From: Ectothiorhodospira sp. BSL-9
Lineage (GTDB): Bacteria > Pseudomonadota > Gammaproteobacteria > Ectothiorhodospirales > Ectothiorhodospiraceae
Length of the DNA: 64,000 bases
Assembly (NCBI RefSeq): GCF_001632845.1
Contig: NZ_CP011994.1
Coordinates: 2,490,001 to 2,554,000, forward strand
Direction: 5' to 3'
Each line of letters opens with the position of its first letter. The first letter of the stretch is position 1. The notes beneath the pieces are model-generated. The model was not told the origin of the DNA, made no database searches, and saw nothing but the letters and a program-made list of their open reading frames with translations. Both the position numbers and the translations under genes were made by a program. Positions 1-64,000 of this stretch are shown here, in pieces.

Positions 1-2
1 TC

Positions 3-758
3 TGGTCAGCTTCGTCGCAGTCGGGCATCACCATCCGGGGGGAGTTCGGCCTCAGCCAGGGCGTGGTGGTGTCCGATGAATCCCGGTTCCGAATTGGCGC
101 CCATGTTTCCCGCTATGAGGTGATCAGCGAAGGCCAGGAAGGAGGCCTCTATCGTGTGCGAGTGCGAGTGGACGAGGCCCAGACCGGTTGTGGCGCGCTG
201 GTGGGGATGCGGATCGGGGCCGTGAGTTTCCCGCTCCTCAAGCCCCATCAAAACACCCTGATGGGGGTGGCGGGGGTCGAAATGGGCGTTCCGAATGAGA
301 TCCTGCATCGAGTGGGGATCAACACGCCGCTGGAGGTCCATCGCGCTGCCCATCGTCTTCTGTTCTTTCCCCTGAACGGCAATCTTCCCAACCCCCGCGC
401 TACCGAGGTAAGGGAACGGGTGAAGCTGATCGCGGAGGACATGGAGGTGGACTTTCTGGTGGCCGGCATTGTGCTCGACATCGGTTATGAAAGCGTGGGC
501 ATCCTGAGAAACCGGCATAGCCGGCGAGCGGAGGTGGAGATCTACCTGTTCGAAGCTGAGTCTGGTGACTTGATGACACAGCGGCGTGCGGCGCGAGAGT
601 CCCGGGGGGATGTGCTGGTGACCTCACGGGTGGGTTTTGGGAGTCAGCGTTTTTACGAGTCGGATTATGGAGAGGGCTTTGGCTGGGTGATGGATACCCT
701 GTCTCAGGAGATCCTCTCCACCCTTGATTGCCCGAAGAGGAATGGTGTGGCGCAATGA
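3..758 (+). CDS. FlgT-like flagellar assembly protein, 3' part
   Basis: The frame is open from the window edge to the stop, so the true start lies outside; the GTG at 63 is internal. The sequence resembles the middle and C-terminal parts of FlgT, the periplasmic H-ring protein of sheathed or sodium-driven flagella. It has an alternating hydrophobic strand block (YRVRVRV), a central helix/strand segment ending in VDFLVAGIVLDIG, and a C-terminal block of the type FEAESGDLM...RFYESDYGEGF...LSQEILSTLDC, close in pattern to the Vibrio FlgT region around its conserved terminal Cys. The last 4 bases overlap the next gene (ATGA), which suggests translational coupling. The match is by remembered motif pattern only. 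An unrelated outer-membrane or LPP20-like protein is the alternative. Confidence 0.5.
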   Translation, partial: WSASSQSGITIRGEFGLSQGVVVSDESRFRIGAHVSRYEVISEGQEGGLYRVRVRVDEAQTGCGALVGMRIGAVSFPLLKPHQNTLMGVAGVEMGVPNEILHRVGINTPLEVHRAAHRLLFFPLNGNLPNPRATEVRERVKLIAEDMEVDFLVAGIVLDIGYESVGILRNRHSRRAEVEIYLFEAESGDLMTQRRAARESRGDVLVTSRVGFGSQRFYESDYGEGFGWVMDTLSQEILSTLDCPKRNGVAQ

Positions 759-1462
759 ACATCCTGATTATCGGCGCATCCGGCGGCATTGGTTCCGCCT
801 TCGCACAGACCCTGGCGGCGCGGGAGTCGGTGCAGCGTGTTGTGGGCACCTATCGCAGCACGCCACCCTCATGGGAGGACGCCAAGGTGGAATGGGTGCC
901 TCTGGATGTGACCGATGAAACGGCGGTGGCCCGGCTGGCTCAGGATCTTGGCGAGATCGACTGGCTGATCAACACCGCAGGCTTGTTGCATGAGGGGGCG
1001 CACGGCCCCGAGAAGCGTGTGGCCCAGGTGGAGCCCGAGTTCGTGATGCAGAACTTTCGCGTCAACACCCTGCCGACGCTGCTGCTGGCCAAGCACATGG
1101 CGCCGCTCATGCGTCATGGCCGCCCGGCGATCTTTGTCACGGTATCCGCGCGCCTGGGCAGTATCGGCGAGAACGGACTGGGGGGCTGGTACAGCTATCG
1201 GGCCTCCAAGGCGGCCTTGAACATGGTGATCAAGAACCTCTCCATTGAGTTGCGGCGCACCCATCCACAACTCGTGCTGGCCTCACTGCATCCGGGTACG
1301 ACGGATACCGCTCTCTCCAGGCCCTTCCAGCGCAACGTGCCCGCCGATGCCCTGTTCACGCCCGCCTACAGCGTGAACTGCATGCTTAAGGTGCTGGAAG
1401 GGTTGAGCCCCGAAGACAGCGGTGGGTTCTGGTCTTTCGATGGTGAGGCCTTGCCCTGGTGA
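755..1462 (+). CDS. SDR family NAD(P)-dependent oxidoreductase
   Basis: A 235-residue short-chain dehydrogenase. The N-terminal GASGGIG is the classical TGxxxGxG cofactor loop, NTAG follows the fourth strand, and the catalytic YxxxK is visible as YRASK near residue 150. A Ser lies about 13 residues before the Tyr. The C-terminal HPGTTDT motif after the sixth strand resembles the C-factor (CsgA-like) subgroup of SDRs, cytoplasmic proteins often found near housekeeping genes. The substrate cannot be deduced. The start ATG at 755 overlaps the stop of the upstream gene by four bases, and the stop overlaps the GTG at 1459 in the next gene frame, so the three genes look co-transcribed. Confidence 0.85.
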   Translation: MNILIIGASGGIGSAFAQTLAARESVQRVVGTYRSTPPSWEDAKVEWVPLDVTDETAVARLAQDLGEIDWLINTAGLLHEGAHGPEKRVAQVEPEFVMQNFRVNTLPTLLLAKHMAPLMRHGRPAIFVTVSARLGSIGENGLGGWYSYRASKAALNMVIKNLSIELRRTHPQLVLASLHPGTTDTALSRPFQRNVPADALFTPAYSVNCMLKVLEGLSPEDSGGFWSFDGEALPW

Positions 1463-1488
1463 AGGGAGGCAGCGGGGATTCAAGGCCC

Positions 1489-2757
1489 ATGGTGATCCGT
1501 GATCCGGTCCATGGCGATATCGAGCTGAGCGCGCTTGAGCAGGCCGTCCTGGACCTGCCGGATGTGCAGCGGCTGCGAGGTATCAAGCAGCTGGGCACGG
1601 CCAGTTTTGTCTACCCGGGCGCCCTGCATACCCGTTTCGATCACTCCCTGGGTGCCTGTGCCCTGGCACACCGGATGATCGATGGCCTGCGCCGTGAGGG
1701 TAGGTCGGTACCTTCGGATCTGGAGGATCTGATCGGTGTGGGGGCGCTTTTGCATGACGTGACCCACATCCCGTTCGGGCACACCCTGGAGGATGAGCGG
1801 CGCCTGTTCCCGCGTCACGACAAGGGTGACCGGATGGGGCGACTGCTGAAGGGAACGCTTGGGGGCGCCCTGGACCGGCTGGGTGTGCTGGGCGAGGTCA
1901 CTGGCCTGCTGGGCGAGGGCCCAAGCGACCTGCCCACCTGGGCCCGGGAGGTCATTGCCTCCACGCTGGATGCGGATCTGCTGGACTATCTGCGCCGCGA
2001 CAGCCTGTTCACCGGCCTGGCCCAGGACTACGACGACCGGGTGTTTCGTTACTTTACCGTGGCCGATGATCACCTGGCCCTGCGCATGGCGCGCCATGGC
2101 ATGGACCGGCCCGATGCCCGGTCCGAGGTGGTGCAGTTGCTGCGGATGCGCTATTTCCTCACCGAGCGGGTCTATTACCACCACACCAAGGTGGTGGCGG
2201 GCGCCATGATCTCCAAGGCGGTGGAACTGGCCCTGCAGGCGCAGTGGCTGACCGAACCCGAACTGCTGCACCTCAACGACTGGACCTTGCTGGATCGGCT
2301 GGAACAGCCCGGTGCCCCGCCGGGAGCGCGTCATCTGGCGCAATGCCTGTCACAGCGGCGCCTGCTCAAACGCAGCTATGTGCTGTCCGCCGACAGCCTG
2401 GACCCGGCGGGGCGGGCAGCCCTGGTGGGGCAGTATCATGACTCGGGCACACGCCGCGCCGAGGCGGAAGCGGTGCTGGCCGCCGAGCTTGGGGTGTCGC
2501 CGGAAGAGGTGATCGTCTATTGCCCGGCCCTGACGGTCATGAAGGAGGCGCGGGCCTGGGTGGAGACGGCCTCTGGCCTGCGTCGTCTCAATGACCCCGA
2601 CAGCGCCGCCTGCGCCGAGATCGCTGCCCTGGAGGCGCGCTACGCTGGCCTCTGGCGATTCCATGTGTTCACACCCGAGGCAGTGGCCAGCAGGGCGGCG
2701 GAACTGGCATCCGGGTATTTTGGCCATCCCGGTGAATACGCGCCGACGGCCAGATAA
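1489..2757 (+). CDS. HD-domain phosphohydrolase (dGTPase-like)
   Basis: A 422-residue cytoplasmic metal-dependent phosphohydrolase of the HD superfamily. The first metal-ligand His lies in HTRFDHSLG (about residue 45), the HD doublet in LLHDVTHIPFGH (about residue 87), and a later Asp in LDADLLDYLRRDS (about residue 165). This spacing is typical of the SAMHD1/dGTPase-like YdhJ group. The N-terminal IRDPVHGDI is the characteristic opening of the family, which favours ATG 1489 over the in-frame GTG at 1459 that overlaps the SDR gene. Substrate is unknown; dNTPs are the family precedent. The gene converges on the thioesterase gene, leaving 15 bp between the stops. Confidence 0.85.
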   Translation: MVIRDPVHGDIELSALEQAVLDLPDVQRLRGIKQLGTASFVYPGALHTRFDHSLGACALAHRMIDGLRREGRSVPSDLEDLIGVGALLHDVTHIPFGHTLEDERRLFPRHDKGDRMGRLLKGTLGGALDRLGVLGEVTGLLGEGPSDLPTWAREVIASTLDADLLDYLRRDSLFTGLAQDYDDRVFRYFTVADDHLALRMARHGMDRPDARSEVVQLLRMRYFLTERVYYHHTKVVAGAMISKAVELALQAQWLTEPELLHLNDWTLLDRLEQPGAPPGARHLAQCLSQRRLLKRSYVLSADSLDPAGRAALVGQYHDSGTRRAEAEAVLAAELGVSPEEVIVYCPALTVMKEARAWVETASGLRRLNDPDSAACAEIAALEARYAGLWRFHVFTPEAVASRAAELASGYFGHPGEYAPTAR

Positions 2758-2772
2758 TCTGGGGTCGTGTGC

Positions 2773-3276
2773 TCAGGGGCTATCGTCACTGGGGGCATGC
2801 GTCTTGCGGATTTCCGCGTTGCGGCGTTCGATCTCGCGGCGGAATTCCCGGCGCGTTGCGGCGTTTTCATACCGCCGGCGTTCGGTGGGGGTTTCGATCT
2901 CCAGGGGGCGGACCTTCATGGGGCGCCCGTGCTCATCCACTGCCACCATGGTGAAATAGGACGTCATCACGTGACGCTCGTTCTGGTGGATGATGTCCTC
3001 GGCATTCACCCGGATGCCCACCTCCATGGAACTGTTGCCCGTGTAGTTGATGGAGGCCAGGAAGGTCACCAGTTCACCCACCCTCAGGGGCTCCCGAAAG
3101 AACACCTGATCCACCGAGAGGGTCACCACATAGTTGTGGGAGTAGCGCGCGGCACAGGCGTAGGCCACCTGGTCCAGGAGCTTGAGGGTGGCGCCTCCGT
3201 GGACATGGCCGGTGAAATTGGCCATGTCCGGCGTCATGAGCACGCTCATGGTGAGGGTCTTGTTCTGTTTTTCCAT
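2773..3276 (-). CDS. Acyl-CoA thioesterase, hotdog fold (YciA-like)
   Basis: A 167-residue single-hotdog acyl-CoA thioesterase. The motif TGHVHGGATLKLLDQ near residues 23-37 is the hotdog helix with the catalytic acidic residue, and the following SVDQVFFREPLRVGELV strand pattern is standard for the YciA/BACH group, which hydrolyses medium- and long-chain acyl-CoA in the cytoplasm as hexamers. The C-terminal 35 residues are a charged RREFRREIERR tail that looks helical and lies beyond the fold. It starts 14 bp after the stop of the DUF411 gene on the same strand, so the two may share a transcript, although they have no obvious functional link. Confidence 0.85.
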   Translation of the reverse strand: MEKQNKTLTMSVLMTPDMANFTGHVHGGATLKLLDQVAYACAARYSHNYVVTLSVDQVFFREPLRVGELVTFLASINYTGNSSMEVGIRVNAEDIIHQNERHVMTSYFTMVAVDEHGRPMKVRPLEIETPTERRRYENAATRREFRREIERRNAEIRKTHAPSDDSP

Positions 3277-3290
3277 TACGGCGAGGGTGC

Positions 3291-3827
3291 TCAGTTCTGA
3301 TTGTGCCGAGAAAATACCTCGCTTTGGCCACTGCGATCAAAGGTGATGACGTCAAAGGCGTCGAAACGGTCACCCATTTCCATACCGGGGGAGCCCACCG
3401 GCATGCCGGGTACGGCCAGTCCGGCCACGTCCGGCTGCTGATCCAGCAGGCGGCGGATGTCACTGGCCGGTACATGGCCCTCGATGAGATAACCGTCGAT
3501 GAAGGCCGTGTGGCAGGACCCCATCCCCGGCTGCAGACCGCCGTGGTACTTGAGTCGGTTGAGTTGCTCCTGGCTCACGTCCACGGCCTCCACCGTGAAG
3601 CCTTCCTGCTCCATGTAGGTGACCCAGTCATTGCAACAACCGCAGTAAGGGGTCTTGAACACCTTGATGTCCTTGTCGGTGGCGATCAGTTGCCCCAGTG
3701 GCGAGGATTCACTGACGCGGTTCTCGGAGGCCAGCGCGGTGACCGGCAGGAGGAGCAGGGCGGTCAGCAGGCAGAGCAACAGCCGGAAGCGGGGGATTGG
3801 TGGGGCGGAAGAGATGGCCGGTGGCAT
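3291..3827 (-). CDS. DUF411 domain protein, exported metal-binding
   Basis: A 178-residue protein with an N-terminal hydrophobic export signal (LLLCLLTALLLLPVTALA) followed by a DUF411 domain. The key motif is TPYCGCCNDW (CxCC, about residue 67), set in a thioredoxin-like strand/helix pattern, and a second conserved Cys-His (GSCHTAFIDGY) follows. The motifs IEGHVPASDI and GLAVPGMPVGSPGME are signatures of the family. DUF411 proteins are commonly found in copper and other metal resistance loci and are presumed periplasmic metal binders. The ATG at 3827 is preceded by GAGGAC and begins the signal peptide; a longer frame into cysG exists but would add a non-signal extension. A 7-8-7 dyad lies 36-57 bp upstream. 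Confidence 0.85.
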   Translation of the reverse strand: MPPAISSAPPIPRFRLLLCLLTALLLLPVTALASENRVSESSPLGQLIATDKDIKVFKTPYCGCCNDWVTYMEQEGFTVEAVDVSQEQLNRLKYHGGLQPGMGSCHTAFIDGYLIEGHVPASDIRRLLDQQPDVAGLAVPGMPVGSPGMEMGDRFDAFDVITFDRSGQSEVFSRHNQN

Positions 3828-3862
3828 GATGGATGTCCTCTTGATCAATCGCTGGAGTGGGT

Positions 3863-3884
3863 CATATTGACAATCCGCAATATG
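3863..3884. promoter_or_regulatory. Perfect dyad CATATTG-N8-CAATATG upstream of DUF411 gene
   Basis: Seven-base arms at 3863-3869 and 3878-3884 are exact inverted complements around an 8-base spacer, inside the 86-bp gap between cysG and the DUF411 gene. The region is AT-richer than its surroundings. A dimeric metal-responsive regulator site is a reasonable guess, but no known consensus is matched and a simple hairpin is possible. Confidence 0.3.
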
Positions 3885-3913
3885 GATGGGTTTCAAGCGA
3901 CACATGATCTGGG

Positions 3914-4936
3914 TCAACTGGCCATCGCCTGAGCTGACCCCTCGCACCCACCTGCGACACCCGGCACCGGAAAGGCCCGGACATCCAGCTGATCCAGGGT
4001 CGCTCGGTCGGAAGCGAAGGGATTCCCGGGGTCTGTCCGGCCAATGCGCACCACCCGGGCACCACTGCGGGCGTGGCGTATCATGACGGGCAACGTGGGA
4101 CTCTGAGGCATGCCATTGAGATCGTTGCATTGGCCCGCCGGGATCAGTTCCGCCTCCCGGCGGGCATAATCCAGAACCGGACCCGGCGTATCCGGGTCAT
4201 GAATGATCACATCTGCCTGCTGCATGAGCCGCAGGGCCTGGATGGTCAGTTGTTCCGGTTCGTTTCCCGGGCAGGGAATGAACGCCACCTCGCCCTCGGA
4301 CGCTTGCCCCCTGCGCCAGGTGTCCAGCAAGCGGGAGAAGTCCTCGTCGCGGGCTTGTTTGTCCATGCCCGGCTGCCAGATGCCCCCCAGCAGTGCTTCC
4401 CAGAACCGTCGCCGTTGATCAGGCTGCGGTAGAGCCTGGGCCACCCGGTCGCGCCAGCCACCGGCCAGTTGCGCCAGCGCGCCCAGATTTCGCGGTAATA
4501 GAACCTCCAGTCGGGCGCGCAGGGCACGGGCCAGGACCGGCGCCGTGCCACCGGTGCCGATGGCCACAAGCAACGGACTGCGGTCCACCACTGCCGGCAT
4601 GATGAAACTGCACAGGGCGGGTCTGTCGGCCACATTCACCGGAATGCTCCGTTGCCGGGCGGCATCGTAGACCGATTGATTCACGATCTCATCGTCTGTG
4701 GCGGCAATGACCAATGTCATCCCTTCAACGGCCTCGGGATGAAACCAGCCGGCCTGATGCTCGAACAGACCGCGCTCCACGGCCTTGGCCAGGAAAGGCG
4801 TCAGCTGCGGGCTGAGCAGGTATACGCGGGCCCCTGCCTGTTGCAGGCGCCGCGCCTTGCGTGCTGCCACCCGGCCGCCACCCACCACCAGGCAGGGGCG
4901 CTCGCGCAGATCCAGGAAAATGGGGAAATGGTCCAT
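3914..4936 (-). CDS. cysG: Siroheme synthase CysG with truncated, degenerate methyltransferase half
   Basis: A 340-residue protein, whereas bifunctional CysG is about 460. Residues 1-210 are a normal precorrin-2 dehydrogenase/sirohydrochlorin ferrochelatase module: VVGGGRVAARKARRL is the NAD-binding loop, IAATDDEIVN and NVADRPALCSFIMPA follow, and the DRSPLLVAIGTGGTAPVLAR block carries the conserved residues. After a dimerisation helix region, residues from about 215 resemble the start of uroporphyrinogen-III methyltransferase (EQLTIQALRLMQQADVIIHD). However, the SAM loop GAGPGDPELLT has become CPGNEPEQLT, the GGDPFIFGRG loop is lost, and the chain stops just after VPG. The N-terminal half should still oxidise precorrin-2 and insert iron; methylation must come from another SUMT. 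Nineteen bases separate it from cysI, which needs siroheme. Confidence 0.9.
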   Translation of the reverse strand: MDHFPIFLDLRERPCLVVGGGRVAARKARRLQQAGARVYLLSPQLTPFLAKAVERGLFEHQAGWFHPEAVEGMTLVIAATDDEIVNQSVYDAARQRSIPVNVADRPALCSFIMPAVVDRSPLLVAIGTGGTAPVLARALRARLEVLLPRNLGALAQLAGGWRDRVAQALPQPDQRRRFWEALLGGIWQPGMDKQARDEDFSRLLDTWRRGQASEGEVAFIPCPGNEPEQLTIQALRLMQQADVIIHDPDTPGPVLDYARREAELIPAGQCNDLNGMPQSPTLPVMIRHARSGARVVRIGRTDPGNPFASDRATLDQLDVRAFPVPGVAGGCEGSAQAMAS

Positions 4937-4955
4937 GGGTTATCCCTGCTGTTCT

Positions 4956-6665
4956 TCACGCGTCTGCTGCTGCGGGTCGGGAACGACGCTTCCGCCGAGA
5001 GTGATCAGGGCCATACAGGTGCTCCTTGAAGGGTTCAAGACCGATGCGTTGCACCGTGTCCAGAAAGGGTTCGTCGGGCTGGCGTTGGTCCAGGTAGACC
5101 TTGAGCAGGCTGTCCAGGGCATCCACCACCTGGTCAGCGGGAACGGCAGGGCCGAGTACCTTCCCGAGCCGGGCATGCTCGCCGGAGGACCCTCCCAACT
5201 GGATCTGGTACCAGGAGGCGCCCTGCTTCTCCACGCCCAGCAGGCCAATATGACCCACATGATGGTGGGCGCAGGCATTGACGCACCCGGAGATGTTCAG
5301 TTGGACATTGCCCAGATCATGCAGATAGTCCAGGTTGTCGAAGTGCTGTTGAATATCCTGGGCCAGGGGCAGGGTGGCGGCATTGGCCAGGTTGCAGAAA
5401 TCCAGACCCGGGCAGGCGATCATGTCCGTGAGGGTGCCGATGTGGGCATGGGCCAGCCCCAGAGACTCCAGGGCCTGCCACAGTGCAGGCAGGTCGGCCA
5501 TGGGGACATCGGGCAGTAGCAGATTCTGATCATGGGTGCTGCGCAGCACGCCGAAGCCGTGGCGCTCGGCCAGATCCGCCAGGGCATGCATCTCCTGGTG
5601 CGTGAGGTCGCCGGGTGCCCGCCCGGGCCCTTTCAACGGGATGAATACTACCCGGTAGCCGGGTTGTCGATGGGCCTGGGTGTTGAAGCGCAGCCAGCGA
5701 TCATAAGCCGCCTGGCGCCCGGCATCCGTGCCCATTGGCAGGGCAGGGGGCTGAGAGGGGCCGCCAGCCTCATGGGTGGGGGTGGTAAACCGTTCGCTGA
5801 CACGGCGATGGGCCTCCAGCGCGGATACGGGCTGGTCCCGGCGAATGCGCGCCCATTCCGATTCCACTTGCTCCTTGAAGGCCTGCAGCCCCAGGCTGTT
5901 CACCAGCACCTTGATGCGCGCCTTGTAGGGGTTGTCGCGGCGCCCGTTCAGGTTGTACACGCGCAGGATGGCGGTGAGATAGTCCAGCAGATCGTCAGCG
6001 GGCAGGAATGCCCGCAGTGTCCTGGCCAGATGAGGATCCCGACCCAGACCACCGCCGACACTGATCCGAAAGCCCAGCGCATCCGAGGGATCCCTGATCA
6101 ATTGCAGGCCCAGGTCATGGATGCGGGTGGCTGCACGATCCTTGGGGCTGGCAGTGACCGCGATCTTGAACTTTCTCGGTAGATGGCTGAATTCCGGGTG
6201 CGGCGTGGCCCACTGCCGAACCACTTCGCACCAGGTGAGTGGATTATCCACCTCATCGGGCATCAGGCCGGCCAGGGGGTCGCAGGTGACGTTGCGAATG
6301 CAGTTGCCACTGGTCTGGATGGAGTGCAGCCCCACCTTCGCCAGGAAGGCCAGCACCTCGGGTACCTGCTCCAGTCTGACCCAGTTGAACTGGATATTCT
6401 GTCGGGTGGTGAAGTGCCCGAAGCCCCGGTCGTGGTCACGCGCCACCCGGGCCAGGCCCCGCAGTTGCGTGCTACTGAGCAGTCCGTAGGGGATGGCCAC
6501 GCGCAGCATGGGTGCATGGCGCTGGATGTAAAGGCCGTTCAGGAGCCTCAGCGGCCGATAGGCGTCATCGCTCAATTCCCCGGACAGGAATCGGCGGGTC
6601 TGGTCGCGGAATTGTTCCACGCGCTCCTGGAGCAGAGCCTGATCCCATTCGTTGTACTGATACAT
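4956..6665 (-). CDS. cysI: Assimilatory nitrite/sulfite reductase hemoprotein
   Basis: A 569-residue siroheme/[4Fe-4S] reductase that reduces sulfite to sulfide in cysteine synthesis. Both duplicated ferredoxin-like halves are visible. The N-terminal half holds HFTTRQNIQFNWV and QTSGNCIRNVTCDP, and the C-terminal half holds the cluster cysteines in CPGLDFC and SGCVNACAHHHVG. No CysJ flavoprotein is adjacent, and the sequence resembles the single-subunit CysI of pseudomonads, so a ferredoxin-type donor is likely. ATG 6665 (MYQYNEWDQ) is chosen because homologues begin there; an upstream in-frame start at 6734 would add 23 residues from the AT-rich promoter region. It is divergent from cysH and upstream of the siroheme gene. 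Confidence 0.9.
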   Translation of the reverse strand: MYQYNEWDQALLQERVEQFRDQTRRFLSGELSDDAYRPLRLLNGLYIQRHAPMLRVAIPYGLLSSTQLRGLARVARDHDRGFGHFTTRQNIQFNWVRLEQVPEVLAFLAKVGLHSIQTSGNCIRNVTCDPLAGLMPDEVDNPLTWCEVVRQWATPHPEFSHLPRKFKIAVTASPKDRAATRIHDLGLQLIRDPSDALGFRISVGGGLGRDPHLARTLRAFLPADDLLDYLTAILRVYNLNGRRDNPYKARIKVLVNSLGLQAFKEQVESEWARIRRDQPVSALEAHRRVSERFTTPTHEAGGPSQPPALPMGTDAGRQAAYDRWLRFNTQAHRQPGYRVVFIPLKGPGRAPGDLTHQEMHALADLAERHGFGVLRSTHDQNLLLPDVPMADLPALWQALESLGLAHAHIGTLTDMIACPGLDFCNLANAATLPLAQDIQQHFDNLDYLHDLGNVQLNISGCVNACAHHHVGHIGLLGVEKQGASWYQIQLGGSSGEHARLGKVLGPAVPADQVVDALDSLLKVYLDQRQPDEPFLDTVQRIGLEPFKEHLYGPDHSRRKRRSRPAAADA

Positions 6666-6896
6666 GCTGATCCTTGGTTGCTGAAGGGGGCGGCTGACGA
6701 GCCACTGGATCATCAAGATAATGCGAAATATCAATAGCGAAAAAGAATTTATGATAATGGGATTAGATCTATTGGGTATTTAAGCTCACGACACCTAAAG
6801 AACAAAATCGAATTGATAAAAAACAATTCATTCTTTTTTGATGAATCGCAATTTGGGTAAGGTGGGGCCAGGTTCAACACCAAGAGGATCGACCCC
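6666..6896. promoter_or_regulatory. Divergent cysI/cysH promoter region
   Basis: 231 bp, strikingly AT-rich compared with the flanking genes (for example around 6720-6850), lying between the divergent cysI and cysH starts. This is the expected site for a LysR-type activator such as CysB and for both promoters. I could not define a convincing operator by eye. No additional ORF with a ribosome site is present. Confidence 0.6.
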
Positions 6897-7613
6897 ATGT
6901 ACGCCCCCCATCGGATCTCAGGCGACCGCGACACCCTGGAAAGGATCAACAGGGAATTGAAGCCCAGGGACGCAAGCGCTCGGGTGGACTGGGCCCTGAG
7001 CTACTTTGGAGAGCGCATCGTGCTCAGTTCCAGCTTCGGGGCTCAGGCTGCGGTCATGCTCCATCTGGTGACTCAGGTGCGACCTCAGATCCCCGTCATC
7101 CTGGTGGACACGGGTTACCTCTTCCCGGAGACCTACCGTTTTGTGGATGAATTGACGGAGCAACTCGGTCTGAACCTTCAGGTGTACCGCTCCCCCTGGT
7201 CATCGGCGTGGCAGGAGGCCCGGTTTGGACGCCTCTGGGAGCAGGGGCTGGAAGGGCTGAAGCACTACAACCGCATCAACAAGGTTGAACCCATGCAGCG
7301 GGCCCTGAAGGAGCAGGGGGCGGATGCCTGGTTGGCGGGCCTGCGCCGCCAGCAGTCCGAGACCCGTGCCGGACTGGACGTGGTGGCCTGGCAGAATGGC
7401 AGGGCCAAGATACACCCCATCATCGACTGGACCGATCGGGACGTGCATCAGTACCTGACCCGACATGGGTTGCCTTACCATCCGCTGTGGCATCAGGGGT
7501 ATCTGTCCATCGGCGATGTGCACAGCACCCGATCGGTTCACGAGATCGAACATCCCGATCAGATGCGTTTTTTCGGCCTCAAGCGTGAGTGCGGTTTGCA
7601 CGAGCATGTGTGA
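6897..7613 (+). CDS. cysH: Phosphoadenylyl-sulfate (PAPS) reductase
   Basis: A 238-residue thioredoxin-dependent reductase converting PAPS to sulfite. The PP-loop variant [15 protein letters not shown] is near residue 45, followed by [13 protein letters not shown], the [14 protein letters not shown] block and [10 protein letters not shown]. The C-terminal KRECGLHEH carries the single catalytic Cys. The CC...CxxC cysteines of [4Fe-4S] APS reductases are absent, which points to PAPS rather than APS as substrate. ATG 6897 is the first start after the AT-rich promoter. It works with CysI and siroheme on the opposite strand. Two hairpins follow the stop. Confidence 0.93.
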
Positions 7614-7622
7614 GCGCGAAGG

Positions 7623-7645
7623 TCATCCACAGAACCTGTGGATAA
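7623..7645. other. Pair of inverted DnaA-box-like 9-mers
   Basis: TGTGGATAA at 7637-7645 is a perfect DnaA box (TTATCCACA) on the minus strand. TCATCCACA at 7623-7631 is a one-mismatch box on the plus strand. Together they form an 8-bp inverted repeat with a 3-base loop directly after the cysH stop. It may equally be part of a transcription terminator. Confidence 0.3.
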
Positions 7646-7672
7646 CCTTGTGGGCAAAATGTCATGAACATG

Positions 7673-7702
7673 TCACAGGCCGCGACGGTTCGCGGCCTGT
7701 GA
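7673..7702 (+). terminator. Stem-loop downstream of cysH
   Basis: TCACAGGCCGCG at 7673-7684 pairs perfectly with CGCGGCCTGTGA at 7691-7702 around a 6-base loop, 60 bp after the cysH stop. The 12-bp GC-rich stem is terminator-like. The following bases are not a clean T tract, so its efficiency is uncertain. Confidence 0.6.
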
Positions 7703-7789
7703 ACAGATTGGTCAAAAAGTAACCAGGCTCTGTAACTGCTTGTTTCCTGGTTAAAAGGGGCGTTCCTGAAAGTCCTTGCCTGTCAAGTC

Positions 7790-7818
7790 TTGACACGGCA
7801 TTTTCACGCAACAATATT
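7790..7818 (+). promoter_or_regulatory. Sigma70-type promoter for rnk
   Basis: TTGACA at 7790-7795, a 17-base spacer, then AATATT at 7813-7818, about 120 bp before the rnk start. The rest of the cysH-rnk gap (7614-7941) holds only the two hairpins described, with no gene seen. Confidence 0.45.
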
Positions 7819-7941
7819 CAGGGGGGACTTTTCAGGTCTGGGGACATCTTCACATCTTCTGTCTGCGGTCAAGGCAGCTTTTCCTGTCCGCCAGGGCTAC
7901 AATGAGGGCTTGTTAAACGCCTTATTTCCAAGAGTGTGGAC

Positions 7942-8355
7942 GTGACAGATAAACCCAAGGTTATTGTCTCCAGCCAGGATTACGATCGCCTGGATACCCT
8001 GATGGCCTCCCTCCCGGAGGACAGTTTCCCGGGGCGTGCCGCCCTGCAGGCAGAACTGGATCGGGCCGAGGTGGTCGAGCCCCACGAGATGCCCGCCGAC
8101 GTGGTCACCATGAACAGCACGGTGCGTTTTGTTATGGAGTCCACCGGCGAGTCGTTCGAGATGACCCTCGTCTACCCCCGCGACAGCACGGGTGACCCCA
8201 ACCGCATTTCCATCGTGGCCCCGGTGGGCAGTGCCCTGTTGGGCCTGTCGGTGGGGGAGAGCATCGAATGGCCCCGACCTGGTGGCGGCATCATCCGCGT
8301 GCGCATCGACGAAATCCTCTACCAGCCCGAGAGCGCAGGGGACCTGCATCGTTGA
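7942..8355 (+). CDS. rnk: Nucleoside diphosphate kinase regulator Rnk
   Basis: A 137-residue protein of the GreA/GreB C-terminal-domain family. The signature regions are LQAELDRAEVV, EMPADVVTMNSTV, FEMTLVYPRD, SIVAPVGSALLGLSVGESIEW and the terminal YQPESAGD, all closely matching E. coli Rnk. Rnk binds RNA polymerase near the secondary channel and affects NDP kinase levels and small-molecule regulation. It has a short N-terminal region instead of the GreA coiled coil, as expected. GTG 7942 is preferred over GTG 7936 because AAGAG at 7930-7934 gives a 7-base spacing. The gene converges on the DUF389 gene, leaving 24 bp. Confidence 0.93.
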   Translation: MTDKPKVIVSSQDYDRLDTLMASLPEDSFPGRAALQAELDRAEVVEPHEMPADVVTMNSTVRFVMESTGESFEMTLVYPRDSTGDPNRISIVAPVGSALLGLSVGESIEWPRPGGGIIRVRIDEILYQPESAGDLHR

Positions 8356-8379
8356 TGGCGAGCGGCTTTCATGCCAACT

Positions 8380-9390
8380 TCATAGCGATAACGCACCATT
8401 GCGCCAGAGGATGGCCAGCACCAGGCCGGCCAGTAGGAGCAGGCACCCCAGCGACCAGAGTATCCAGTCCCAGGGGGTGAACCGCTCCACCTGGCCCACG
8501 CCGATCCATCGGCGGGGCTTCACCCCCTGGAACAGGAAGACGAACTGGGCTGACAGCACCACGCACACCACATTGGCTGCCAGCATCAGCCCGGCTCCCA
8601 GGGCCAGATCAAACTCTCCCTTGCCCACCAACAGGCCGGTGACTGCGGCCGGTGGCAGCAATGCCACTGCCACCATCACGCCCACCAGACGCGAGGTCAC
8701 GCCACTGGTCAGGGCCAGCACACCGGCGGCACCGGCGGCCAGGGCCAGGATGACGTGGGCGATATTGACCTCGGTGCGCGCCAGCACTTCGTGATTGCCC
8801 ACGCTCACCGGCCACAGGTAACCCACGAGTGTGGCACAGGCCACCGTCACCGACAGGCCCGCCAGGGTGGTGAGCAGAGCCCGGATGGCCAGCGAACGCT
8901 CCCCCAGGCAGGTGGCGAAGGAAAACGCGATCACCGGGCCCAGCAGGGGCGCGATGACCATGGAGCCGATCACCACGGCGGTATTGTCCTCCGCCAGACC
9001 GATGGTCGCAGCCACGGTGGATAGCACGATCAGCATCAGGTAATTGCGATCCAGCGTGGCCCCCTTGGCGATCCCGGCATAGAGCTCCTCCAGGCTCACC
9101 TTGCGTGAGCGGGGGTGTTCGGGGCGCGGGGTCTTCTCGCCCGGGGCGGGCATGGGCACGGTGGCCTCGATGGGCGTGATGACAATGCGCGCACTGGGTT
9201 CTTCCATCAGCAGGCTTTGCAGGTCGTCCAGCAGGGCCTGGCGTTCCTCCTCCAGCACCACCATGCGCACCGCCACGCGGCCATCATCGTTCAGCGTTCC
9301 ACACCAGGCATCCAGGGCGCCGCGGGTGCGGGCCATCTCCAGCAGATGGGCCTGTAACCGGGATGGTGCAATCACCTCCACTATACGCAT
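8380..9390 (-). CDS. DUF389 (TIGR00341) multi-pass membrane protein
   Basis: A 336-residue inner-membrane protein. Residues 1-95 form a soluble alpha/beta domain (VEVIAPSRLQAHLLEMA, VRMVVLEEERQALLDDL). A charged linker (EELYAGIAKGATLDRNYL) follows, then about six hydrophobic segments including AEDNTAVVIGSMVIAPLLGPVIAFSF, written here in part as the family hallmark IGSMVIAPLLGP, and VAVALLPPAAVTG. TIGR00341 proteins are widespread in proteobacteria and cyanobacteria. Their function is not established; transport has been suggested. The start is the first Met of the soluble domain, and the gene is divergent from gltB. Confidence 0.85.
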   Translation of the reverse strand: MRIVEVIAPSRLQAHLLEMARTRGALDAWCGTLNDDGRVAVRMVVLEEERQALLDDLQSLLMEEPSARIVITPIEATVPMPAPGEKTPRPEHPRSRKVSLEELYAGIAKGATLDRNYLMLIVLSTVAATIGLAEDNTAVVIGSMVIAPLLGPVIAFSFATCLGERSLAIRALLTTLAGLSVTVACATLVGYLWPVSVGNHEVLARTEVNIAHVILALAAGAAGVLALTSGVTSRLVGVMVAVALLPPAAVTGLLVGKGEFDLALGAGLMLAANVVCVVLSAQFVFLFQGVKPRRWIGVGQVERFTPWDWILWSLGCLLLLAGLVLAILWRNGALSL

Positions 9391-9530
9391 GGCAAAGTCC
9401 CTGCAAACGGATCATCAAGGATTGTGACTGCGGGTGCCGTGGGCGGTTCACAAGTTGATCCGCTGGATGACCTGAGCGCAGAATGGCCGGCCAAGGTCGA
9501 ACATGCTGCGTCCACCCCAGGAGCACCACC
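9391..9530. promoter_or_regulatory. Divergent region DUF389 gene / gltB
   Basis: 140 bp between divergent starts. A clear ribosome site (AGGAG at 9519-9523) precedes the gltB ATG. No operator recognised. Confidence 0.4.
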
Positions 9531-12500
9531 ATGACCGCCTTTGTGAATCCCCATGATGGGCTAGGAGATCGGCCCGTCGATGCGAACACCCACCAGTGGT
9601 TGCGAGTCCACCAGCATTCAGCCTGTGGTGTGGGCGTGCTGGCTCACCTGGATGGGCACGGGACCCATGGGCTTATAGAAGATGGCTTTGAGTGCCTGGA
9701 AAACCTGGATCACCGGGGTGCCCGGGGCGCGGAGGAGAACACCGGCGACGGCGCCGGCATGCTCCTGCAAAAACCTCATGCCTTCTTCTCCAGCCTGGTG
9801 CCGAGCCTGGGAGACCGGGATGAATACGGCGTGGCCCAGATCTTCATGCCTCGGGACGGAGATCATAGGACGGCCGTCCGCACGCTGATTGCCCGGCGCT
9901 GCCAGGCCGAGGGCTTCGATCTGATCGGGTGGCGGCAGGTGCCCACTCAGAACCAGGGGCTGGGCCAGACCGCCCTGGATAGCGAACCACAGACCTGGCA
10001 GTTCTTCGTTCGGTCAAAACAGGCGCTGGAACCCAAGGCCCTGGATGTCAGGCTTTACGTCCTGAGGCGCGCCATCGAGAACGAGGTGCTTTACCGCAAT
10101 CTGGTGGGGACAGGGGCGGAGACGTTCTACATCTGCTCCCTGTCGCGGACCACGGTGGTGTACAAGGGCCTGCTCACCTGCGGGCAGTTCCGAAGCTACT
10201 TCCCGGATCTGTCCGATGTCCGGGTCACCTCCTCGCTGGTGCTCGTGCATGCACGCTTCTCCACCAACACCCTGGGCGCCTGGGATCTGGCCCATCCCTA
10301 TCGCTATCTGGTCCACAACGGGGAGATCAACACCCTGCGGGGTAACCAGAACTGGATGCGGGCCCGGGAATCCACCCTGGCATCACCTCAACTGGGTAAT
10401 GACATGGACAAGGTCAAGCCCCTGACCGGGGAGGGCCTGAGCGATAGCGCCCAGCTGGATAACGTGGTGGAACTCCTGGCGCTGACCGGACGCAGTCTGC
10501 CCCATGCCCTGCGCATGCTGATTCCCGAGGCCTGGGAAAAGAATCCCGCCATGCCGCAGGACCGACGGGACTTTTACGAATACCACAGTACCCTGATGGA
10601 GCCCTGGGATGGTCCGGCCCTGGTGGTGGCCACCGATGGCCAGCGCATCGCCGCGGTGCTGGATCGCAACGGCCTGCGGCCCTGCCGTTACAGCATCACC
10701 CGGGACGGGCGCCTGATCATGGCCAGTGAGACCGGCGTGCTGGATGTTCCGCCGGACCAGATCCTGAGCAAGGGGCGACTCAACCCCGGGGCCCTGTTCG
10801 TGCTCGATCCCGAGCGTGGCGGCATTGTTCCCGAAACCCAGATCTTTTCGGAACTGGCCGGACGGCCCTATGGGCGCTGGCTACATGAGCATCGTCTGAC
10901 CCTGCCCGCAGACCCGCCCGTGGCCTCCGGGCCGGCGATGGGAGGCCCGCCGCCTCACGCCCTGGGTCAGTATCAACGGGCCTTCGGTTACACCCTGGAA
11001 GGCCTGCGGGTGTTCCTCAAGCCCATGGCCGAATCCGGGCGGGATCCCATCGGTGCCATGGGTAATGACACCCCACCGGCGATGCTGTCATCCCGTTCCC
11101 GCCCCTTGAGCCACTATTTCCTGCAGCAGTTTGCCCAGGTCTCCAATCCGCCCCTGGACTACATCCGCGAGGCCCTGGTGACCTCGCTGGGTGCCTATGT
11201 GGGCCCGCGCGGCAACCTGCTCGAAGAAGGCGAGGATCATTGCCGGCAACTCTATCTGCCGTCCCCCATTCTGAGCAGTGCCCAGGCGCATGCGCTTGGC
11301 ATGATCCACCGTGAGGATCTGCAACCGCGCCCCGTCGATATCACCTACCCCAAGGGGCTCGACCTGCAATCCGCCACACGGGCCATGCACGCAACAGCCG
11401 TGCAGATCATCGAACAAGGGGGCGGTGTCCTGCTCCTGAGCGATGCGTTCGTGGGGCCTGAACGGGTGGCGATCCCGGCGCTGCTGGCCGTGTCTTCCCT
11501 GCATCATCATCTCATTCGCTGCGGCCTGCGCATGCGCACAGCCATCATTCTGGAGTCGGGCCAGCCCTATACGGCCCATGACATGTGCGTGCTGATCGGT
11601 TATGGCGCCGATGCGATTCATCCCTGGCTGGCCTATCAGGGGATCCGCGCCCTGGTGGATGAGGGCATGATCGAAGCGCAGGCCGATGCCGCCATCGCAC
11701 AGTACCGCAAGGCCCTGGAGGGAGGGCTGCTGAAGGTGATGTCGAAGATGGGTATTTCCACCCTGCAGGCCTACAAGGGCGCGCAGATCTTCGAGTCCCT
11801 GGGGCTGGATCAGGAATTGATTGATGCCTGGTTCACCGGCACCATGGCGCACCTGCCCGGCGTGGGTCTGTCGGAGATCGAGCAGGATGCCCTGGCCGCC
11901 CATGAGCGGGCCTTTGGCCGACCCATCACCGCCGAACTGCCGCTGGACCCCGGCGGACATCTCTACTGGCGGCGGGACGGCGAGCGGCATCACTGGAATC
12001 CCTACAGCATCGGCAAGCTGCAGCAGGCGACCCGCAATAACGACGCCGCCGCATATCGGGATTTTGCCCGCGACGCCAACGAGCCGGCCGGGGGACTGTT
12101 GAATGTGCGTGGCCTGCTGGAATTTAGCGTGGATGAAACCACCGCGATCCCATTGGATGCCGTGGAGCCGGTGGAGTCCATCATGCGGCGCTTCTCCACG
12201 GGGTCCATGTCATTCGGGGCCCTGAGCCAGGAGGCCCATGAGGCACTGGCCATCGCCATGAACAGCATCGGCGGCAAATCCGGCACGGGGGAGGGGGGCG
12301 AGCAGACCGAGCGTTTTGGTACCGAGCGCGAGTGTTCCATGAAACAGGTAGCCAGCGGCCGCTTTGGCGTGAGCGCCCGCTACCTGGCCCAGGCCCGGCA
12401 GATCGAGATCAAGATGGCCCAGGGGGCCAAGCCGGGGGAGGGCGGTGAACTGCCCGGGGGCAAGGTGGACGAGGGCATCGCCCGGGTCCGGTTCACCGTG

Positions 12501-14075
12501 CCGGGGGTGGGCCTGATCTCACCGCCGCCACACCATGACATCTATTCCATCGAGGATCTGCAGCAACTCATTCACGATCTCAAGTGCGCCAACCCAACGG
12601 CCCAGATCCACGTCAAGCTGGTGGCCAAGGCCAATGTGGGCACCATCGCCGCTGGGGTGGCCAAGGCCCGGGCCGACGCGGTGCTGATCAGCGGCGATTC
12701 CGGCGGCACCGGTGCGGCACTCAAGACCTCCATCAAGCATGCCGGCACCCCCTGGGAACTGGGCCTGGCGGACACCCAGCGGGTGCTGATGGCCAACGGG
12801 CTGCGCTCGCGGATCACGGTGCGGGCCGATGGCGGGTTCCTGACCGGGCGCGACGTGATGATCGCCGCCCTGCTGGGGGCCGAGGAATACGGTTTTGGCA
12901 CCGCGCCGCTGGTCACCCTGGGGTGCATCATGCTGCGCAAATGCCACTGCAATACCTGCTCGGTGGGGGTAGCCACCCAGGACCCCGAGCTGCGGGCACG
13001 CTTTCAGGGGCGCCCGGAACACGTCGTCAATTACCTGCGATTCGTGGCCGAAGAGATGCGGGAGATCATGGCATCGCTGGGGTTTCGCACCCTGGATGAG
13101 GCCATTGGCCGGGTGGAGTGCCTGCGGGCGCGACCCGCGCGTCAACCCGGGCAGGTGATGCCGGATGTCTCGGCCCTGCTGCGACGGGTGCGTTCCCAGG
13201 ACAGCCCCCGCAGGGTGCGTGAGCAGGATCATGGCCTGGACCGCAAGATCGATCATCAGGTCATCGCCCAGGCCGATGCGGCGCTCACCTCGGGCGAACC
13301 CGTGAGTGTATCCATTGGCTTGCGCAACCGTGACCGGACCTTCGGCACACTGCTCAGCTACGAGGTGACCCGCCGGTATGGGAGTGACGGGCTGCCACCG
13401 GGTACGATTCAGGTGCACTGCACGGGCACGGCCGGACAGAGCTTTGGGGCCTTTGTGTGCCGGGGGATTGCCCTGCACCTGGAGGGAGACGCCAATGACT
13501 ATGTGGGCAAGGGACTGTCCGGTGGCCTGATCAGTGTGAGAACGCCCCCTGACGCCCCCTATGTGGCCGCCGACAACACCCTCATCGGCAATGTGGCCCT
13601 GTTCGGGGCCACGGGAGGCGAGGCCTATTTCAACGGCCGTGGCGCGGAACGCTTCTGTGTGCGCAACTCCGGTGCGCTGAGTGTGGTCGAGGGGGTAGGC
13701 GACCATGGCTGCGAATACATGACCGGGGGCGTGGCGGTCATCCTGGGCCCCATCGGCCGAAACTTTGCCGCCGGCATGAGCGGTGGCGAGGCCTATCTCT
13801 GGGATGAGGAAGGACATGTGGAGGATGCCATCCAGGCCGAAGGCATTCGTGTCGAGCCAGTCACCGAGCCCCGGGATCAGGCGCTGCTGCAGCGCCTGCT
13901 GGAGAATCACGTGGCCTGCACGGGGAGTGAAAAGGCCACGCAGATCCTTGCCCAGTGGCCAGAGGCATTGGATACCTTCGTGAAGGTGGTGCCCGAGGCC
14001 TACGCCGATGTGGTGGCGGACACTCTGTCCCGGGGGCAGGACATCCGGGTTCAGCCACCGGCACCCCTTGCCTGA
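9531..14075 (+). CDS. gltB: Glutamate synthase (NADPH) large subunit
   Basis: A 1514-residue protein, the normal length for bacterial GltB. It transfers the glutamine amide to 2-oxoglutarate. The class II amidotransferase nucleophile is Cys32 in HSACGVGVLAHL, exposed after removal of a propeptide. The amidotransferase domain continues through FSTNTLGAWDLAHP and VHNGEINTLRGNQNWM. The central and FMN domains follow (GSMSFGALSQEAHEALA, KPGEGGELPGGKV, LISGDSGGTGAA), with the 3Fe-4S cysteines at GCIMLRKCHCNTC (about residue 1131) and the glycine-rich C-terminal beta-helix (GGLISVRTPP, NVALFGATGGEAY). ATG 9531 is chosen because AGGAGC precedes it and the protein then starts just before the propeptide; an in-frame ATG at 9483 lacks this. 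gltD follows 11 bp later. Confidence 0.97.
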   Translation: MTAFVNPHDGLGDRPVDANTHQWLRVHQHSACGVGVLAHLDGHGTHGLIEDGFECLENLDHRGARGAEENTGDGAGMLLQKPHAFFSSLVPSLGDRDEYGVAQIFMPRDGDHRTAVRTLIARRCQAEGFDLIGWRQVPTQNQGLGQTALDSEPQTWQFFVRSKQALEPKALDVRLYVLRRAIENEVLYRNLVGTGAETFYICSLSRTTVVYKGLLTCGQFRSYFPDLSDVRVTSSLVLVHARFSTNTLGAWDLAHPYRYLVHNGEINTLRGNQNWMRARESTLASPQLGNDMDKVKPLTGEGLSDSAQLDNVVELLALTGRSLPHALRMLIPEAWEKNPAMPQDRRDFYEYHSTLMEPWDGPALVVATDGQRIAAVLDRNGLRPCRYSITRDGRLIMASETGVLDVPPDQILSKGRLNPGALFVLDPERGGIVPETQIFSELAGRPYGRWLHEHRLTLPADPPVASGPAMGGPPPHALGQYQRAFGYTLEGLRVFLKPMAESGRDPIGAMGNDTPPAMLSSRSRPLSHYFLQQFAQVSNPPLDYIREALVTSLGAYVGPRGNLLEEGEDHCRQLYLPSPILSSAQAHALGMIHREDLQPRPVDITYPKGLDLQSATRAMHATAVQIIEQGGGVLLLSDAFVGPERVAIPALLAVSSLHHHLIRCGLRMRTAIILESGQPYTAHDMCVLIGYGADAIHPWLAYQGIRALVDEGMIEAQADAAIAQYRKALEGGLLKVMSKMGISTLQAYKGAQIFESLGLDQELIDAWFTGTMAHLPGVGLSEIEQDALAAHERAFGRPITAELPLDPGGHLYWRRDGERHHWNPYSIGKLQQATRNNDAAAYRDFARDANEPAGGLLNVRGLLEFSVDETTAIPLDAVEPVESIMRRFSTGSMSFGALSQEAHEALAIAMNSIGGKSGTGEGGEQTERFGTERECSMKQVASGRFGVSARYLAQARQIEIKMAQGAKPGEGGELPGGKVDEGIARVRFTVPGVGLISPPPHHDIYSIEDLQQLIHDLKCANPTAQIHVKLVAKANVGTIAAGVAKARADAVLISGDSGGTGAALKTSIKHAGTPWELGLADTQRVLMANGLRSRITVRADGGFLTGRDVMIAALLGAEEYGFGTAPLVTLGCIMLRKCHCNTCSVGVATQDPELRARFQGRPEHVVNYLRFVAEEMREIMASLGFRTLDEAIGRVECLRARPARQPGQVMPDVSALLRRVRSQDSPRRVREQDHGLDRKIDHQVIAQADAALTSGEPVSVSIGLRNRDRTFGTLLSYEVTRRYGSDGLPPGTIQVHCTGTAGQSFGAFVCRGIALHLEGDANDYVGKGLSGGLISVRTPPDAPYVAADNTLIGNVALFGATGGEAYFNGRGAERFCVRNSGALSVVEGVGDHGCEYMTGGVAVILGPIGRNFAAGMSGGEAYLWDEEGHVEDAIQAEGIRVEPVTEPRDQALLQRLLENHVACTGSEKATQILAQWPEALDTFVKVVPEAYADVVADTLSRGQDIRVQPPAPLA

Positions 14076-14086
14076 GGTATCACGCC

Positions 14087-15574
14087 ATGTCCGAGAACCA
14101 TCCTGATGGATTCCTGCGTCATCCCCGGCGGCCCATCGGCTATCGCGAGCCAGCCTCGCGGGTGGTGGATTTTCACCAGATCTATCGATTTCAGTGGGAT
14201 CCGGCGCAGTTGCGCACCCAGGGAGAGCGCTGCATGGACTGCGGTATCCCCACCTGCATGGCGGGTTGCCCCATCGGCAATATCATCCCGGACTGGAATG
14301 ATCTGGTGTCCCGGGGGGCCTGGCAGGAGGCGCTGGCACGCCTGCATGCCACCAACAATTTTCCCGAGTTCACCGGCTATACCTGCCCCGCGCCCTGCGA
14401 GACGGCCTGCACCCTGGCCATCAACGATGATGCGGTGACCATCAAGGACATCGAGCGGGCCATCGTTGACCGGGGCTGGGAGGCGGGCTGGATACGCCCC
14501 GAGCCCCCCTCCCAGCGCACCGGCAAGCAGGTGGCGGTGGTGGGCAGTGGTCCGGCCGGCCTGGCGGCGGCCCAGCAATTGAACCGTGCCGGACACCGGG
14601 TGACGGTGTTCGAGCGGGATGACGCTATCGGCGGCCTGATGCTCTATGGCATACCCGACTTCAAGTTCGCCAAGCACCAGGTGGAACGCCGGGTGCAGCA
14701 ACTGCGCGAGGAGGGCATTGAGTTTCGCTGTGGCGTGGCCGTGGGTGAGGATGTGTCCATCGATGAACTCAAGGCACGGTTTGACGCCGTCTGCCTGGCC
14801 ATCGGCGCCCGGCGCCCCCGCGATGTGCCGGTGCCGGGTCGGGACCTGGCGGGGGTATCGTTCGGTATGGATTACCTGTGTGCCGAAAACCGACACCAGG
14901 CCGGTGAACCCCTGGATGCAGCCATGAATGCCCGGGGCGAGCGCGTGGTGGTGCTGGGGGGTGGGGATACCGGGGCCGACTGCGTGGCCACCGCGCATCG
15001 GCAGGGGGCGCAGTCGGTGGTGCAGATCAGCATCAATCCCCCCTTGCCGGAGACGCGTCGACCGGATAACCCCTGGCCCCAGTCACCACAGGTCCATCAG
15101 CAGACCTATGCCCTGCAGGAGGGGGGAGAGGAGGCCTTCAGCCTCAACGTATCGGCCTTTCTCGACCAGGATCAGGACGGTCGGGTCGATGCCCTGGAAC
15201 TGGAGCGGGTGGAATGGCAGCGGGATGATCAGGGGCGGCGTACTGACAAGAGCGTGCTTGAGGCCGGGATCGTCATGCCTGCTGACCGGATCCTGATCGC
15301 CATCGGCTCCCAGGGGCCCGAGGCCGCGGGCCTGAGCGATGAACGTCTGACGCTGACCTCCCGCCACACCCTGGAGGCGGATGAGCGCAAGATGACCCCG
15401 GTGCCCGGGGTTTTCGTGGCCGGCGATGCCAGTCGGGGGCAGTCCCTGGTGGTGTGGGCCATCGGGGAAGGGCGCGATGTGGCGCGCCACATCGACCTGT
15501 GGCTGATGGGTGAGTCGCGCCTGCCCGTAAGCCTGCAGACCGCGTATCCGCCGCTGCCGCCCAGGGGGCTTTAG
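14087..15574 (+). CDS. gltD: Glutamate synthase small subunit
   Basis: A 495-residue NADPH-oxidising FAD subunit that feeds electrons to GltB. The N-terminal cysteine region CMDCGIPTCMAGCPIGN, with further cysteines in CPAPCETAC, binds the two low-potential 4Fe-4S clusters. FAD binds at VVGSGPAGLAAAQ (about residue 157) and NADPH at VVLGGGDTGADCV (about residue 290). The C-terminal GVFVAGDASRGQSLVVWAI is the FAD-anchoring helix. The length agrees with the beta subunit (about 480). ATG 14087 follows gltB by 11 bp; the longer frame open upstream is inside gltB. Confidence 0.96.
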   Translation: MSENHPDGFLRHPRRPIGYREPASRVVDFHQIYRFQWDPAQLRTQGERCMDCGIPTCMAGCPIGNIIPDWNDLVSRGAWQEALARLHATNNFPEFTGYTCPAPCETACTLAINDDAVTIKDIERAIVDRGWEAGWIRPEPPSQRTGKQVAVVGSGPAGLAAAQQLNRAGHRVTVFERDDAIGGLMLYGIPDFKFAKHQVERRVQQLREEGIEFRCGVAVGEDVSIDELKARFDAVCLAIGARRPRDVPVPGRDLAGVSFGMDYLCAENRHQAGEPLDAAMNARGERVVVLGGGDTGADCVATAHRQGAQSVVQISINPPLPETRRPDNPWPQSPQVHQQTYALQEGGEEAFSLNVSAFLDQDQDGRVDALELERVEWQRDDQGRRTDKSVLEAGIVMPADRILIAIGSQGPEAAGLSDERLTLTSRHTLEADERKMTPVPGVFVAGDASRGQSLVVWAIGEGRDVARHIDLWLMGESRLPVSLQTAYPPLPPRGL

Positions 15575-15643
15575 AGGAAAAACCGGGCCTGACGTCGCAC
15601 GGCACAGATGGGTGTGATTCCCGCTGTCCTGTTTTCGATTCCT

Positions 15644-15665
15644 GGAGGCTATGATATAACATGCC
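15644..15665. promoter_or_regulatory. Zur-like operator upstream of the zinc module
   Basis: The right half ATATAACAT matches the gammaproteobacterial Zur palindrome GAAATGTTATAATATAACATTTC exactly; the left half is degenerate. It sits about 55-70 bp before the start of the His-rich outer-membrane protein. This is an alignment by eye only. Confidence 0.4.
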
Positions 15666-15715
15666 GAAAAGAAAAGATTCTCAGTTCATCATACACTCAC
15701 AGGAGCTCGCCCACG

Positions 15716-17143
15716 ATGACTCTTCTCAAACGCGCCCTGCCTGCCGCAGTGCTGATGTCGTTTTCCCTGCCGGTGATGGCGCAGGACATGGTTCGGGATA
15801 GCCAGCTACCCGGCGCCCGAATGTCGCCGTTACCCTTGGGAGGCAGCCATCAGGTGACCTCCGGATCGGCCTTCAACCCGGACATTTCCGTCATTGTCGA
15901 TACCGTTTATTTCAATGAATTCAGCGGTGATGTGGATGAGCCCGCAGGGTTCGAGGGCGGGCATAGTCACGGGCATGGCCATGATCACGGGCACGGCCTG
16001 GATGATGGTTTCAACCTGCGCGAGATTGAACTGGCCTTCAGTGCTTCGGTGGATAATTACTTCGACGCCTTCGTGATGCTGGCCCTGGATGAGCACAACA
16101 TCGAGGTGGAGGAGGCCTATGCCACCACCCGCAACCTCCCTGCGGGCCTGCAGATCAAGGCGGGCAAGTTCCTCTCCGACATTGGCTACATCAACTCCCA
16201 GCACCCCCACGACTGGGCCTTCGTGGATCGGCCACTGGTGAATGAATTCCTCTTTGGCGATCACGGCCTGCAGGAGAAGGGGGTGCAGTTGACGTGGATG
16301 CCGAATACGCCGTTTTACAGTCGGTTTGGTATTGAGTTATTGCAGGGGGAAACCAGCGGCATTGCCGCCCATGAGGGCAGCGGCCGGGTGTCCCATGTGA
16401 CCGTGTTGCCGGGAGAGTTGGGCCATCAACTGGACTCCGACCACAATCCAGATAGACCGGCGCGCCAGCGCTGGCGCGATGACACCCCCTTCGATGATGT
16501 CTCGGGTCCGCGCCTGATCACCGGCTTTGCCAAGTTCGGTCCGGATCTGGGCTATGACCATGCCGCCCAGTTCGGCCTCTCCTACGGCTATGCCCGTGCC
16601 TTCCAGCGGGATGATCTCCATTCCAGCCTGCGCTACGAGACCTGGGACGGTGATGCCTGGTTCGCTGGTGTGGACGCGGTGTACAAATATGATGCTGGTC
16701 GTTCCCATGGGCAGGGCGATCTGACGCTCCAGGGCGAATACTTTTATCGCGAGATTGATGCAGACTTCCGCGAGTTCCGATTCTCGGGGGTCAACAATGG
16801 GGCGCTGGAGGAGACCAAGTACCTGTCCCGCAAGTCCAAGCAGGATGGTCTGTACCTTCAAGGCGTCTATGGCGTGGCTCCACGCTGGCAACTGGGTCTG
16901 CGGGCCGAGGCCCTGGGCCTGACCAATGACAATGCCCAGGTCGAGGATGATGGATTCGCCTCCTTCGGCACCTCCTACCGCTACGCCGGCAACGTCACCT
17001 TCCGCCCCACCGAGTTTTCCATGCTGCGGGGCCAGGTGAACCGTTCCGACTTTGCCACCGAAAACGGCGAGGACGGCGACGGCTGGTCCTTCATGCTGCA
17101 GTTCCAGATGGCGCTCGGCGTACACGGTGCTCACGAATTCTAA
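15716..17143 (+). CDS. Outer-membrane beta-barrel protein with His-rich loop, zinc-linked
   Basis: A 475-residue exported protein with a signal peptide ending LPVMAQ (cleavage near residue 22). The rest alternates short amphipathic strands, as in an outer-membrane barrel. Near residue 80 a HSHGHGHDHGHG stretch forms a probable surface metal-binding loop. The C-terminus ends in aromatic Phe (GAHEF). There is no TonB box or plug, so it looks like a porin-type channel rather than a TonB receptor. Placed directly before a zinc-type ABC transporter and behind a Zur-like site, it may pass zinc across the outer membrane. ATG 15716 starts the signal peptide and follows CAGGAGC; the upstream extension to 15608 has no signal character. 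A stem-loop follows the gene. Confidence 0.7.
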   Translation: MTLLKRALPAAVLMSFSLPVMAQDMVRDSQLPGARMSPLPLGGSHQVTSGSAFNPDISVIVDTVYFNEFSGDVDEPAGFEGGHSHGHGHDHGHGLDDGFNLREIELAFSASVDNYFDAFVMLALDEHNIEVEEAYATTRNLPAGLQIKAGKFLSDIGYINSQHPHDWAFVDRPLVNEFLFGDHGLQEKGVQLTWMPNTPFYSRFGIELLQGETSGIAAHEGSGRVSHVTVLPGELGHQLDSDHNPDRPARQRWRDDTPFDDVSGPRLITGFAKFGPDLGYDHAAQFGLSYGYARAFQRDDLHSSLRYETWDGDAWFAGVDAVYKYDAGRSHGQGDLTLQGEYFYREIDADFREFRFSGVNNGALEETKYLSRKSKQDGLYLQGVYGVAPRWQLGLRAEALGLTNDNAQVEDDGFASFGTSYRYAGNVTFRPTEFSMLRGQVNRSDFATENGEDGDGWSFMLQFQMALGVHGAHEF

Positions 17144-17157
17144 GTCCACGACCCACA

Positions 17158-17193
17158 AGGCCGCCGGGTGCCACTGAAGTGCCTAGGCGGCCT
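17158..17193 (+). terminator. Stem-loop between barrel gene and zinc ABC genes
   Basis: AGGCCGCC at 17158-17165 pairs with GGCGGCCT at 17186-17193 around a 20-base loop. No T tract follows, so it may attenuate rather than stop transcription into the ABC genes. Confidence 0.4.
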
Positions 17194-17222
17194 CATGCCC
17201 GATTGCAAATTTCAAGGGAGAT

Positions 17223-18113
17223 ATGATGATGTATAAATGGTTGATTGGCCTGGTGTTGCTGGTGTTTACCGCCACAGCCCAGGCTGCTGTTAACGTCGTG
17301 GCCACCACGCCGGCCATGGGCATGCTGGCGGAGACCGTGGGCGGTGATGCCGTCTCGGTGCGCGTGCTGGCGCCGGCAGATCGTGATGCCCATTACCTGC
17401 AGGCCCGGCCCAGCATGATGGCGGCCCTGCGTGGCGCCGATCTCGTGGTCGCGGTAGGCGCCGAACTGGAGGTGGGCTGGTTGCCCGCCGCCATCCGCGG
17501 CGCCAACAACCCTTCGATTTTCCCCGGCCGCACCGGTTATTTCGAGGCCGCAGCCCAGGTGGATCTGATCGGTGTGGGTGGTCCCGCGGACCGTGCACTG
17601 GGTGATGTCCACCCGGCGGGGAACCCCCATGTGAACATGGACCCGGTGCGCATGGCCGAGGTGGCTCACGCCCTGGCCGAGCGTCTGATCCGCTTCGATT
17701 CCGCCAATGCCGAGCAGTTCCGCGCCAATGCCGAGGCCTTCGAGCGCAAGGTGGAAGAGCGACTGCCCGCCTGGCGGGAGCGGGTGGCCGACGTGCCGGG
17801 CGTGGTGTTCTTCCATGAAGACGCCGACTATCTGGCCAAGCGCCTGGACGTGCCCGTGCTGGGCTACGTGGAGCCGCTGCCGGGCATTCCGCCCACCGCC
17901 CGTCATCTGCGTGACCTGGTGCGTGACCTGGAAGGTCGGGAAGGCGTGGTGATTCGTGCCACCTTCCATCAGGAACGGGGCCCCCGTTTCGTCGCCGAGC
18001 AACTGGACTGGCCTGTCTATGCCCTGCCGCTGGATCCGGAAGTGGGAGCCAGCGCCGATGATTATCTTGATCTGATGGGGCAGTGGGTGGATGCCATGGC
18101 CGGTAAACTCTGA
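17223..18113 (+). CDS. Zinc/metal ABC transporter substrate-binding protein (ZnuA/AztC-like)
   Basis: A 296-residue periplasmic metal-binding protein of the cluster A-I family. The signal peptide ends AQAA (about residue 21). The expected metal ligands are visible: His in DAHYLQARPS, His in NPHVNMDP, His in VVFFHEDADY, and Asp in LPLDPEVGASADDY. It lacks the long His-rich loop of ZnuA, which is more like the AztC type. The first Met codons are clustered (MMMYK); any of the first three could start, all with AGGGAG upstream. The ATPase gene begins 3 bp after the stop and the permease follows, giving the order binding protein, ATPase, permease. Zinc is inferred from the neighbours; manganese is the alternative. 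Confidence 0.85.
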   Translation: MMMYKWLIGLVLLVFTATAQAAVNVVATTPAMGMLAETVGGDAVSVRVLAPADRDAHYLQARPSMMAALRGADLVVAVGAELEVGWLPAAIRGANNPSIFPGRTGYFEAAAQVDLIGVGGPADRALGDVHPAGNPHVNMDPVRMAEVAHALAERLIRFDSANAEQFRANAEAFERKVEERLPAWRERVADVPGVVFFHEDADYLAKRLDVPVLGYVEPLPGIPPTARHLRDLVRDLEGREGVVIRATFHQERGPRFVAEQLDWPVYALPLDPEVGASADDYLDLMGQWVDAMAGKL

Positions 18114-18116
18114 GGC

Positions 18117-18686
18117 ATGACGAGCGAAGCCTTACTACGGTGCGACGGGGTCGTCGCCGGGTATGAACACCCGGTGGTCGGCCCCGCCACCTTTGAACTC
18201 TTTCGCGGCGAGGTGCTGGGCCTTCTGGGGAGCAACGGGGCAGGCAAGTCCACGCTCATCAAGGCCATCACCGGACATGCCAGGATCTTTCGGGGGCGGT
18301 TGCAGACCGCGCCGGGCATCGAGCTGGCGCATCACCGCCAGCAGCCGGTGCGACCGCCTGAATGCCCCCTGTCCGGTCATGACCTGGTGAGGCTCACCGG
18401 GGCCTCGCGCCAGGTGCCGCCACCGGAAATATCCCGCCTTCTCGACGGTCGTGTGGATCAACTCAGTGGTGGGCAATTCCAGATCCTGCAGATCTGGGCC
18501 TGCCTCGGTAGCGCGGCCGATGTGGTGCTGCTGGATGAGCCCACGAATAACCTGGATCCCGCCACGATGGATGCGCTGGTGAACCTCATCCGCAAGGATC
18601 AGGCAGGCCGCACACTCCTCGTGGTCAGCCATGAGGCATCGTTCATCGATGCCATCTGTTCCCGCGTTGTCTCGGTGAGTGTCTGA
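18117..18686 (+). CDS. Metal ABC transporter ATP-binding protein, short
   Basis: A 189-residue ABC ATPase, shorter than ZnuC (about 250). Walker A is GSNGAGKST (about residue 38), the Q-loop region is compressed to HRQQPVRPPECPLSG, the signature is LSGGQ and Walker B is VVLLDEPT. The switch His appears in VVSHEASF. The C-terminal extension of ZnuC is missing, and the segment between Walker A and the signature is shortened, yet all catalytic elements remain. It energises zinc import with the adjacent permease; the stop base at 18686 is the A of the permease ATG. Confidence 0.87.
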   Translation: MTSEALLRCDGVVAGYEHPVVGPATFELFRGEVLGLLGSNGAGKSTLIKAITGHARIFRGRLQTAPGIELAHHRQQPVRPPECPLSGHDLVRLTGASRQVPPPEISRLLDGRVDQLSGGQFQILQIWACLGSAADVVLLDEPTNNLDPATMDALVNLIRKDQAGRTLLVVSHEASFIDAICSRVVSVSV

Positions 18687-19534
18687 TGCTGGATTTATTG
18701 TTTGACCCCCTGTTTCGATTGCCTTTTGTCACCGGCCTGTTGCTGGCGCCGGTGGCCGCCATTGCCGGCGTCTACCTGCGTCTGAGGGAGGAGTGGCTGG
18801 CGGCCCTGGCCTATGCCCAGGTGGCTGCCGCTGGCGCGGTGGTGGCGGTGGTCTTCCATGCCCCGGTGATGCTGGGTGCGCTGGCCGCGGCTGGTCTGGT
18901 GGCCACGGTCAAGGGGCTTTTGGCGAACCCGGGTAATCACCACTTCGTGGTGTTCATCCTGCTGGGCTGGGGGGTGGCCCTGGTGGCCGGTTCTTTCAGC
19001 GCTCATGGGGAAATGGTGGGTCAGTCCCTCATGGATGGGCAGCTGTACTTTACCGGCAAGGCCCATTTGCTGGGTGCCCTGGCGCTGCTGGTGTTGGGCA
19101 TGCTGTGCATGTCCTGGCTGAGCCAGCGCCTGCTCATGGATCGTTTCTTTCCGGACTATTTCTCGGCCAACGGCATACCCGCCTGGCGGCACCGGGTGGC
19201 GTTCGACTGGCTGGTGGTGGCCATTGTGGCGGTGGCCACCACCACCTTCGGCGTGATGGCGGCGTTTGCGCTGCTGTTCATACCTGCCTGGGTGGCCTGG
19301 GGTCTGGCGCAGGGGTGGCGCAATGTACTCATCATCGCCGCCGCGCTGGCAGTGGCGGCCTATGTGGTGGCCTTCGTGGTAGCGGTTGCGGTGGATCAGC
19401 CCTTCGGACCCGTGCTGGTGCTGACCCTGTGTGCCACCGCCTTGCTCAGGTTTGCACGACGCGGGTTCAAGCTGGCGTCACCGTCTGTCGCCTCGTCCCC
19501 AACAGCCATCCCGGATCCCGCCAATCGCAGGTGA
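18686..19534 (+). CDS. Metal ABC transporter permease (ZnuB-like)
   Basis: A 282-residue inner-membrane protein with about eight hydrophobic segments, from PFVTGLLLAPVAAIAGVYLRL through the C-terminal pair ending VLVLTLCATALL. The ABC-3 family region TTTFGVMAAFALLFIPAWVAW corresponds to the conserved helices near the coupling loop. The last 30 residues are polar and Pro/Ser-rich, probably a cytoplasmic tail. It overlaps the ATPase gene by one base and ends the module; the next gene lies on the other strand. Confidence 0.87.
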   Translation: MLDLLFDPLFRLPFVTGLLLAPVAAIAGVYLRLREEWLAALAYAQVAAAGAVVAVVFHAPVMLGALAAAGLVATVKGLLANPGNHHFVVFILLGWGVALVAGSFSAHGEMVGQSLMDGQLYFTGKAHLLGALALLVLGMLCMSWLSQRLLMDRFFPDYFSANGIPAWRHRVAFDWLVVAIVAVATTTFGVMAAFALLFIPAWVAWGLAQGWRNVLIIAAALAVAAYVVAFVVAVAVDQPFGPVLVLTLCATALLRFARRGFKLASPSVASSPTAIPDPANRR

Positions 19535-19584
19535 GCATGATCGGTGTCCACCTGTGCCGACCCCACCCTGGCTGGCCCGCTGGA

Positions 19585-20091
19585 TCATCTCACCAGGTGA
19601 CGGCGGTACACATAAAGATGCACCGCCAGGGCCACCACAAAAGCCCATCCGGTGGTGGCGTGCCAGTGTTTCCACCCCCGTGGCCTTAATTCCGCCACGG
19701 CCAGGGAGACACCCAGGGTCACCAGCATGACCACCTTGGCCACCCGGTTGACACGCATCCTCAGCGGCCGAGGCCCCTTGCGTCGGGGCAGGTTGCTGCG
19801 CCGTTCGGGAGTGGCCTGGCTGCCTTTCGCTCGTGCTGCGTCGCTGGGGGGCTCAGCCGCTTCCAAGTCATGCCAGGCACGCTCCAGGACGGCCTTCTCC
19901 ATGTCCGCCGGAGCCGTGTGACGGGCATCGTACTGAACCACCAGACTGCCCGCCCGCGGGTTGCCGCGCATCTCCCGAACCGCAGGATGATCCCGCAGAT
20001 GGTCTTCCATGGACTTTAGCGTGGCGGCTTGACGCAAGGCGTTATGGCGAATGCGCAGACGACCGGGTATTGAGGAGACGATAAGGTTCAT
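19585..20091 (-). CDS. HMA2-domain protein with two C-terminal membrane helices
   Basis: A 168-residue protein. Residues 1-80 look like an HMA2 (heavy-metal-associated-like) ferredoxin fold without the CxxC: SSIPGRLRIRHNAL starts the first strand and GSLVVQYDA is the last. A basic Ser/Pro/Arg linker follows. Two hydrophobic segments end the protein (VVMLVTLGVSLAVAEL and GWAFVVALAVHLYVY), with His residues at HWHATTG and VHLYVYRRH that could face each other like heme ligands. It is the last gene after hutW on the same strand (57-bp gap). The same HMA2 type recurs at 43857 and at the N-terminus of the P1B-ATPase at 45380. Function unknown; a ferrosome-associated role is a hypothesis. Confidence 0.65.
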   Translation of the reverse strand: MNLIVSSIPGRLRIRHNALRQAATLKSMEDHLRDHPAVREMRGNPRAGSLVVQYDARHTAPADMEKAVLERAWHDLEAAEPPSDAARAKGSQATPERRSNLPRRKGPRPLRMRVNRVAKVVMLVTLGVSLAVAELRPRGWKHWHATTGWAFVVALAVHLYVYRRHLVR

Positions 20092-20148
20092 TTGCCAAGG
20101 ATGCCCTGTTGGTGGTTGGCCTTCAATATGGGGGACCGTTCCAAGGGA

Positions 20149-21480
20149 CTATCTTCTCTGCCATGCCTCCATGGCGGTGGCTGCCAATTCCGCGGCGAGG
20201 TTGTTGCCCCAGAACACACCCTCGATGGTAAGCACCATGCGCTCGCCGTCCACCGGAGTGAGCAGGCCCTGGGCCACGCGCTCGGCGCATACGGCGGCCA
20301 CCGGCGTCCGGCAGACGGCCGGCAGGTGGCCCATATCCACCTGTCCGAACTGGATGCCGCCGATAAACCGGTAAAAGGCCGGGTAAGGGTCTCGGGTGGC
20401 CAGCCCCTGGCGTTCCCCCGGGTGATTCACCGCCTGTTCGTAGGCTTCTGGTGCCAGGGGGTTCATCAGCATCATGCCGCCCAGCCGACCACCGGCACCC
20501 GCCCCCAGGGGCAGCGTGTCGCCACCCTGGTAGCGCAGATCCACATAGCGGTAGCGGTCCCGCCCGGGACGCGCCAGTTTGGTCAGTTCCAGCAACTGGA
20601 ACCCCTGATGATGGCTGTGCTCCATGATCTGCCTGAAAAGCCCCCATTCCCGATGCAGGCTCTCCGCCGTCTGTGTCGTCCATTCGGGATGCTGGTGGGC
20701 CAGCCGACTCTTGTCGCTCACCATGAGTGCGTAAAAGGAAAAGCCGGCCAGGTCCAGCTCGGCAATCCTGTGAAGATCGGCCGCCAGATCCTCGGGTGTC
20801 TGCTCCGGGTAGTGGTAGATCAGGTCCATCCCCAGGTTGTCCAGCCCCAGGGCACGGTAACGGCGAATGCGCTCGGCGATCCACTGGCCGTTGCCGCTGC
20901 GGCCCAGCAGGCTGCGCCCGGCATCATGGAAAGTCTGCACACCCAGGCTGACCCGATTCACGCCCGAGTTCATGCAGGCCTGAAGTTTCTCCTCGGTGAG
21001 TTCCGTGACGCTGCTCTCCAGGGTGATTTCCACATCATCGGTGAGCTGGAAGTGCTGTTTCAAACCCGCCAGGATCCGCTCAAGAGCCGCCGCGCTGAGC
21101 GTGCTGGGGGTGCCGCCACCCAAATAGATGGCGCCGTAGTGCCCATCGGCCACATAGGGCAGGCGGGTCAGGGCTTCCATGTCGCGCAGGAGGAGTTCGG
21201 TATAGGTGTCATCCGGTGCGCCCTTCATGCGCCGCATGTTGCAGAAATGGCAGAGCTTGCGGCAGAAGGGGATGTGCACGTAAATGGCCCGCGGCGCCCC
21301 ACTGGGCTCGCAACCTTCCAGATGCTCACCCAACGTGACGGCGCCCGCCGAGAGTCCGTGCAAAGGGGTCAGGGCGTCGTGGTGACTCCTCAGACGTTTT
21401 TCGTAATGGACCGGGGGATGTCCGGTGTTTCGGTGGTCGTGGGGTGTAGTTCGGGAAGATCTCGTTGGATGGGTGATCAT
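20149..21480 (-). CDS. hutW: Anaerobic heme-degrading radical SAM methyltransferase HutW/ChuW
   Basis: A 443-residue HemN-like radical SAM enzyme. The cluster motif is FCRKLCHFCNM (CxxxCxxC, about residue 78), followed by the SAM-binding GGGTPSTLS and the HemN-like LESSVTELTEEKLQ and VNRVSLGVQTFHD. The C-terminal region (GAGAGGRLGGMMLMNP) matches the ChuW/HutW subgroup rather than coproporphyrinogen oxidase. ChuW opens heme anaerobically by radical methylation to anaerobilin, releasing iron. ATG 21480 overlaps the hmuV stop (ATGA), placing it in the hmuTUV operon. An upstream Met at 21543 would lie inside hmuV. Confidence 0.9.
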   Translation of the reverse strand: MITHPTRSSRTTPHDHRNTGHPPVHYEKRLRSHHDALTPLHGLSAGAVTLGEHLEGCEPSGAPRAIYVHIPFCRKLCHFCNMRRMKGAPDDTYTELLLRDMEALTRLPYVADGHYGAIYLGGGTPSTLSAAALERILAGLKQHFQLTDDVEITLESSVTELTEEKLQACMNSGVNRVSLGVQTFHDAGRSLLGRSGNGQWIAERIRRYRALGLDNLGMDLIYHYPEQTPEDLAADLHRIAELDLAGFSFYALMVSDKSRLAHQHPEWTTQTAESLHREWGLFRQIMEHSHHQGFQLLELTKLARPGRDRYRYVDLRYQGGDTLPLGAGAGGRLGGMMLMNPLAPEAYEQAVNHPGERQGLATRDPYPAFYRFIGGIQFGQVDMGHLPAVCRTPVAAVCAERVAQGLLTPVDGERMVLTIEGVFWGNNLAAELAATAMEAWQRR

Positions 21481-22373
21481 GGCAAAGGCTCCAGCTCGCA
21501 ATGGGGTTTGGAGGCGCCATACCGCAACCGCACCCAGGGGCACTGGGTGGCGGTGTCGGTTTCCACCACACAGTCGACGCCCCAGACCCGGCGGATGGTG
21601 GGGGGCACAAGGACATCCCGTGGGGCGCCACTGTCCACCACGGTGCCACCCTCAAGAATGGTGATGCGGTCGGCATAGGCGGCGGCCAGGTTGAGGTCAT
21701 GAAGCACCACGAGAATGGCGCGCCCCCGATACGCGTCCGTGCGTAACAGTTCCATGAGTCGCAGTTGATGACGCACGTCCAGGGCCGATGTGGGCTCATC
21801 CAGCAGCATCACCCCGGGTCGCTGGGCGCCGGTCTCATAGACCTGCGCCATGACCCGTGCCATCTGTACCCGTTGACGTTCACCACCGGACAGGCTGCGA
21901 TAGTCCCGCCCGGAGAGCGGCAGTACCCCCGCCCGATCCAGGCATTCGCGCACGATAGGGGTGTCCTGTTCCGGGGTTCGGTGGGGCAGGCGGCCCATTT
22001 CCGCCACTTCCCAGGCGGTCAGCGGAAAGGTGACCACCGCCTCCTGGGGCAGTACGCCACGGCAGCGGGCCAGGGCGTTGGGGCACCACGCTTCCAGGGG
22101 CAGGCCTGACCAGATCACCTGACCTCGGCTGGGCAGCGTCTCGCCCGCCAGTACCGACAGCAGTGTGCTCTTGCCGGCCCCATTGGGGCCCACCAGGGCA
22201 TGGACGGTGCCCGGTTCCAGATCCAGGTTGGCCCTGTCCACCAGCGTGCGGCCCTGGCGTTCCACCCGCAGATCCCGGACCTGGATGCCGGTACAGGATG
22301 ACCCCGAAGACGGCGTGGTCGAGGCCTGGCCCGCAGTCAGGCGCCATCGCCCATGAAGGATCGACGCGATCAT
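21477..22373 (-). CDS. hmuV: Heme ABC transporter ATP-binding protein
   Basis: A 298-residue ABC ATPase. Walker A is GPNGAGKST (about residue 62), the Q-loop is in CRGVLPQEAVV, the signature LSGGERQRVQMARV, Walker B VMLLDEPTSALD and the switch His VVLHDLNLAAAY. The C-terminal region GVDCVVETDTATQCPWVR is typical of HmuV/FecE. It powers HmuU. ATG 22373 overlaps the hmuU stop by four bases and begins the conserved domain after about 27 linker residues; the longer frame upstream lies inside hmuU. Confidence 0.93.
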   Translation of the reverse strand: MIASILHGRWRLTAGQASTTPSSGSSCTGIQVRDLRVERQGRTLVDRANLDLEPGTVHALVGPNGAGKSTLLSVLAGETLPSRGQVIWSGLPLEAWCPNALARCRGVLPQEAVVTFPLTAWEVAEMGRLPHRTPEQDTPIVRECLDRAGVLPLSGRDYRSLSGGERQRVQMARVMAQVYETGAQRPGVMLLDEPTSALDVRHQLRLMELLRTDAYRGRAILVVLHDLNLAAAYADRITILEGGTVVDSGAPRDVLVPPTIRRVWGVDCVVETDTATQCPWVRLRYGASKPHCELEPLP

Positions 22374-23452
22374 CCCAGCCTCCCTTGCTGACGCATCAAC
22401 AACCACAAAAAGAAGGGTCCGCCCAGCAGCGCGGTCAAAAGCCCGATGGGCAATTCCGCTGGAGAAACGATCACCCGGGCCAGGGCATCGGCCAGCAGCA
22501 GCAACAGGGCGCCGCCCAGGGCCGAGGCGGGTAGCAGATAGCGGTGATCCGGGCCAATGGTCAGGCGTAGCAGGTGGGGTACCACCAGCCCCACAAAACC
22601 GATGATGCCGGCGATGGCCACCGAGGCCCCCACCGCCAGCGCGGCGGTGATCACCACCAGGGTCTTGATGCGGTGCACGGGAAAGCCCAGGTGAGTCGCC
22701 ACGGATTCGCCGAGCATCAGGCCATTGAGGGCGCGGGCGATGAAGGGGAGGGCGGCCAGGGCCAGCAGCACGAAGCCGGCACTGACCGCCCACAAGGTCC
22801 ACCCGGCATGGGCGAGGGAGCCCATGTTCCAGAAGGTCAGGGTGCGCAGTTGCTGATCATCGGCCATGTAGACCAGCATCCCGGTGGCGGCGCCGGCAAT
22901 GGCATTGATGGCAATGCCGCCCAGCAGCAGGGTGGCCACCGAGGTATGTCCGCCTCGACTCGCCAGGCGATAGACCAGCCAGGTCGTGGCCAGGCCGCCG
23001 GCAAAGGCCGCCAGGGGCAGTGCCAGCACCCCCAGGGGCAGGACCAGGGGGGCCAGCACCGTGGTGCCCAGCACGATCACCGCCACGGCGCCCAGGGCGG
23101 CACCCGCAGAAACACCAATCAGGCCGGGATCCGCCAGGGGGTTGCGGAACAACCCCTGCAGTGCCACACCGCTCATGGCGAGCGCGGCCCCCACGGTCAT
23201 GGCCACCAGAACCCTTGGGAGGCGCAGATTGAAGATCACTTCATGGAGAAAGGGATCCTCCAGTTGCCCGGTGAGGATGCGCAGCACCTCCCAGGGACTC
23301 ATCGCCACCGCGCCGGTGGTCAGCCCCAGCATGGCGGCGAGGAGGACCGCGGGGATCAGGGCCAGGATCACCAGGCGCGCCCGGGCGGACCGTGAGCCTT
23401 CAGGCTGCAGGGTCTGGCCCGAGCGCATGCAGTCCGGGGCCACCGCGCTCAT
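22370..23452 (-). CDS. hmuU: Heme ABC transporter permease (FecCD family)
   Basis: A 360-residue inner-membrane permease with about ten hydrophobic helices. FecCD hallmarks are visible: LRLPRVLVAMTVGAALAMSG, LFRNPLADPGLIGVSAGAALG, GFVGLVVPHLLRLTIGPDHRYLLP and the C-terminal ELPIGLLTALLGGPFFLWLL. It has an N-terminal 27-residue polar extension. It overlaps hmuT by four bases and hmuV by four bases, so the three form a tightly coupled importer. A later Met within the extension is a possible alternative start. Confidence 0.93.
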   Translation of the reverse strand: MSAVAPDCMRSGQTLQPEGSRSARARLVILALIPAVLLAAMLGLTTGAVAMSPWEVLRILTGQLEDPFLHEVIFNLRLPRVLVAMTVGAALAMSGVALQGLFRNPLADPGLIGVSAGAALGAVAVIVLGTTVLAPLVLPLGVLALPLAAFAGGLATTWLVYRLASRGGHTSVATLLLGGIAINAIAGAATGMLVYMADDQQLRTLTFWNMGSLAHAGWTLWAVSAGFVLLALAALPFIARALNGLMLGESVATHLGFPVHRIKTLVVITAALAVGASVAIAGIIGFVGLVVPHLLRLTIGPDHRYLLPASALGGALLLLLADALARVIVSPAELPIGLLTALLGGPFFLWLLMRQQGRLG

Positions 23453-24324
23453 GCGTACCCACGGCTCACGGACAGGGGATGAGCGGCGAGGCGTTTGTTC
23501 AGGAAGCGGCTCACATCCAGAACGGCCTCACCCAGGCGGGGCCCAAAGCCCAGCAGGAACAGGGTGTCGCCCACATACTGGGGCACCTGGGAGAGCGATC
23601 CGCCGAAATCTGCCGCCGCTTCTCCCGAGATGATCAGGGCATCGGGTCGACGGGCCATGACGCCTTCCCGGGAAACCGGTCGGTAACCGGAATAATCCTG
23701 AAAGACGTTCTCGCCGCCGCATAAACGTGCCAGGGCATCCGCCTTGGTGTCCCGCCCGGCCGCCACCGCGTTGCCCTGGCCATGGGCCATGAGCAACACC
23801 AGCCGGGGCGGGCGGCCCAGATCCGCCTGGATCTCCCGGGCACTGTCCAGATCTGCCTCCACGGAGCGGATGATTTCCATGGCGCGGGCTTCGGCACGCA
23901 GCCAGCACCCCAGGGTGACCACCCGGATCTTGAAGCCGTTGAGGCTGGGTTCCCCGGACACGGTGAGCAGCTTGACGCCTGCCCCGGCCACACGCTCCAG
24001 CGTGGTGCTCGGGCCGGCGCTACCGTCATGGATCAGGACGTCGGGCCGCAAGGAGAGGATGCTCTCCGGGGTGAGCGTGTGCTGGTAGCCCACCCTGGGG
24101 AGGGCGTTGGCGGGCTCCGGGTAGGTGCTGGTGGTGTCCGCCCCCAGTACTTGTTGGCCTGCACCCAGGGCGAAGATGGATTCGGTCAGGCCTCCGCCGA
24201 TGGCCACCAGGCCTCCATCCACGTACATGTCGTGGGCGGCGCAGGCGGGTCTGGCCGCCAGCGGCCCACACATCACGCCCAGGGCGCCACCCCCGAGCCA
24301 GCGCAGCATGTCACGACGATGCAT
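23449..24324 (-). CDS. hmuT: Periplasmic heme-binding protein
   Basis: A 291-residue solute-binding protein with a twin-arginine-like signal (HRRDMLRWLGGG then PLAARPACAA), suggesting Tat export. The mature part shows the class III binding-protein fold: GGLTESIFALGAG, YQHTLTPESILSLRPDVLIHD, a long central helix, and the C-lobe GENVFQDYSGYRPVSREGVMARRPDALI. The YSGYRPVS segment and the early region resemble HmuT/PhuT. It captures heme for HmuUV. A 31-codon ORF with its own ribosome site overlaps the start of this gene by 14 bp. Confidence 0.9.
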   Translation of the reverse strand: MHRRDMLRWLGGGALGVMCGPLAARPACAAHDMYVDGGLVAIGGGLTESIFALGAGQQVLGADTTSTYPEPANALPRVGYQHTLTPESILSLRPDVLIHDGSAGPSTTLERVAGAGVKLLTVSGEPSLNGFKIRVVTLGCWLRAEARAMEIIRSVEADLDSAREIQADLGRPPRLVLLMAHGQGNAVAAGRDTKADALARLCGGENVFQDYSGYRPVSREGVMARRPDALIISGEAAADFGGSLSQVPQYVGDTLFLLGFGPRLGEAVLDVSRFLNKRLAAHPLSVSRGYA

Positions 24325-24406
24325 GGCAGCACTCCAGGCCGGGCAGGCGACGGGCGGTTGGGTGGTTCATGGGCTGGGCGGGATGGGTTGGCTTGATGAG
24401 TGGCAT
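24311..24406 (-). CDS. Small ORF (31 aa) overlapping the start of hmuT
   Basis: A 31-codon frame beginning ATGCCACTC with GGAG ten bases upstream (TAGGAGACAACGAGC). It ends at a TGA 14 bp inside hmuT. The peptide (MPLIKPTHPAQPMNHP...GLECCHASS) has no signal or helix but carries a CC pair and several His. It may be a leader whose translation couples hmuT to the receptor transcript, or a chance ORF. It does not resemble HemP. Confidence 0.35.
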   Translation of the reverse strand: MPLIKPTHPAQPMNHPTARRLPGLECCHASS

Positions 24407-24439
24407 GCTCGTTGTCTCCTATCAAGGGACGTGTCGTGT

Positions 24440-26467
24440 TCAGAATCGGTAACTGGCCTGGATCTTCACGTTACGTCCGGGGTCGTTGATGGAAGCCAGA
24501 TGCGGGCGATAGGTCTTGTCGGTGACGTTGTCGATGCCGAAGTCCAGTTGCAGCCGCTCTCCGGCGACCGCCGGTTGCAGGGTCATGAAGAGATCCGTGA
24601 GGGTGTAGCCGTCGGTGGTTTCGCCGCCATCGGTTACCCGGCCCTGGGACCAGGCGCGGGTCAGCCGTCCACCCAGGGTGAGTTGACCCGCCATCACATG
24701 AACGCCCCCTTCCAGGCTGAGGCTGTCTGCGGGGACGCCGGAGAGGGGCTCTCCGTCCGTACGGTTGTCTCCCCGTATCCGGCTGGCGTTCACGGCGACG
24801 AAGTAATCAGGGTGCAGATACTGGAATTCCAGTTCCTGGCCGCGCAGGCGGGCGTCTTCGACGTTCTCGAAGTAGGTGCGGCCGCCGGGAATGGGAGGAC
24901 CAAAGGCGGGCATCTCCATTTCCACCCGCTGATCGATGAAGTCCTCCACATCGTTCTGATAGATGGACAGCCGGGCCCGCACCTGATCCTGTGCCTGCCA
25001 GACACCTTGTCCGTTGTAGCTCAGCCCCAGTTCCTTGTTGCGCGCCTTCTCCGGCTTGAGGTCGGGGTTGGGTTCGAAGAAGTTGTTGCCAAAATGCACC
25101 CCGCCCACATAGAGATTGGTCAGGGATGGCGCCCGGAAGGCCTCCGAGTAGCCCCCAAACAGATCCCACCCTGGCGCCAGCCCATAGGTGGCGGTAAGTT
25201 GCCGTGACCATTCCGATTCGGTGATGGAGGATTGATCGTCTGCGTCCTTGTTGAAACGGTCGTAGCGCAGTCCTGGGGAGATCTCCAGACGCTCGCCGAT
25301 CAGAATACGGTCGGTAACGAACACGCCGGTGATTTCCTGGCGGGCATCGGGATACTGAGGTCGCCGGTCCCCGTCGCGCCGTCCCTGCTGGCGGTCCCGG
25401 TAGTGTTCCAGGCCCACGAGCAGCTGGTGATCCACGTCTCCGGTCCGCAACCAGCTGGTATTGGTCAGGTCCACTCCCACGGTCCGCAGGCGGGTCTCGT
25501 CATACCGGTCGGTGTCAACCCGCGTCTCTTCCAGTTCCACCTGGTTGCCGTAAACCGTGGCGTCCAGATCCACCCAGTCGTTATCCGGGGTGAACTGGTA
25601 GCGGAGGGTCTGGCTGCGGCTGTCGGTACGGCGATCCACCACAATGCCGGCCGAGCCCTCGCCGGTACCTGAGGCCGTGGCATTGGATGGGATCTCATGG
25701 TCATCGCGGAATCCCTGCAGACTCAGGGTGAGGCGATGGTCGGGCCCTGGGCGCAGCGTGCCCTTGAGCAGACCCGAAGTGATGTCATCGCCGGTGAAGC
25801 GGATGGTGTCGCCATCGCCATCCTTCAGGTCGGACTGATCCCGCTGCAGGACACTGCCCAGCCAGGAGCCCCGCTCACCCTGTCCGGCCACGATGGCTGA
25901 CAGCAGTTGCTGGCTGCCCTGACCCTGATAGCCTGCGGTGATGCGACCACCGAAGTCCTCGTCCCCCAGAAAACTCTCGGCATCGCGGGTACGGAAGTTC
26001 ACCACGCCGCCGAGGGCTCCCGATCCATACAGGCTGGAGGCCGGCCCCCGTAGCACCTCTACCTGCTCCAGCAGAAAGGGATCCAGGAATACCCGGCCCT
26101 TGTGACCAGAGGCGAAGTTCTGCCGAGCGCCGTCCACACGGATGACCACCCGCTCGCCACCCAGGCCCCGTATCACGGGTTGCAGGGCGGTGGTGCGGGG
26201 GCCACCGCTGGTGTCTACGCCCGGCATGCGGTCCAGCACGTCAGCCAGGTTTGCCGCCTGATCCCGGTCCAGTGTGGCCCTGTCACGCACGGCGATGGGC
26301 GCCCCCAGCTGATCAAGGGCGGTGGGTACACGGGTGGACTCCACCACGATGGTGGGAAGGGTGAGGGAGGCCACCTGCTCGTGATCGGACCGGGTGTCAG
26401 CCTGTGCGGGCAACGCCAGCGTCAACGAGGCGGCAATAAAAGGAATGGCATGGCGGTGTTGCGGCAT
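24440..26467 (-). CDS. TonB-dependent heme receptor
   Basis: A 675-residue outer-membrane receptor. The signal peptide ends ALPAQA (about residue 23). A TonB-box-like PTIVVESTR precedes the plug (LADVLDRMPGVDTSGGP, VIRGLGGERVVIRVDGARQ, VEVLRGPASSLYGSGALGGVV). The FRAP box (about residue 445) and the NPDLKPEK box (about residue 468) are the pair that marks heme receptors (HmuR, PhuR, ShuA), with a candidate heme-ligand His between them in VGGVHFGNN. The C-terminal residue is Phe (ASYRF). It precedes hmuTUV on the same strand, and a Fur box lies about 115 bp upstream. Confidence 0.93.
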   Translation of the reverse strand: MPQHRHAIPFIAASLTLALPAQADTRSDHEQVASLTLPTIVVESTRVPTALDQLGAPIAVRDRATLDRDQAANLADVLDRMPGVDTSGGPRTTALQPVIRGLGGERVVIRVDGARQNFASGHKGRVFLDPFLLEQVEVLRGPASSLYGSGALGGVVNFRTRDAESFLGDEDFGGRITAGYQGQGSQQLLSAIVAGQGERGSWLGSVLQRDQSDLKDGDGDTIRFTGDDITSGLLKGTLRPGPDHRLTLSLQGFRDDHEIPSNATASGTGEGSAGIVVDRRTDSRSQTLRYQFTPDNDWVDLDATVYGNQVELEETRVDTDRYDETRLRTVGVDLTNTSWLRTGDVDHQLLVGLEHYRDRQQGRRDGDRRPQYPDARQEITGVFVTDRILIGERLEISPGLRYDRFNKDADDQSSITESEWSRQLTATYGLAPGWDLFGGYSEAFRAPSLTNLYVGGVHFGNNFFEPNPDLKPEKARNKELGLSYNGQGVWQAQDQVRARLSIYQNDVEDFIDQRVEMEMPAFGPPIPGGRTYFENVEDARLRGQELEFQYLHPDYFVAVNASRIRGDNRTDGEPLSGVPADSLSLEGGVHVMAGQLTLGGRLTRAWSQGRVTDGGETTDGYTLTDLFMTLQPAVAGERLQLDFGIDNVTDKTYRPHLASINDPGRNVKIQASYRF

Positions 26468-26580
26468 GAAAGCCCTCCAGGCGATGGACTCGGGGTCACG
26501 GGATGCTTGTTGAACAAGCGGCCTGGCTGGCTACCTGACCCGGGAGGGTCTTTGGCGGGCTGGGCAAATCTTTATTGAAT

Positions 26581-26599
26581 GATAATGATTATCGTTAAT
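26581..26599 (-). promoter_or_regulatory. Fur box for the heme receptor operon
   Basis: GATAATGATTATCGTTAAT on the plus strand matches 15 of 19 bases of the classical Fur consensus GATAATGATAATCATTATC. It overlaps the TAA stop of the upstream chuY-like gene and lies about 115 bp before the receptor ATG. A short GCTTG-TTGAA-CAAGC dyad at 26505-26519 lies between. Confidence 0.75.
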
Positions 26600-27287
26600 G
26601 TGTCAATGGTGTCAGGGACTCGGCGTGAGTTTCTTCGCTCGGCTCGGGATCAAGCCGTGAGTGATCCAGATCCACGGCCGCAAAAGCCTTGCCAAGTGAA
26701 TTGTGTTCATCGATCACACGCTCGATCAGGCAAGCCACGTCGGCCCGGGTGATCATCCCGTGGATCGTCGGCCTGGTGGAGAGGATCGCCCGACCGGTGG
26801 CTGGCGCGGATAAAAGGCCGCCCGGACGAATGATGGTGAAGGGGAGGCCGGAAGTTCGCAGGAAGTCTTCGGCCCGGGTCTTGGCCTCGACCACATCCCC
26901 GAAGGCGGCAATGGCCTGCTCGGAGCGGTAGGGCATCATGTCCCCGCAGCCGATGGCAGTGACCAGTACGACGCGTTCGGGCGTATAGCGTCGAGCGATA
27001 TCGATGACCGTTTGATTCCCGGCCTCGTCCACGTAACTGCCGTCGTCCAGTCTGCCCGCCAGTGTGGAAATAACGATCCCGTCGGTGCCCAGGGCCATGA
27101 AGGCACGTTCCACATCCCCGGAGCAGGTGGCATCACCTGGAATGATTTCGACACCCAGGGTCTTGAGAGGCGCGCACTCGCTGTTGGGCCTCACCAGCGC
27201 CAGCACGGTCTGGTTGCGCCCCCGCAGGCGGTAGGCCACTTCCAGTCCCACGCCCCGGGTGGCGCCAAAGATCAGGACGGGTTTCAT
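26595..27287 (-). CDS. NAD(P)-binding reductase, ChuY-like (anaerobilin reductase)
   Basis: A 230-residue Rossmann protein of the NmrA/biliverdin-reductase-B type: FGATRGVGLEVAYRLRGR is the NAD(P) loop, followed by VIPGD-type strand IIPGDAT, VVLVTAIGCGD and the FTIIRPGGLLS segment. It lacks the SDR Tyr-Lys pair, as in BLVRB-like enzymes. In the E. coli chuWXY set, ChuY reduces the anaerobilin made by ChuW; here the gene overlaps hutX by 4 bp and lies in the same heme island as hutW, so the same role is inferred. A general flavin reductase is the alternative. Its stop lies in the Fur box of the downstream receptor gene. Confidence 0.75.
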   Translation of the reverse strand: MKPVLIFGATRGVGLEVAYRLRGRNQTVLALVRPNSECAPLKTLGVEIIPGDATCSGDVERAFMALGTDGIVISTLAGRLDDGSYVDEAGNQTVIDIARRYTPERVVLVTAIGCGDMMPYRSEQAIAAFGDVVEAKTRAEDFLRTSGLPFTIIRPGGLLSAPATGRAILSTRPTIHGMITRADVACLIERVIDEHNSLGKAFAAVDLDHSRLDPEPSEETHAESLTPLTH

Positions 27288-27832
27288 GCGGAGGCCTCCT
27301 GCTCGACGTGATCCAGGGCGGCCAGGGTGTTTCTCAATCTGGAAAAGTGCTGGAGTTGATCCGGGCGCAGCTGGCGCTGTTCATCGCGACCGACGAAGAT
27401 CTTGAAGATCCCTGCCCCCTCCGCGTTGTAGAACTGGATGGAGGCCGTCTCCATGCCCATGAAGGGGCGTTGCATGAACACGATGTACTGGCAGCGCTCG
27501 GGCCGTAGGTGGCCCGATAGCCCGGTTTTTCCCTGAAGGTTGTAGAAGCCGTGGCCAGTGCGGCCGGAGGGAAACGGACCCTTGAACTCCATGATGACGT
27601 CGGCGGTATGCAGCACGGTGGTCACTTCCCCCCAGGAGGGGAGGGCGGAAAGCACGTTGAGATAGTGTCGCCCGCTGACTTCCGTCCAATGGCTTTGAGG
27701 CAGGCAGCGCACCACATCCAGGAGGCAGCAATTCTCCTCCTGGGCAATCTGCTCCAGTACAGCGCCCGGCTCATCGGCGAGGCGTTGGCGCAGGGCGTCG
27801 GAGGGATTTTGTTGGGGGGCGTGGTGGGGCAT
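27284..27832 (-). CDS. hutX: Heme utilization carrier protein HutX/ChuX
   Basis: A 182-residue cytoplasmic heme-binding protein. Family features include LADEPGAVLEQIAQEENCCLLDVVRCLP, VTTVLHTADVIMEFKGPFP, GHGFYNLQGKTGLSGHLRPE and the C-terminal IFKIFVGRDEQRQL. It traffics heme to the HutW/ChuW enzyme. ATG 27832 is chosen because CAGGAGCC precedes it; the in-frame ATG at 27868 lies within the Fur box and would make the operator coding. It overlaps the reductase gene by four bases. Confidence 0.92.
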   Translation of the reverse strand: MPHHAPQQNPSDALRQRLADEPGAVLEQIAQEENCCLLDVVRCLPQSHWTEVSGRHYLNVLSALPSWGEVTTVLHTADVIMEFKGPFPSGRTGHGFYNLQGKTGLSGHLRPERCQYIVFMQRPFMGMETASIQFYNAEGAGIFKIFVGRDEQRQLRPDQLQHFSRLRNTLAALDHVEQEASA

Positions 27833-27853
27833 GAGTGGCTCCTGGTGTCGATG

Positions 27854-27872
27854 GTTAATGATAATCATTAGT
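27854..27872 (-). promoter_or_regulatory. Fur box upstream of hutX
   Basis: GTTAATGATAATCATTAGT contains the perfect palindrome TAATGATAATCATTA and matches nearly all central bases of the Fur consensus. It ends 22 bp before the hutX ATG. Confidence 0.85.
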
Positions 27873-27928
27873 ATTAACAGACTTCCAGAATGGCCACAAG
27901 ACCTTTCGGCATCGAACCAGTGACCGAG

Positions 27929-28042
27929 CTACCGGGGGTATTCATAGAGCTTGTCTAATGGGGCAAACAGTGAAAGAATAATAACCATTCCCGTTCGCGT
28001 TATTAGCCAGCCCGCAGCCAGCCAAATGCAACGGTTACCCAT
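27929..28042 (-). CDS. Small single-helix membrane protein (37 aa)
   Basis: A 37-codon ORF starting MGNRCIWLAAGW, with a textbook ribosome site AGGAG five bases before the ATG (CAGGAGATCAC). The middle (WLITRTGMVIILSLF) is a hydrophobic helix interrupted by one Arg, and the tail DKLYEYPR is charged, as in small inner-membrane proteins. It lies upstream of the hutX Fur box on the same strand, divergent from the S9 peptidase gene. I recognise no family. The remaining bases of this roughly 300-bp gap (27873-28182) hold no other convincing gene. Confidence 0.45.
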   Translation of the reverse strand: MGNRCIWLAAGWLITRTGMVIILSLFAPLDKLYEYPR

Positions 28043-28182
28043 GTGATCTCCTGGTGGGAGGCACATCGTCCGTAACCCTGGCTTTTGGAAGCACAATGAT
28101 GCGTTGCTCCGGCTGTTCTGTTGTTCACCTCCCAACGCGGCGGGCCTCAGCAAGCTGCACCGATGGTGGGATCGCGTAAGCG

Positions 28183-30942
28183 ATGCCACGTACATATTGC
28201 TGCCCGCAAGGGATCGTCCAGCTGCTGGCCTCTTGCGTCCGATTGATCGTGCTGCTGGCGCCGTGCCTGTGCAGTGTTAACGCACTCGCCGAGGAGAATC
28301 AGCCTGAACTGCGTCATTTGTCGCCCTCAGACTACGACCAGTGGGAAAGCATCGGTGGATTTCGCCTTTCACCCGATGGCCAGTGGTTCGCGCACTTGGT
28401 GCGGCGTATTGATGAGCAGGTTCGGGTCGTTCTGACCCGAACTGATAAGCAAGCCCCCCCATTGCAATTCGAGCAGGCGTCGGGATTCGTCTTCACGGAC
28501 GACAGTCGCTGGTTTGTCGCCCGGGAGCCTGTTCATCAGAAAGCGGGCAATGGCAGGGCCTCGCAGATGGTGGTCGTTGATCTGCGGGACGGCAGCGTTC
28601 ATCGTCATGAACACATCAGCAGCCATATCCTGGCTGCCAAGGTCGCCGTGGTCATGGGAAATGTACCGGCAGATCGGCGGGACGCGGAGCATCCTGCGCT
28701 GGAACTCCTTGATCTGGAAACGGGGCGCCGCCTTGCAATAGAACACGGTCGACAGGCGACGCTCTCGCCGAATGGCCGCAGAGCGGCATTAGTGGTTCAG
28801 CCGCCTGAAGGCCCGCAGCGCCTGATCGTTGCGGACCTGGAAACGCTGGAAACCCGGGAGATCGGCGAGGCCGAGTGTTTCGATTCAAGACCCCTATGGC
28901 ACCCGGACGGCGAGCAGCTTGCCGTGATACGGCGGGTCACGGCCCCATCGGACACGGCCCGGGCTGGTCTCGCAGTATACGGGGTGGCTGAAGGTGTCGG
29001 CCTGTTGCATGCGCTCGATCAACGCTGGGAGGCTCTCTGTGCGGCGCGGTCTTGCGTGCTCGGCGAGCGCATTCGTGGGGTGGGGCGTCTGCGGTGGGCG
29101 GATGACGGTCGTCGGTTGATATTCGGTGTGGGATTGACCGGCGTTGCGGCGGATGAGGCCCTGCCGGAAGGGCTGGCCGTCTGGCACTGGCGGGATGATC
29201 CCATATCTCCCCGGCGACAGCGCCAGCGCGACGGGTCCAAACTGCTCATTGTGGCGGCCTGGTCGCCGGAGGAGGGCAGCCTGGCGAACCTCGCCGAGAT
29301 CGGCCCGCATCGCAGCGCGCAATTGTTGTCCGGTGAACGTCATTTGCTCGTTCAGGATGCCCGCCCGTATCTGCCTCATTTTGGGGAGCGTTGGCACGAC
29401 TTTCACGTGGTGGATGTCACCGACGGCATCGCAGTTCCGGTGGTGACGCGACAGGAGGAGGTCGGGGGCTCGTCCACTGGCCGTTACCTGATGTATTTCC
29501 GCGATGATCAATGGTGGACGCTGGATCTGCAGACTGGAAGGGTCGTATCGCTTACCGGCGATCTGAGCGCACCTTTCAACGACTACACCCGCGTCAGTGG
29601 CCGCGAGCAGGACCAGGCCTTCGGCCATGGGCAGTGGGCGGCCGACGATCGCTGGGTGCTGCTTTACTCCCGCTTCGACGTATACCGCGTCAGCCCCGAT
29701 GGTGGTCGTGTGGAGCGCCTGACACAGGGTCGCGAGAACCGGATTCGCTTTCGCCAACATCGTCTGGACTGGCATGCGGACCCACCGGACGATACCTCGG
29801 CGCTCTATTTCTCGGCTTTCAACGAGCAGGACAAGTCTCATGGGTACCTGCGTTACAACCCGGATGAAGGGGCGCGGTGGTTGCTCAACCAGCCCCGCCG
29901 TCTACGTTTCCTGCAAAAGGCGGAGGCAGCGGATGCCTTCGTGGTGATGGCGGAGAGCGCGACCGAGTCTCCCAACTTCCATTTCACCAACGATGACTTT
30001 CACACCCTCAAGCGGGTCACGAACACCAATCCTCAGCAATCGGCATTTCACTGGGGCGGCGATGAGTTGCTTCATTACGAGAGCGAGCGCGGTCAGCCCC
30101 TTCAGGGCAGGCTGCTCTATCCGGCCGGCTACGAACCGGGTCGGCGCTACCCCATGGTCGTGCTCATCTACGAGGATCGCTCCGACAATCTGCACAGTTA
30201 TCACCCGCCCAGACTGAGTGGACTCTTCAACCAACGGATCCTCTCGGCTGAAGAGTATTTCGTGCTGGAACCGGATATCGCCTACGAACTGAATCGACCG
30301 GGTCTGTCCTCCATGGAGAGCATCCGTCCCGCAGTCCGGGCAGCACTGGATACGGGGATGATCGATCCCGATGCCGTGGCACTGGTGGGCCATTCCTGGG
30401 GTGGCTATCAGACCGCTTTCGCCATCACCCAGACCGACCTGTTCAGTGCAGCCATCGCGGCTGCCCCGGTCACCAACCTGGTCAGCCAGTACAACGCCGT
30501 TTACCGGCGAACCGGCCAACCCAACGCCAATATCTTCGAGACCGGTCAAGGCCGGTTGACCTCCCTGTTCTGGGAGACCCCAGGGCCCTACCTGGCAAAC
30601 TCACCGGTATTCCACGCCCATCGCTCCAACACCCCGTTGTTGATGGTATTCGGCACCGATGATGATGCCGTGGATTTCAGCCAGGGGGTGGAGCTGTACA
30701 ACGTCATGCGCCGATCCCAGCGACCGGTGGTCATGTTGGCCTATGAGGGGGAGGGCCACAGTTTCCGCGATCAGGACAACCGTGAGGACGCCACCCGTCG
30801 GAAGCTGCAATGGCTGGATCACCACCTCAAGGGTGCCGAAGGGCAGCCCTGGATGAGCGGGGCGAATCAGTTCATGCCAGCGACCATGCAGCGGGCCGCC
30901 GCGTATGTGGATTCAGCCGGATCGGACAAGGACACGCCGTGA
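28183..30942 (+). CDS. Secreted prolyl-oligopeptidase-family (S9) peptidase
   Basis: A 919-residue protein with an N-terminal signal (RLIVLLAPCLCSVNALA, cleavage near residue 36). Residues of about 50-620 are a WD/beta-propeller-like region (FRLSPDGQWFAHL, WHPDGEQLAVI, LRWADDGRRLIF). The C-terminal alpha/beta-hydrolase domain carries the nucleophile in GHSWGGY (about residue 737), an acid in FGTDDDAVDF (about 829) and the His in YEGEGHSF (about 858). S9 enzymes cleave peptides; this one should act in the periplasm or outside. It is followed by a lipoprotein and a TonB receptor gene, suggesting peptide or protein-derived substrate use. The ribosome site is weak. Confidence 0.85.
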   Translation: MPRTYCCPQGIVQLLASCVRLIVLLAPCLCSVNALAEENQPELRHLSPSDYDQWESIGGFRLSPDGQWFAHLVRRIDEQVRVVLTRTDKQAPPLQFEQASGFVFTDDSRWFVAREPVHQKAGNGRASQMVVVDLRDGSVHRHEHISSHILAAKVAVVMGNVPADRRDAEHPALELLDLETGRRLAIEHGRQATLSPNGRRAALVVQPPEGPQRLIVADLETLETREIGEAECFDSRPLWHPDGEQLAVIRRVTAPSDTARAGLAVYGVAEGVGLLHALDQRWEALCAARSCVLGERIRGVGRLRWADDGRRLIFGVGLTGVAADEALPEGLAVWHWRDDPISPRRQRQRDGSKLLIVAAWSPEEGSLANLAEIGPHRSAQLLSGERHLLVQDARPYLPHFGERWHDFHVVDVTDGIAVPVVTRQEEVGGSSTGRYLMYFRDDQWWTLDLQTGRVVSLTGDLSAPFNDYTRVSGREQDQAFGHGQWAADDRWVLLYSRFDVYRVSPDGGRVERLTQGRENRIRFRQHRLDWHADPPDDTSALYFSAFNEQDKSHGYLRYNPDEGARWLLNQPRRLRFLQKAEAADAFVVMAESATESPNFHFTNDDFHTLKRVTNTNPQQSAFHWGGDELLHYESERGQPLQGRLLYPAGYEPGRRYPMVVLIYEDRSDNLHSYHPPRLSGLFNQRILSAEEYFVLEPDIAYELNRPGLSSMESIRPAVRAALDTGMIDPDAVALVGHSWGGYQTAFAITQTDLFSAAIAAAPVTNLVSQYNAVYRRTGQPNANIFETGQGRLTSLFWETPGPYLANSPVFHAHRSNTPLLMVFGTDDDAVDFSQGVELYNVMRRSQRPVVMLAYEGEGHSFRDQDNREDATRRKLQWLDHHLKGAEGQPWMSGANQFMPATMQRAAAYVDSAGSDKDTP

Positions 30943-31034
30943 GCAAGTGGCAACCTGTACTGGATTGTTAATAAGAACCTAACTAGGACGCATTCGTTTA
31001 ATGATTAGTTTTACGTATATTTGGAGTGATCACC
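30943..31034 (+). promoter_or_regulatory. AT-rich promoter region before lipoprotein 1
   Basis: 92 bp, much AT-richer than its surroundings (TTAATAAGAACC, TTTAATGATTAG, TTTTACGTATATTT), ending with GGAG eight bases before ATG 31035. It probably carries a promoter for the lipoprotein/receptor genes. No operator assigned. Confidence 0.4.
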
Positions 31035-34000
31035 ATGTTTTGGCATAAAACGGCATTTTTGCTGATACCCGTGCTTGTGCTGTCTTTAACGGGTTGTCTT
31101 GGAGGTGGCTCCTCCTCGTCCAATGATGGATCTGCCTGGGTTGAAGTGTCCGGCCTGGTGACCGATCCCCCCATTGAGGGTGCGGCGGTGCGCCTGGTGG
31201 ATGCTCAGGGTGATGCACTGTCCACGGTGGAGCAGACTGATGATCAGGGCCTTTTCACCTTGATGCTCGAGTCCGATCAGGCTGCTCAGGCTCACCGTAT
31301 CGAGGCCCGGGGCGGTGTGGATGTGCGCACCGGGCATGTCCTGGGGAACCTGACGCTGAGTGCGCCCCATGATGGGTCAGGGGAGCGGGCAGTGGTGTCG
31401 CCGTTGACCACATTGGTGGATCGGCGAATGCAGAAGATGGGCATGTCTCGGGAGCAGGCGGTGGGCCATGTGGCCGAAAGGCTGGCCCTGGATGAATCGG
31501 TGGTGATGGCGGACCCTGCCGAGGATGCCGCGACGCAGCGAGCCAGTCTGTTGATCACCGAGATCCTGATGGCACTGGAAGGGCAGGATGATCGATGGGA
31601 ACGGCTGGAGGGCGTCGTGGAGTCAATGCCCAAAGGACGGTTGGATGAGGCAGCGTCAACCCTGGCTCTGGATCGGCAACTGCCGGATGCGTCACAAACC
31701 AGGCTGACCAAAATTGCTGAGCAAGCCAAAACTTTACTGGATCTGGACCCGGCAGACTCGAATGCCGAGGGAATGATCAAGGCCCAGGGATTGGCAAGCC
31801 TGCGCAGGGGCTTGAGAAGTTATTTTGAGTTGGCCGGTGAAGCGGTGCACGACACCCACGTGCATTCCCTGTCCGAAGCTCTGTGGCATGGCATGGGTGA
31901 GCGCGGTGTCCCGGCGGGTAGTTCGGCCCTGCTGAACATTGCCCGCTACGTGTTCCAGGTGCATGCCATGCCGGAGGACCTCTTGGATCCTGAGGCCGTC
32001 CTTCCATTGGCTGATATTCGGCACGACCTCATCCTGCGTGACCTGGCTGCCCAGCGGGTGATCGATCACACGATTCCCCTGGCCCGCGGCGAAACCCTGG
32101 GCATGGATAACGATGCCAGGGCCGCTTACTTTTTCCGTTCCGACCTGTCGCCCGCTCACCAGTCCGAACGTCTGTTTGTCGGGGTGCTGGATGACGGTGT
32201 ACTCGATCCCATGTACCGGGCGAACGCCCGTAATCTGGCTGCGGCGGGCCTGCTGCAAGAGGCTGAGCTGGCCCTTCAGGCCAGTATCTTCCAGCCTACC
32301 GAGCGGGCCCTGGCCCAGCAACAGGTGGCTCGGGCGTTGCGCGGGGCCGATGATCTGGATAATGCCGTCGAGTACTGGAGGGCGGCCCTCAATACCTACG
32401 AAACTGCACTGAGGGAAGGCAAGGGCATCAGCAACCTGGATGGTGATGACGCCAGTTTCTTCCAGTCCCTCAATAGCGACCTGCTCAATGCTGGGTTCAG
32501 GGACGACGCCGATGAAGCACTCCTGGCCGTGCGGCAGTTTATCGACTCCCAGCAAGGTGAGCCCTATACCACTGCTTTTGGCCGCATCCTCGTCGCCCTG
32601 AGAAACGGAACCTCTGCCGCCGTGGAAGCCGCCGAGGAGGCGGGGCTGTCGGGTTCAGCACTCAACGATGCACTGAACGCGGTTGATTTCTTCCGGGAGG
32701 CGACCCTGGGGGCCGGCCGTCAGCCACTGGAGGGGCGCTGCGAGGCCATGAAGACCATGATGGTCACGACCTACGCCGACCTCTACCGGCGTTTGGGTAA
32801 CGACACGGGGATGAAACAAGCGATCCATGACTTTCGGCGCCTCGCCACCACCGAATGCAACCTCACCTATGGGGCCACCATGAGCCCCCGCATGGCGCCG
32901 ATTTATGGCGAACTGGGAGAGATCGACACCTACCTGGCATGGATCGAGGAGCATGTTCGTCCGATCAACGATCGCAATGCGGACGCCGCCCAGGACAACG
33001 CGGTACTTTACCAGGCCGTTGATCGGGCGCTTGCAGGTGAAGTGCACGCAGCCATCGAACAGGTGGCAGCGCAGGCCGACACCGCCCAGGGAGCCATCAC
33101 GCAACTGACCCAGGTGGGTACGGGAAGCCGCGATGCCGGCACACCTCATCTGGCCGTGCTGCTCTGGAGGCAGGGCGCAAACGACGAAGCCTGGCAGGTC
33201 ATGGACGCGGCCTGGGAACTGGCCATGTCCGACGAGTATGTGGAACAGCGCTCATCCGGACGAAATTTCGTTGATCAGGGCTGTCGCAAGGTGGCGTTGA
33301 TTCTGAATCGCATGGATCGCCCGGCACTGGCACGCGAGCGCATGCAGGCCTGCCGCGAATATGCGGAATCGGTGTTTGATACGGGTAGCCCGACCGACGA
33401 TCGCCTCTGGATCGCCAAGTCCATGGCTGAGGGTTATCAGCAGCTAACCATGTCGGGAGACGCGGAACTGATTGACCGTTTCCAGGCCTTGGGCGGCGTG
33501 CTGAGCGATCCCGTGGACCGTATCCGTCATCTCATGGAGGTGGCCTTGCTGCGCAGCAGCGGCGGTGATCCCTCCCGTGCCCTGGACACGCTGGATGAGG
33601 CCGTGAGGCAACTCACCCAGGTAGCTACACCATCCAGTGACCAGGCGGCCATCAACCAGGCGTTGGATCTGGCGTCCTACATCCGCAGTGGCTCGGTGCG
33701 CAATTCCCTGACCGGAAGCTTTGTGCAGGTGGCAGAGGACATTAGGCGTGCCATCACCGAGTCCGGCTGGGCCGATGTGACCCAGCAGGAACAGGTGAAC
33801 CTCGCCCGGGATCGGGTGCGCATGCTGGTCGAGGGGGATAGCGCCCTCCTGGGCACCTGGCCGGGTTCGTTGGCGATGATCGATGCACTGGCGGCCGCCA
33901 ATGACCGCGCCACCCAGATCAACTCGGCTGTTCGTTGGCTGGCTTCTGCCCGCGAGTACGATCTGGCAAGGACGATCGCCCTGGATATTGAAGAGGTGCC

Positions 34001-34238
34001 GGAACGTCACCGGCAACTGCTCAATATCGCCAATGCAATGAACGATGCCGATGACTTCCCTGGCACGGCCCTGGCACGCTTCGACTTTGATGGGGATGGG
34101 CGTCCGGACTTCTTCAGCCCCGGCAGCAGCGAGGCGGAACGGGCGTCGTCGGCACTGATGCTGGATGATGATATCGATGGTGACGGTGTCCCCGACACCG
34201 AGGACCGCACACCCTATTGCGTGGGGTGTGATGCCTGA
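31035..34238 (+). CDS. Large surface lipoprotein with TPR-like helices and Ca-binding tail, copy 1
   Basis: 1067 residues. The lipobox LSLTGC (Cys about residue 20) is followed by a GGGSSSS tether, which suggests outer-membrane anchoring. Residues of about 35-110 resemble a carboxypeptidase-regulatory/Ig-like beta domain (VSGLVTDPPIEGAAVRLVDAQ). The long middle is helical with TPR-like repeats. The C-terminus has two calcium-binding thrombospondin type-3-like motifs (DFDGDGRPDFF and DIDGDGVPDTEDRTPYC) and ends YCVGCDA. ATG 31035 is chosen, with GGAG upstream. The stop overlaps the receptor ATG by one base. The first 500-odd bases are nearly identical to the gene at 36816. No known function. 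Confidence 0.75.
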   Translation: MFWHKTAFLLIPVLVLSLTGCLGGGSSSSNDGSAWVEVSGLVTDPPIEGAAVRLVDAQGDALSTVEQTDDQGLFTLMLESDQAAQAHRIEARGGVDVRTGHVLGNLTLSAPHDGSGERAVVSPLTTLVDRRMQKMGMSREQAVGHVAERLALDESVVMADPAEDAATQRASLLITEILMALEGQDDRWERLEGVVESMPKGRLDEAASTLALDRQLPDASQTRLTKIAEQAKTLLDLDPADSNAEGMIKAQGLASLRRGLRSYFELAGEAVHDTHVHSLSEALWHGMGERGVPAGSSALLNIARYVFQVHAMPEDLLDPEAVLPLADIRHDLILRDLAAQRVIDHTIPLARGETLGMDNDARAAYFFRSDLSPAHQSERLFVGVLDDGVLDPMYRANARNLAAAGLLQEAELALQASIFQPTERALAQQQVARALRGADDLDNAVEYWRAALNTYETALREGKGISNLDGDDASFFQSLNSDLLNAGFRDDADEALLAVRQFIDSQQGEPYTTAFGRILVALRNGTSAAVEAAEEAGLSGSALNDALNAVDFFREATLGAGRQPLEGRCEAMKTMMVTTYADLYRRLGNDTGMKQAIHDFRRLATTECNLTYGATMSPRMAPIYGELGEIDTYLAWIEEHVRPINDRNADAAQDNAVLYQAVDRALAGEVHAAIEQVAAQADTAQGAITQLTQVGTGSRDAGTPHLAVLLWRQGANDEAWQVMDAAWELAMSDEYVEQRSSGRNFVDQGCRKVALILNRMDRPALARERMQACREYAESVFDTGSPTDDRLWIAKSMAEGYQQLTMSGDAELIDRFQALGGVLSDPVDRIRHLMEVALLRSSGGDPSRALDTLDEAVRQLTQVATPSSDQAAINQALDLASYIRSGSVRNSLTGSFVQVAEDIRRAITESGWADVTQQEQVNLARDRVRMLVEGDSALLGTWPGSLAMIDALAAANDRATQINSAVRWLASAREYDLARTIALDIEEVPERHRQLLNIANAMNDADDFPGTALARFDFDGDGRPDFFSPGSSEAERASSALMLDDDIDGDGVPDTEDRTPYCVGCDA
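31078..31594 (+). repeat. Direct repeat, copy A (lipoprotein 1, 5' part)
   Basis: 517 bp matching 36868-37384 with only 5 mismatches counted by eye (about 99 percent) at a constant offset of 5790. It starts exactly at the lipobox region; the signal-peptide codons before it differ. Similarity drops abruptly after 31594, recovers for about 150 bp from 31651, then decays. Confidence 0.9.
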
Positions 34239-36766
34239 TGCCGAGGACTCAATACTGCCTGATGAGCGGGGGCCAGTGGAGGAGGGCCCCCGGGTTTCTG
34301 CTGGCCGCCGCGGTGTCGATCGCCTTGTACGAGGCACATGCGGAGGAGGGATCAACCAGCGATGGAGGCGTAACGGATGCGCGTCTGGACACCATCCTCG
34401 TGCGTCCCGCCGAGCAGACACCGCTTGGCGGGGAGCGCACGGCGGCCGGCCGCTATCGCTTCGACGCACGGTATATCGAGCGTTTCGGCGGGCCCGATGG
34501 CAGCGTGGATGGTGTGCTGCGTCTGGTGCCTGGGTTGCAGTTTGGCGAATCCGCCCTGACCACCGAGTCGTTGCTGGATCTTAGACCGGAGTCCTTTTCC
34601 ATTTCCGGCGGGCGCTTTTACGAGAACCAGTTTCTGCTTGATGGGATGAGTATCACCAATCGCCTGGATCCGGCATCCACCAATCCCAACGCCATCAGCG
34701 ATGTACCCGGGCATGAGCAGTCCCAGTTCATTGACAGTGCCCTGATCGGCGAGATCAGGGTGTTCGATAGCAACGTTCCAGCAGAATTCAGCCGCTTTAC
34801 CGGTGGTGTGGTGGAGGTGGAGACCCGACGTGCGGGCATGGAGGCCGACGGGAGCATTTCCTACAGTACCACCCGCAGCGATTGGGTGAGCTATCGCACG
34901 TTCACCCGCGACTGGGATCCGGACTCGGGCACCCTGCCTCCGGAGCCGCCCGGCACCCCGGAATTCAGTCGCGATCGTTTGTCTCTGAACTATGCAACGC
35001 CCATTGGCGAGGCCTCAGGCCTTGTGATCGGTCTTAGCCGAGCCCGTTCCAGCACCCCGCAGGTGACCCTGGGTCGCAGTCGTTCACAGGAGCAGGAGAA
35101 CACCAATCTGTTGTTGAAACTGACCACGCCCCTGGGTGATCGGGGATTGATCGATTGGAGTGTGGGTTACGCCCCCTATAGCAATGACCGTTTCATTGTG
35201 GATGCCAAGGATAGCGACTTCACCATCAAGGGCGGTGGCTACAGCAGCACCGGGAATCTGGAATACGCGGGAGATCGACTCGATCATCAATTCCGGGTGG
35301 GAGTCAACTACAGCGAAAACAGCCGTAGCGCACCCAAGGACTTCTTTAACTGGGCCAATACCCGGAGCATCGATTGGGGGCGCCGTGCAGATGTGGGTAA
35401 CAGCCGTCAGGGCGGTTTTGGTGATCTGGATAAGGAACAGGGCAGTCTGTCCTTTCGCTGGATGGCGGAGACCATGGGGAACGACCTTGGACAGGCCGAG
35501 GTACGCCATCGTTTCGGTGCCGAAGCCAACCATCAGCGTTATCGATTCCAGCGGGATGAGGATCTCTACGTTTATCAAAATCCGGTGATCAACAGCGAGG
35601 TCCAGTGTCGGGGCAATCGTTACGACTGCCAGCAGCGTGAACAGTATTTCTCCACCCGAAGCGTCTATCCCGCCGATGACGTTGAAGTCTCCTTGAATGA
35701 AGCGGGTCTGTTTGGCGAGACCACGCTCAATTGGAAGCGGGTCACCGGCACGGTGGGCTTGCGTTATGACCACGATGATTTTCTCGGTAACCACGATATT
35801 GCGTACCGCACCCGGGGCAGTCTCGATGTGTTCGATGATGGCCGCACCGTAGTCCGGGCGGGGGCCAACCGTTATTACGGCGCGGCCCTGCTGACCTACA
35901 AGCTGCGGGAGGCGAGGGCCCCATTCTTCAGGGAATACCGCGGCACCACCCAGAATGTCGTTCGGGACTGGGAAGTGGACTCGGGTGAGGGCACCTTCCG
36001 CTATGTGTTCGAGGATCTGGATACACCCTTCAGCGATGAGCTCATGGTGGGTTTGAGGCAGGCACTGCTGGGGGGGGTGCTCGATCTTCAATTGGTTCAG
36101 CGGGACAACCGGGACGAGTTTGCCCGAACCACCACCGAGACCCAACCCGACGGCTATCGCTATTACCTCATGAACAATGATGGTCACAGCCGATACCGGG
36201 GAGTGTCTGCCTCCTGGTTCAGGGAGTATGGCGAAACACTGGTGGGGCTGCATCTGACCTATTCCGAAACCAGGACCAGCAATGCCGATTATGACGATCC
36301 GGTGGATGCCACCGGTTCGGGGCAGTACGTGTCCTACCGGGGTGAGCGTATCCGCTATGGCGAGCTGGATATTCTGCGGGAGGACTTTGCCCGCCCTGTG
36401 GTCGCTAATCTAAGTCTCTCAAGACCTTTTGGGGAACGGATCCGTGCGGATCTGAATACCCGATATCGTGGCCGTCAATCCGTCATTACCCGCACGGGCC
36501 GTGTCGTGGATGGAGAGTTGGTGGAACTGCCCAGTGGTGAAAGGGTGTTCGAGCAACTCGACGAGTACGAACGCGAAAGCCGGCCCGTCACTTTCATCAC
36601 GGACCTGAGCCTGAGTTACTCCCAGCCGATGCCAGGGGCCACGGCGCTCACGGCGCAGGTTCAGGTCAATAACCTTTTCGATGAGCGAACCCATACCGTG
36701 CCCTCGGGGCAGAGCGGCGTGGAGATCGGTCGACATTACTGGGTGAGCCTGAAATATGACTTTTGA
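34238..36766 (+). CDS. TonB-dependent receptor of the S9/lipoprotein locus
   Basis: An 842-residue outer-membrane receptor. The signal peptide ends near YEAHAEE (residue 36). A TonB-box-like DTILVRP precedes the plug (VDGVLRLVPGLQFGES, FYENQFLLDGMSITNRLDP, IGEIRVFDSNVPAEFSRFTGGVVEV). The plug lacks the usual LRGPxSxLYG and has instead the pattern of Oar-like receptors (DSNVPAEFSRFTGG). The barrel ends in Phe (SLKYDF). It is translationally coupled to the preceding lipoprotein (TGATG), and a second lipoprotein follows after about 50 bp. This gives a SusCD-like pairing of receptor plus surface lipoprotein with an S9 peptidase. The substrate is unknown; oligopeptides or proteins are the best guess. 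Confidence 0.85.
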   Translation: MPRTQYCLMSGGQWRRAPGFLLAAAVSIALYEAHAEEGSTSDGGVTDARLDTILVRPAEQTPLGGERTAAGRYRFDARYIERFGGPDGSVDGVLRLVPGLQFGESALTTESLLDLRPESFSISGGRFYENQFLLDGMSITNRLDPASTNPNAISDVPGHEQSQFIDSALIGEIRVFDSNVPAEFSRFTGGVVEVETRRAGMEADGSISYSTTRSDWVSYRTFTRDWDPDSGTLPPEPPGTPEFSRDRLSLNYATPIGEASGLVIGLSRARSSTPQVTLGRSRSQEQENTNLLLKLTTPLGDRGLIDWSVGYAPYSNDRFIVDAKDSDFTIKGGGYSSTGNLEYAGDRLDHQFRVGVNYSENSRSAPKDFFNWANTRSIDWGRRADVGNSRQGGFGDLDKEQGSLSFRWMAETMGNDLGQAEVRHRFGAEANHQRYRFQRDEDLYVYQNPVINSEVQCRGNRYDCQQREQYFSTRSVYPADDVEVSLNEAGLFGETTLNWKRVTGTVGLRYDHDDFLGNHDIAYRTRGSLDVFDDGRTVVRAGANRYYGAALLTYKLREARAPFFREYRGTTQNVVRDWEVDSGEGTFRYVFEDLDTPFSDELMVGLRQALLGGVLDLQLVQRDNRDEFARTTTETQPDGYRYYLMNNDGHSRYRGVSASWFREYGETLVGLHLTYSETRTSNADYDDPVDATGSGQYVSYRGERIRYGELDILREDFARPVVANLSLSRPFGERIRADLNTRYRGRQSVITRTGRVVDGELVELPSGERVFEQLDEYERESRPVTFITDLSLSYSQPMPGATALTAQVQVNNLFDERTHTVPSGQSGVEIGRHYWVSLKYDF

Positions 36767-36815
36767 GATCTCGAATCACCAAAACGGCCGTCCGCACACG
36801 GCAGGAGGCACGTAT

Positions 36816-39800
36816 ATGTCACGAATCACTCAATTCCCCTTGATGGGGCTGCTCGTCCTGCTCGGTATGCTGTCTTTAACGGGTTGTCTTGGAGGTGGCT
36901 CCTCTTCGTCCAATGATGGATCTGCCTGGGTTGAAGTGTCCGGCCTGGTGACCGATCCCCCCATTGAGGGTGCGGCGGTGCGCCTGGTGGATGCTCAGGG
37001 TGATGCACTGTCCACGGTGGAGCAGACTGATGATCAGGGCCTTTTCACCTTGATGCTCGAGTCCGATCAGGCTGCTCAGGCTCACCGTATCGAGGCCCGG
37101 GGCGGTGTGGATGTGCGCACCGGGCATGTCCTGGGGAACCTGACGCTGAGTGCGCCCCATGATGGGTCAGGGGAGCGGGCAGTAGTGTCGCCGTTGACCA
37201 CATTGGTGGATCGGCGAATGCGGGAGATGGGCATGTCTCGGGAGCAGGCGGTGGGCCATGTGGCCGAAAGGCTGGACCTGGATGAATCGGTGGTGATGGC
37301 GGACCCTGCCGAGGATGCCGCGACGCAGCGAGCCAGTCTGTTGATCACCGAGATCCTGATGGCACTGGAAGGGCAGGATGATCGGTGGGAGCGGCTGGAG
37401 AGCGAGATACGGTCAATGTCTCCTGGCCGACTGAACCAGGCAGCGTCAACCCTGGCCCTGGATCAGCAACTGCCGCCTGCGTCACAAACCAGGCTGACCA
37501 AAATTGCTGAGCAAGCCGAAACCTTGCTGGATCTGGATCCGGCAGAGTCGAATGCCGAGGGGATGATCAAGGCACAGGGATTGGCAAGCCTTCGCAGCGG
37601 GCTGGAGGGTTATTTTAAACTGGCCGGCAAGCACGTTAATCCGGACCACGTGGATCCGCTTTCACGAGCCCTGTGGGAAGGCATGGGCGAGCGCAGTGTC
37701 CCGGCAGGCAGTTCGGCGCTGCTGAACATCGCCCGCTATGTATTCCAGGTGCATGCCATGCCGGAGGACCTCTCGAATTCTGAGGCCGACCTTCCATTGG
37801 CTGATATTCGGCACGATCTCATCCTGCGTGACCTGGCTTCCCAGCGGGTGATCGATCACACCATCCCTCTGGCCCATGGTGAAGCCCTGGGCATGGATAA
37901 CGAAAGGCGTATGGCCTATTTCCTGAATTCGGATCTCTCGCCTTATCATCGTGCCGAGCGTCTTTTCGATGAGGTGTTCGATGACGCAGTCACTGACCCC
38001 GTATTCGCCGACATTGCTCATGGGATGGCCGCCTCCGGAATGCTGGAGGCTGCGGAACTGACACTTCGCGCTCGGATTTTTCAGCCAGCAGAGCGGGCCG
38101 AGGCACAGCGTTTGGTAGGTGATGCGCTTTTCGACAACGGTGAAGCGGAAGCTGCGCGCGAGCGCCTGATCACGGCGAGAGAAATCCATGCCGAGGTTCT
38201 CGAGGCCAAGGGCATTCAGAATCTTGAGCATGAAGATGCCGCGTTTCTTTCCCGGTTGAGTGGCAGCTTCAGTCGTGCAGGCTTCACCCGTGATGCAGAA
38301 GACACACTGGAAAGTGTGCGCGAGTTCACCCGCCTTGCCGGCGGCAAGGGCCAGGAATATAGCAACGCCTACCGGCAAATCGCTGTGGCGGCCTACAACG
38401 CGGCCCGCGAAGCGGTGGAACGCTACGAGAATGCCTCGAATTCGGTATCGGCACTGCGAAATGAGGCCGAGTCCGCCATGATTCTGGCGGAAAAGCTGAT
38501 CTGGGGACTGGGACGGGAGCCCAATCCTGTCTTTGGAATGATCAATCGTATCTACAGCACGCGAACCATGTACGTTGCCTTGTACGGCGAACTCGCGGTG
38601 CGCATGGGCCTCACAGCGGCGGTTCAACGCAGTGCAGAAGAGTTCGAGGATCTTCTCAATACATCACAAAACCTTGATGCGGCTGGTCTGCACCTGACGA
38701 ATGTATCGGAGGTATTTGTTTACCTTGATCGTCTCGCAGATTACGCAGCCTTGATTGAACGGGGGGAAACTTTGCATGGCGATCATTGGGAACGCGCATC
38801 GGCCCCTCGCGCTGAAGTGCGCCTCTATGAGGCCCGTGAACAGGCTCTGCGGGGTGAAATTGAACAAGCCATTCAAATGACATTGGACGCACGTGAGAAT
38901 CCAACGCCATCCGGGCAATTACGAGATCTGACCTTTGACCTGATCAGTCGCGAGGTGCTGCGACCGGGTGGTCAGCGCCTCGCACTCTATTTGGTGGATG
39001 AAGGCCAGATGGCGGCCGCATTGGCAGTGACGGAAGCGGCTGCCGAGATCGCGCTGAGCCAGGCCTTGGTGGATGAACGGGTCGATGCTCGCAACGACTG
39101 GCAGTTCGTTTATCTGGGCTGTCGTCGCGTGGCGTTCATGTTCGATCTGGCCGGTGATAAGGCGCGCGCCCTTGAACACCTGGAAGATTGCGCCGAACGA
39201 GTGGAGCAGGCCATGTCCGGATCCACTACCCCGACGGCACAATTCGCGGAATCCATCCGACTGCTGGCAGCAGCACACTTCTGGCTGGATGACCTGGCGG
39301 GGGGCCAGCGGCGGCTGTCCAGGTTTACGGACATCGGTCAGGTGTTTACCGGTTCCGAACGTGTGGCCCACGTCATCCAGCGGGCCGAACTGCTGATCGA
39401 GTCCGGGGATGCTGAGTTGGCCCTGTCCGGTCTGGATGATGCAGTCAACACCTGGAAGGAGTTGGCATCTTCTGCCGGTTCCGATGATGAAATAAAAGAG
39501 GCGTTGGGTTGGCTCACCCGGGGCCGGGCGTCTCAGGCGCGCGGCAGCGCCGCCAATATCGGACTCGTCCCGGCCTATGCCTTGCTGGTGGACACGCTCA
39601 GGGAGCACGTGGCGGTAACGGGAGAGATCAAACCGAACTTGCGTTCGCAGGTGGCAGACGCACGAAGCACCGGTGTGGATCTGATCATTGGCGAAGGTGA
39701 AACGCCCGCCGCCCGGGATCTGATCGCTGACCTGATACGTGAGCAGGATCGTGATCTGGAGACACGCCACGTGGTAGAGGCACTGACTTCCCTGCGCGGG

Positions 39801-40103
39801 TTCGCGCACGCGAAGTCCTTGGCGGACTCGGAAGATCGATCCAGCGTGCGCAACCGGCTGTTACGGATCATCGCCGAGGAACTGACGGGTTGGGATGATT
39901 TTCCAGGATCCTCCATGGCCCGCTTCGATTTCGACGGTGATGGTCGTCCGGACTTTTTCAATCCTCAGTACGCCGAGAGCGAATGGATGATGTCGCCCCT
40001 GCAAATGGACGACGACATTGACGGTGATGGGATCCCGGACACACAGGATCTCACTCCGTACTGCCCCGGTTGCATGGATGTGGGCTCGATGTCCCGGCGT
40101 TAA
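36816..40103 (+). CDS. Large surface lipoprotein with TPR-like helices and Ca-binding tail, copy 2
   Basis: 1095 residues. The signal peptide differs from copy 1 (MSRITQFPLMGLL) but the lipobox LSLTGC and tether are the same. Residues 20-195 are almost identical to copy 1, while the helical middle is strongly diverged in sequence yet keeps some anchors (GMGERSVPAGSSALLNIARYVFQVHAMPEDL, here only cited as a region around residue 295). The C-terminus again has DFDGDGRPDFF, DIDGDGIPDTQD and a YCPGC motif. ATG 36816 has AGGAGG nine bases upstream; the frame extends back into the receptor gene but without a signal sequence. Function unknown; probably an alternative substrate-binding partner of the receptor. 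Confidence 0.75.
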   Translation: MSRITQFPLMGLLVLLGMLSLTGCLGGGSSSSNDGSAWVEVSGLVTDPPIEGAAVRLVDAQGDALSTVEQTDDQGLFTLMLESDQAAQAHRIEARGGVDVRTGHVLGNLTLSAPHDGSGERAVVSPLTTLVDRRMREMGMSREQAVGHVAERLDLDESVVMADPAEDAATQRASLLITEILMALEGQDDRWERLESEIRSMSPGRLNQAASTLALDQQLPPASQTRLTKIAEQAETLLDLDPAESNAEGMIKAQGLASLRSGLEGYFKLAGKHVNPDHVDPLSRALWEGMGERSVPAGSSALLNIARYVFQVHAMPEDLSNSEADLPLADIRHDLILRDLASQRVIDHTIPLAHGEALGMDNERRMAYFLNSDLSPYHRAERLFDEVFDDAVTDPVFADIAHGMAASGMLEAAELTLRARIFQPAERAEAQRLVGDALFDNGEAEAARERLITAREIHAEVLEAKGIQNLEHEDAAFLSRLSGSFSRAGFTRDAEDTLESVREFTRLAGGKGQEYSNAYRQIAVAAYNAAREAVERYENASNSVSALRNEAESAMILAEKLIWGLGREPNPVFGMINRIYSTRTMYVALYGELAVRMGLTAAVQRSAEEFEDLLNTSQNLDAAGLHLTNVSEVFVYLDRLADYAALIERGETLHGDHWERASAPRAEVRLYEAREQALRGEIEQAIQMTLDARENPTPSGQLRDLTFDLISREVLRPGGQRLALYLVDEGQMAAALAVTEAAAEIALSQALVDERVDARNDWQFVYLGCRRVAFMFDLAGDKARALEHLEDCAERVEQAMSGSTTPTAQFAESIRLLAAAHFWLDDLAGGQRRLSRFTDIGQVFTGSERVAHVIQRAELLIESGDAELALSGLDDAVNTWKELASSAGSDDEIKEALGWLTRGRASQARGSAANIGLVPAYALLVDTLREHVAVTGEIKPNLRSQVADARSTGVDLIIGEGETPAARDLIADLIREQDRDLETRHVVEALTSLRGFAHAKSLADSEDRSSVRNRLLRIIAEELTGWDDFPGSSMARFDFDGDGRPDFFNPQYAESEWMMSPLQMDDDIDGDGIPDTQDLTPYCPGCMDVGSMSRR
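36868..37384 (+). repeat. Direct repeat, copy B (lipoprotein 2, 5' part)
   Basis: Partner of 31078-31594, about 99 percent identical by eye. Synonymous and non-synonymous differences are equally rare inside, whereas the flanks are highly diverged; this is the pattern of recent gene conversion or unequal exchange. Confidence 0.9.
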
Positions 40104-40107
40104 TCCG

Positions 40108-40144
40108 TCAGGGGCAGGAGGCGGCTTCATCCTTCTGCCCCTGA
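40108..40144 (+). terminator. Stem-loop after lipoprotein 2
   Basis: TCAGGGGCAG at 40108-40117 pairs perfectly with CTGCCCCTGA at 40135-40144 around a 17-base loop, 4 bp after the stop. There is no strong T tract. It probably ends the lipoprotein/receptor transcript. Confidence 0.55.
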
Positions 40145-40258
40145 TGTCTCTGTATGACTCGTTTGCACAGCCAGCCATCGCCAGCCAGTTGCAACGCTCC
40201 GCATTCGGTCAATACCCGTTGACCTCACCTCACTTGTCTAACCTCAGGAGCATTGCCC

Positions 40259-40948
40259 ATGTATTCATCCCCTCGTCGTTTCGTTCTTGCCTCTGCGCTG
40301 GGCGTCATCCTGCTGGTGGGGCTGCCGCTGAAACAGGCCGTGTCCGATGACCTTCCTCAGGTGGTGAAGGATCACCCCCCGATACACGTCATCCACCCCG
40401 ACGGGGTCGCCAGAAGCATCAGCCTGGCGCGGGTGCTGGACCACCATGGCTACCCGTGCGGTCCGGCCACGGTCGGCTTTCTGGCCCTGCAATATGGCCT
40501 GGACCTGCTCTTTGGGGAGGATGAGATCGCCCGGGCCAACGATCTTCTGGTGTTGAGTCATGCCCCCATGGGCGGGGTGACCGATGCACTGGATCTGGTG
40601 CTGGTGAGCGAGAAGCCCGAGGCGCGCACGCCGCGGCCCGCGGGAATGGAGCATGCCGTGGAGAGCTTCCGCATTCAGTTATTGCGCAAATCCACCATGC
40701 AGACCGTCACGGTTGCCCTGGACCCGCAACTCTGGCCCGAGGACTGGTTCGAGTTGCGAACCCTTCGCCGCGCCGGGGAGATGACGCCGGAGCTTGAGGC
40801 GCGGCGTCAGTCGCTTCAAGACGAGATGGTGGAGACCTTGCCCGCGAAATCATTCGAAACGCTTTTTGGCACTCCGGACATCAACGTGGTGATGACCTGG
40901 GGCGGCATCACGTCCGAGGAGGCCAGGTCCGCGGCGCAGCAGCAGTAG
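40259..40948 (+). CDS. Exported FmdE-like protein
   Basis: A 229-residue protein with an N-terminal hydrophobic signal (FVLASALGVILLVGLPL). The region LDHHGYPCGPATVGFLALQYGLDLLFG resembles the HGHxCPG opening of the FmdE family (formylmethanofuran dehydrogenase subunit E-like), here only the His and Cys being kept, followed by LSHAPMGGVTDALDLVLV, equivalent to the second conserved block. Exported FmdE-like proteins are metal-binding proteins of uncertain role. ATG 40259 follows AGGAG by eight bases. It lies on the same strand as the lipoprotein genes but after a probable terminator, so membership of that locus is uncertain. Confidence 0.5.
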   Translation: MYSSPRRFVLASALGVILLVGLPLKQAVSDDLPQVVKDHPPIHVIHPDGVARSISLARVLDHHGYPCGPATVGFLALQYGLDLLFGEDEIARANDLLVLSHAPMGGVTDALDLVLVSEKPEARTPRPAGMEHAVESFRIQLLRKSTMQTVTVALDPQLWPEDWFELRTLRRAGEMTPELEARRQSLQDEMVETLPAKSFETLFGTPDINVVMTWGGITSEEARSAAQQQ

Positions 40949-41075
40949 CAGCCGCCATCCCCACCCGCGGCCAGGTGCCGCGGGTGGGGATGTGTCAGGG
41001 AAACACCTCCGCCTGAAGCTGCCGGCATAGGGGCGTGCTTGCGGGTCGCGCTGAAGTGGTTATACTCGCATAACC

Positions 41076-41498
41076 ATGAATATCGTACTCGACACCTCTG
41101 TCCTCGTTGCGGCCATGCGCTCGCAACACGGAGCAAGCCAGCAATTGCTGCGCCAACTGCCGTCGCCACATTTCACCCCGGCGCTTTCCGTGGCGCTGTA
41201 TATGGAATGGCAGTCCGTGCTGACGCGACCGGAACATCGCCCCCCCGGGATCAGCAATGCGCAGATGCTGGGTTTTCTGCGCTATCTAGCTTCTCTGTCC
41301 CGCCTGCAGGACATCTACTATCTCTGGCGCCCCTTTCTGCGCGATCCCACCGATGACATGGTGCTCGAATGCGCGGTCGCCTCCCATAGCCGCTTCATCG
41401 TCACACATAACATCAAGGACTTTCGGCGTTCGCAAGAACTGGGCGTAGAAGCCGTCATGCCCAGCCATTGCCTTAAACATCTGGAGACACTCCCATGA
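41076..41498 (+). CDS. PIN-domain toxin (putative RNase)
   Basis: A 140-residue PIN-fold protein. The conserved acidic residues are visible: Asp6 in NIVLDTSVLVAA, Glu in YMEWQSVL, Asp in DPTDDMVLECA, and Asp in VTHNIKDF. This is the layout of the toxin component family with a COG1569-type PIN domain; it probably cleaves RNA. The next gene overlaps by four bases and encodes a ribbon-helix-helix antitoxin, so the order is toxin then antitoxin, the reverse of most vapBC-type pairs. Confidence 0.85.
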   Translation: MNIVLDTSVLVAAMRSQHGASQQLLRQLPSPHFTPALSVALYMEWQSVLTRPEHRPPGISNAQMLGFLRYLASLSRLQDIYYLWRPFLRDPTDDMVLECAVASHSRFIVTHNIKDFRRSQELGVEAVMPSHCLKHLETLP

Positions 41499-41734
41499 CT
41501 GCCCTGACCATCCGCCTGCCCGACTCCGTTCATGCGCGAATCAAGGAACTCGCCGCTCGCGACGGCGTGTCCGTCAACCAGTTCATCGCCAGCGCGGCTG
41601 CCGAGAAAATGGCCAGTGTGATGACCCTGGACTACCTGCGCGCAGAAGCCGCCCAAGGCCGGCGCGAAGACTTCCTGGCCGTGCTGGACCGGGCGCCGGA
41701 TGCGCCGCCCCTGCCCGGCGACGAACGCGTTTGA
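41495..41734 (+). CDS. RHH antitoxin (HicB/Arc-like)
   Basis: A 79-residue protein whose N-terminal part (LTIRLPDSVHARIKELAARDGVSVNQFIASAAAEKM) has the ribbon-helix-helix pattern: an LTIRLP strand, then helix and the conserved SVNQFI turn. The C-terminal 30 residues are acidic and likely wrap the PIN toxin. ATG 41495 overlaps the toxin stop (ATGA). It is expected to neutralise the toxin and repress the operon. The 163 bp that follow hold no gene. Confidence 0.8.
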   Translation: MTALTIRLPDSVHARIKELAARDGVSVNQFIASAAAEKMASVMTLDYLRAEAAQGRREDFLAVLDRAPDAPPLPGDERV

Positions 41735-41897
41735 ACACGGCAACCACAGTTGACCGCTTCGTGGCTTCGGTAAGTATCTGGAGAAGAGAGTTTTGCTCCT
41801 TTCTACGAAACCACGGGCTAAACATACTTTCGCCTACGCCTGGCGATTACGGGGAAAATGACCTGAGTTGGCGATCCATTGAACACTTGCAGTGTTC

Positions 41898-42956
41898 CTA
41901 CCAGGCAGTAATGGCCGGCTGCATGGTCCGGAGCAGGCTGGGCCAGTCGTTCCAGGGGTGGGCTGAGGTGGCCTGATCGTCAAGGCTGATCAGCAGTCCG
42001 CCTTGGCGATCATGGCACTCGATGGCCAGGGTATGCCCTCGGTAACTGGGCTTGCGAACGATCCAGACGGTCTCCACCGACTGCAGTTCCAGGCGTGCCC
42101 TGGCAGGCCCCTGTTCCAGTTCCAGGACGTTGGCGCGGATGTTGGCCTCGATGTGATCGCTGGTGTGGCGTTGGGTGGCTGCCCCATTGGATACCGACAG
42201 ACGCAGGGGCAGGTGAGTCTGCTCGTTGAGCGACTCTGCAAGCAGATGCAGGGCGTTCACACCAGCCTGCACGGCCAGGTCCCGACCCAGGGTGTCCATC
42301 ATCTGCGTTCGAGATAATGTGGGCAGGCCCGGTATGCACTCTGCGGGGAAGTCCGTGGGCAGCTGCCACCAGATCCGCAGGGATTCGCGGTCCAGTCGAT
42401 CCAGCGAGTACCCGCGGTGGTCGGCAAACCAGTGGGGCGGAGCCGGGACATGGGTTTTCTCGCGACCCTGGTGGTCGTCCAGGAAGGGGTGGATCAGGGC
42501 GATGTCGAACCCCCGCGGTGATGCCGCTTTCAAGGTGAATATCCGGTCGCCGAATTCGTTAAAGAAGCGCATGGACTCAGGTATTGATTCTCCCGAGGCA
42601 TCCGTGTCCACCACGAAACCACTGTGCCAGTGATCCAGGTGGAAGGCGAGAAATTGATGGTAGCCACGCAGGGCCAGTGTGTTTTCCATCGTGCTGGCGT
42701 GAAGTGCATTCAACGGCTGGTCCAATTCGACACCCTGATTTGAGGTGATGCAGCGAAGCCAGGGATGGGTTCGCAGGGTGGAGAGGAGATGGAGCCAGTC
42801 CTGTCGCAGGCGGTGCACCCGTCGACCACAGGCCAGAGACAGCTGCTGGGATTCGGTCAACCCCATGTGGCGGCTGTCCAGATAGGGGCGGGCGTGAGGG
42901 GAATGGAAGGTGGAAAGCGGGGCGTGGCGCCGGGGCAGGAATTCTGCTGCGTGCAT
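41898..42956 (-). CDS. HemS/HmuS-type heme-handling protein
   Basis: A 352-residue cytoplasmic protein with two repeats, the size of HemS/ChuS (about 345). It is distant from the classical ones, but the alignment pattern is clear: VHRLRQDWLHLLSTLRTHPWLRCITSNQGVE and HLDHWHSGFVVD...MRFFNEFGDRIFTL in the first half, and VETVWIVRKPSYRGHTLAIECHDRQGGLLISL in the second. HemS proteins carry or degrade heme. It does not sit with hmuTUV but has its own Fur box about 30 bp upstream. ATG 42956 has GGAGG five bases before it. Confidence 0.75.
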   Translation of the reverse strand: MHAAEFLPRRHAPLSTFHSPHARPYLDSRHMGLTESQQLSLACGRRVHRLRQDWLHLLSTLRTHPWLRCITSNQGVELDQPLNALHASTMENTLALRGYHQFLAFHLDHWHSGFVVDTDASGESIPESMRFFNEFGDRIFTLKAASPRGFDIALIHPFLDDHQGREKTHVPAPPHWFADHRGYSLDRLDRESLRIWWQLPTDFPAECIPGLPTLSRTQMMDTLGRDLAVQAGVNALHLLAESLNEQTHLPLRLSVSNGAATQRHTSDHIEANIRANVLELEQGPARARLELQSVETVWIVRKPSYRGHTLAIECHDRQGGLLISLDDQATSAHPWNDWPSLLRTMQPAITAW

Positions 42957-42987
42957 CTTATCCTCCGAGGGATTAATGGGTTCTATA

Positions 42988-43006
42988 GCGAATGATAATC
43001 ATTACT
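42988..43006 (-). promoter_or_regulatory. Fur box upstream of HemS-type gene
   Basis: GCGAATGATAATCATTACT, with the perfect palindrome AATGATAATCATT at 42991-43003. It ends about 31 bp before the ATG. Confidence 0.85.
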
Positions 43007-43067
43007 ATTTATAAAGCACAGGACTTTCACGTCATTTCCGACGAATGGATCCAGGGGTCAGTGAGTC

Positions 43068-43388
43068 TTAGCTGTCCGCGGTCTCTGATTGCAGCACTTC
43101 AAAACATTCCAGGTGTGGCCCGGTAAGGTAGATATGGGAATGATTGCCGGCCGACCGATGGGCCTGGCGAAATGCGTCGGACTGCGTCCAGGCCTCGAAA
43201 TCGTTCCGGCTGGCCCATAGAGTGTGGGTGGAGAAGAGCGTGTGGTCGTTAAACGATGCACCACGCAGCAGTTTGAACTCAATGAATCCGGGCACTCCCT
43301 TCAGGCGGCCCTCGCGTCTTTCCCAGATTCCTTCGAACTCGGCTTCATGGCCGAGGTGGACCTTGAAGCGATTCATGGCAATCATCAT
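43068..43388 (-). CDS. IsdG-like heme monooxygenase (ABM fold)
   Basis: A 106-residue antibiotic-biosynthesis-monooxygenase-fold protein. Features of the IsdG/HmoA group are the early Asn in IAMNRFKV, Trp in FEAWTQSDAFRQAH, and the following His, which match the Asn-Trp-His catalytic set by position. GVPGFIEFKLLRG is also typical. These enzymes open heme using oxygen. The Fur box upstream and the HemS-type gene downstream support a heme role, although ABM proteins include unrelated monooxygenases. The start is MMIAMN, either of two adjacent ATGs. Confidence 0.75.
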   Translation of the reverse strand: MMIAMNRFKVHLGHEAEFEGIWERREGRLKGVPGFIEFKLLRGASFNDHTLFSTHTLWASRNDFEAWTQSDAFRQAHRSAGNHSHIYLTGPHLECFEVLQSETADS

Positions 43389-43440
43389 GGCGGCGTCTCC
43401 TGGCGTGCTTGTGGGTTGTGCGATCGTCTTGCAGATTTTT

Positions 43441-43459
43441 GATGATAATGAGAATAGTA
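43441..43459 (-). promoter_or_regulatory. Fur-like box upstream of the IsdG-like gene
   Basis: GATGATAATGAGAATAGTA, with the common variant GATAATGAGAATAG of Fur sites. It lies about 55 bp before the start. Confidence 0.65.
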
Positions 43460-43507
43460 CGCATTAAGCTTAAAGCCAAGAGTCCACGAGTCGAATCCGC
43501 TGACCCG

Positions 43508-43635
43508 CTCCCACAGGCAGGGGGGCGCAACACCAGTCAGCCCCCGTGGGAGCTGGCCTTGCCGGCGATGCGCTGCGGCGGCAGCGCCCTGGGGATGCTC
43601 GGGTGCCCACCGCCTTCGCGGGCAAGCCCGACCCC
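43508..43635. repeat. Two inverted REP-like elements (BIME-like)
   Basis: GTGGGAGCTGGCCTTGCCGGCG begins at 43546 (only 20 bases are typical REP core) and CTTCGCGGGCAAGCCCG near 43614 is the same type on the opposite strand; both look like the GTGGGAGCGGGCTTGCCCGCG class of gammaproteobacterial REPs. A CTCCCAC...GTGGGAG pair also folds at 43508-43552. The gap 43460-43856, about 400 bp, holds only this repeat and no gene I can support. Confidence 0.6.
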
Positions 43636-43856
43636 TATCAAGTTCACTTGGACAACCCCATTTCTACCAGCGTCGTATTGGCGTTCGTTGGAGGGCATGT
43701 CATTATGGGGCCATGGGGATCATCATTGATCCTTGCCTACGATGCCGTCACTCCAGCCAGCCGCCGCCAGCCAAGTGACACCTTTCCGGAGTTACGGATG
43801 TTCAGTCTTGTCAGACACCTGGGTGGTGCTGGCGGCATATCATCGGGAGCTGCTTC

Positions 43857-44198
43857 ATGATCGCCCTTGATGATCTGCGCGCCTTTCTCCACGACCTTGA
43901 AATCGCCCATCACGTGCGTGGCCGGGTGCGGCTTAAACTCGTGCGTGATCCCCAGTTTCAACAGCTGCCTTCCGGGGCCTTGATCGAACAGATTCAGCAC
44001 CTGCTGGAAAAGCTGCCCGGGGTGCGCTCCGTGCGTCTGAACCTGCTCGCACGCTCCTGCGTGGTTGAATACGACCCGGAAACGATCCCTCCGGATGCCT
44101 GGGCAGATTTTTTATCCGGCGAGCCATCATCTGCGGCCAGCACGCTGGAGAATGTGCTGATTCAGGCCTACCAGGAGGTCACCGATGCCCTGTCCTGA
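43857..44198 (+). CDS. HMA2-domain small protein, first gene of the P1B-ATPase operon
   Basis: A 113-residue cytoplasmic protein with an HMA2-type ferredoxin fold: AHHVRGRVRLKLV is the first strand, LPGVRSVRLNLLARSCVVEYDPE the second and third. A Cys occurs in RSCVVEYD but not the CxxC of copper chaperones. The sequence is related to the N-terminus of the ATPase at 45380 (AIRGRVRFRYRR...GVESVRVNERVDSLVIRFEPE). ATG 43857 is preceded by CGGGAGC. It heads a five-gene, tightly spaced run. Confidence 0.7.
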   Translation: MIALDDLRAFLHDLEIAHHVRGRVRLKLVRDPQFQQLPSGALIEQIQHLLEKLPGVRSVRLNLLARSCVVEYDPETIPPDAWADFLSGEPSSAASTLENVLIQAYQEVTDALS

Positions 44199-44315
44199 TC
44201 CCTCGGCCCATCCCCACCAGGCCATGCGCCGGTGACGTCCGGGATCGGTCGTGCCCGTGTGTTGTCCTACACTTTAGAAGAAGAGAATCCTGCCGAATTG
44301 AGGAGGATGGATACC

Positions 44316-44576
44316 ATGATACCTTTACTGCCTTTCGCTGCCGGGATCATCACCGGCGCGGTCGCGGTGCGACTGTTGAAGACCGATCGCACCCGCAAGA
44401 GCCTCAACCAGGCCGGTGAGCGTCTGCGTGATGCCACCGTCTCGAGTCTTGAGGGAATCGAGAACACCTCGGCGCGGGCCCGGCGACGGCTGGCCCGCGC
44501 CGAGGCCGCGAAGCCGCGCGACGACGAGTCCGTCATCGACGGTCAGGCCCGCAAGGACGAGGAGCCCTCGTCGTGA
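44316..44576 (+). CDS. Small DUF5132-like membrane protein
   Basis: An 86-residue protein: one hydrophobic helix with small residues (LLPFAAGIITGAVAVRLL), then a charged amphipathic helix (RLRDATVSSLEGIENTSARARRRL) and an acidic tail. AGGAGG at 44301-44306 is nine bases before ATG 44316. Similar short proteins accompany HMA2 proteins and P1B-ATPases in other bacteria. The last bases overlap the GTG of the next gene. Confidence 0.6.
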   Translation: MIPLLPFAAGIITGAVAVRLLKTDRTRKSLNQAGERLRDATVSSLEGIENTSARARRRLARAEAAKPRDDESVIDGQARKDEEPSS

Positions 44577-44935
44577 GGCCGATGCGTCCTGGGCCGGGGC
44601 GCCCGCGGCCTGTATATGGTCCGTTGCCCCCACGCCCCCCTGCCGACCACAACCCCTTTGTACGGGGGTTGGTGGTGGGCGGCTGTCTGTCCGCCTTTCG
44701 TGACATGGGGCGGCGCGGCTCGCCGCGGCCCACCAAGACCGTGGTTCGCCGGGCTCTGCAGGAAGGCACCGCCCTGGCCGCGGGCACAAGGGCCGCTGTG
44801 GCCGTGGGGCAACGGGACTGGACCAGCGCCTTGACCGCCGCCGCCGCGGGAGCGGCCGGGGTATTGATCATTGAACGCCTGCTGGGTGATCCGCCCAAGG
44901 CTCAACCGGAGTGTATCGATGGGGAAAAAGAGTAA
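44573..44935 (+). CDS. Small glycine/alanine-rich membrane-associated protein
   Basis: A 120-residue protein. It has a Pro/Arg-rich N-terminus, then a short hydrophobic patch (FVRGLVVGGCLSAF) and a second Ala/Gly-rich helix (TSALTAAAAGAAGVLIIERLLG). GTG 44573 overlaps the previous stop; ATG 44582 is an alternative start. No family recognised. It is embedded in the P1B-ATPase operon and overlaps the next gene by 17 bp. Confidence 0.55.
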   Translation: MRPMRPGPGRPRPVYGPLPPRPPADHNPFVRGLVVGGCLSAFRDMGRRGSPRPTKTVVRRALQEGTALAAGTRAAVAVGQRDWTSALTAAAAGAAGVLIIERLLGDPPKAQPECIDGEKE

Positions 44936-45380
44936 GAAAAAGGAAGCCAAACGCCGGCGCGAGGCCATGTATGCGGGCTATGGATGGGGTCCGCATGACC
45001 ACGAAGGTCATGGCTATGGCCCGGGTTACGGTGCCTATGGCGAGGGCCCCTGGGGATACGAGGGTGCCAACGATCCGCGCGGCGCGCAGGGGCGCTACGG
45101 CTATGGTTATGGTTATGGTGGCGAGGGTGCCCGCGAAGGTGAGGGTCTTTTCGATGGCTTGAAGGGCCTGCTGCGGGGCCGGCATAACGACCAGTTCCTG
45201 TTGGGACTGGCCATCGGTGCCGGCGCCGCCTGGGTGCTCAGTGACGAGGAGATGCGCCGCAAGCTGATGAAGGCCGGTGTTGACCTCTATTCGGGCGTGG
45301 CCGGCGGGGTTGAGGAGCTCAAGGAGCAGATGGCCGATATCAAGGCGGAAATGGACGCTGAACGTCACGGGGACAAGTGA
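44919..45380 (+). CDS. GYG-rich protein with YtxH-like helix
   Basis: A 153-residue protein. A Lys/Arg-rich start (MGKKSKKKEAKRRREAM) leads into a low-complexity Gly/Tyr/His region (GYGWGPHDHEGHGYGPGYG and later YGYGYGYGG). After this comes a membrane-spanning or associated helix (QFLLGLAIGAGAAWVL) and an amphipathic helix (LKEQMADIKAEMDAERHGDK). The Gly/Tyr/His stretch could bind metal or drive assembly. ATG 44919 has GGAG upstream. The stop overlaps the ATPase ATG by one base. Confidence 0.6.
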   Translation: MGKKSKKKEAKRRREAMYAGYGWGPHDHEGHGYGPGYGAYGEGPWGYEGANDPRGAQGRYGYGYGYGGEGAREGEGLFDGLKGLLRGRHNDQFLLGLAIGAGAAWVLSDEEMRRKLMKAGVDLYSGVAGGVEELKEQMADIKAEMDAERHGDK

Positions 45381-47497
45381 TGGACGAAACCTGGTTCAGC
45401 GAGCTGGAGCCAGTGCATGCCATCCGGGGACGGGTGCGGTTTCGTTACCGCCGTCGGCCGCGGATGCCCGCTGAAGGCCGTCGCATTGCGGCAGCCGTGG
45501 CTTCCCTCGAGGGGGTGGAATCCGTGCGGGTCAATGAGCGCGTGGATTCGCTGGTGATTCGCTTTGAACCGGAGGTGACGGAAATGGCCCGGTTGCGGGA
45601 GGGCATCCTCTCCCTGACCGCGCCGCTGCAACAGGGCACATCGGCCCGTGAACGGGATGAGGGCGGTGGTCTCCTGGCGGCAGGCGTTGGCGGCGTGACG
45701 TTGATGCTCACCCGCTGGCTGCCACCCTGGTTGCAGTTCCCCCTGTCGATTGCCATTGCCCTGCCGGTGCTGGGTGCGGCGGTGCGTGACCTGTTCCGCC
45801 AGGGTATCACCTCGCATGTTCTGGAGGCGCTGGCGGTGATCATTTCCATCGCCCGTCGCGATTATTTTGCCGCCAATACCACGGCCTTCCTGCTGGCGCT
45901 GGGGGAGTACCTGGAGCATTCCATCCAGCGGCGTTCCGATGACCTGCTCAAGCATTTGATGCGCCCGGGTGATACGGAAGTCTGGGTAGAACGTGATGAT
46001 GTGGAATTGCTGGTGGATGCCCGTGAGGTGCGCACCGGCGATATGGTGATCGCGGCCACCGGCACGGTGATTCCCGTGGATGGCACGGTGCTGGGTGGCG
46101 AGGCGCTGGTGAATGAATCCACCATGACGGGGGAGAGTGTTCCCGTCACACGTCGTCGCGGTGACACGGCTCTGTCCGGCACCCTGGTGCAGGAGGGGCG
46201 TATCCGCATCTACGCCGAGCGGGTGGGCCGCCATGCCGCTGCGGCTCGCATTGCCGACTTTGTGGAACAGTCCCTGGAGGCGAAGAGCAGGACCCAGCTG
46301 GAAGCGGCGAACATGGCAGATCGACTGGTCCCCATGGTGCTGGGCCTCTCTGGCGGCACCTGGCTGGTCTCCCAGGATACACAGCGGGTGGCGGCGGTGC
46401 TGCAGGCCGACTACTCCTGCGCCCTGAAGCTGGCCACCCCGGTGGCATTCAAGTCCGCCATGTATCGGGCGGGGCAGTCGGGCGTGCTGGTCAAGGGCGC
46501 CACGGCGCTGGAGAAACTGGCCGAGGCCGACACCTTCGTGTTCGACAAGACGGGTACGCTCACGAGCGGCGAACTGGAGGTGACCGACTCCATTGCTTTC
46601 GATAGTGACTTCACCTCTGAAGATCTGATCAACATGGCAGCCTCGGTGGAGGAGCACTACTTTCACCCTCTGGCCATGGCCGTGGTGGAGGCAGCTGAGC
46701 GCTTGCCCAATCAAAAACACTTCAACCATAAGGAAGTGGAGTTCATCGTCGCCCATGGGGTGGCCAGCAGTATTGAGGGACGGCGCATCGTGGTGGGCTC
46801 CCGGCATTTCCTTGAGGAACATGAAGGAATCCACATGGCGCCCTTCTCGAAGGTGATCGAGCGCCTGCAGGATGAGGGCAAGACACCGCTCTATATCGGT
46901 TATGGCGGTCAGTTGCTGGGTGTGCTGGGGCTCAAGGACACGCTTCGCTCCAATGCTGCGGCCACGGTGGAGCGACTGCGTCACCTGGGGGTGCGCCGGG
47001 TGATCATGCTCACGGGTGATCAGCCGGAGCGGGCCCGTTTGATGGCTGAACACCTGGGGCTGGATGACTACCGCGCAGGACTCATGCCTGAGGACAAGGC
47101 GACAGCGCTCAAGGCCCTGGCCGATGAGGGTGCCCGCATCGCTTTCGTGGGAGATGGGATCAACGATGCCCCGGCCCTCTCGGGCGCCCACGTGGGCATG
47201 GCCATGCATCACGGGGCCGATGTGGCGCGTCTGGCGGCGGATATCACCCTGCTGGAGGACGATATTGCCCGGGTAGCGGATGCCAAGGCTCTGGCACTGG
47301 CCACGCGCGGACTGCTCGACAGTAATTTCAAGCTCACCGTGGGGCTGAACACGGGCATCCTCTCCGCTGCCGCCTTTGGGTTGTTGAATCCGGTGGCGGC
47401 TTCGGCACTGCACAATGGCAGCACCATCGGCATTTTGTTGCGGGCCCTGGCTGGAGCTGGGTTGCCAGGGGGGCAAACGACTTCCCGGGCCGCCTGA
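45380..47497 (+). CDS. P1B-type metal ATPase with HMA2 N-terminus and noncanonical membrane motif (FezB-like)
   Basis: A 705-residue heavy-metal P-type ATPase. The N-terminal 80 residues are an HMA2 fold without CxxC. The actuator motif MTGESVPV is near residue 250, the phosphorylation motif FDKTGTLT near 388, the HP locus EEHYFHPLA near 427, and the hinge VGDGINDAPAL near 591. The membrane motif, normally CPC, reads YSCALKLATP (about residue 344), so the metal cannot be assigned as Cu or Zn. A P1B-6-like type, as in the ferrosome protein FezB, is the best fit from memory. The four preceding small genes are translationally coupled, suggesting a complex or organelle for iron. Confidence 0.85.
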   Translation: MDETWFSELEPVHAIRGRVRFRYRRRPRMPAEGRRIAAAVASLEGVESVRVNERVDSLVIRFEPEVTEMARLREGILSLTAPLQQGTSARERDEGGGLLAAGVGGVTLMLTRWLPPWLQFPLSIAIALPVLGAAVRDLFRQGITSHVLEALAVIISIARRDYFAANTTAFLLALGEYLEHSIQRRSDDLLKHLMRPGDTEVWVERDDVELLVDAREVRTGDMVIAATGTVIPVDGTVLGGEALVNESTMTGESVPVTRRRGDTALSGTLVQEGRIRIYAERVGRHAAAARIADFVEQSLEAKSRTQLEAANMADRLVPMVLGLSGGTWLVSQDTQRVAAVLQADYSCALKLATPVAFKSAMYRAGQSGVLVKGATALEKLAEADTFVFDKTGTLTSGELEVTDSIAFDSDFTSEDLINMAASVEEHYFHPLAMAVVEAAERLPNQKHFNHKEVEFIVAHGVASSIEGRRIVVGSRHFLEEHEGIHMAPFSKVIERLQDEGKTPLYIGYGGQLLGVLGLKDTLRSNAAATVERLRHLGVRRVIMLTGDQPERARLMAEHLGLDDYRAGLMPEDKATALKALADEGARIAFVGDGINDAPALSGAHVGMAMHHGADVARLAADITLLEDDIARVADAKALALATRGLLDSNFKLTVGLNTGILSAAAFGLLNPVAASALHNGSTIGILLRALAGAGLPGGQTTSRAA

Positions 47498-47576
47498 GTC
47501 GCCAGGGGGAGGGGGCTGGCAGGTGCATTTATTGATTTTGAATGTTGAATGATTATTACTCAAAAGGAGCATAGCC

Positions 47577-48029
47577 GTGTCATTCAGATGTCGTTGGCCT
47601 TTGATCATTGCGTTGCCATTCTTGCTGGCGGGCTGCGGGGGGACTCCATCGGGGGATCATGAGCCAGCCTATGAGGATGGCACTTACCGGGGTGGCTTCT
47701 TTGACCGTGACCAGATACAGGTGGTGGTGCAGGTCACCCTGGAGAACAATCAAGTCACGGAAGCCAGTTTCCGCCAACTGGCCTATGGCGGTACGGATTA
47801 TCGGCTGGCCGAGGAGGGGGTGCCCCGGGGGATTGCCGATCAGTACCGCGAACTGCTGGATCACATGCTGGGCAAGGATATCAACCAGGTGATTCCGGAA
47901 CTCTATTCGCCCGGTGAGGTGGTGACGGAGAATGCGGAGGTGGATGGTTTCACTTCGGCCACCATTCGCTCATCCAAGGTGATTTCTGCCCTACGGGATG
48001 CCTTGAATCGCGGCGTGTACAGCTACTGA
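47577..48029 (+). CDS. FMN-binding-domain lipoprotein
   Basis: A 150-residue lipoprotein (lipobox LLAGC, Cys about residue 20) with an FMN-bind domain: YRGGFFDRDQIQVVVQVTLENNQVTEASF is the beta region and DGFTSATIRSSKVISAL contains the Thr site for covalent FMN attachment by ApbE (SGAT-like motif). Such proteins carry electrons at the membrane. GTG 47577 is preceded by AAAGGAG. A weak Fur-like sequence (47545-47563) lies upstream. It may pass electrons for metal reduction connected with the P1B-ATPase operon, but this is only inferred from position. Confidence 0.8.
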   Translation: MSFRCRWPLIIALPFLLAGCGGTPSGDHEPAYEDGTYRGGFFDRDQIQVVVQVTLENNQVTEASFRQLAYGGTDYRLAEEGVPRGIADQYRELLDHMLGKDINQVIPELYSPGEVVTENAEVDGFTSATIRSSKVISALRDALNRGVYSY

Positions 48030-48041
48030 GGATGCGCTGCA

Positions 48042-50606
48042 TCATTCTTCCCAGCGTGAACCGGTTTCCTCGGGTGTGGGGGAGGGTGCCGCTTCAAAGG
48101 GTGTGAGACGCAGGAAGGCATCCAGGTGCCGGCCGGCCAGTTCCTCGTGGCCGTGCCGGCCCAGCACCCGGTAATGATAATAGTGACGCCCGGCATGCAC
48201 GTAGCCGCGCCCGGGCTGTTCCAGTCGTGACAGATACGGATCCTGGTGGGGTGGCACCTGTCGGGCCAGGGCTTCATACAAGGAGCCCAACTCCGCACCG
48301 ATCACCCAGCGCGCCTCGCCGGCATGCACCCGTCGCTGTGATCGGGGCGCACCATACTCCACCACGGGGCGATTACGGGTGTTCACGGGATAGTCGTCGA
48401 ACACCTGACTCAGCCCTACGTTTCCGGCATAAAAGCGCAACGACACGGCCTGGAGCAAAGGGGCCGGTAGCTCGGGGTTGCCCGCCAGCGCCCGGCCATG
48501 CCGGACCAGGACATCCGGATCCAGGGTCACATCCGCTTCGGTACCCACCAGTGCCAGGATGGAGCCGGTGGGGAACATGTCACCGCGCCAGGCCACCACC
48601 TGGGGAAACACCTCCTGCATGGTGCGCCCTATGCTGCCCAGTTCCCGTTCGGTGAGCTGATAAAGCGGTAGCCATTGGACAAATAACCCACCATCGGCCA
48701 GGCGCTCTCGGGCCACCTCGTAATGCTCCCGGGTGTAGAGATTGCCCGTGCCCGCCTTCCAGGGCGTGAACAGGTCGCTGATGATGACATCGTAGCGGCG
48801 GTCGGTATGACGCAGGCAATGGTGGCCATCCTGGGCACGCACGGTGACCCGCTCGTCCTGGAAAAGCCCGTTGTTCCACGGAGAAAAATGGATCCTTGCC
48901 AGCTCCACCACCTCCGGCAGGAGTTCGCACACATCCACCCGATCCACCGGAAACATCAGGCTGGTGCCGGCGGTGATGCCTGTGCCCATGCCCAGGTAGA
49001 AGATGTTGCGCGGATCCGGGTGGGTCATCATGGGGATCAGGGTGCGGTTGCGTTCCGACTCCAGCGATGTGGTGCCGCCCAGGGTGTAGTAGTTGTTCAC
49101 GCGCAATGCGCGATGTTCATCCCTTTGCACCACCGTGGCTGTGGCATGGCTGCCCTCCCGCACATCCAGAAGAGACTCCCCAGCGGCCTGGTCCAGGCGG
49201 GACACGCCAAGCCCCTGCGGATCCCAGGCCAGCAGGCCCAGGCAAATGGCCGTCAGCGGGGTGGCCCCGGCCAGGCGCCAGACGATGGGTGCGGAGCCCC
49301 TCCAGATCAGCCAGACGGCGAGAGCGGGATAGACGGCGGCAAAGACCAGCAGGCTGCCGGTCACGCCGATCCAGGGCAGGAGCACAAAGCCGGCCGCCAG
49401 CGAGCCGATGATGGCCCCCGAGGTGTTGGCCGCCACCAGTTGTCCGATGATCCGGCCCGGTTCAGGACGCGATGCCTCCACCACCCGCAACAGGTACGGC
49501 AGCACGGCCCCCAGGAGGATCCCGGGGAGCACCATGACTGCCATCGCGGTGGCCGAGACGGCCGTCAGATAGTCCCGCCAGCCAGCACCGGCTCCCACGT
49601 AGTTGAGCCCGTCGGTGGCGGCGTGAAAGGCCCAGGGTGAAGCCCCGATCACACCAGCGGACAGGAGCAACAGCACGGTGAGTACCCCATGGGGTGGCAT
49701 GCGTTTCAGGCGTGCCAGGGCATTGGCCATCAGCGAGCCCAGGGTCAGCGCCACCAGGAAAGACACCAGGACGATGGCGTAGGTATAGACGGAGTTCTGC
49801 AACACCTGGGCGAACAACCGGGTCCAGAGTACCTCCACGCCCAGGGTGGCCAGGCCCGAGGCGAAGGCAATCACGCCCACCAGGCGCGGCGGCAGTGATG
49901 GCCAGCGGGAAACCGCCGCCGTGGCTGCGGTTTCTGCGGGGGAGGGCATGGAGGGCAGCTCGGTGCGGCTTTCGCGGGAGAGGATGCGGCGTGCCAGAAC
50001 GATGGCAATGATTCCCACCGAGAGATCAATGCCAATGGCCAGCAGATAGGCACCGTGGAAACCCAGCAGCATGGGCAGGACGAAACCGGCGGCCAGCGCC
50101 CCCATGGCGGAGCCGAAGGTGTTCAGGGCATACAGCGCCGTTCCGGTGGTGGAGAGGCGGCCCACCACGCGCACCATGAACTGCCCCATCATGGGCAGGG
50201 TACCCCCCATCAAAAAGGCCGGCGGGAAGAGGATCAAAGTGGCCAGGCCTGCCTTGAGGGCCTGATCGGCCACGGGGTGATCTCCGGCCAGGGCGTACAG
50301 TGCCGGGTACAGGCTGTGATACAGGTCAGTAAGGAAGAAATGGCCCAGGGCGGTGAGGGCGACGGCCACCTCCAGTACCCCGAAAGTGGCCAGGGCGGAC
50401 CTGACCCGGGGGGCCATACGCCCCCAGAACCACCCGCCGGCTGCCAGTCCGGCAAAGAACACCGCGATGGCCAGCGCCGCCGCCTGTGCGGTGCTGCCAA
50501 ACAGCAAACCCAGTTCCCGAACCCACAGCACCTGATAGACCAGCGCGGCAAAGCCCGAAAGAAAAAACAGGGCAGCGATGGCCCAGCGAAGCGGTGTTGA
50601 CACCAT
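48042..50606 (-). CDS. Membrane-fused spermidine-synthase-like protein
   Basis: An 854-residue inner-membrane protein. Residues 1-440 hold about 12-14 helices like an MFS-type segment (FFLSGFAALVYQVLWVRELG, GALAAGFVLPMLLGFHGAYL, and a repeat FASGLATLGVEVLWTRLFAQ). The C-terminal domain is a spermidine-synthase-type Rossmann fold: IFYLGMGTGITAG near residue 535, VDVCELLPEVVELARIHF, RAQDGHHCLRHTDRRYDVIISDLFTPW. Aminopropyltransfer or methylation of an unknown acceptor is possible. ATG 50606 is preferred because a Fur box occupies the earlier candidate start at 50639. Convergent with the FMN-binding gene, 12 bp apart. Confidence 0.8.
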   Translation of the reverse strand: MVSTPLRWAIAALFFLSGFAALVYQVLWVRELGLLFGSTAQAAALAIAVFFAGLAAGGWFWGRMAPRVRSALATFGVLEVAVALTALGHFFLTDLYHSLYPALYALAGDHPVADQALKAGLATLILFPPAFLMGGTLPMMGQFMVRVVGRLSTTGTALYALNTFGSAMGALAAGFVLPMLLGFHGAYLLAIGIDLSVGIIAIVLARRILSRESRTELPSMPSPAETAATAAVSRWPSLPPRLVGVIAFASGLATLGVEVLWTRLFAQVLQNSVYTYAIVLVSFLVALTLGSLMANALARLKRMPPHGVLTVLLLLSAGVIGASPWAFHAATDGLNYVGAGAGWRDYLTAVSATAMAVMVLPGILLGAVLPYLLRVVEASRPEPGRIIGQLVAANTSGAIIGSLAAGFVLLPWIGVTGSLLVFAAVYPALAVWLIWRGSAPIVWRLAGATPLTAICLGLLAWDPQGLGVSRLDQAAGESLLDVREGSHATATVVQRDEHRALRVNNYYTLGGTTSLESERNRTLIPMMTHPDPRNIFYLGMGTGITAGTSLMFPVDRVDVCELLPEVVELARIHFSPWNNGLFQDERVTVRAQDGHHCLRHTDRRYDVIISDLFTPWKAGTGNLYTREHYEVARERLADGGLFVQWLPLYQLTERELGSIGRTMQEVFPQVVAWRGDMFPTGSILALVGTEADVTLDPDVLVRHGRALAGNPELPAPLLQAVSLRFYAGNVGLSQVFDDYPVNTRNRPVVEYGAPRSQRRVHAGEARWVIGAELGSLYEALARQVPPHQDPYLSRLEQPGRGYVHAGRHYYHYRVLGRHGHEELAGRHLDAFLRLTPFEAAPSPTPEETGSRWEE

Positions 50607-50624
50607 GGGGAGTATCCCGGTGAA

Positions 50625-50643
50625 GTGAATGATAATCAATCCT
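50625..50643. promoter_or_regulatory. Fur box between spermidine-synthase-like gene and DUF2256 gene
   Basis: GTGAATGATAATCAATCCT, with a strong left core AATGATAATCA and a weaker right half. It is about 20 bp before ATG 50606 on the minus strand and 160 bp before the DUF2256 gene on the plus strand. The rest of the 160-bp gap (50644-50803) holds nothing recognised. Confidence 0.65.
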
Positions 50644-50803
50644 TTATGTTATTAGATAATGCCGTTCAGGTGAAGCCGAACACGGGGTGTGATTGGTTCA
50701 CATCAGGCACTCGGATACACTCGAGATCACCATTGAGTGCTTCGGAACGCCTGCCGGAGGCCTTGCCAGGTCATTTTCTTACGGATCGGAGCCGGGGCAT
50801 CGG

Positions 50804-50968
50804 ATGAGCCACGCCAAACCCAACCTGCCTACAAAAACCTGCGCAGTCTGCGGCCGTCCGTTCGCCTGGCGGCGCAAGTGGGCCCGCGTCTGGCATGAGG
50901 TGCGCTATTGTTCCGAGCGCTGTCGTCGCCAACGGGGCTCGGTGGGGGCCGGGAGGGGGCCCACATGA
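50804..50968 (+). CDS. DUF2256 zinc-ribbon-like small protein
   Basis: A 54-residue protein with two CxxC-type pairs: [10 protein letters not shown] and [10 protein letters not shown], separated by the conserved [14 protein letters not shown]. This is the DUF2256 pattern, a small cysteine protein often found next to cryptochrome/photolyase genes. ATG 50804 begins the family domain; the longer frame upstream is not conserved. Its stop overlaps the photolyase ATG (ATGA), indicating coupling. Function unknown. Confidence 0.85.
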
Positions 50969-52491
50969 CCACGTTGCGCCTGGTGCTGGGTGATCAACTG
51001 AACGCCTCACACCCCTGGTTTCGCCAGCCAGATCCCGGTTGTGTTGTGGTGATGATGGAAATTCGCAGCGAGACCGATTACGTGGTCCACCACGCCCAAA
51101 AGGTGCTGGCCATCTTTGCGGCGATGCGGGGCTTTGCCGAGGCGCTGCGGGCTGCCGGTCACCGTGTTCACTACCTGCGTATCGGCGACCCTGACAACCA
51201 GCAGGATTTTGCCGCCAATCTTGTGCAGTTGGCCGCGCGTTACAAGGCGACCCGGTTCGAGCGCATGGAGGCGGATGAATGGCGCGTGGAACGGCTGCTT
51301 GATGAGGCCTCAGCCCGGCTCGACCTGCCAGCCACTGTGGTGGATTCGGCACATTTTCTGCGGGACCGGGATGACCTGGCTCAGGCTTTCAGCGAGCGGG
51401 TTCCGCGCCTGGAGTATTTCTATCGCGACATGCGTCGTCGCCATGGCCTGCTGCTCGACGACAACCACAAGCCGGTGGGCGGGCGCTGGAACTACGATGC
51501 GGATAACCGGGCCCGCTGGCCTGGAGAGCCGCCGGCTCCGGCCTGGCCGTGGGTGCCCACGGATGTCTCAGCGCTATGGGAAGAGATCGCCGCTGCCGGG
51601 GTACGCACCTTCGGGGAGCCCAACGCGCATGCGCTGCCCTGGCCGCTGTCCCGGGCGCAAGCCCGCGAGGGACTGGCGGTGTTCGTCAACCAGGTCCTGC
51701 CGCATTTTGGCCGCTTTCAGGACGCGATGAGCACTCAGGAGCCACTGCTGTTCCATTCGGGGCTGTCCTTTGCGCTGAATATCAAGATGCTGCATCCGCG
51801 GGAGGTGATTGATGCGGCGATTCAGGCCTTCGAGGCGGGTGAGGTGGACATCGCTGCCTGCGAGGGATTCGTGCGCCAGATACTGGGTTGGCGCGAATAC
51901 GTCCGCGGCGTGTACTGGGGGCGCATGCCACACTACGCGCAGACCAACGCCCTGGATGCCCACCGGCCCTTGCCCCGCTGGTACTGGACCGGCGAGACCC
52001 AGATGGCCTGCCTGCGCCATGCCATCGGCCAGTCACTGCAACTGGCGTATGCGCACCACATCCAGCGCCTGATGATCACCGGCAATTTTGCCCTGCTGGC
52101 AGGATGTGACCCGGACACGGTGGACGCCTGGTACCTGGGGATCTACATCGATGCCTTCGAATGGGTGGAGATGCCCAATACCCGTGGCATGAGCCAGTAT
52201 GCCGACGGTGGGCTGGTGGCGAGCAAGCCCTACGCCGCTTCGGCCAGCTATATCAAGCGCCAGTCCGACTACTGCAAGGGGTGCCGGTATGCCGCCACCC
52301 GCCGCCACGGCGCCGATGCCTGCCCGTTCAATTCGCTCTACTGGGATTTCATGCTCCGCCATGAGGCGGATTTTGCCGGCAACCCGCGCATGACCATGCC
52401 TTATCGCGCCTGGCAACGCATGGATGAAGCCGAGCGCAAGGCCACCCTGAAACACGCCCGCCATCTACTCGAACGACTGGATGATCTGTGA
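50965..52491 (+). CDS. FeS-type cryptochrome/(6-4) photolyase
   Basis: A 508-residue protein of the FeS-BCP (PhrB/CryB) photolyase group. The N-terminal antenna domain opens [10 protein letters not shown]. Four cysteines in the C-terminal half (about residues 349, 437, 440, 453; ACLRH, YCKGC, DACPF) match the [4Fe-4S] positions of Agrobacterium PhrB (350, 438, 441, 454). The FAD pocket motif [13 protein letters not shown] and the [17 protein letters not shown] block follow the same family. It should repair (6-4) photoproducts with blue light. Coupled to the DUF2256 gene. Well separated from the following riboswitch. Confidence 0.93.
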
Positions 52492-52556
52492 TCACGTGTT
52501 CCCCCTCAATTTGAGCCCACGGCGGATGCCTGCTACATTTGTGCGGTTATCTTAAA

Positions 52557-52775
52557 ACTTCCGCAGGTGACCCGCGGGCCTCGACGGCCCATCCATCGGG
52601 TTGAAACGGGAAGCCGGTGACATCGCTCAGGCGATCACTCCGGCGCTGCCCCCGCAACGGTAAGTGGTGAACGTGGAGAACCCAGGCCACTGTGAGACCC
52701 CGTCCCCAGGGCGGATCTCATGGGAAGGCAGCCCCCCATGTTGAAGGCCCACCACAAGCCCGGAGACCGGCCTGT
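52557..52775 (+). promoter_or_regulatory. Cobalamin riboswitch
   Basis: A classic adenosylcobalamin aptamer. It starts with CCGCAGGTGACCCGCGGG, has GGGAAGCCGGTGA near 52608, the core CGCTGCCCCCGCAACGGTAAG at 52644-52663, the GGGAAGGC element near 52722, and the B12 box AGCCCGGAGACCGGCC near 52757. A GGTGCGGC/GCCGCACC hairpin (52795-52822) lies between the aptamer and cobW and may be part of the expression platform. It should repress cobW, cobN and chlD when cobalamin is plentiful. The 418-bp gap before cobW is filled by this element. Confidence 0.95.
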
Positions 52776-52909
52776 TGAAGACCAGGTGCCGCGGGGTGCG
52801 GCGTGCCGGGTGGAGCCGCACCGCGCCTGACCTCTCCTCCGTGGCACGTACCGCCCTTGTGGCGCATCCATCCCATCGATGCGCGGGCGGCGCGCGAGCG
52901 AGCATTTTC

Positions 52910-53992
52910 ATGACATCCAGATCAAGAATCCCTGCCACCATCGTCACCGGCTTTCTGGGCAGTGGCAAGACCACCCTGTTACGCCATCTCCTGGAGAATG
53001 CCCAGGGGCGGCGCATTGCCGTGATCGTCAACGAGTTTGGTGAGCTGGGCATGGATGGCGAGATCCTCAAGGGTTGCGGCATCGGCTGTGATGAGTCGGG
53101 AGAGGACGCCGGTACCCTTTATGAACTGGCCAACGGGTGCCTGTGCTGTACCGTGCAGGAGGCCTTCTATCCGGTGATGAAGGCCCTGATGGAACGGCGG
53201 GACGAGATCGATCACATCCTCATCGAGACCTCCGGGCTGGCGCTGCCCAAACCCCTGGTGCAGGCCTTCAACTGGCCGGAGATCAAGACCGGTTGCACCG
53301 TGGATGCCGTGGTTACCGTGGTGGACGTGCCCGCCACCGCCCAGGGACAGTTCGCCGCCAACCCCGAGGCAGTGGATCGGCAACGCCGCTCGGACCCGAA
53401 TCTGGATCATGCCTCCACCCTTCATGAGCTCTTTGAAGATCAGTTGTCGGCGGCCGATATCGTCGTGCTGAGCAAGACCGATCGGGTGGACGTAGCGGCG
53501 GTGGAACGGGTGGTGGAACTGGTTCGCAGTGAGATCCCACCCCAGGTAAAGATCGTCTCCAGCGACCATGGCCGGGTGGATCCGGCGCTGATGATGGGCC
53601 TGGGCAGTGCATCGGAAGCGCATATCCACCTGCGTGCCGGGCATCACGACCACGCCCATGGGGACGGGGATCATCACCACGATCATGACCACGACCCGTT
53701 CGACTCTGTGGTGGTGAGGCTGCCGCAGGTGGATCGAGACAGGCTAATGGAACAATTGCAGCAACTGGTGCGGGATCATCGCATCTTCCGCGTGAAGGGT
53801 TTCGCGGCCTTGCCGGAGAAGCGCATGCGCCTTGTGGTGCACGGGGTGGGGAGTCGATTTGACAGCTATTTCGACCGCCCCTGGGGGGCTCAGGAGGACC
53901 GCAGTACCCGCCTGGTGCTGATCGGTCAGGATCTCTCGGCCGATGCCCTGGAGCAGGCCCTGCAACCGGCCGCCCTGACAGCGACTGCCTGA
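52910..53992 (+). CDS. cobW: Cobalt-chelatase-associated GTPase CobW
   Basis: A 360-residue GTPase of the COG0523 family: Walker A GFLGSGKTTLL (about residue 14), VNEFGELG, the metal motif NGCLCCT (CxCC, about residue 78), Walker B-like ILIETSG, and the NKxD region SKTD. A His/Asp-rich segment (HHDHAHGDGDHHHDHDHD) sits before the C-terminal domain. CobW is thought to deliver cobalt to the chelatase CobN. ATG 52910 starts the conserved domain; the frame open back to 52775 lies in the riboswitch. The stop overlaps the cobN ATG (TGATG). Confidence 0.92.
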   Translation: MTSRSRIPATIVTGFLGSGKTTLLRHLLENAQGRRIAVIVNEFGELGMDGEILKGCGIGCDESGEDAGTLYELANGCLCCTVQEAFYPVMKALMERRDEIDHILIETSGLALPKPLVQAFNWPEIKTGCTVDAVVTVVDVPATAQGQFAANPEAVDRQRRSDPNLDHASTLHELFEDQLSAADIVVLSKTDRVDVAAVERVVELVRSEIPPQVKIVSSDHGRVDPALMMGLGSASEAHIHLRAGHHDHAHGDGDHHHDHDHDPFDSVVVRLPQVDRDRLMEQLQQLVRDHRIFRVKGFAALPEKRMRLVVHGVGSRFDSYFDRPWGAQEDRSTRLVLIGQDLSADALEQALQPAALTATA

Positions 53993-56900
53993 TGCATCTG
54001 CTGGCGGCACAACCCGGCGGGTTCGTCGATGACGAGTCGGTGATCACGCGTCTGGATCAGACGCCTGCCGATATTGTCATCCTCAGTGCCGCGGACACCA
54101 CCCTGGCCCTGCTGGCGGCCCAATGCCCGCAGGCCCGCGAGCCCGACAAAGGAGCAGGGGGCGCCTATCCTTCGGTCCGCCTGGCCAACCTGCTGCATCT
54201 GGGGCAACCCGCTTCGGTGGACCTGTACCTGGACGAAGTGCTGCAAAAGGCTCGCCTGATCATCATTGATCACCTGGGCGGCGAATCCTACTGGCCCTAT
54301 GGCACGGAGCAGGTGTGGGCCCTGTGCCGACGCAAGGGCATCCCGCTGGTGATGTTTTCCGGGGATAACACCGAGGATGGCAATCTGCTCATGAAGAGCA
54401 CGGTGGAGCCAGGCGTCTGCCGCACACTCTGGCGCTATCTGCGCGAGGGCGGGCCTGCCAACATTCGTGCCTTTTACGACTTTCTGGGCGCCACCTTCTT
54501 TGACCTGCCGCTGGAGCCGCCGCCGCCCCGACCGCTGCCCCCTATTGGCGTCTATCACCCTGAACAGGATGTGGGCACGGTATCGGCCTGGCAGGCGCGC
54601 TGGCATGCGGGGGCGCCGGTGGTGGCCATCCTGTTTTATCGCTCGCACCTGCAGGCGGGCAACACTGCCGTGTTCGATGCCCTGTGTCAGGCCCTGCTGA
54701 GCCGGGGCCTCAACCCCCTGCCCATGGCCCTGGTCTCCCTGAAGGACCCGCCCTGCCTGGAGATGGTGCGTCGCCTGTGCCGGGAGCAGGGCGTGGCGCT
54801 GATCATGAATGCCACCGCCTTCTCCCGGGCCCAGGGCGCGGACGGCGAACAGGCCCTGGCGGACGACCGGCCCGTGCTGCAGGTGATCCTCTCTGGAGGC
54901 AACGAAGACAACTGGCGGCAGGATGTGCATGGGTTGCAACCCCGGGACATCGCCATGCAGGTGGCCCTGCCGGAGATGGATGGCCATGTGATTTCCCGGG
55001 CGGTGAGCTTCAAGGGGCTGGAACGACGCTGCCCGCACACCCAGACCGATGTGGTGCACTATCAGCCCCATGCCGAGCGGATCGAGTTTGTGGCCACCCT
55101 GGCCGAGCGCTGGTGCCGGCTGCGCAGCACCGCCAATGGGGACAAGCGCCTGGCCCTGATCCTGGCCAACTACCCCACCCGTGAGGGCCGCCTGGGTAAT
55201 GGCGTGGGGCTGGACACCCCCGCGTCGGTGATCGGTATCCTGCGGCGCCTGCAGGGCGAGGGCTATGGCGTGGAGGGTATCCCCGATGACGGCGATGCCC
55301 TGATGAGCCGCCTGTGCGAAGGCGTGACCAACGATCCGCAGCAGCTGGCCCAGCGTCCCGCCTGGCAAAGCCTGTCCATGGCCGACTACCAGCGTTATTT
55401 CGATGGGTTGCCCGAGTCCAGCCGCGAGGCGGTGCTGGCACGCTGGGGCAGGCCGGAACAGGACCCCATGGTGCGACAGCAGCGATTCATGATTGCCGGC
55501 ATCCGCTGTGGCCGGGTGTTCGTGGGTATTCAGCCGGCCCGCGGTTATCACCTGGACATGATGGCCAACTATCACGATCCAGACCTGGTCCCCCCACATT
55601 ACTACCTGGCCTTCTACGCCTGGCTGCGGCTGCAGTTTGGCTGTGATGCCATCATCCATGTGGGCAAGCACGGTAATCTGGAGTGGCTGCCGGGCAAGAG
55701 CGTGGCCTTGAGCGAACACTGCTGGCCGGATCTGATTTTTGGCGCCATGCCCCATCTCTACCCCTTCATCGTCAACGACCCGGGGGAGGGCACCCAGGCC
55801 AAGCGCCGCGCCCAGGCCGTGATCATCGATCACCTGATGCCGCCGCTCACGCGGGCCGAGAACTACGGGCCGACCCGCGATCTGGAGCGCCAGGTGGACG
55901 AATACTACGAGGCGCTGATGCTGGATCGCCGTCGCGCCGCGGTGCTCAGGAAAGGCATTCTGGACACCATCGTCGCCCAGGATCTGCATCGGGACCTGGG
56001 CCTGGATGCACCGGCCAGCGAAGAGGAAGAGCAGTGCCTGCTCAACCGCACCGATGCCTACCTGTGTGAGCTCAAGGAGAGCCAGATCCGCGATGGTCTG
56101 CACATCTTCGGAGAATCTCCCGAGGGCCGCCAGGAGCGCGACACCCTGCTGGCCCTGGCTCGCTACCCCATGGGCCACGGGCGTGACGGCAACGACAGCC
56201 TGATCCGGGCCCTGGCCCGTGACCTGGACCTGGGGGAGGGCTTCGATCCCCTGGATGCCACCTGGGCTGATCCCTGGACAGGCCCCCGACCCCACGTGCT
56301 GCAAACCGCCGTCACCGACGAACCCTGGCGCCATCATGGTGACACCCGCGAACGGCTGGAAACCCTGGCCCAGTCCATCCTGGAAAACGGCCTGCCGGAT
56401 GCGCAGGCCGCCTGGCCCCAGACCCGCCAGGTGCTGGAGCGCATCCACACGCGCCTGCAACCGGATCTGCGCGCCTGCGGTCACCGGGAACTGGGTGCCC
56501 TGTGCGATGGGCTGGAAGGGCGCTTTGTACCGCCCGGGCCCAGTGGGGCCCCTTCCCGGGGCCGTCCGGATGTGTTGCCCACCGGGCGCAACTTCTTCTC
56601 GGTGGATGCCCGCGCCGTGCCCACCGCCACCAGCTGGACCCTGGGGATGAAATCAGCGGCACTGCTGGTGGAGAAGTTCATGCAGGAGCATGGGGATTAT
56701 CCCCGCGCCATTGGCCTGTCTGTCTGGGGCACCGCCACCATGCGTACCGGTGGCGATGACCTGGCCCAGGCCTTTGCCCTGATCGGTGTGCGACCGCGCT
56801 GGTCCGCCGGCAGTCATCGGGTGACCGACTTCGAGATCCTGCCCCTGTCGGTGCTGGATCGCCCCCGCATCGACGTGACCCTGCGGGTATCGGGTTTTTT

Positions 56901-57783
56901 CCGGGATGCCTTTGCCCATGTGATGCGCCTGTTCGATGCCGCCGTGCAGGCGGTGGCGGAGCAGGATGAGCCGGAAGACATGAACCCGATCCGCGCCCGC
57001 ATCCACCGGGAGGCTGCAGAACTGGAGGCCCAGGGTACGCCGGCCGACTTGGCTCGTCGGCAGGCGGGATTCCGGGTCTTTGGTGCCCAGCCCGGCGCCT
57101 ATGGGGCCGGCATGCAGGGGCTGATCGACTCCCGCCACTGGCAGGAGGATGCGGACCTGGCCCAGGCCTATCTCAACTGGGGGGCCTATGCCTACGGCCA
57201 GCAGGACCATGGTACCCGCGTGCCTCAGGTGCTGACCCGGCGGCTGTCGGGGATCGATCTGGTGGTACAGAACCAGGACAACCGGGAGCACGACCTGCTG
57301 GATTCGGACGACTATTACCAATTTCAGGGGGGCATGACCGCAGCGGTGCGCCACTTCAGTGGTCGTCAACCCGAGATCTACCATGGCGATCACAGTCATC
57401 CCCAGGCCCCGCGCATGAACACCCTGGAGTGGGAGATCAGCCGGGTGATCCGCTCCCGGGTCACCAACCCCAAGTGGATTGAAGGGGTCAAGCGACACGG
57501 TTACAAGGGGGCGTCGGAAATGGCCGCCACCGTGGAATACCTGTTCGCTTACGATGCCACGGCCCGGGTGGTGCGGGATGATCAGTACGCCCGCGTCACC
57601 GATGCCTACATCAACGACCCCGACACCCGTGGCTTCATACAGGCCCACAACCCGGCCGCCCTGCACGAGATGTGCGAACGCCTGCTGGAGGCCATGCAGC
57701 GAGGCCTGTGGGAAAGCCCGGGCAACTATCGCCAGCAGCTGGAAAACCACCTGCTGCAGACCGAAGAACACCTGGAAGGCTGA
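53992..57783 (+). CDS. cobN: Cobaltochelatase large subunit CobN
   Basis: A 1263-residue protein, the usual length for CobN. It inserts cobalt into hydrogenobyrinic acid a,c-diamide. Conserved CobN blocks are visible: LANYPTREGRLGNGVGLDTP, IFVGIQPARGY-type (RVFVGIQPARGYHLDMMANYHDPD cited in part), IHVGKHGNLEWLPGKSVALS, YPFIVNDPGEGTQAKRRAQAV, and DQYARVTDAYINDPDTR near the end. It overlaps cobW by one base and is followed 4 bp later by the chlD-type gene encoding the AAA and VWA partners. Confidence 0.95.
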   Translation: MHLLAAQPGGFVDDESVITRLDQTPADIVILSAADTTLALLAAQCPQAREPDKGAGGAYPSVRLANLLHLGQPASVDLYLDEVLQKARLIIIDHLGGESYWPYGTEQVWALCRRKGIPLVMFSGDNTEDGNLLMKSTVEPGVCRTLWRYLREGGPANIRAFYDFLGATFFDLPLEPPPPRPLPPIGVYHPEQDVGTVSAWQARWHAGAPVVAILFYRSHLQAGNTAVFDALCQALLSRGLNPLPMALVSLKDPPCLEMVRRLCREQGVALIMNATAFSRAQGADGEQALADDRPVLQVILSGGNEDNWRQDVHGLQPRDIAMQVALPEMDGHVISRAVSFKGLERRCPHTQTDVVHYQPHAERIEFVATLAERWCRLRSTANGDKRLALILANYPTREGRLGNGVGLDTPASVIGILRRLQGEGYGVEGIPDDGDALMSRLCEGVTNDPQQLAQRPAWQSLSMADYQRYFDGLPESSREAVLARWGRPEQDPMVRQQRFMIAGIRCGRVFVGIQPARGYHLDMMANYHDPDLVPPHYYLAFYAWLRLQFGCDAIIHVGKHGNLEWLPGKSVALSEHCWPDLIFGAMPHLYPFIVNDPGEGTQAKRRAQAVIIDHLMPPLTRAENYGPTRDLERQVDEYYEALMLDRRRAAVLRKGILDTIVAQDLHRDLGLDAPASEEEEQCLLNRTDAYLCELKESQIRDGLHIFGESPEGRQERDTLLALARYPMGHGRDGNDSLIRALARDLDLGEGFDPLDATWADPWTGPRPHVLQTAVTDEPWRHHGDTRERLETLAQSILENGLPDAQAAWPQTRQVLERIHTRLQPDLRACGHRELGALCDGLEGRFVPPGPSGAPSRGRPDVLPTGRNFFSVDARAVPTATSWTLGMKSAALLVEKFMQEHGDYPRAIGLSVWGTATMRTGGDDLAQAFALIGVRPRWSAGSHRVTDFEILPLSVLDRPRIDVTLRVSGFFRDAFAHVMRLFDAAVQAVAEQDEPEDMNPIRARIHREAAELEAQGTPADLARRQAGFRVFGAQPGAYGAGMQGLIDSRHWQEDADLAQAYLNWGAYAYGQQDHGTRVPQVLTRRLSGIDLVVQNQDNREHDLLDSDDYYQFQGGMTAAVRHFSGRQPEIYHGDHSHPQAPRMNTLEWEISRVIRSRVTNPKWIEGVKRHGYKGASEMAATVEYLFAYDATARVVRDDQYARVTDAYINDPDTRGFIQAHNPAALHEMCERLLEAMQRGLWESPGNYRQQLENHLLQTEEHLEG

Positions 57784-57787
57784 TCCC

Positions 57788-58891
57788 ATGACTGCCCTGT
57801 CGACCCAATATCCGTTCACCGCCCTCAAGGGGGTGCCCCAGCTGCAGAATGCCCTCCTGCTGGCGGCCATCGATCCCTTGATCGGTGGTGTGCTCATCGA
57901 GGGGCCGAGGGGCGCTGCCAAGACCACCAGTGCCCGGGCCCTGGCGCAGCTGCTACCCGATGGCGGCTTCGTCAATCTGCCCCTGGGGGCCAGCGAGGAG
58001 CAACTGCAGGGTTCGCTGGATATCGAGGCGGCGCTCAAGCAGGGGAACGCCTGTTTCAAGCCGGGCCTGCTGGCCCGCGCCCACCAGGGGGTGCTCTATG
58101 TGGACGAGGTGAATCTGCTGCCGGATGCCCTGGTGGATCTGTTGCTGGATGTCTCGGTGAGCGGTGTGAATCGTGTGGAACGTGACGGCATTTCCCATCA
58201 GCATGAGGCGCGCTTCGTGCTGGTGGGCACCATGAACCCGGAGGAGGGCGAGTTGCGGCCCCAGTTACTGGATCGCTTCGGTCTGCTGGTGCGCCTGAAT
58301 GACATGATCGACGCCCCCACGCGCCGGGAGATCGTGCGGGCGCGTCTGGCCTTCGAGGCGGATGCCGAGGCTTTCATCCGTGCCCATGCCGCGGACCAGA
58401 CGACCCTTCAGGATCGTATCCGCCAGGCCCGTGCCCGGCTCGAATCCCTGGCCTTCACCGATGCGGTGCATGATCGGGTGAGTGAATACTGTTTTGCCGC
58501 CGGCGTGGAAGGAGTCCGCGCGGACCTGGTGATGCTGCGGGCCGCCCGGGCCCATGCCGCCCTGGAAGGTGCCTCCCATATCCGGGATACGGACATCGAC
58601 GCGGTGCAGGCGCTGGTGCTGGCGCATCGGCGCCGTGATCGCTCCTCGTCGTCTCCCGGTGATGCATCGAGCCCCGACTCACCAGGGGCAGACCGACCTG
58701 ATCCGCAGCAAGGTGCAGGTTCATCCCGATCGCCTGACAGAAGCATGGAGAACCCGGGTGGATCCCAGGCCGGAGCGCCTGTCCATACGGATCGCCCCGG
58801 CGATGATCAGGATTGGGGTGCACTGCCTCCCGAACCCACCCCCATCAGGGCCCTGGCCGACGTGAGGCCGCTGCCGGTAAAAAAGCCCTGA
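57788..58891 (+). CDS. chlD: ChlI-like AAA subunit: zero-frame product of fs-chlD
   Basis: A 367-residue AAA+ ATPase of the magnesium/cobalt chelatase type. Walker A is GPRGAAKTTSA (about residue 38), Walker B VLYVDEVNLL, sensor region FVLVGTMNPEEGELRPQLLDRFG. After residue 280 comes a Ser/Pro/Asp-rich linker (SSSSPGDASSPDSPGADRP), the kind that separates the AAA and integrin-like halves of ChlD. The frame stops at 58889-58891, six codons after the linker. A dnaX-like slippery site A AAA AAG at 58879-58885 precedes the stop, and the VWA domain continues in the -1 frame. The zero-frame product would be the small subunit (ChlI-like), and the frameshift product the medium subunit. Confidence 0.9.
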   Translation: MTALSTQYPFTALKGVPQLQNALLLAAIDPLIGGVLIEGPRGAAKTTSARALAQLLPDGGFVNLPLGASEEQLQGSLDIEAALKQGNACFKPGLLARAHQGVLYVDEVNLLPDALVDLLLDVSVSGVNRVERDGISHQHEARFVLVGTMNPEEGELRPQLLDRFGLLVRLNDMIDAPTRREIVRARLAFEADAEAFIRAHAADQTTLQDRIRQARARLESLAFTDAVHDRVSEYCFAAGVEGVRADLVMLRAARAHAALEGASHIRDTDIDAVQALVLAHRRRDRSSSSPGDASSPDSPGADRPDPQQGAGSSRSPDRSMENPGGSQAGAPVHTDRPGDDQDWGALPPEPTPIRALADVRPLPVKKP

Positions 58892-58930
58892 CGCGCTCGC
58901 CGGCGGCCGGGCGGCTGCCGGATGGGCGCG
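58864..58930 (+). promoter_or_regulatory. Programmed -1 ribosomal frameshift signal in chlD
   Basis: The heptamer A AAA AAG occupies 58879-58885 in the correct zero-frame phase (GTA AAA AAG CCC TGA). A Shine-Dalgarno-like GAGG at 58864-58867 lies 11 bases upstream, as in E. coli dnaX. Downstream, six bases later, CGCGC (58892-58896) pairs with GCGCG (58926-58930) with an inner CCGGC/GCCGG stem. A one-base backward slip reads GCC CTG ACG and enters the VWA frame. Confidence 0.8.
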
Positions 58931-59553
58931 CACCGGGAATGGGGCGGTGGCGTCGCCTGCAAAGCCACCCGGAGGGGGGGATCCACTGGCACCGCACGCT
59001 GCTCAACAAGGGCCCGGATCCGCTGCACCGCCGGCATCTGATCTACCGCCCCCGCCGGGGTGGCGCCGGTATGCTGTACTGCCTGGTGCTGGACTGCTCT
59101 GCCTCCATGCTCAAACAGGACAAGCTGGCCATGGCCAAGGGTCTGATCACCGCCTGGGCGCATCAGTTGTACACCCAGCGGGCAGAACTGGCGGTGGTGG
59201 GGTTTTCAGGTCAGGGTGCCTACATCCTGAGGCCACCCTCCCGGGCCCCCCTGTGCAGTGACGCCTGGGTCGCGCCCATCCCCGGTGGTGGGGGCAGCCC
59301 CGTGGGGGCCGGTCTGCAACGGGCACAGGCCCTCATGGCCCAGGTGAAACGCCGCCATCCGGATCAGCCCATCGGCCTGTGGCTGCTCACCGACGGTCGC
59401 ACCACCCAGCAACCCCCGCGCCCCGACATCGCGGACTTTTGTCAGGTGGTGGATTTCGAGACCGAGACCATCCGCCTGGGCGGTGCCCAGCGCATCGCCC
59501 GATCCTGGCAGGCACCGTGCTGGCCAGTGAGTGCGTTCATGGAGTCCGGTTGA
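58885..59553 (+). CDS. chlD: VWA-domain part of ChlD, reached by -1 frameshift
   Basis: About 222 residues in the frame one base behind the ATPase frame. It contains the chelatase integrin-I-like domain with MIDAS motif DCSASM (DxSxS), the Thr/Asp loop near PDQPIGLWLLTDGRTT, and GIHWHRTLLNKGP at its start, equivalent to the linker-to-VWA junction of ChlD. Its only ordinary start is ATG 58939, with no good ribosome site, which would cut into the domain edge. A slip at the upstream heptamer instead joins it to the ATPase and linker as one protein of about 588 residues, close to normal ChlD. It partners CobN. Ends 6 bp before the convergent ABC ATPase gene. Confidence 0.85.
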   Translation, partial: ALTRSPAAGRLPDGRAPGMGRWRRLQSHPEGGIHWHRTLLNKGPDPLHRRHLIYRPRRGGAGMLYCLVLDCSASMLKQDKLAMAKGLITAWAHQLYTQRAELAVVGFSGQGAYILRPPSRAPLCSDAWVAPIPGGGGSPVGAGLQRAQALMAQVKRRHPDQPIGLWLLTDGRTTQQPPRPDIADFCQVVDFETETIRLGGAQRIARSWQAPCWPVSAFMESG

Positions 59554-59559
59554 ATCCAC

Positions 59560-60333
59560 TCAGCGATAGCCCATGACGAACGGCAGTCCATCCTGATGGG
59601 CGATCCCCACATCCACCTGGTACACCGCGCGCAGGTGTTCAGGGGTGATGACCTCCTTGGGAGGGCCTGAGGTGACCACCTGTCCATCGTCCAGGAGCAC
59701 GATCCGATCGGCCAGTTGCGTGGCGATGTTGATCTCGTGGAGCACCACCAGGATGCCCTGCTGCTGCATCCGTGCCCGCTCGCGCAGGATCTCCAGGGTG
59801 TCGCGCTTGTGCTTCATGTCCAGATGATTGGTGGGCTCATCCAGAAGCAGGTAGGGGGTGTCCCGCACCAGGGCCCGGGCAATGGCGGCCTTCTGGCGTT
59901 GCCCGCCGCTGAGTTCATCCAGGGGTTGGGTGGCCAGCGAGGTGAGTTCCATTCGCTCCAGAACCCGTTCCACCTTTTCCAGTGACGCTTGATCCGGATA
60001 CCAGGGGCTATCCCGAAGCCCGAGCAACACACTCTCGAACACGGTCATGGGATAGACGATATCCGTGGCCTGCGGTACATAGGAGAGATGCCGGGCTGCC
60101 TGCCACCGGGGCATGCGCTGCAGGTCCTGGCCATTGAGGGTGATCTGTCCGCTGCGCGGTTTGAGCAGGCCCATGGCGCATTTGAGCAGGGTGGTCTTGC
60201 CCGAGCCATTGGGCCCGAGCAACGCGACCACCTCGCCGGGACGGACCTGGAGTCCTGCATTCTTCAGGGTGCGTATTCCGCGCCCATAACCGAACGAGAC
60301 ATCATCCACCCTCAGCATATCCAGCGGATTCAT
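59560..60333 (-). CDS. FecE/BtuD-type ABC transporter ATP-binding protein
   Basis: A 257-residue ABC ATPase. Walker A is GPNGSGKTTLL (about residue 40), the Q-loop is SYVPQATDIVYP, signature LSGGQRQKAAIARAL, Walker B LLLDEPTNHLD, switch VVLHEINIATQL. The C-terminal VYQVDVGIAHQDGLPFVMG is typical for iron-chelate and corrinoid importers. It overlaps the permease gene by four bases. The cargo is not identified; the TonB receptor in the same operon suggests an iron chelate or a corrinoid. Confidence 0.9.
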   Translation of the reverse strand: MNPLDMLRVDDVSFGYGRGIRTLKNAGLQVRPGEVVALLGPNGSGKTTLLKCAMGLLKPRSGQITLNGQDLQRMPRWQAARHLSYVPQATDIVYPMTVFESVLLGLRDSPWYPDQASLEKVERVLERMELTSLATQPLDELSGGQRQKAAIARALVRDTPYLLLDEPTNHLDMKHKRDTLEILRERARMQQQGILVVLHEINIATQLADRIVLLDDGQVVTSGPPKEVITPEHLRAVYQVDVGIAHQDGLPFVMGYR

Positions 60334-61421
60334 GCGCCACCTCCGGCACGACGGCGCAGGATCAGGTAGATGAACAACGGCGATCCCACGAAGGCGGTGA
60401 CCACGCCCACCGGCAGCACCACCGGTGCAAAGGCATGCAAGGAGATGAGGTCCGCCACCACCAGCAGCAGTCCGCCCATCAGGGCCGTGGCCGGGAGCAG
60501 AAACCGGTGATCCGTGCCGATCATCAGGCGAGCCAGATGCGGGGCCACCAGGCCCAGAAAACCGATCCCCCCGGTAAAGGCCACCACCACAGCCACCAGC
60601 AGGGAGACCAGCAGCATCATGAGGATGCGCAGTCGCTCCACCGGCAGGCCCAGGCTCCTGGCCGTGTCATCTCCCAGCAGCAGACGGTTCAGATCCACCG
60701 CTCGCCACAAAAAGATCGGCAGCACCACAAGCAGCGTCACGGTGATCAGGGTGGCGCTTTCCCAGTTGGCCCGGCTGAGGCTGCCTACCGTCCAGAACAT
60801 CACCTCGCGGGTGGCATAGGCGTCGGAGAAGTAGATCACCAGTGTGGTGCAGGCACCAAAGAAGTACATGAGCGCGATCCCGGCCAGGATCAGACTCATG
60901 GGGGTGGCCCCTTTCCACTGACCGATCAGCAGGATCAGCAGCGACACTCCGATGGCAAACAGAAAGGCATTGGCCACGATGCCCACCATGCCAAAGGCGG
61001 AAAACCCGAAAATGATCACCAGCGCCGCCCCCAGGGAGGCGCCGGAGGACAACCCCAGGGTGAAGGGCGAGGCCATGGGGTTACGCAGCAGGGTTTGCAG
61101 GATCACGCCGCCCAGCGCCAGCCCCATGCCGGCAGTGAGGGCGGTGATCAGGCGTGGCAGGCGGATGTTCCAGACGACGTTGTGGATATCCTGCGGCACC
61201 AGCTCCCCAGGAAAGGCCGGGGCCATCAGGGCCAGGACGGTCTGCACGACAGGGATGTCCATCGCTCCCAGGGTGAGACCATGGAGGCTGATGGCCACCA
61301 GAGCCAGGGCCAGGGCCGTCAGCAGCAGGCCACGGCGACGAGTCTGCTGCCGATAGGTGGCAATGGCATCAGGCAACCGGGCAGGGCCGGTTGCTTTGGG
61401 GGTGGGTTCCATGGGGCTCAC
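60330..61421 (-). CDS. FecCD-family ABC permease
   Basis: A 363-residue permease with about ten helices. FecCD signatures are NIRLPRLITALTAGMGLALGGVI, LLRNPMASPFTLGLSSGASLGAAL, GIGFLGLVAPHLARLMIGTDHRFLLP, and the C-terminal VLPVGVVTAFVGSPLFIYLIL. An N-terminal cytoplasmic tail of about 28 residues precedes the first helix; MEPTPK at 61412 is an alternative start. It overlaps the binding-protein gene and the ATPase gene by four bases each. Confidence 0.92.
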   Translation of the reverse strand: MSPMEPTPKATGPARLPDAIATYRQQTRRRGLLLTALALALVAISLHGLTLGAMDIPVVQTVLALMAPAFPGELVPQDIHNVVWNIRLPRLITALTAGMGLALGGVILQTLLRNPMASPFTLGLSSGASLGAALVIIFGFSAFGMVGIVANAFLFAIGVSLLILLIGQWKGATPMSLILAGIALMYFFGACTTLVIYFSDAYATREVMFWTVGSLSRANWESATLITVTLLVVLPIFLWRAVDLNRLLLGDDTARSLGLPVERLRILMMLLVSLLVAVVVAFTGGIGFLGLVAPHLARLMIGTDHRFLLPATALMGGLLLVVADLISLHAFAPVVLPVGVVTAFVGSPLFIYLILRRRAGGGA

Positions 61422-62575
61422 AGATCCTTGAAGCCACTTTGCCGGGACAGGTGTTCATACAGTCCAGGTGTGCCATAAAACGTGTGCAGGATGTCCTCGC
61501 CCCGGGCCTGCACGTCCAGATCCTCAAGGGCGTCTGGATAGAGGATCTTGCCCATGCGGATCAGATCCACCAGCCCGGTGGCCAGATCCCAGCCCATGTA
61601 GGTGCCCTTGAAGCGGTGAACCTGACCATCACGGATGGCCGCCACGCCTTGAAGCCGGGCATCCTCCAGCACACTGTCCAACGCCACGTGGCTGGCCTGG
61701 GAGGGGGTGTGCAGAAAGATATGTTCCGGGTCCCACTGCAGGAGTTGTTCGGCCGATACTTCCCCATCGCGGCCGCGCCGTGTGGATGCCACGTGAGTGG
61801 CGCTCAGTTGTTCCAGCGGGTAATAAAAGGCCACGTTGCTGAACAGATTGGTGCGATGAGCCAGATAGACGCGGGGCGTGCCTTCGCCCTGGATGCGGGA
61901 CTGTATCGACGACACTTCCTGGCGGTAACGGTCAAGCAGTGCCTGGGCACGGGCTTCCTGATCGAGAATCATGCCCATCAGACCATAGGCCCGCTCGATT
62001 TCATCCATGATCCTTTCGGGATCCCGTTCCCGGCCCAGGGTGCTTACTGCCACGACCGGCACGCCCAGCTGTCGTTGCAGTCGATCCGCATGATCTGCCA
62101 TGGCCTGGGTGGAGTCGCCTCGGCTGAAGGCCCAGTAGAAGAACACATCGGGTGAGACGCTCACCACCTTTTCCAGGTTGATGTCGGATCCAGGCTGACC
62201 GCCCCCCAATTGGGGGATGTCATCCACATGGGCCACCGCCAGTGCCTCGATGGTCTTTTCCCGGGAAAACCGGGAGCCGAACATGTCGCCGGGAATGCCC
62301 ACCAGCCGATCTGCGGCCTGCAGATGAACCACCATGCGATAGGCATCCACGTTCACCGTGGCGATCCGTTCCACCTGCTTGGGCACGCTGACCTGCCGGC
62401 CCAGCATGTCCTGGATTTCCTGCATGGGTGGGGCTGTTCCGGTATCCACGGCCTGGGAGTTGCCGGAGGAGGGCGCATCGCAGGCCGCGAGCATCATGAG
62501 TACGATGACCCCCGTCAGAATCACGACGAGGGCATCGAACCGGTTTGATCGGTGGGATGGGGAGGAGGCTGTCAT
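61418..62575 (-). CDS. ABC transporter substrate-binding lipoprotein (FecB/BtuF fold)
   Basis: A 385-residue class III binding protein. The N-terminal hydrophobic segment ends MMLAACDAP, a lipobox, so it is probably a membrane-anchored lipoprotein. The mature part has DMLGRQVSVPKQVERIATVNVDAYRMVVHLQAADRLVGIPG, the VSVSPDVFFYWAFSRG cleft region and the C-lobe EQLLQWDPEHIFLHT. The pattern fits binding proteins for iron chelates or corrinoids. ATG 62575 starts the signal; the frame extends back but into the intergenic region. Same operon as the TonB receptor, 49 bp after its stop. Confidence 0.87.
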   Translation of the reverse strand: MTASSPSHRSNRFDALVVILTGVIVLMMLAACDAPSSGNSQAVDTGTAPPMQEIQDMLGRQVSVPKQVERIATVNVDAYRMVVHLQAADRLVGIPGDMFGSRFSREKTIEALAVAHVDDIPQLGGGQPGSDINLEKVVSVSPDVFFYWAFSRGDSTQAMADHADRLQRQLGVPVVAVSTLGRERDPERIMDEIERAYGLMGMILDQEARAQALLDRYRQEVSSIQSRIQGEGTPRVYLAHRTNLFSNVAFYYPLEQLSATHVASTRRGRDGEVSAEQLLQWDPEHIFLHTPSQASHVALDSVLEDARLQGVAAIRDGQVHRFKGTYMGWDLATGLVDLIRMGKILYPDALEDLDVQARGEDILHTFYGTPGLYEHLSRQSGFKDL

Positions 62576-62624
62576 GGAATGATTCCAGAGTTGAGTGATG
62601 AGCTGCCTGATGAGATGTGGCACG

Positions 62625-64000
62625 TCAGAATGTCCATGTGGCACTGAGCCGGATATCCCGGCCGGGCTCGTCCCGCACCAGTAGACGCCCATCCGCATCC
62701 GTATCGGCCAGTGAGGTCTGCTCGGCATAACGGGTGTCCAGGAGGTTGCGCACGACCAGGGAGAGGCTCAGGCGATCGTCCATCCCGGGCTGCCACTGGG
62801 CCTGAATGTCGTGCAGGCTGTAACCGTCCCGTTGGGGGGCATCGTCGGGTACCCGGGTGAGGTCATCCACCCAGGTGAACGTGTAGCCCAGGGTGAGGTT
62901 GTCCAGAGCCGCCCAGCGCTGATCCCAGATGAACCGGTCACCTCCGGTACCGCCCCGTCGGCGAGAGACAGACTGAGGATTGCCATCCTCATCCACGGTT
63001 TCGGCGCTGAAGAAGGAGAGCCGGGTATCGTGTCGGCCGATACCCCAACTGGCGCGGATCTCATAGCCACGGGTGCGCAGGGTGTCCTGGCGGTTTCTGA
63101 TCGTGCCCACGAAAGGTGGCTCATGGCCGAACCGCCCACTGGCAAACGGGCTTCCCCAGGGATCATCCCGGTCGATGCTGTTGCGCAGGCGGGTGTCGAA
63201 CACCGTGAAGTCCAGGGTCAGCCGGTCGCTCTCCAGCAGGGCATCCCGCGCGTCATAGCTCACACCGGCCTCACGTCGTCGGGATTTCTCTGCCTTGAAG
63301 GGCTTGCCATCGTTGAGGTTGGTGTCCTCATTGAGGTAGGCCATCCAGCCGATGGGTATGATCCCGGCGCCACTCACGGCCTCGCCATAGCCAGCAAAGG
63401 CGGTCCAGCCGCCGAAGATATCCACCTGTGCGCTGACGTTAGGGGAAATGGCATTGCCCGATAGCGTCTGCTGGTGGAACTCGGTGGAGAAGTCGTCGAA
63501 GCGTGCCCCCAGGGAGAGCGACCACCGCCCCTGGTGCATGCGATTCTGGATGAAGGCACCCAGGTTACGGGACTCGCTGGTGATGCTCGGACCTTCCGTA
63601 CGACCTTCTTCCAGGTAGTAGTCCATGCCGAGGGTCAGACGGTGTTGGATGTCCGCGTGATCAAAACGGAAGGTGTTCCTTGCGTCGCCGCCGTATTCCC
63701 GCGTGCGGGTGCGGGTGCCGTCATCGAGTCTTTGCAGCTGATGATCGGTGTAATAGAGACGACCGATCCAGTCCAGCCACTGCTGGGGCGCATCATGGGT
63801 GTGTTGCAGGGTCCAGCGATGCTGTCGCAGACGTTGACCCACCGCGTCCTGGGCCTGGTCCTGACGAGGATCTCCGAAGTCGCTCCCCCGTGATCCATAG
63901 GGGTGGTCCCCGGTGAGCGTGTGACGCTGGGCGCCCAGTCGGATCTCGTGTCCCTGGGTGGGAAGGCGGCTGAGTCGGAACAGGTAGTCCCGATCCTGCC
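62625..64000 (-). CDS. TonB-dependent receptor, C-terminal part (cut by window end)
   Basis: The frame is open from its stop at 62625 to the end of the window; no stop occurs before 64000, so the signal and plug lie outside. About 458 residues of barrel are visible, with FAGYGEAVSGAG (FRAP-like position), a LNDGKPFKAEKSRRREAGV segment equivalent to the NPNLKPE box, and the C-terminal LSATWTF, ending in Phe as usual. The internal Met at 63842 is not the true start. With the binding lipoprotein and FecCD/E genes it forms a complete uptake operon. Siderophore or corrinoid are both possible. Confidence 0.88.
   Translation of the reverse strand, partial: QDRDYLFRLSRLPTQGHEIRLGAQRHTLTGDHPYGSRGSDFGDPRQDQAQDAVGQRLRQHRWTLQHTHDAPQQWLDWIGRLYYTDHQLQRLDDGTRTRTREYGGDARNTFRFDHADIQHRLTLGMDYYLEEGRTEGPSITSESRNLGAFIQNRMHQGRWSLSLGARFDDFSTEFHQQTLSGNAISPNVSAQVDIFGGWTAFAGYGEAVSGAGIIPIGWMAYLNEDTNLNDGKPFKAEKSRRREAGVSYDARDALLESDRLTLDFTVFDTRLRNSIDRDDPWGSPFASGRFGHEPPFVGTIRNRQDTLRTRGYEIRASWGIGRHDTRLSFFSAETVDEDGNPQSVSRRRGGTGGDRFIWDQRWAALDNLTLGYTFTWVDDLTRVPDDAPQRDGYSLHDIQAQWQPGMDDRLSLSLVVRNLLDTRYAEQTSLADTDADGRLLVRDEPGRDIRLSATWTF

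Follow-up and report, generated by a model that had tools for sequence, protein, structure and literature searches.

A cobN-linked chlD gene with the features of a programmed -1 frameshift in Ectothiorhodospira sp. BSL-9

Analysis of a 64,000-nucleotide stretch of the Ectothiorhodospira sp. BSL-9 genome (termed here the window) supports, at the level of sequence, a programmed -1 frameshift on A_AAA_AAG through which a single gene beside cobN would encode both an AAA-only protein and an AAA-VWA protein. The gene is the published fs-chlD, the mechanism of which is already known; very probably it belongs to a cobaltochelatase, within a riboswitch-led cobW-cobN-fs-chlD group, with both of its products acting together with CobN. 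As envisaged here, ribosomes that do not slip would stop one codon past the heptamer, releasing an AAA+ protein of 367 residues that resembles ChlI or CobS; ribosomes that slip by -1 on the heptamer, helped by a hairpin, would produce an AAA-VWA protein of 588 residues that resembles ChlD or CobT; and the pair, once assembled, would power the insertion of cobalt by CobN. That frameshifting takes place in BSL-9, and how efficiently, is inferred, as are the contribution of the hairpin, the complex and cobalt as the metal, and both products are putative chelatase subunits; the anatomy, phase and conservation of the heptamer, the hairpin, selection on the VWA frame and linkage to cobN are observed.

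Background

In both BchI/ChlI with BchD/ChlD and in the CobS/CobT pair of CobNST, an AAA+ motor and an AAA-VWA partner serve a large subunit, as is proposed for fs-chlD; unlike fs-chlD, which is one gene, each of these pairs is encoded by two. Both Mg-chelatase and CobNST need the small as well as the medium subunit. Antonov 2020 (MBE) reportedly tied fs-chlD to the cobalt chelatase. Linkage to cobN and B12 genes is not found in all published fs-chlD genomes.

A first-pass annotation of the window, made from the sequence alone, had stated that frameshifting chlD genes are described in cobalamin producers, and the available portions of the literature agree (PMC3711429, PMC5009743, PMC9227772). 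According to the available text of the 2013 report of their discovery, 23 such genes were found in six genera, among them Pseudomonas, Burkholderia and Delftia, and the cassettes of three relatives gave 63, 40 and 10% frameshifting in E. coli reporters (PMC3711429). A section on chlD frameshifting in the accessible part of a 2016 review describes A_AAA_AAR and a Pseudomonas stem-loop (PMC5009743). A 2022 paper, which names the gene fs-chlD and assigns it to Co-chelatase, places it in its main text and Table 1 in stages 1 and 8, both of which lack a chlorophyll pathway, and names Anaerolineaceae that have both fs-chlD and chlI (PMC9227772).

The BSL-9 gene shares with published fs-chlD an AAA module in frame 0, a VWA domain in the -1 frame, A_AAA_AAR and a downstream stem-loop; that is, it has collinear AAA+ and VWA frames, an in-phase heptamer, a computed stem-loop and cobN/B12 linkage. 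It departs from published fs-chlD in having bchI, bchD and a split bchH in the same genome, and coexistence with a chlorophyll pathway is not among the eight stages of the 2022 main text (PMC9227772). What is added here to the known picture is this coexistence with Mg-chelatase genes and the existence of fused relatives that have cobN and in which no small subunit was found.

Results and discussion

Organization of the locus

The features of the locus, in window coordinates, are as follows.

52548..52789, plus strand: cobalamin riboswitch (Rfam RF00174) ahead of cobW-cobN-fs-chlD; 97.2 bits, gathering threshold 31.5
52775..53992, plus strand: cobW, cobalt/cobalamin G3E GTPase, as the longest ORF; TIGR02475, 487.9 bits, cut-off 332.1
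53992..57783, plus strand: cobN, large cobaltochelatase subunit; TIGR02257, 1592.6 bits, cut-off 822.05
57788..58891, plus strand: fs-chlD frame 0, with AAA+ module, AAA lid and linker; predicted ChlI-like short product of 367 residues
58864..58867, plus strand: GAGG, a doubtful Shine-Dalgarno (SD)-like element 11 bases 5' of the heptamer
58879..58885, plus strand: slippery heptamer A_AAA_AAG, in phase
58885..59553, plus strand: fs-chlD -1 frame, with linker and VWA domain; C-terminal part of the predicted ChlD-like long product
58889..58891, plus strand: frame-0 stop TGA, one codon past the heptamer
58892..58930, plus strand: hairpin, putative stimulator, six bases 3' of the heptamer

The true start of cobW is probably further inside than the longest-ORF start at 52775, since the TIGR02475 match begins at residue 50. 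That cobN lies directly upstream of the frameshift gene, as had been proposed, is confirmed by its TIGR02257 match and by the fs-chlD start codon, an ATG at 57788, which is four bases 3' of the cobN stop. The frame-0 product of fs-chlD matches PF07728, PF17863 and PF01078 over their cut-offs, TIGR02442 and TIGR02030 below theirs, and PDB 1g8p at E 2.6e-72. Across the junction the -1 frame reads AAA AAA GCC CTG ACG CGC (KK-ALTR) and stays open until the stop at 59551-59553; it matches PF13519 at 28.7 bits (cut-off 27) and TIGR02442 at 3.2e-20 (below cut-off), and its MIDAS motif DxSxS is present as LDCSAS. With the frame shifted, the length of the AAA-VWA fusion would be 588 residues. ORF anatomy and domain matches thus bear out the first-pass claim that the AAA-linker ORF ends at 58891 and that the VWA coding sequence carries on in the -1 frame.

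Two further observations concern the surroundings. An 852-codon open frame runs antisense to cobN (53926-56484, minus strand) and is probably a by-product of high G+C. Downstream of fs-chlD, positions 59560-63998 of the minus strand hold genes of an ABC importer (FecE/BtuD-like, BtuC-like and a binding protein) and apparently part of a TonB receptor, its name being a guess from its sequence.

The slippery heptamer: phase, chance and conservation

The last frame-0 codons are GTA AAA AAG CCC TGA; hence A_AAA_AAG at 58879-58885 is, as first claimed, in the right phase for a -1 slip. The heptamer sequence by itself is not rare (two seen versus 1.1 expected in 64 kb), and A_AAA_AAR-NNN-TRA occurs 14 times genome-wide versus 8 times for the reversed pattern; rarity of the heptamer alone, considered as evidence, is not significant by either the 64-kb or the genome count. 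What exceeds chance is the phase, place and conservation of the heptamer, not its sequence.

Conservation was examined in a named set consisting of the best 80 of at least 583 confirmed relatives, a set biased towards close relatives, and the frame of the VWA domain was assigned by protein similarity alone, before the search for heptamers. Among these best 80 of at least 583, the VWA domain lies in the -1 frame at 78 loci and in frame at one (L097, Marinomonas gallaica), and one locus (L044) has no VWA match; at every one of the 78 loci with a -1 frame a single codon separates A_AAA_AAR from the frame-0 stop, as it does in L044 and in 7/7 same-genus copies. L044 (Cupriavidus basilensis OR16) keeps the heptamer, at 7020; its -1 frame stops after 65 codons and the MIDAS motif is absent, which reflects either a draft error or a lost VWA domain. 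As a weak negative control, seven loci in which bchI is followed by bchD were considered, where the bchD VWA domain is at a -1 offset by chance; no in-phase slippery heptamer occurs in the overlap of any of the seven.

A set of 86 sites was formed from 79 named sites (from the best 80 of at least 583) and 7 genus sites; the heptamer is A6G at 58 of the 86 and A7 at 28. The A before the first lysine codon and the A ending that codon are present at 86/86 sites by the way the sites were picked, and both positions are also present at 78/78 loci picked without the heptamer (from the best 80 of at least 583). Elsewhere in fs-chlD genes lysine is encoded by AAA 76 times and by AAG 212 times, and A-ending codons account for 606 of 8049 proline, valine, alanine and threonine codons; the codons at the heptamer run against gene usage. 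All 86 frameshifted copies (79 from the best 80 of at least 583) have the P-loop GxxGxAK[ST], which reads GPRGAAKT in the source product, and none of the 86 has GxxGxGK[ST].

Transcriptional rather than ribosomal slippage on the A run could also give mixed products, a reading with which the run of ten A in L138 agrees, as does the trend, in the available text of the 2013 report, towards more frame change with longer A runs in reporters (PMC3711429). Against it, the run here is only A6 and 58 of the 86 sites (79 from the best 80 of at least 583) are A6G; bacterial transcriptional slippage is described, in the accessible part of the 2016 review, on runs of nine A (PMC5009743); and an in-phase heptamer with a hairpin at six bases fits the ribosome. 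A transcriptional origin is therefore highly improbable.

Selection on the VWA frame and alternatives to a fusion product

Read in the -1 frame, the VWA domain has a pN/pS of 0.12-0.27 for five close genus pairs and of 0.51 and 0.75 for two distant ones, and third positions hold 42/54 and 66/95 of the differences; the VWA frame is under purifying selection. This bears on whether the true frame is continuous and the break an indel in the A run, introduced by sequencing or assembly, or whether the gene has decayed and is dead. The same assembly does have a possible homopolymer indel, the split bchH just outside the window, and in-frame fused relatives exist. A sequencing error in the A6 run is nevertheless ruled out, because the -1 VWA frame and A_AAA_AAR are conserved in relatives: the offset and heptamer recur in separately sequenced genomes, namely in 78/80 named loci (the best 80 of at least 583), in 7/7 genus copies and in 4/11 further copies from other families. 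With both frames under purifying selection as well, an indel or decay has next to no probability.

It is also conceivable that two separate proteins are made, with the VWA domain having its own start or being translated by re-initiation after the stop, so that no fusion arises. BchI and BchD are, after all, separate genes, and the BSL-9 VWA frame has an ATG at 58939 and a CTG overlapping the frame-0 TGA. The ATG at 58939, however, is missing from the nearest relatives: L009 lacks ATG, GTG and TTG in the first 45 codons past the heptamer, and L010 has only a GTG elsewhere. Over the 86 sites (79 from the best 80 of at least 583), 77 have no ATG in those first 45 codons, and 21 have no ATG, GTG or TTG; an own VWA start is judged unlikely because of these missing start codons. 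Separate translation would, moreover, give no account of the heptamer, of its spacing to the stop or of the hairpin, and a frameshift product was measured for relatives in reporters, according to the available text of the 2013 report (PMC3711429). Two unfused proteins are thus a very unlikely outcome, and a frameshifted AAA-VWA fusion is the preferred reading.

The hairpin and the SD-like element

The computed fold at 58892-58930 confirms the first-pass claim of a hairpin six bases downstream of the heptamer. The 50-base stretch containing the hairpin folds at -35.7 kcal/mol (z -3.1; 1/200 shuffles as good); the 81-base stretch 58855-58935 as a whole is unremarkable (z -1.3; 20/200 shuffles as good). 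Compared with other stretches of the same locus, the BSL-9 hairpin has a z of -5.0, and over the 86 sites (79 from the best 80 of at least 583) the mean z is -2.3 and the hairpin is the strongest fold of its locus at 40. In some relatives it is weak against background (L027-L029, z -0.2 to -0.5; L011, z -0.8).

Base pairs were counted in five of the seven genus sequences, L011 (-22.5 kcal/mol) and L012 (-31.1 kcal/mol) having been left out because their stem differs; an alignment of Pseudomonas hairpins, covering 26 of the 79 named sites (from the best 80 of at least 583), was read by eye. In the five genus hairpins both partners have changed in 3/16 pairs; 90% of cells are paired versus 33-46% when the sequences are slid. 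The covariation score was reached by only 4/500 shuffles, in a small sample of five sequences; in the same five, the tally of doubly changed pairs was reached by 157/500 shuffles and that of pair types by 276/500. The hairpin shows some compensatory changes.

The E. coli dnaX cassette has an upstream Shine-Dalgarno stimulator in addition to its heptamer and hairpin. The first-pass annotation had called the BSL-9 site dnaX-like, with the same three-part layout, on the basis of an SD-like GAGG 11 bases before the heptamer. The GAGG is present at 58864-58867, but 26% of positions in that gene equal its pairing with anti-SD, the average across all sites being 36%, and the tetramer occurs at 5/7 genus sites and at 16/79 named sites (from the best 80 of at least 583). 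The three-part layout is not supported because the element does not stand out from background and is not conserved; the heptamer and hairpin parts stand, since dnaX has the same A_AAA_AAG, likewise followed within a few bases by a hairpin. The dnaX-like label is faulty in another respect, because the polarity is reversed: the dnaX shift ends translation early and yields the short product, as stated in the available part of the 2016 review (PMC5009743), whereas the fs-chlD shift avoids the stop and would yield the long one.

Linkage to cobN and coexistence with magnesium-chelatase genes

Among named loci (from the best 80 of at least 583), cobN lies upstream on the same strand at 78 of 79, the one miss (L025) having too little flank. 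Of the 10 genus genomes searched, seven carry both cobN (75-100% identity) and fs-chlD, and three (G002, G003 and G007) carry neither; bchI is present in 10/10. Genus-wide, then, fs-chlD follows cobN, not bchI, and this co-occurrence speaks for assigning fs-chlD to cobalt and bchI/bchD to magnesium.

The source genome has a bchI at G000:C1:3345159-3346121 (TIGR02030, 519.9 bits, cut-off 466.95), the P-loop of which reads GDRGTGKST, followed by bchD. Its bchH is in two ORFs that overlap by four bases (L130:3722-7506, equivalent to G000:C1:2473721-2477505), approximately 12.5 kb upstream of the window. The split is due to a one-base difference at a C/G homopolymer and represents either a sequencing indel or a real lesion; bchH is a single ORF in both sister genomes compared.

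The earlier statement that there is no separate small-subunit gene is therefore true of the window but not of the genome, which has bchI, bchD and the split bchH. The accompanying hint, that the small subunit should come from fs-chlD since none is nearby, was wrong, because the genome holds a bchI over the family cut-off together with bchD and the split bchH; fs-chlD is not the sole small-subunit source of the genome, a separate bchI being present. A genome search for a separate chlI or cobS, which had been suggested as a check, thus found the former type, as bchI, and no CobS-family member over cut-off. No CobS- or CobT-family member (TIGR01650, TIGR01651) exceeds the cut-off in any of the 10 genus genomes or in G046, and neither model is among the matches of P0001 or P0002 at E 0.001. 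A CobS/CobT-like pair in one genus member, at G009:C33:34167-36600 (L125, L126), scores 109-119 bits, far below cut-off, and is perhaps another MoxR/VWA system.

In-frame fused relatives and the need for a short product

An even draw across the class comprised 281 genomes and gave at least 19 matches at E 1e-40; from these, the 11 non-genus genes with a likeness to fs-chlD and not to bchI were compared. Four of the 11 are frameshifted at A_AAA_AAR (G198, G160, G172, G259) and seven have AAA and VWA fused in frame (G261, G266, G091, G200, G061, G087, G197). All 11 genomes have cobN, in pieces in G197 and G198. Like L097, the fused genes have the same domains in the same order as fs-chlD, and cobN accompanies them in 7/7 of the fused genomes from the class-wide draw; unlike fs-chlD, they form one continuous frame.

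G261 (L142) is a single-contig genome of 3.6 Mb, and G266 corresponds to L141, with cobN and an in-frame AAA-VWA fusion. G061 (L143), a very reduced genome of 0.4 Mb, keeps cobN and an AT-rich in-frame fused chlD with many A runs in its linker. In G091 (L140) the VWA domain, beside that of G200 (L139), is apparently frame-broken near its end. The in-phase A6 heptamer is absent from the linkers of seven of the eight fused genes (those of the seven class-wide genomes and L097); it is present only in G061, where it means little because the sequence is AT-rich and A runs are frequent. A slippery site of opposite polarity was also considered for the eight fused relatives, with eight hexamer types, and was rejected, none but G061 having an in-phase A6; L097 has two in-phase GGGAAA strings.

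Two of the seven fused genomes, G087 and G197, have a CobS-family gene over cut-off. In the other five (G261, G266, G091, G200, G061) no other BchI/ChlI- or CobS-family gene scores above 37 bits, the highest such score being 36 bits, and none was found in the four frameshifted genomes outside the genus either. Among named genomes the search, limited to the BchI/ChlI family, took 20 of the 80 loci, that is, 19 fs-chlD loci plus L097: no second BchI/ChlI-family gene exceeds 35 bits in any of the 19 fs-chlD genomes (from the best 80 of at least 583) or 22 bits in the genome of L097. In many genomes, therefore, a small subunit may come from the frameshift alone, while fused relatives seem to manage without a separate one. 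Two products are perhaps not obligatory, since some fused relatives possess cobN although a search for small subunits of the BchI and CobS families found none in them; on the other hand, a diverged AAA+ protein missed by the models, or proteolysis, may supply the small subunit in the fused genomes.

From this perspective the frameshift could be real and yet serve to control how much of a single AAA-VWA enzyme is made; the short product would then be incidental, and CobN would be served by the fusion, either by itself or together with BchI. Five genomes that combine cobN with an in-frame fusion, and in which no BchI/ChlI- or CobS-family small subunit was found, point in this direction, as does the bchI of the source genome, which could serve as the small subunit. 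Pointing the other way are the heptamer and adjacent stop kept in 78/80 named relatives (the best 80 of at least 583), the 19/19 fs-chlD genomes searched (from the same best 80 of at least 583) in which no second BchI/ChlI-family gene was found, the requirement of Mg-chelatase and CobNST for both subunits, and the diverged small subunit that the fused genomes may have. A role limited to dose is thus rather unlikely, and two working products remain the preferred reading for fs-chlD.

A broader scenario can be offered as a tentative possibility. A phototrophic lineage would run two AAA/VWA motors: magnesium would be handled by BchI and BchD, encoded separately, and cobalt by a dedicated frameshifting chlD that is gained or lost with cobN and not with the magnesium genes; sister lineages would have swapped the frameshift for an in-frame fusion with no separate small subunit, so that the fusion alone could serve CobN and the frameshift would mainly set dose or assembly.

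Conclusions

Because the mechanism is already published, the BSL-9 gene is mainly a clean added case of fs-chlD, and its coexistence with separate magnesium-chelatase genes is a modestly interesting genomic setting. It does provide a natural setting in which cobalt- and magnesium-chelatase motors coexist and in which insulation between their subunits is testable. More generally, chlD occurs in frameshifted and in in-frame fused form, and in several genomes of each type the search found no further small subunit; this contrast makes the need for the short product directly testable.
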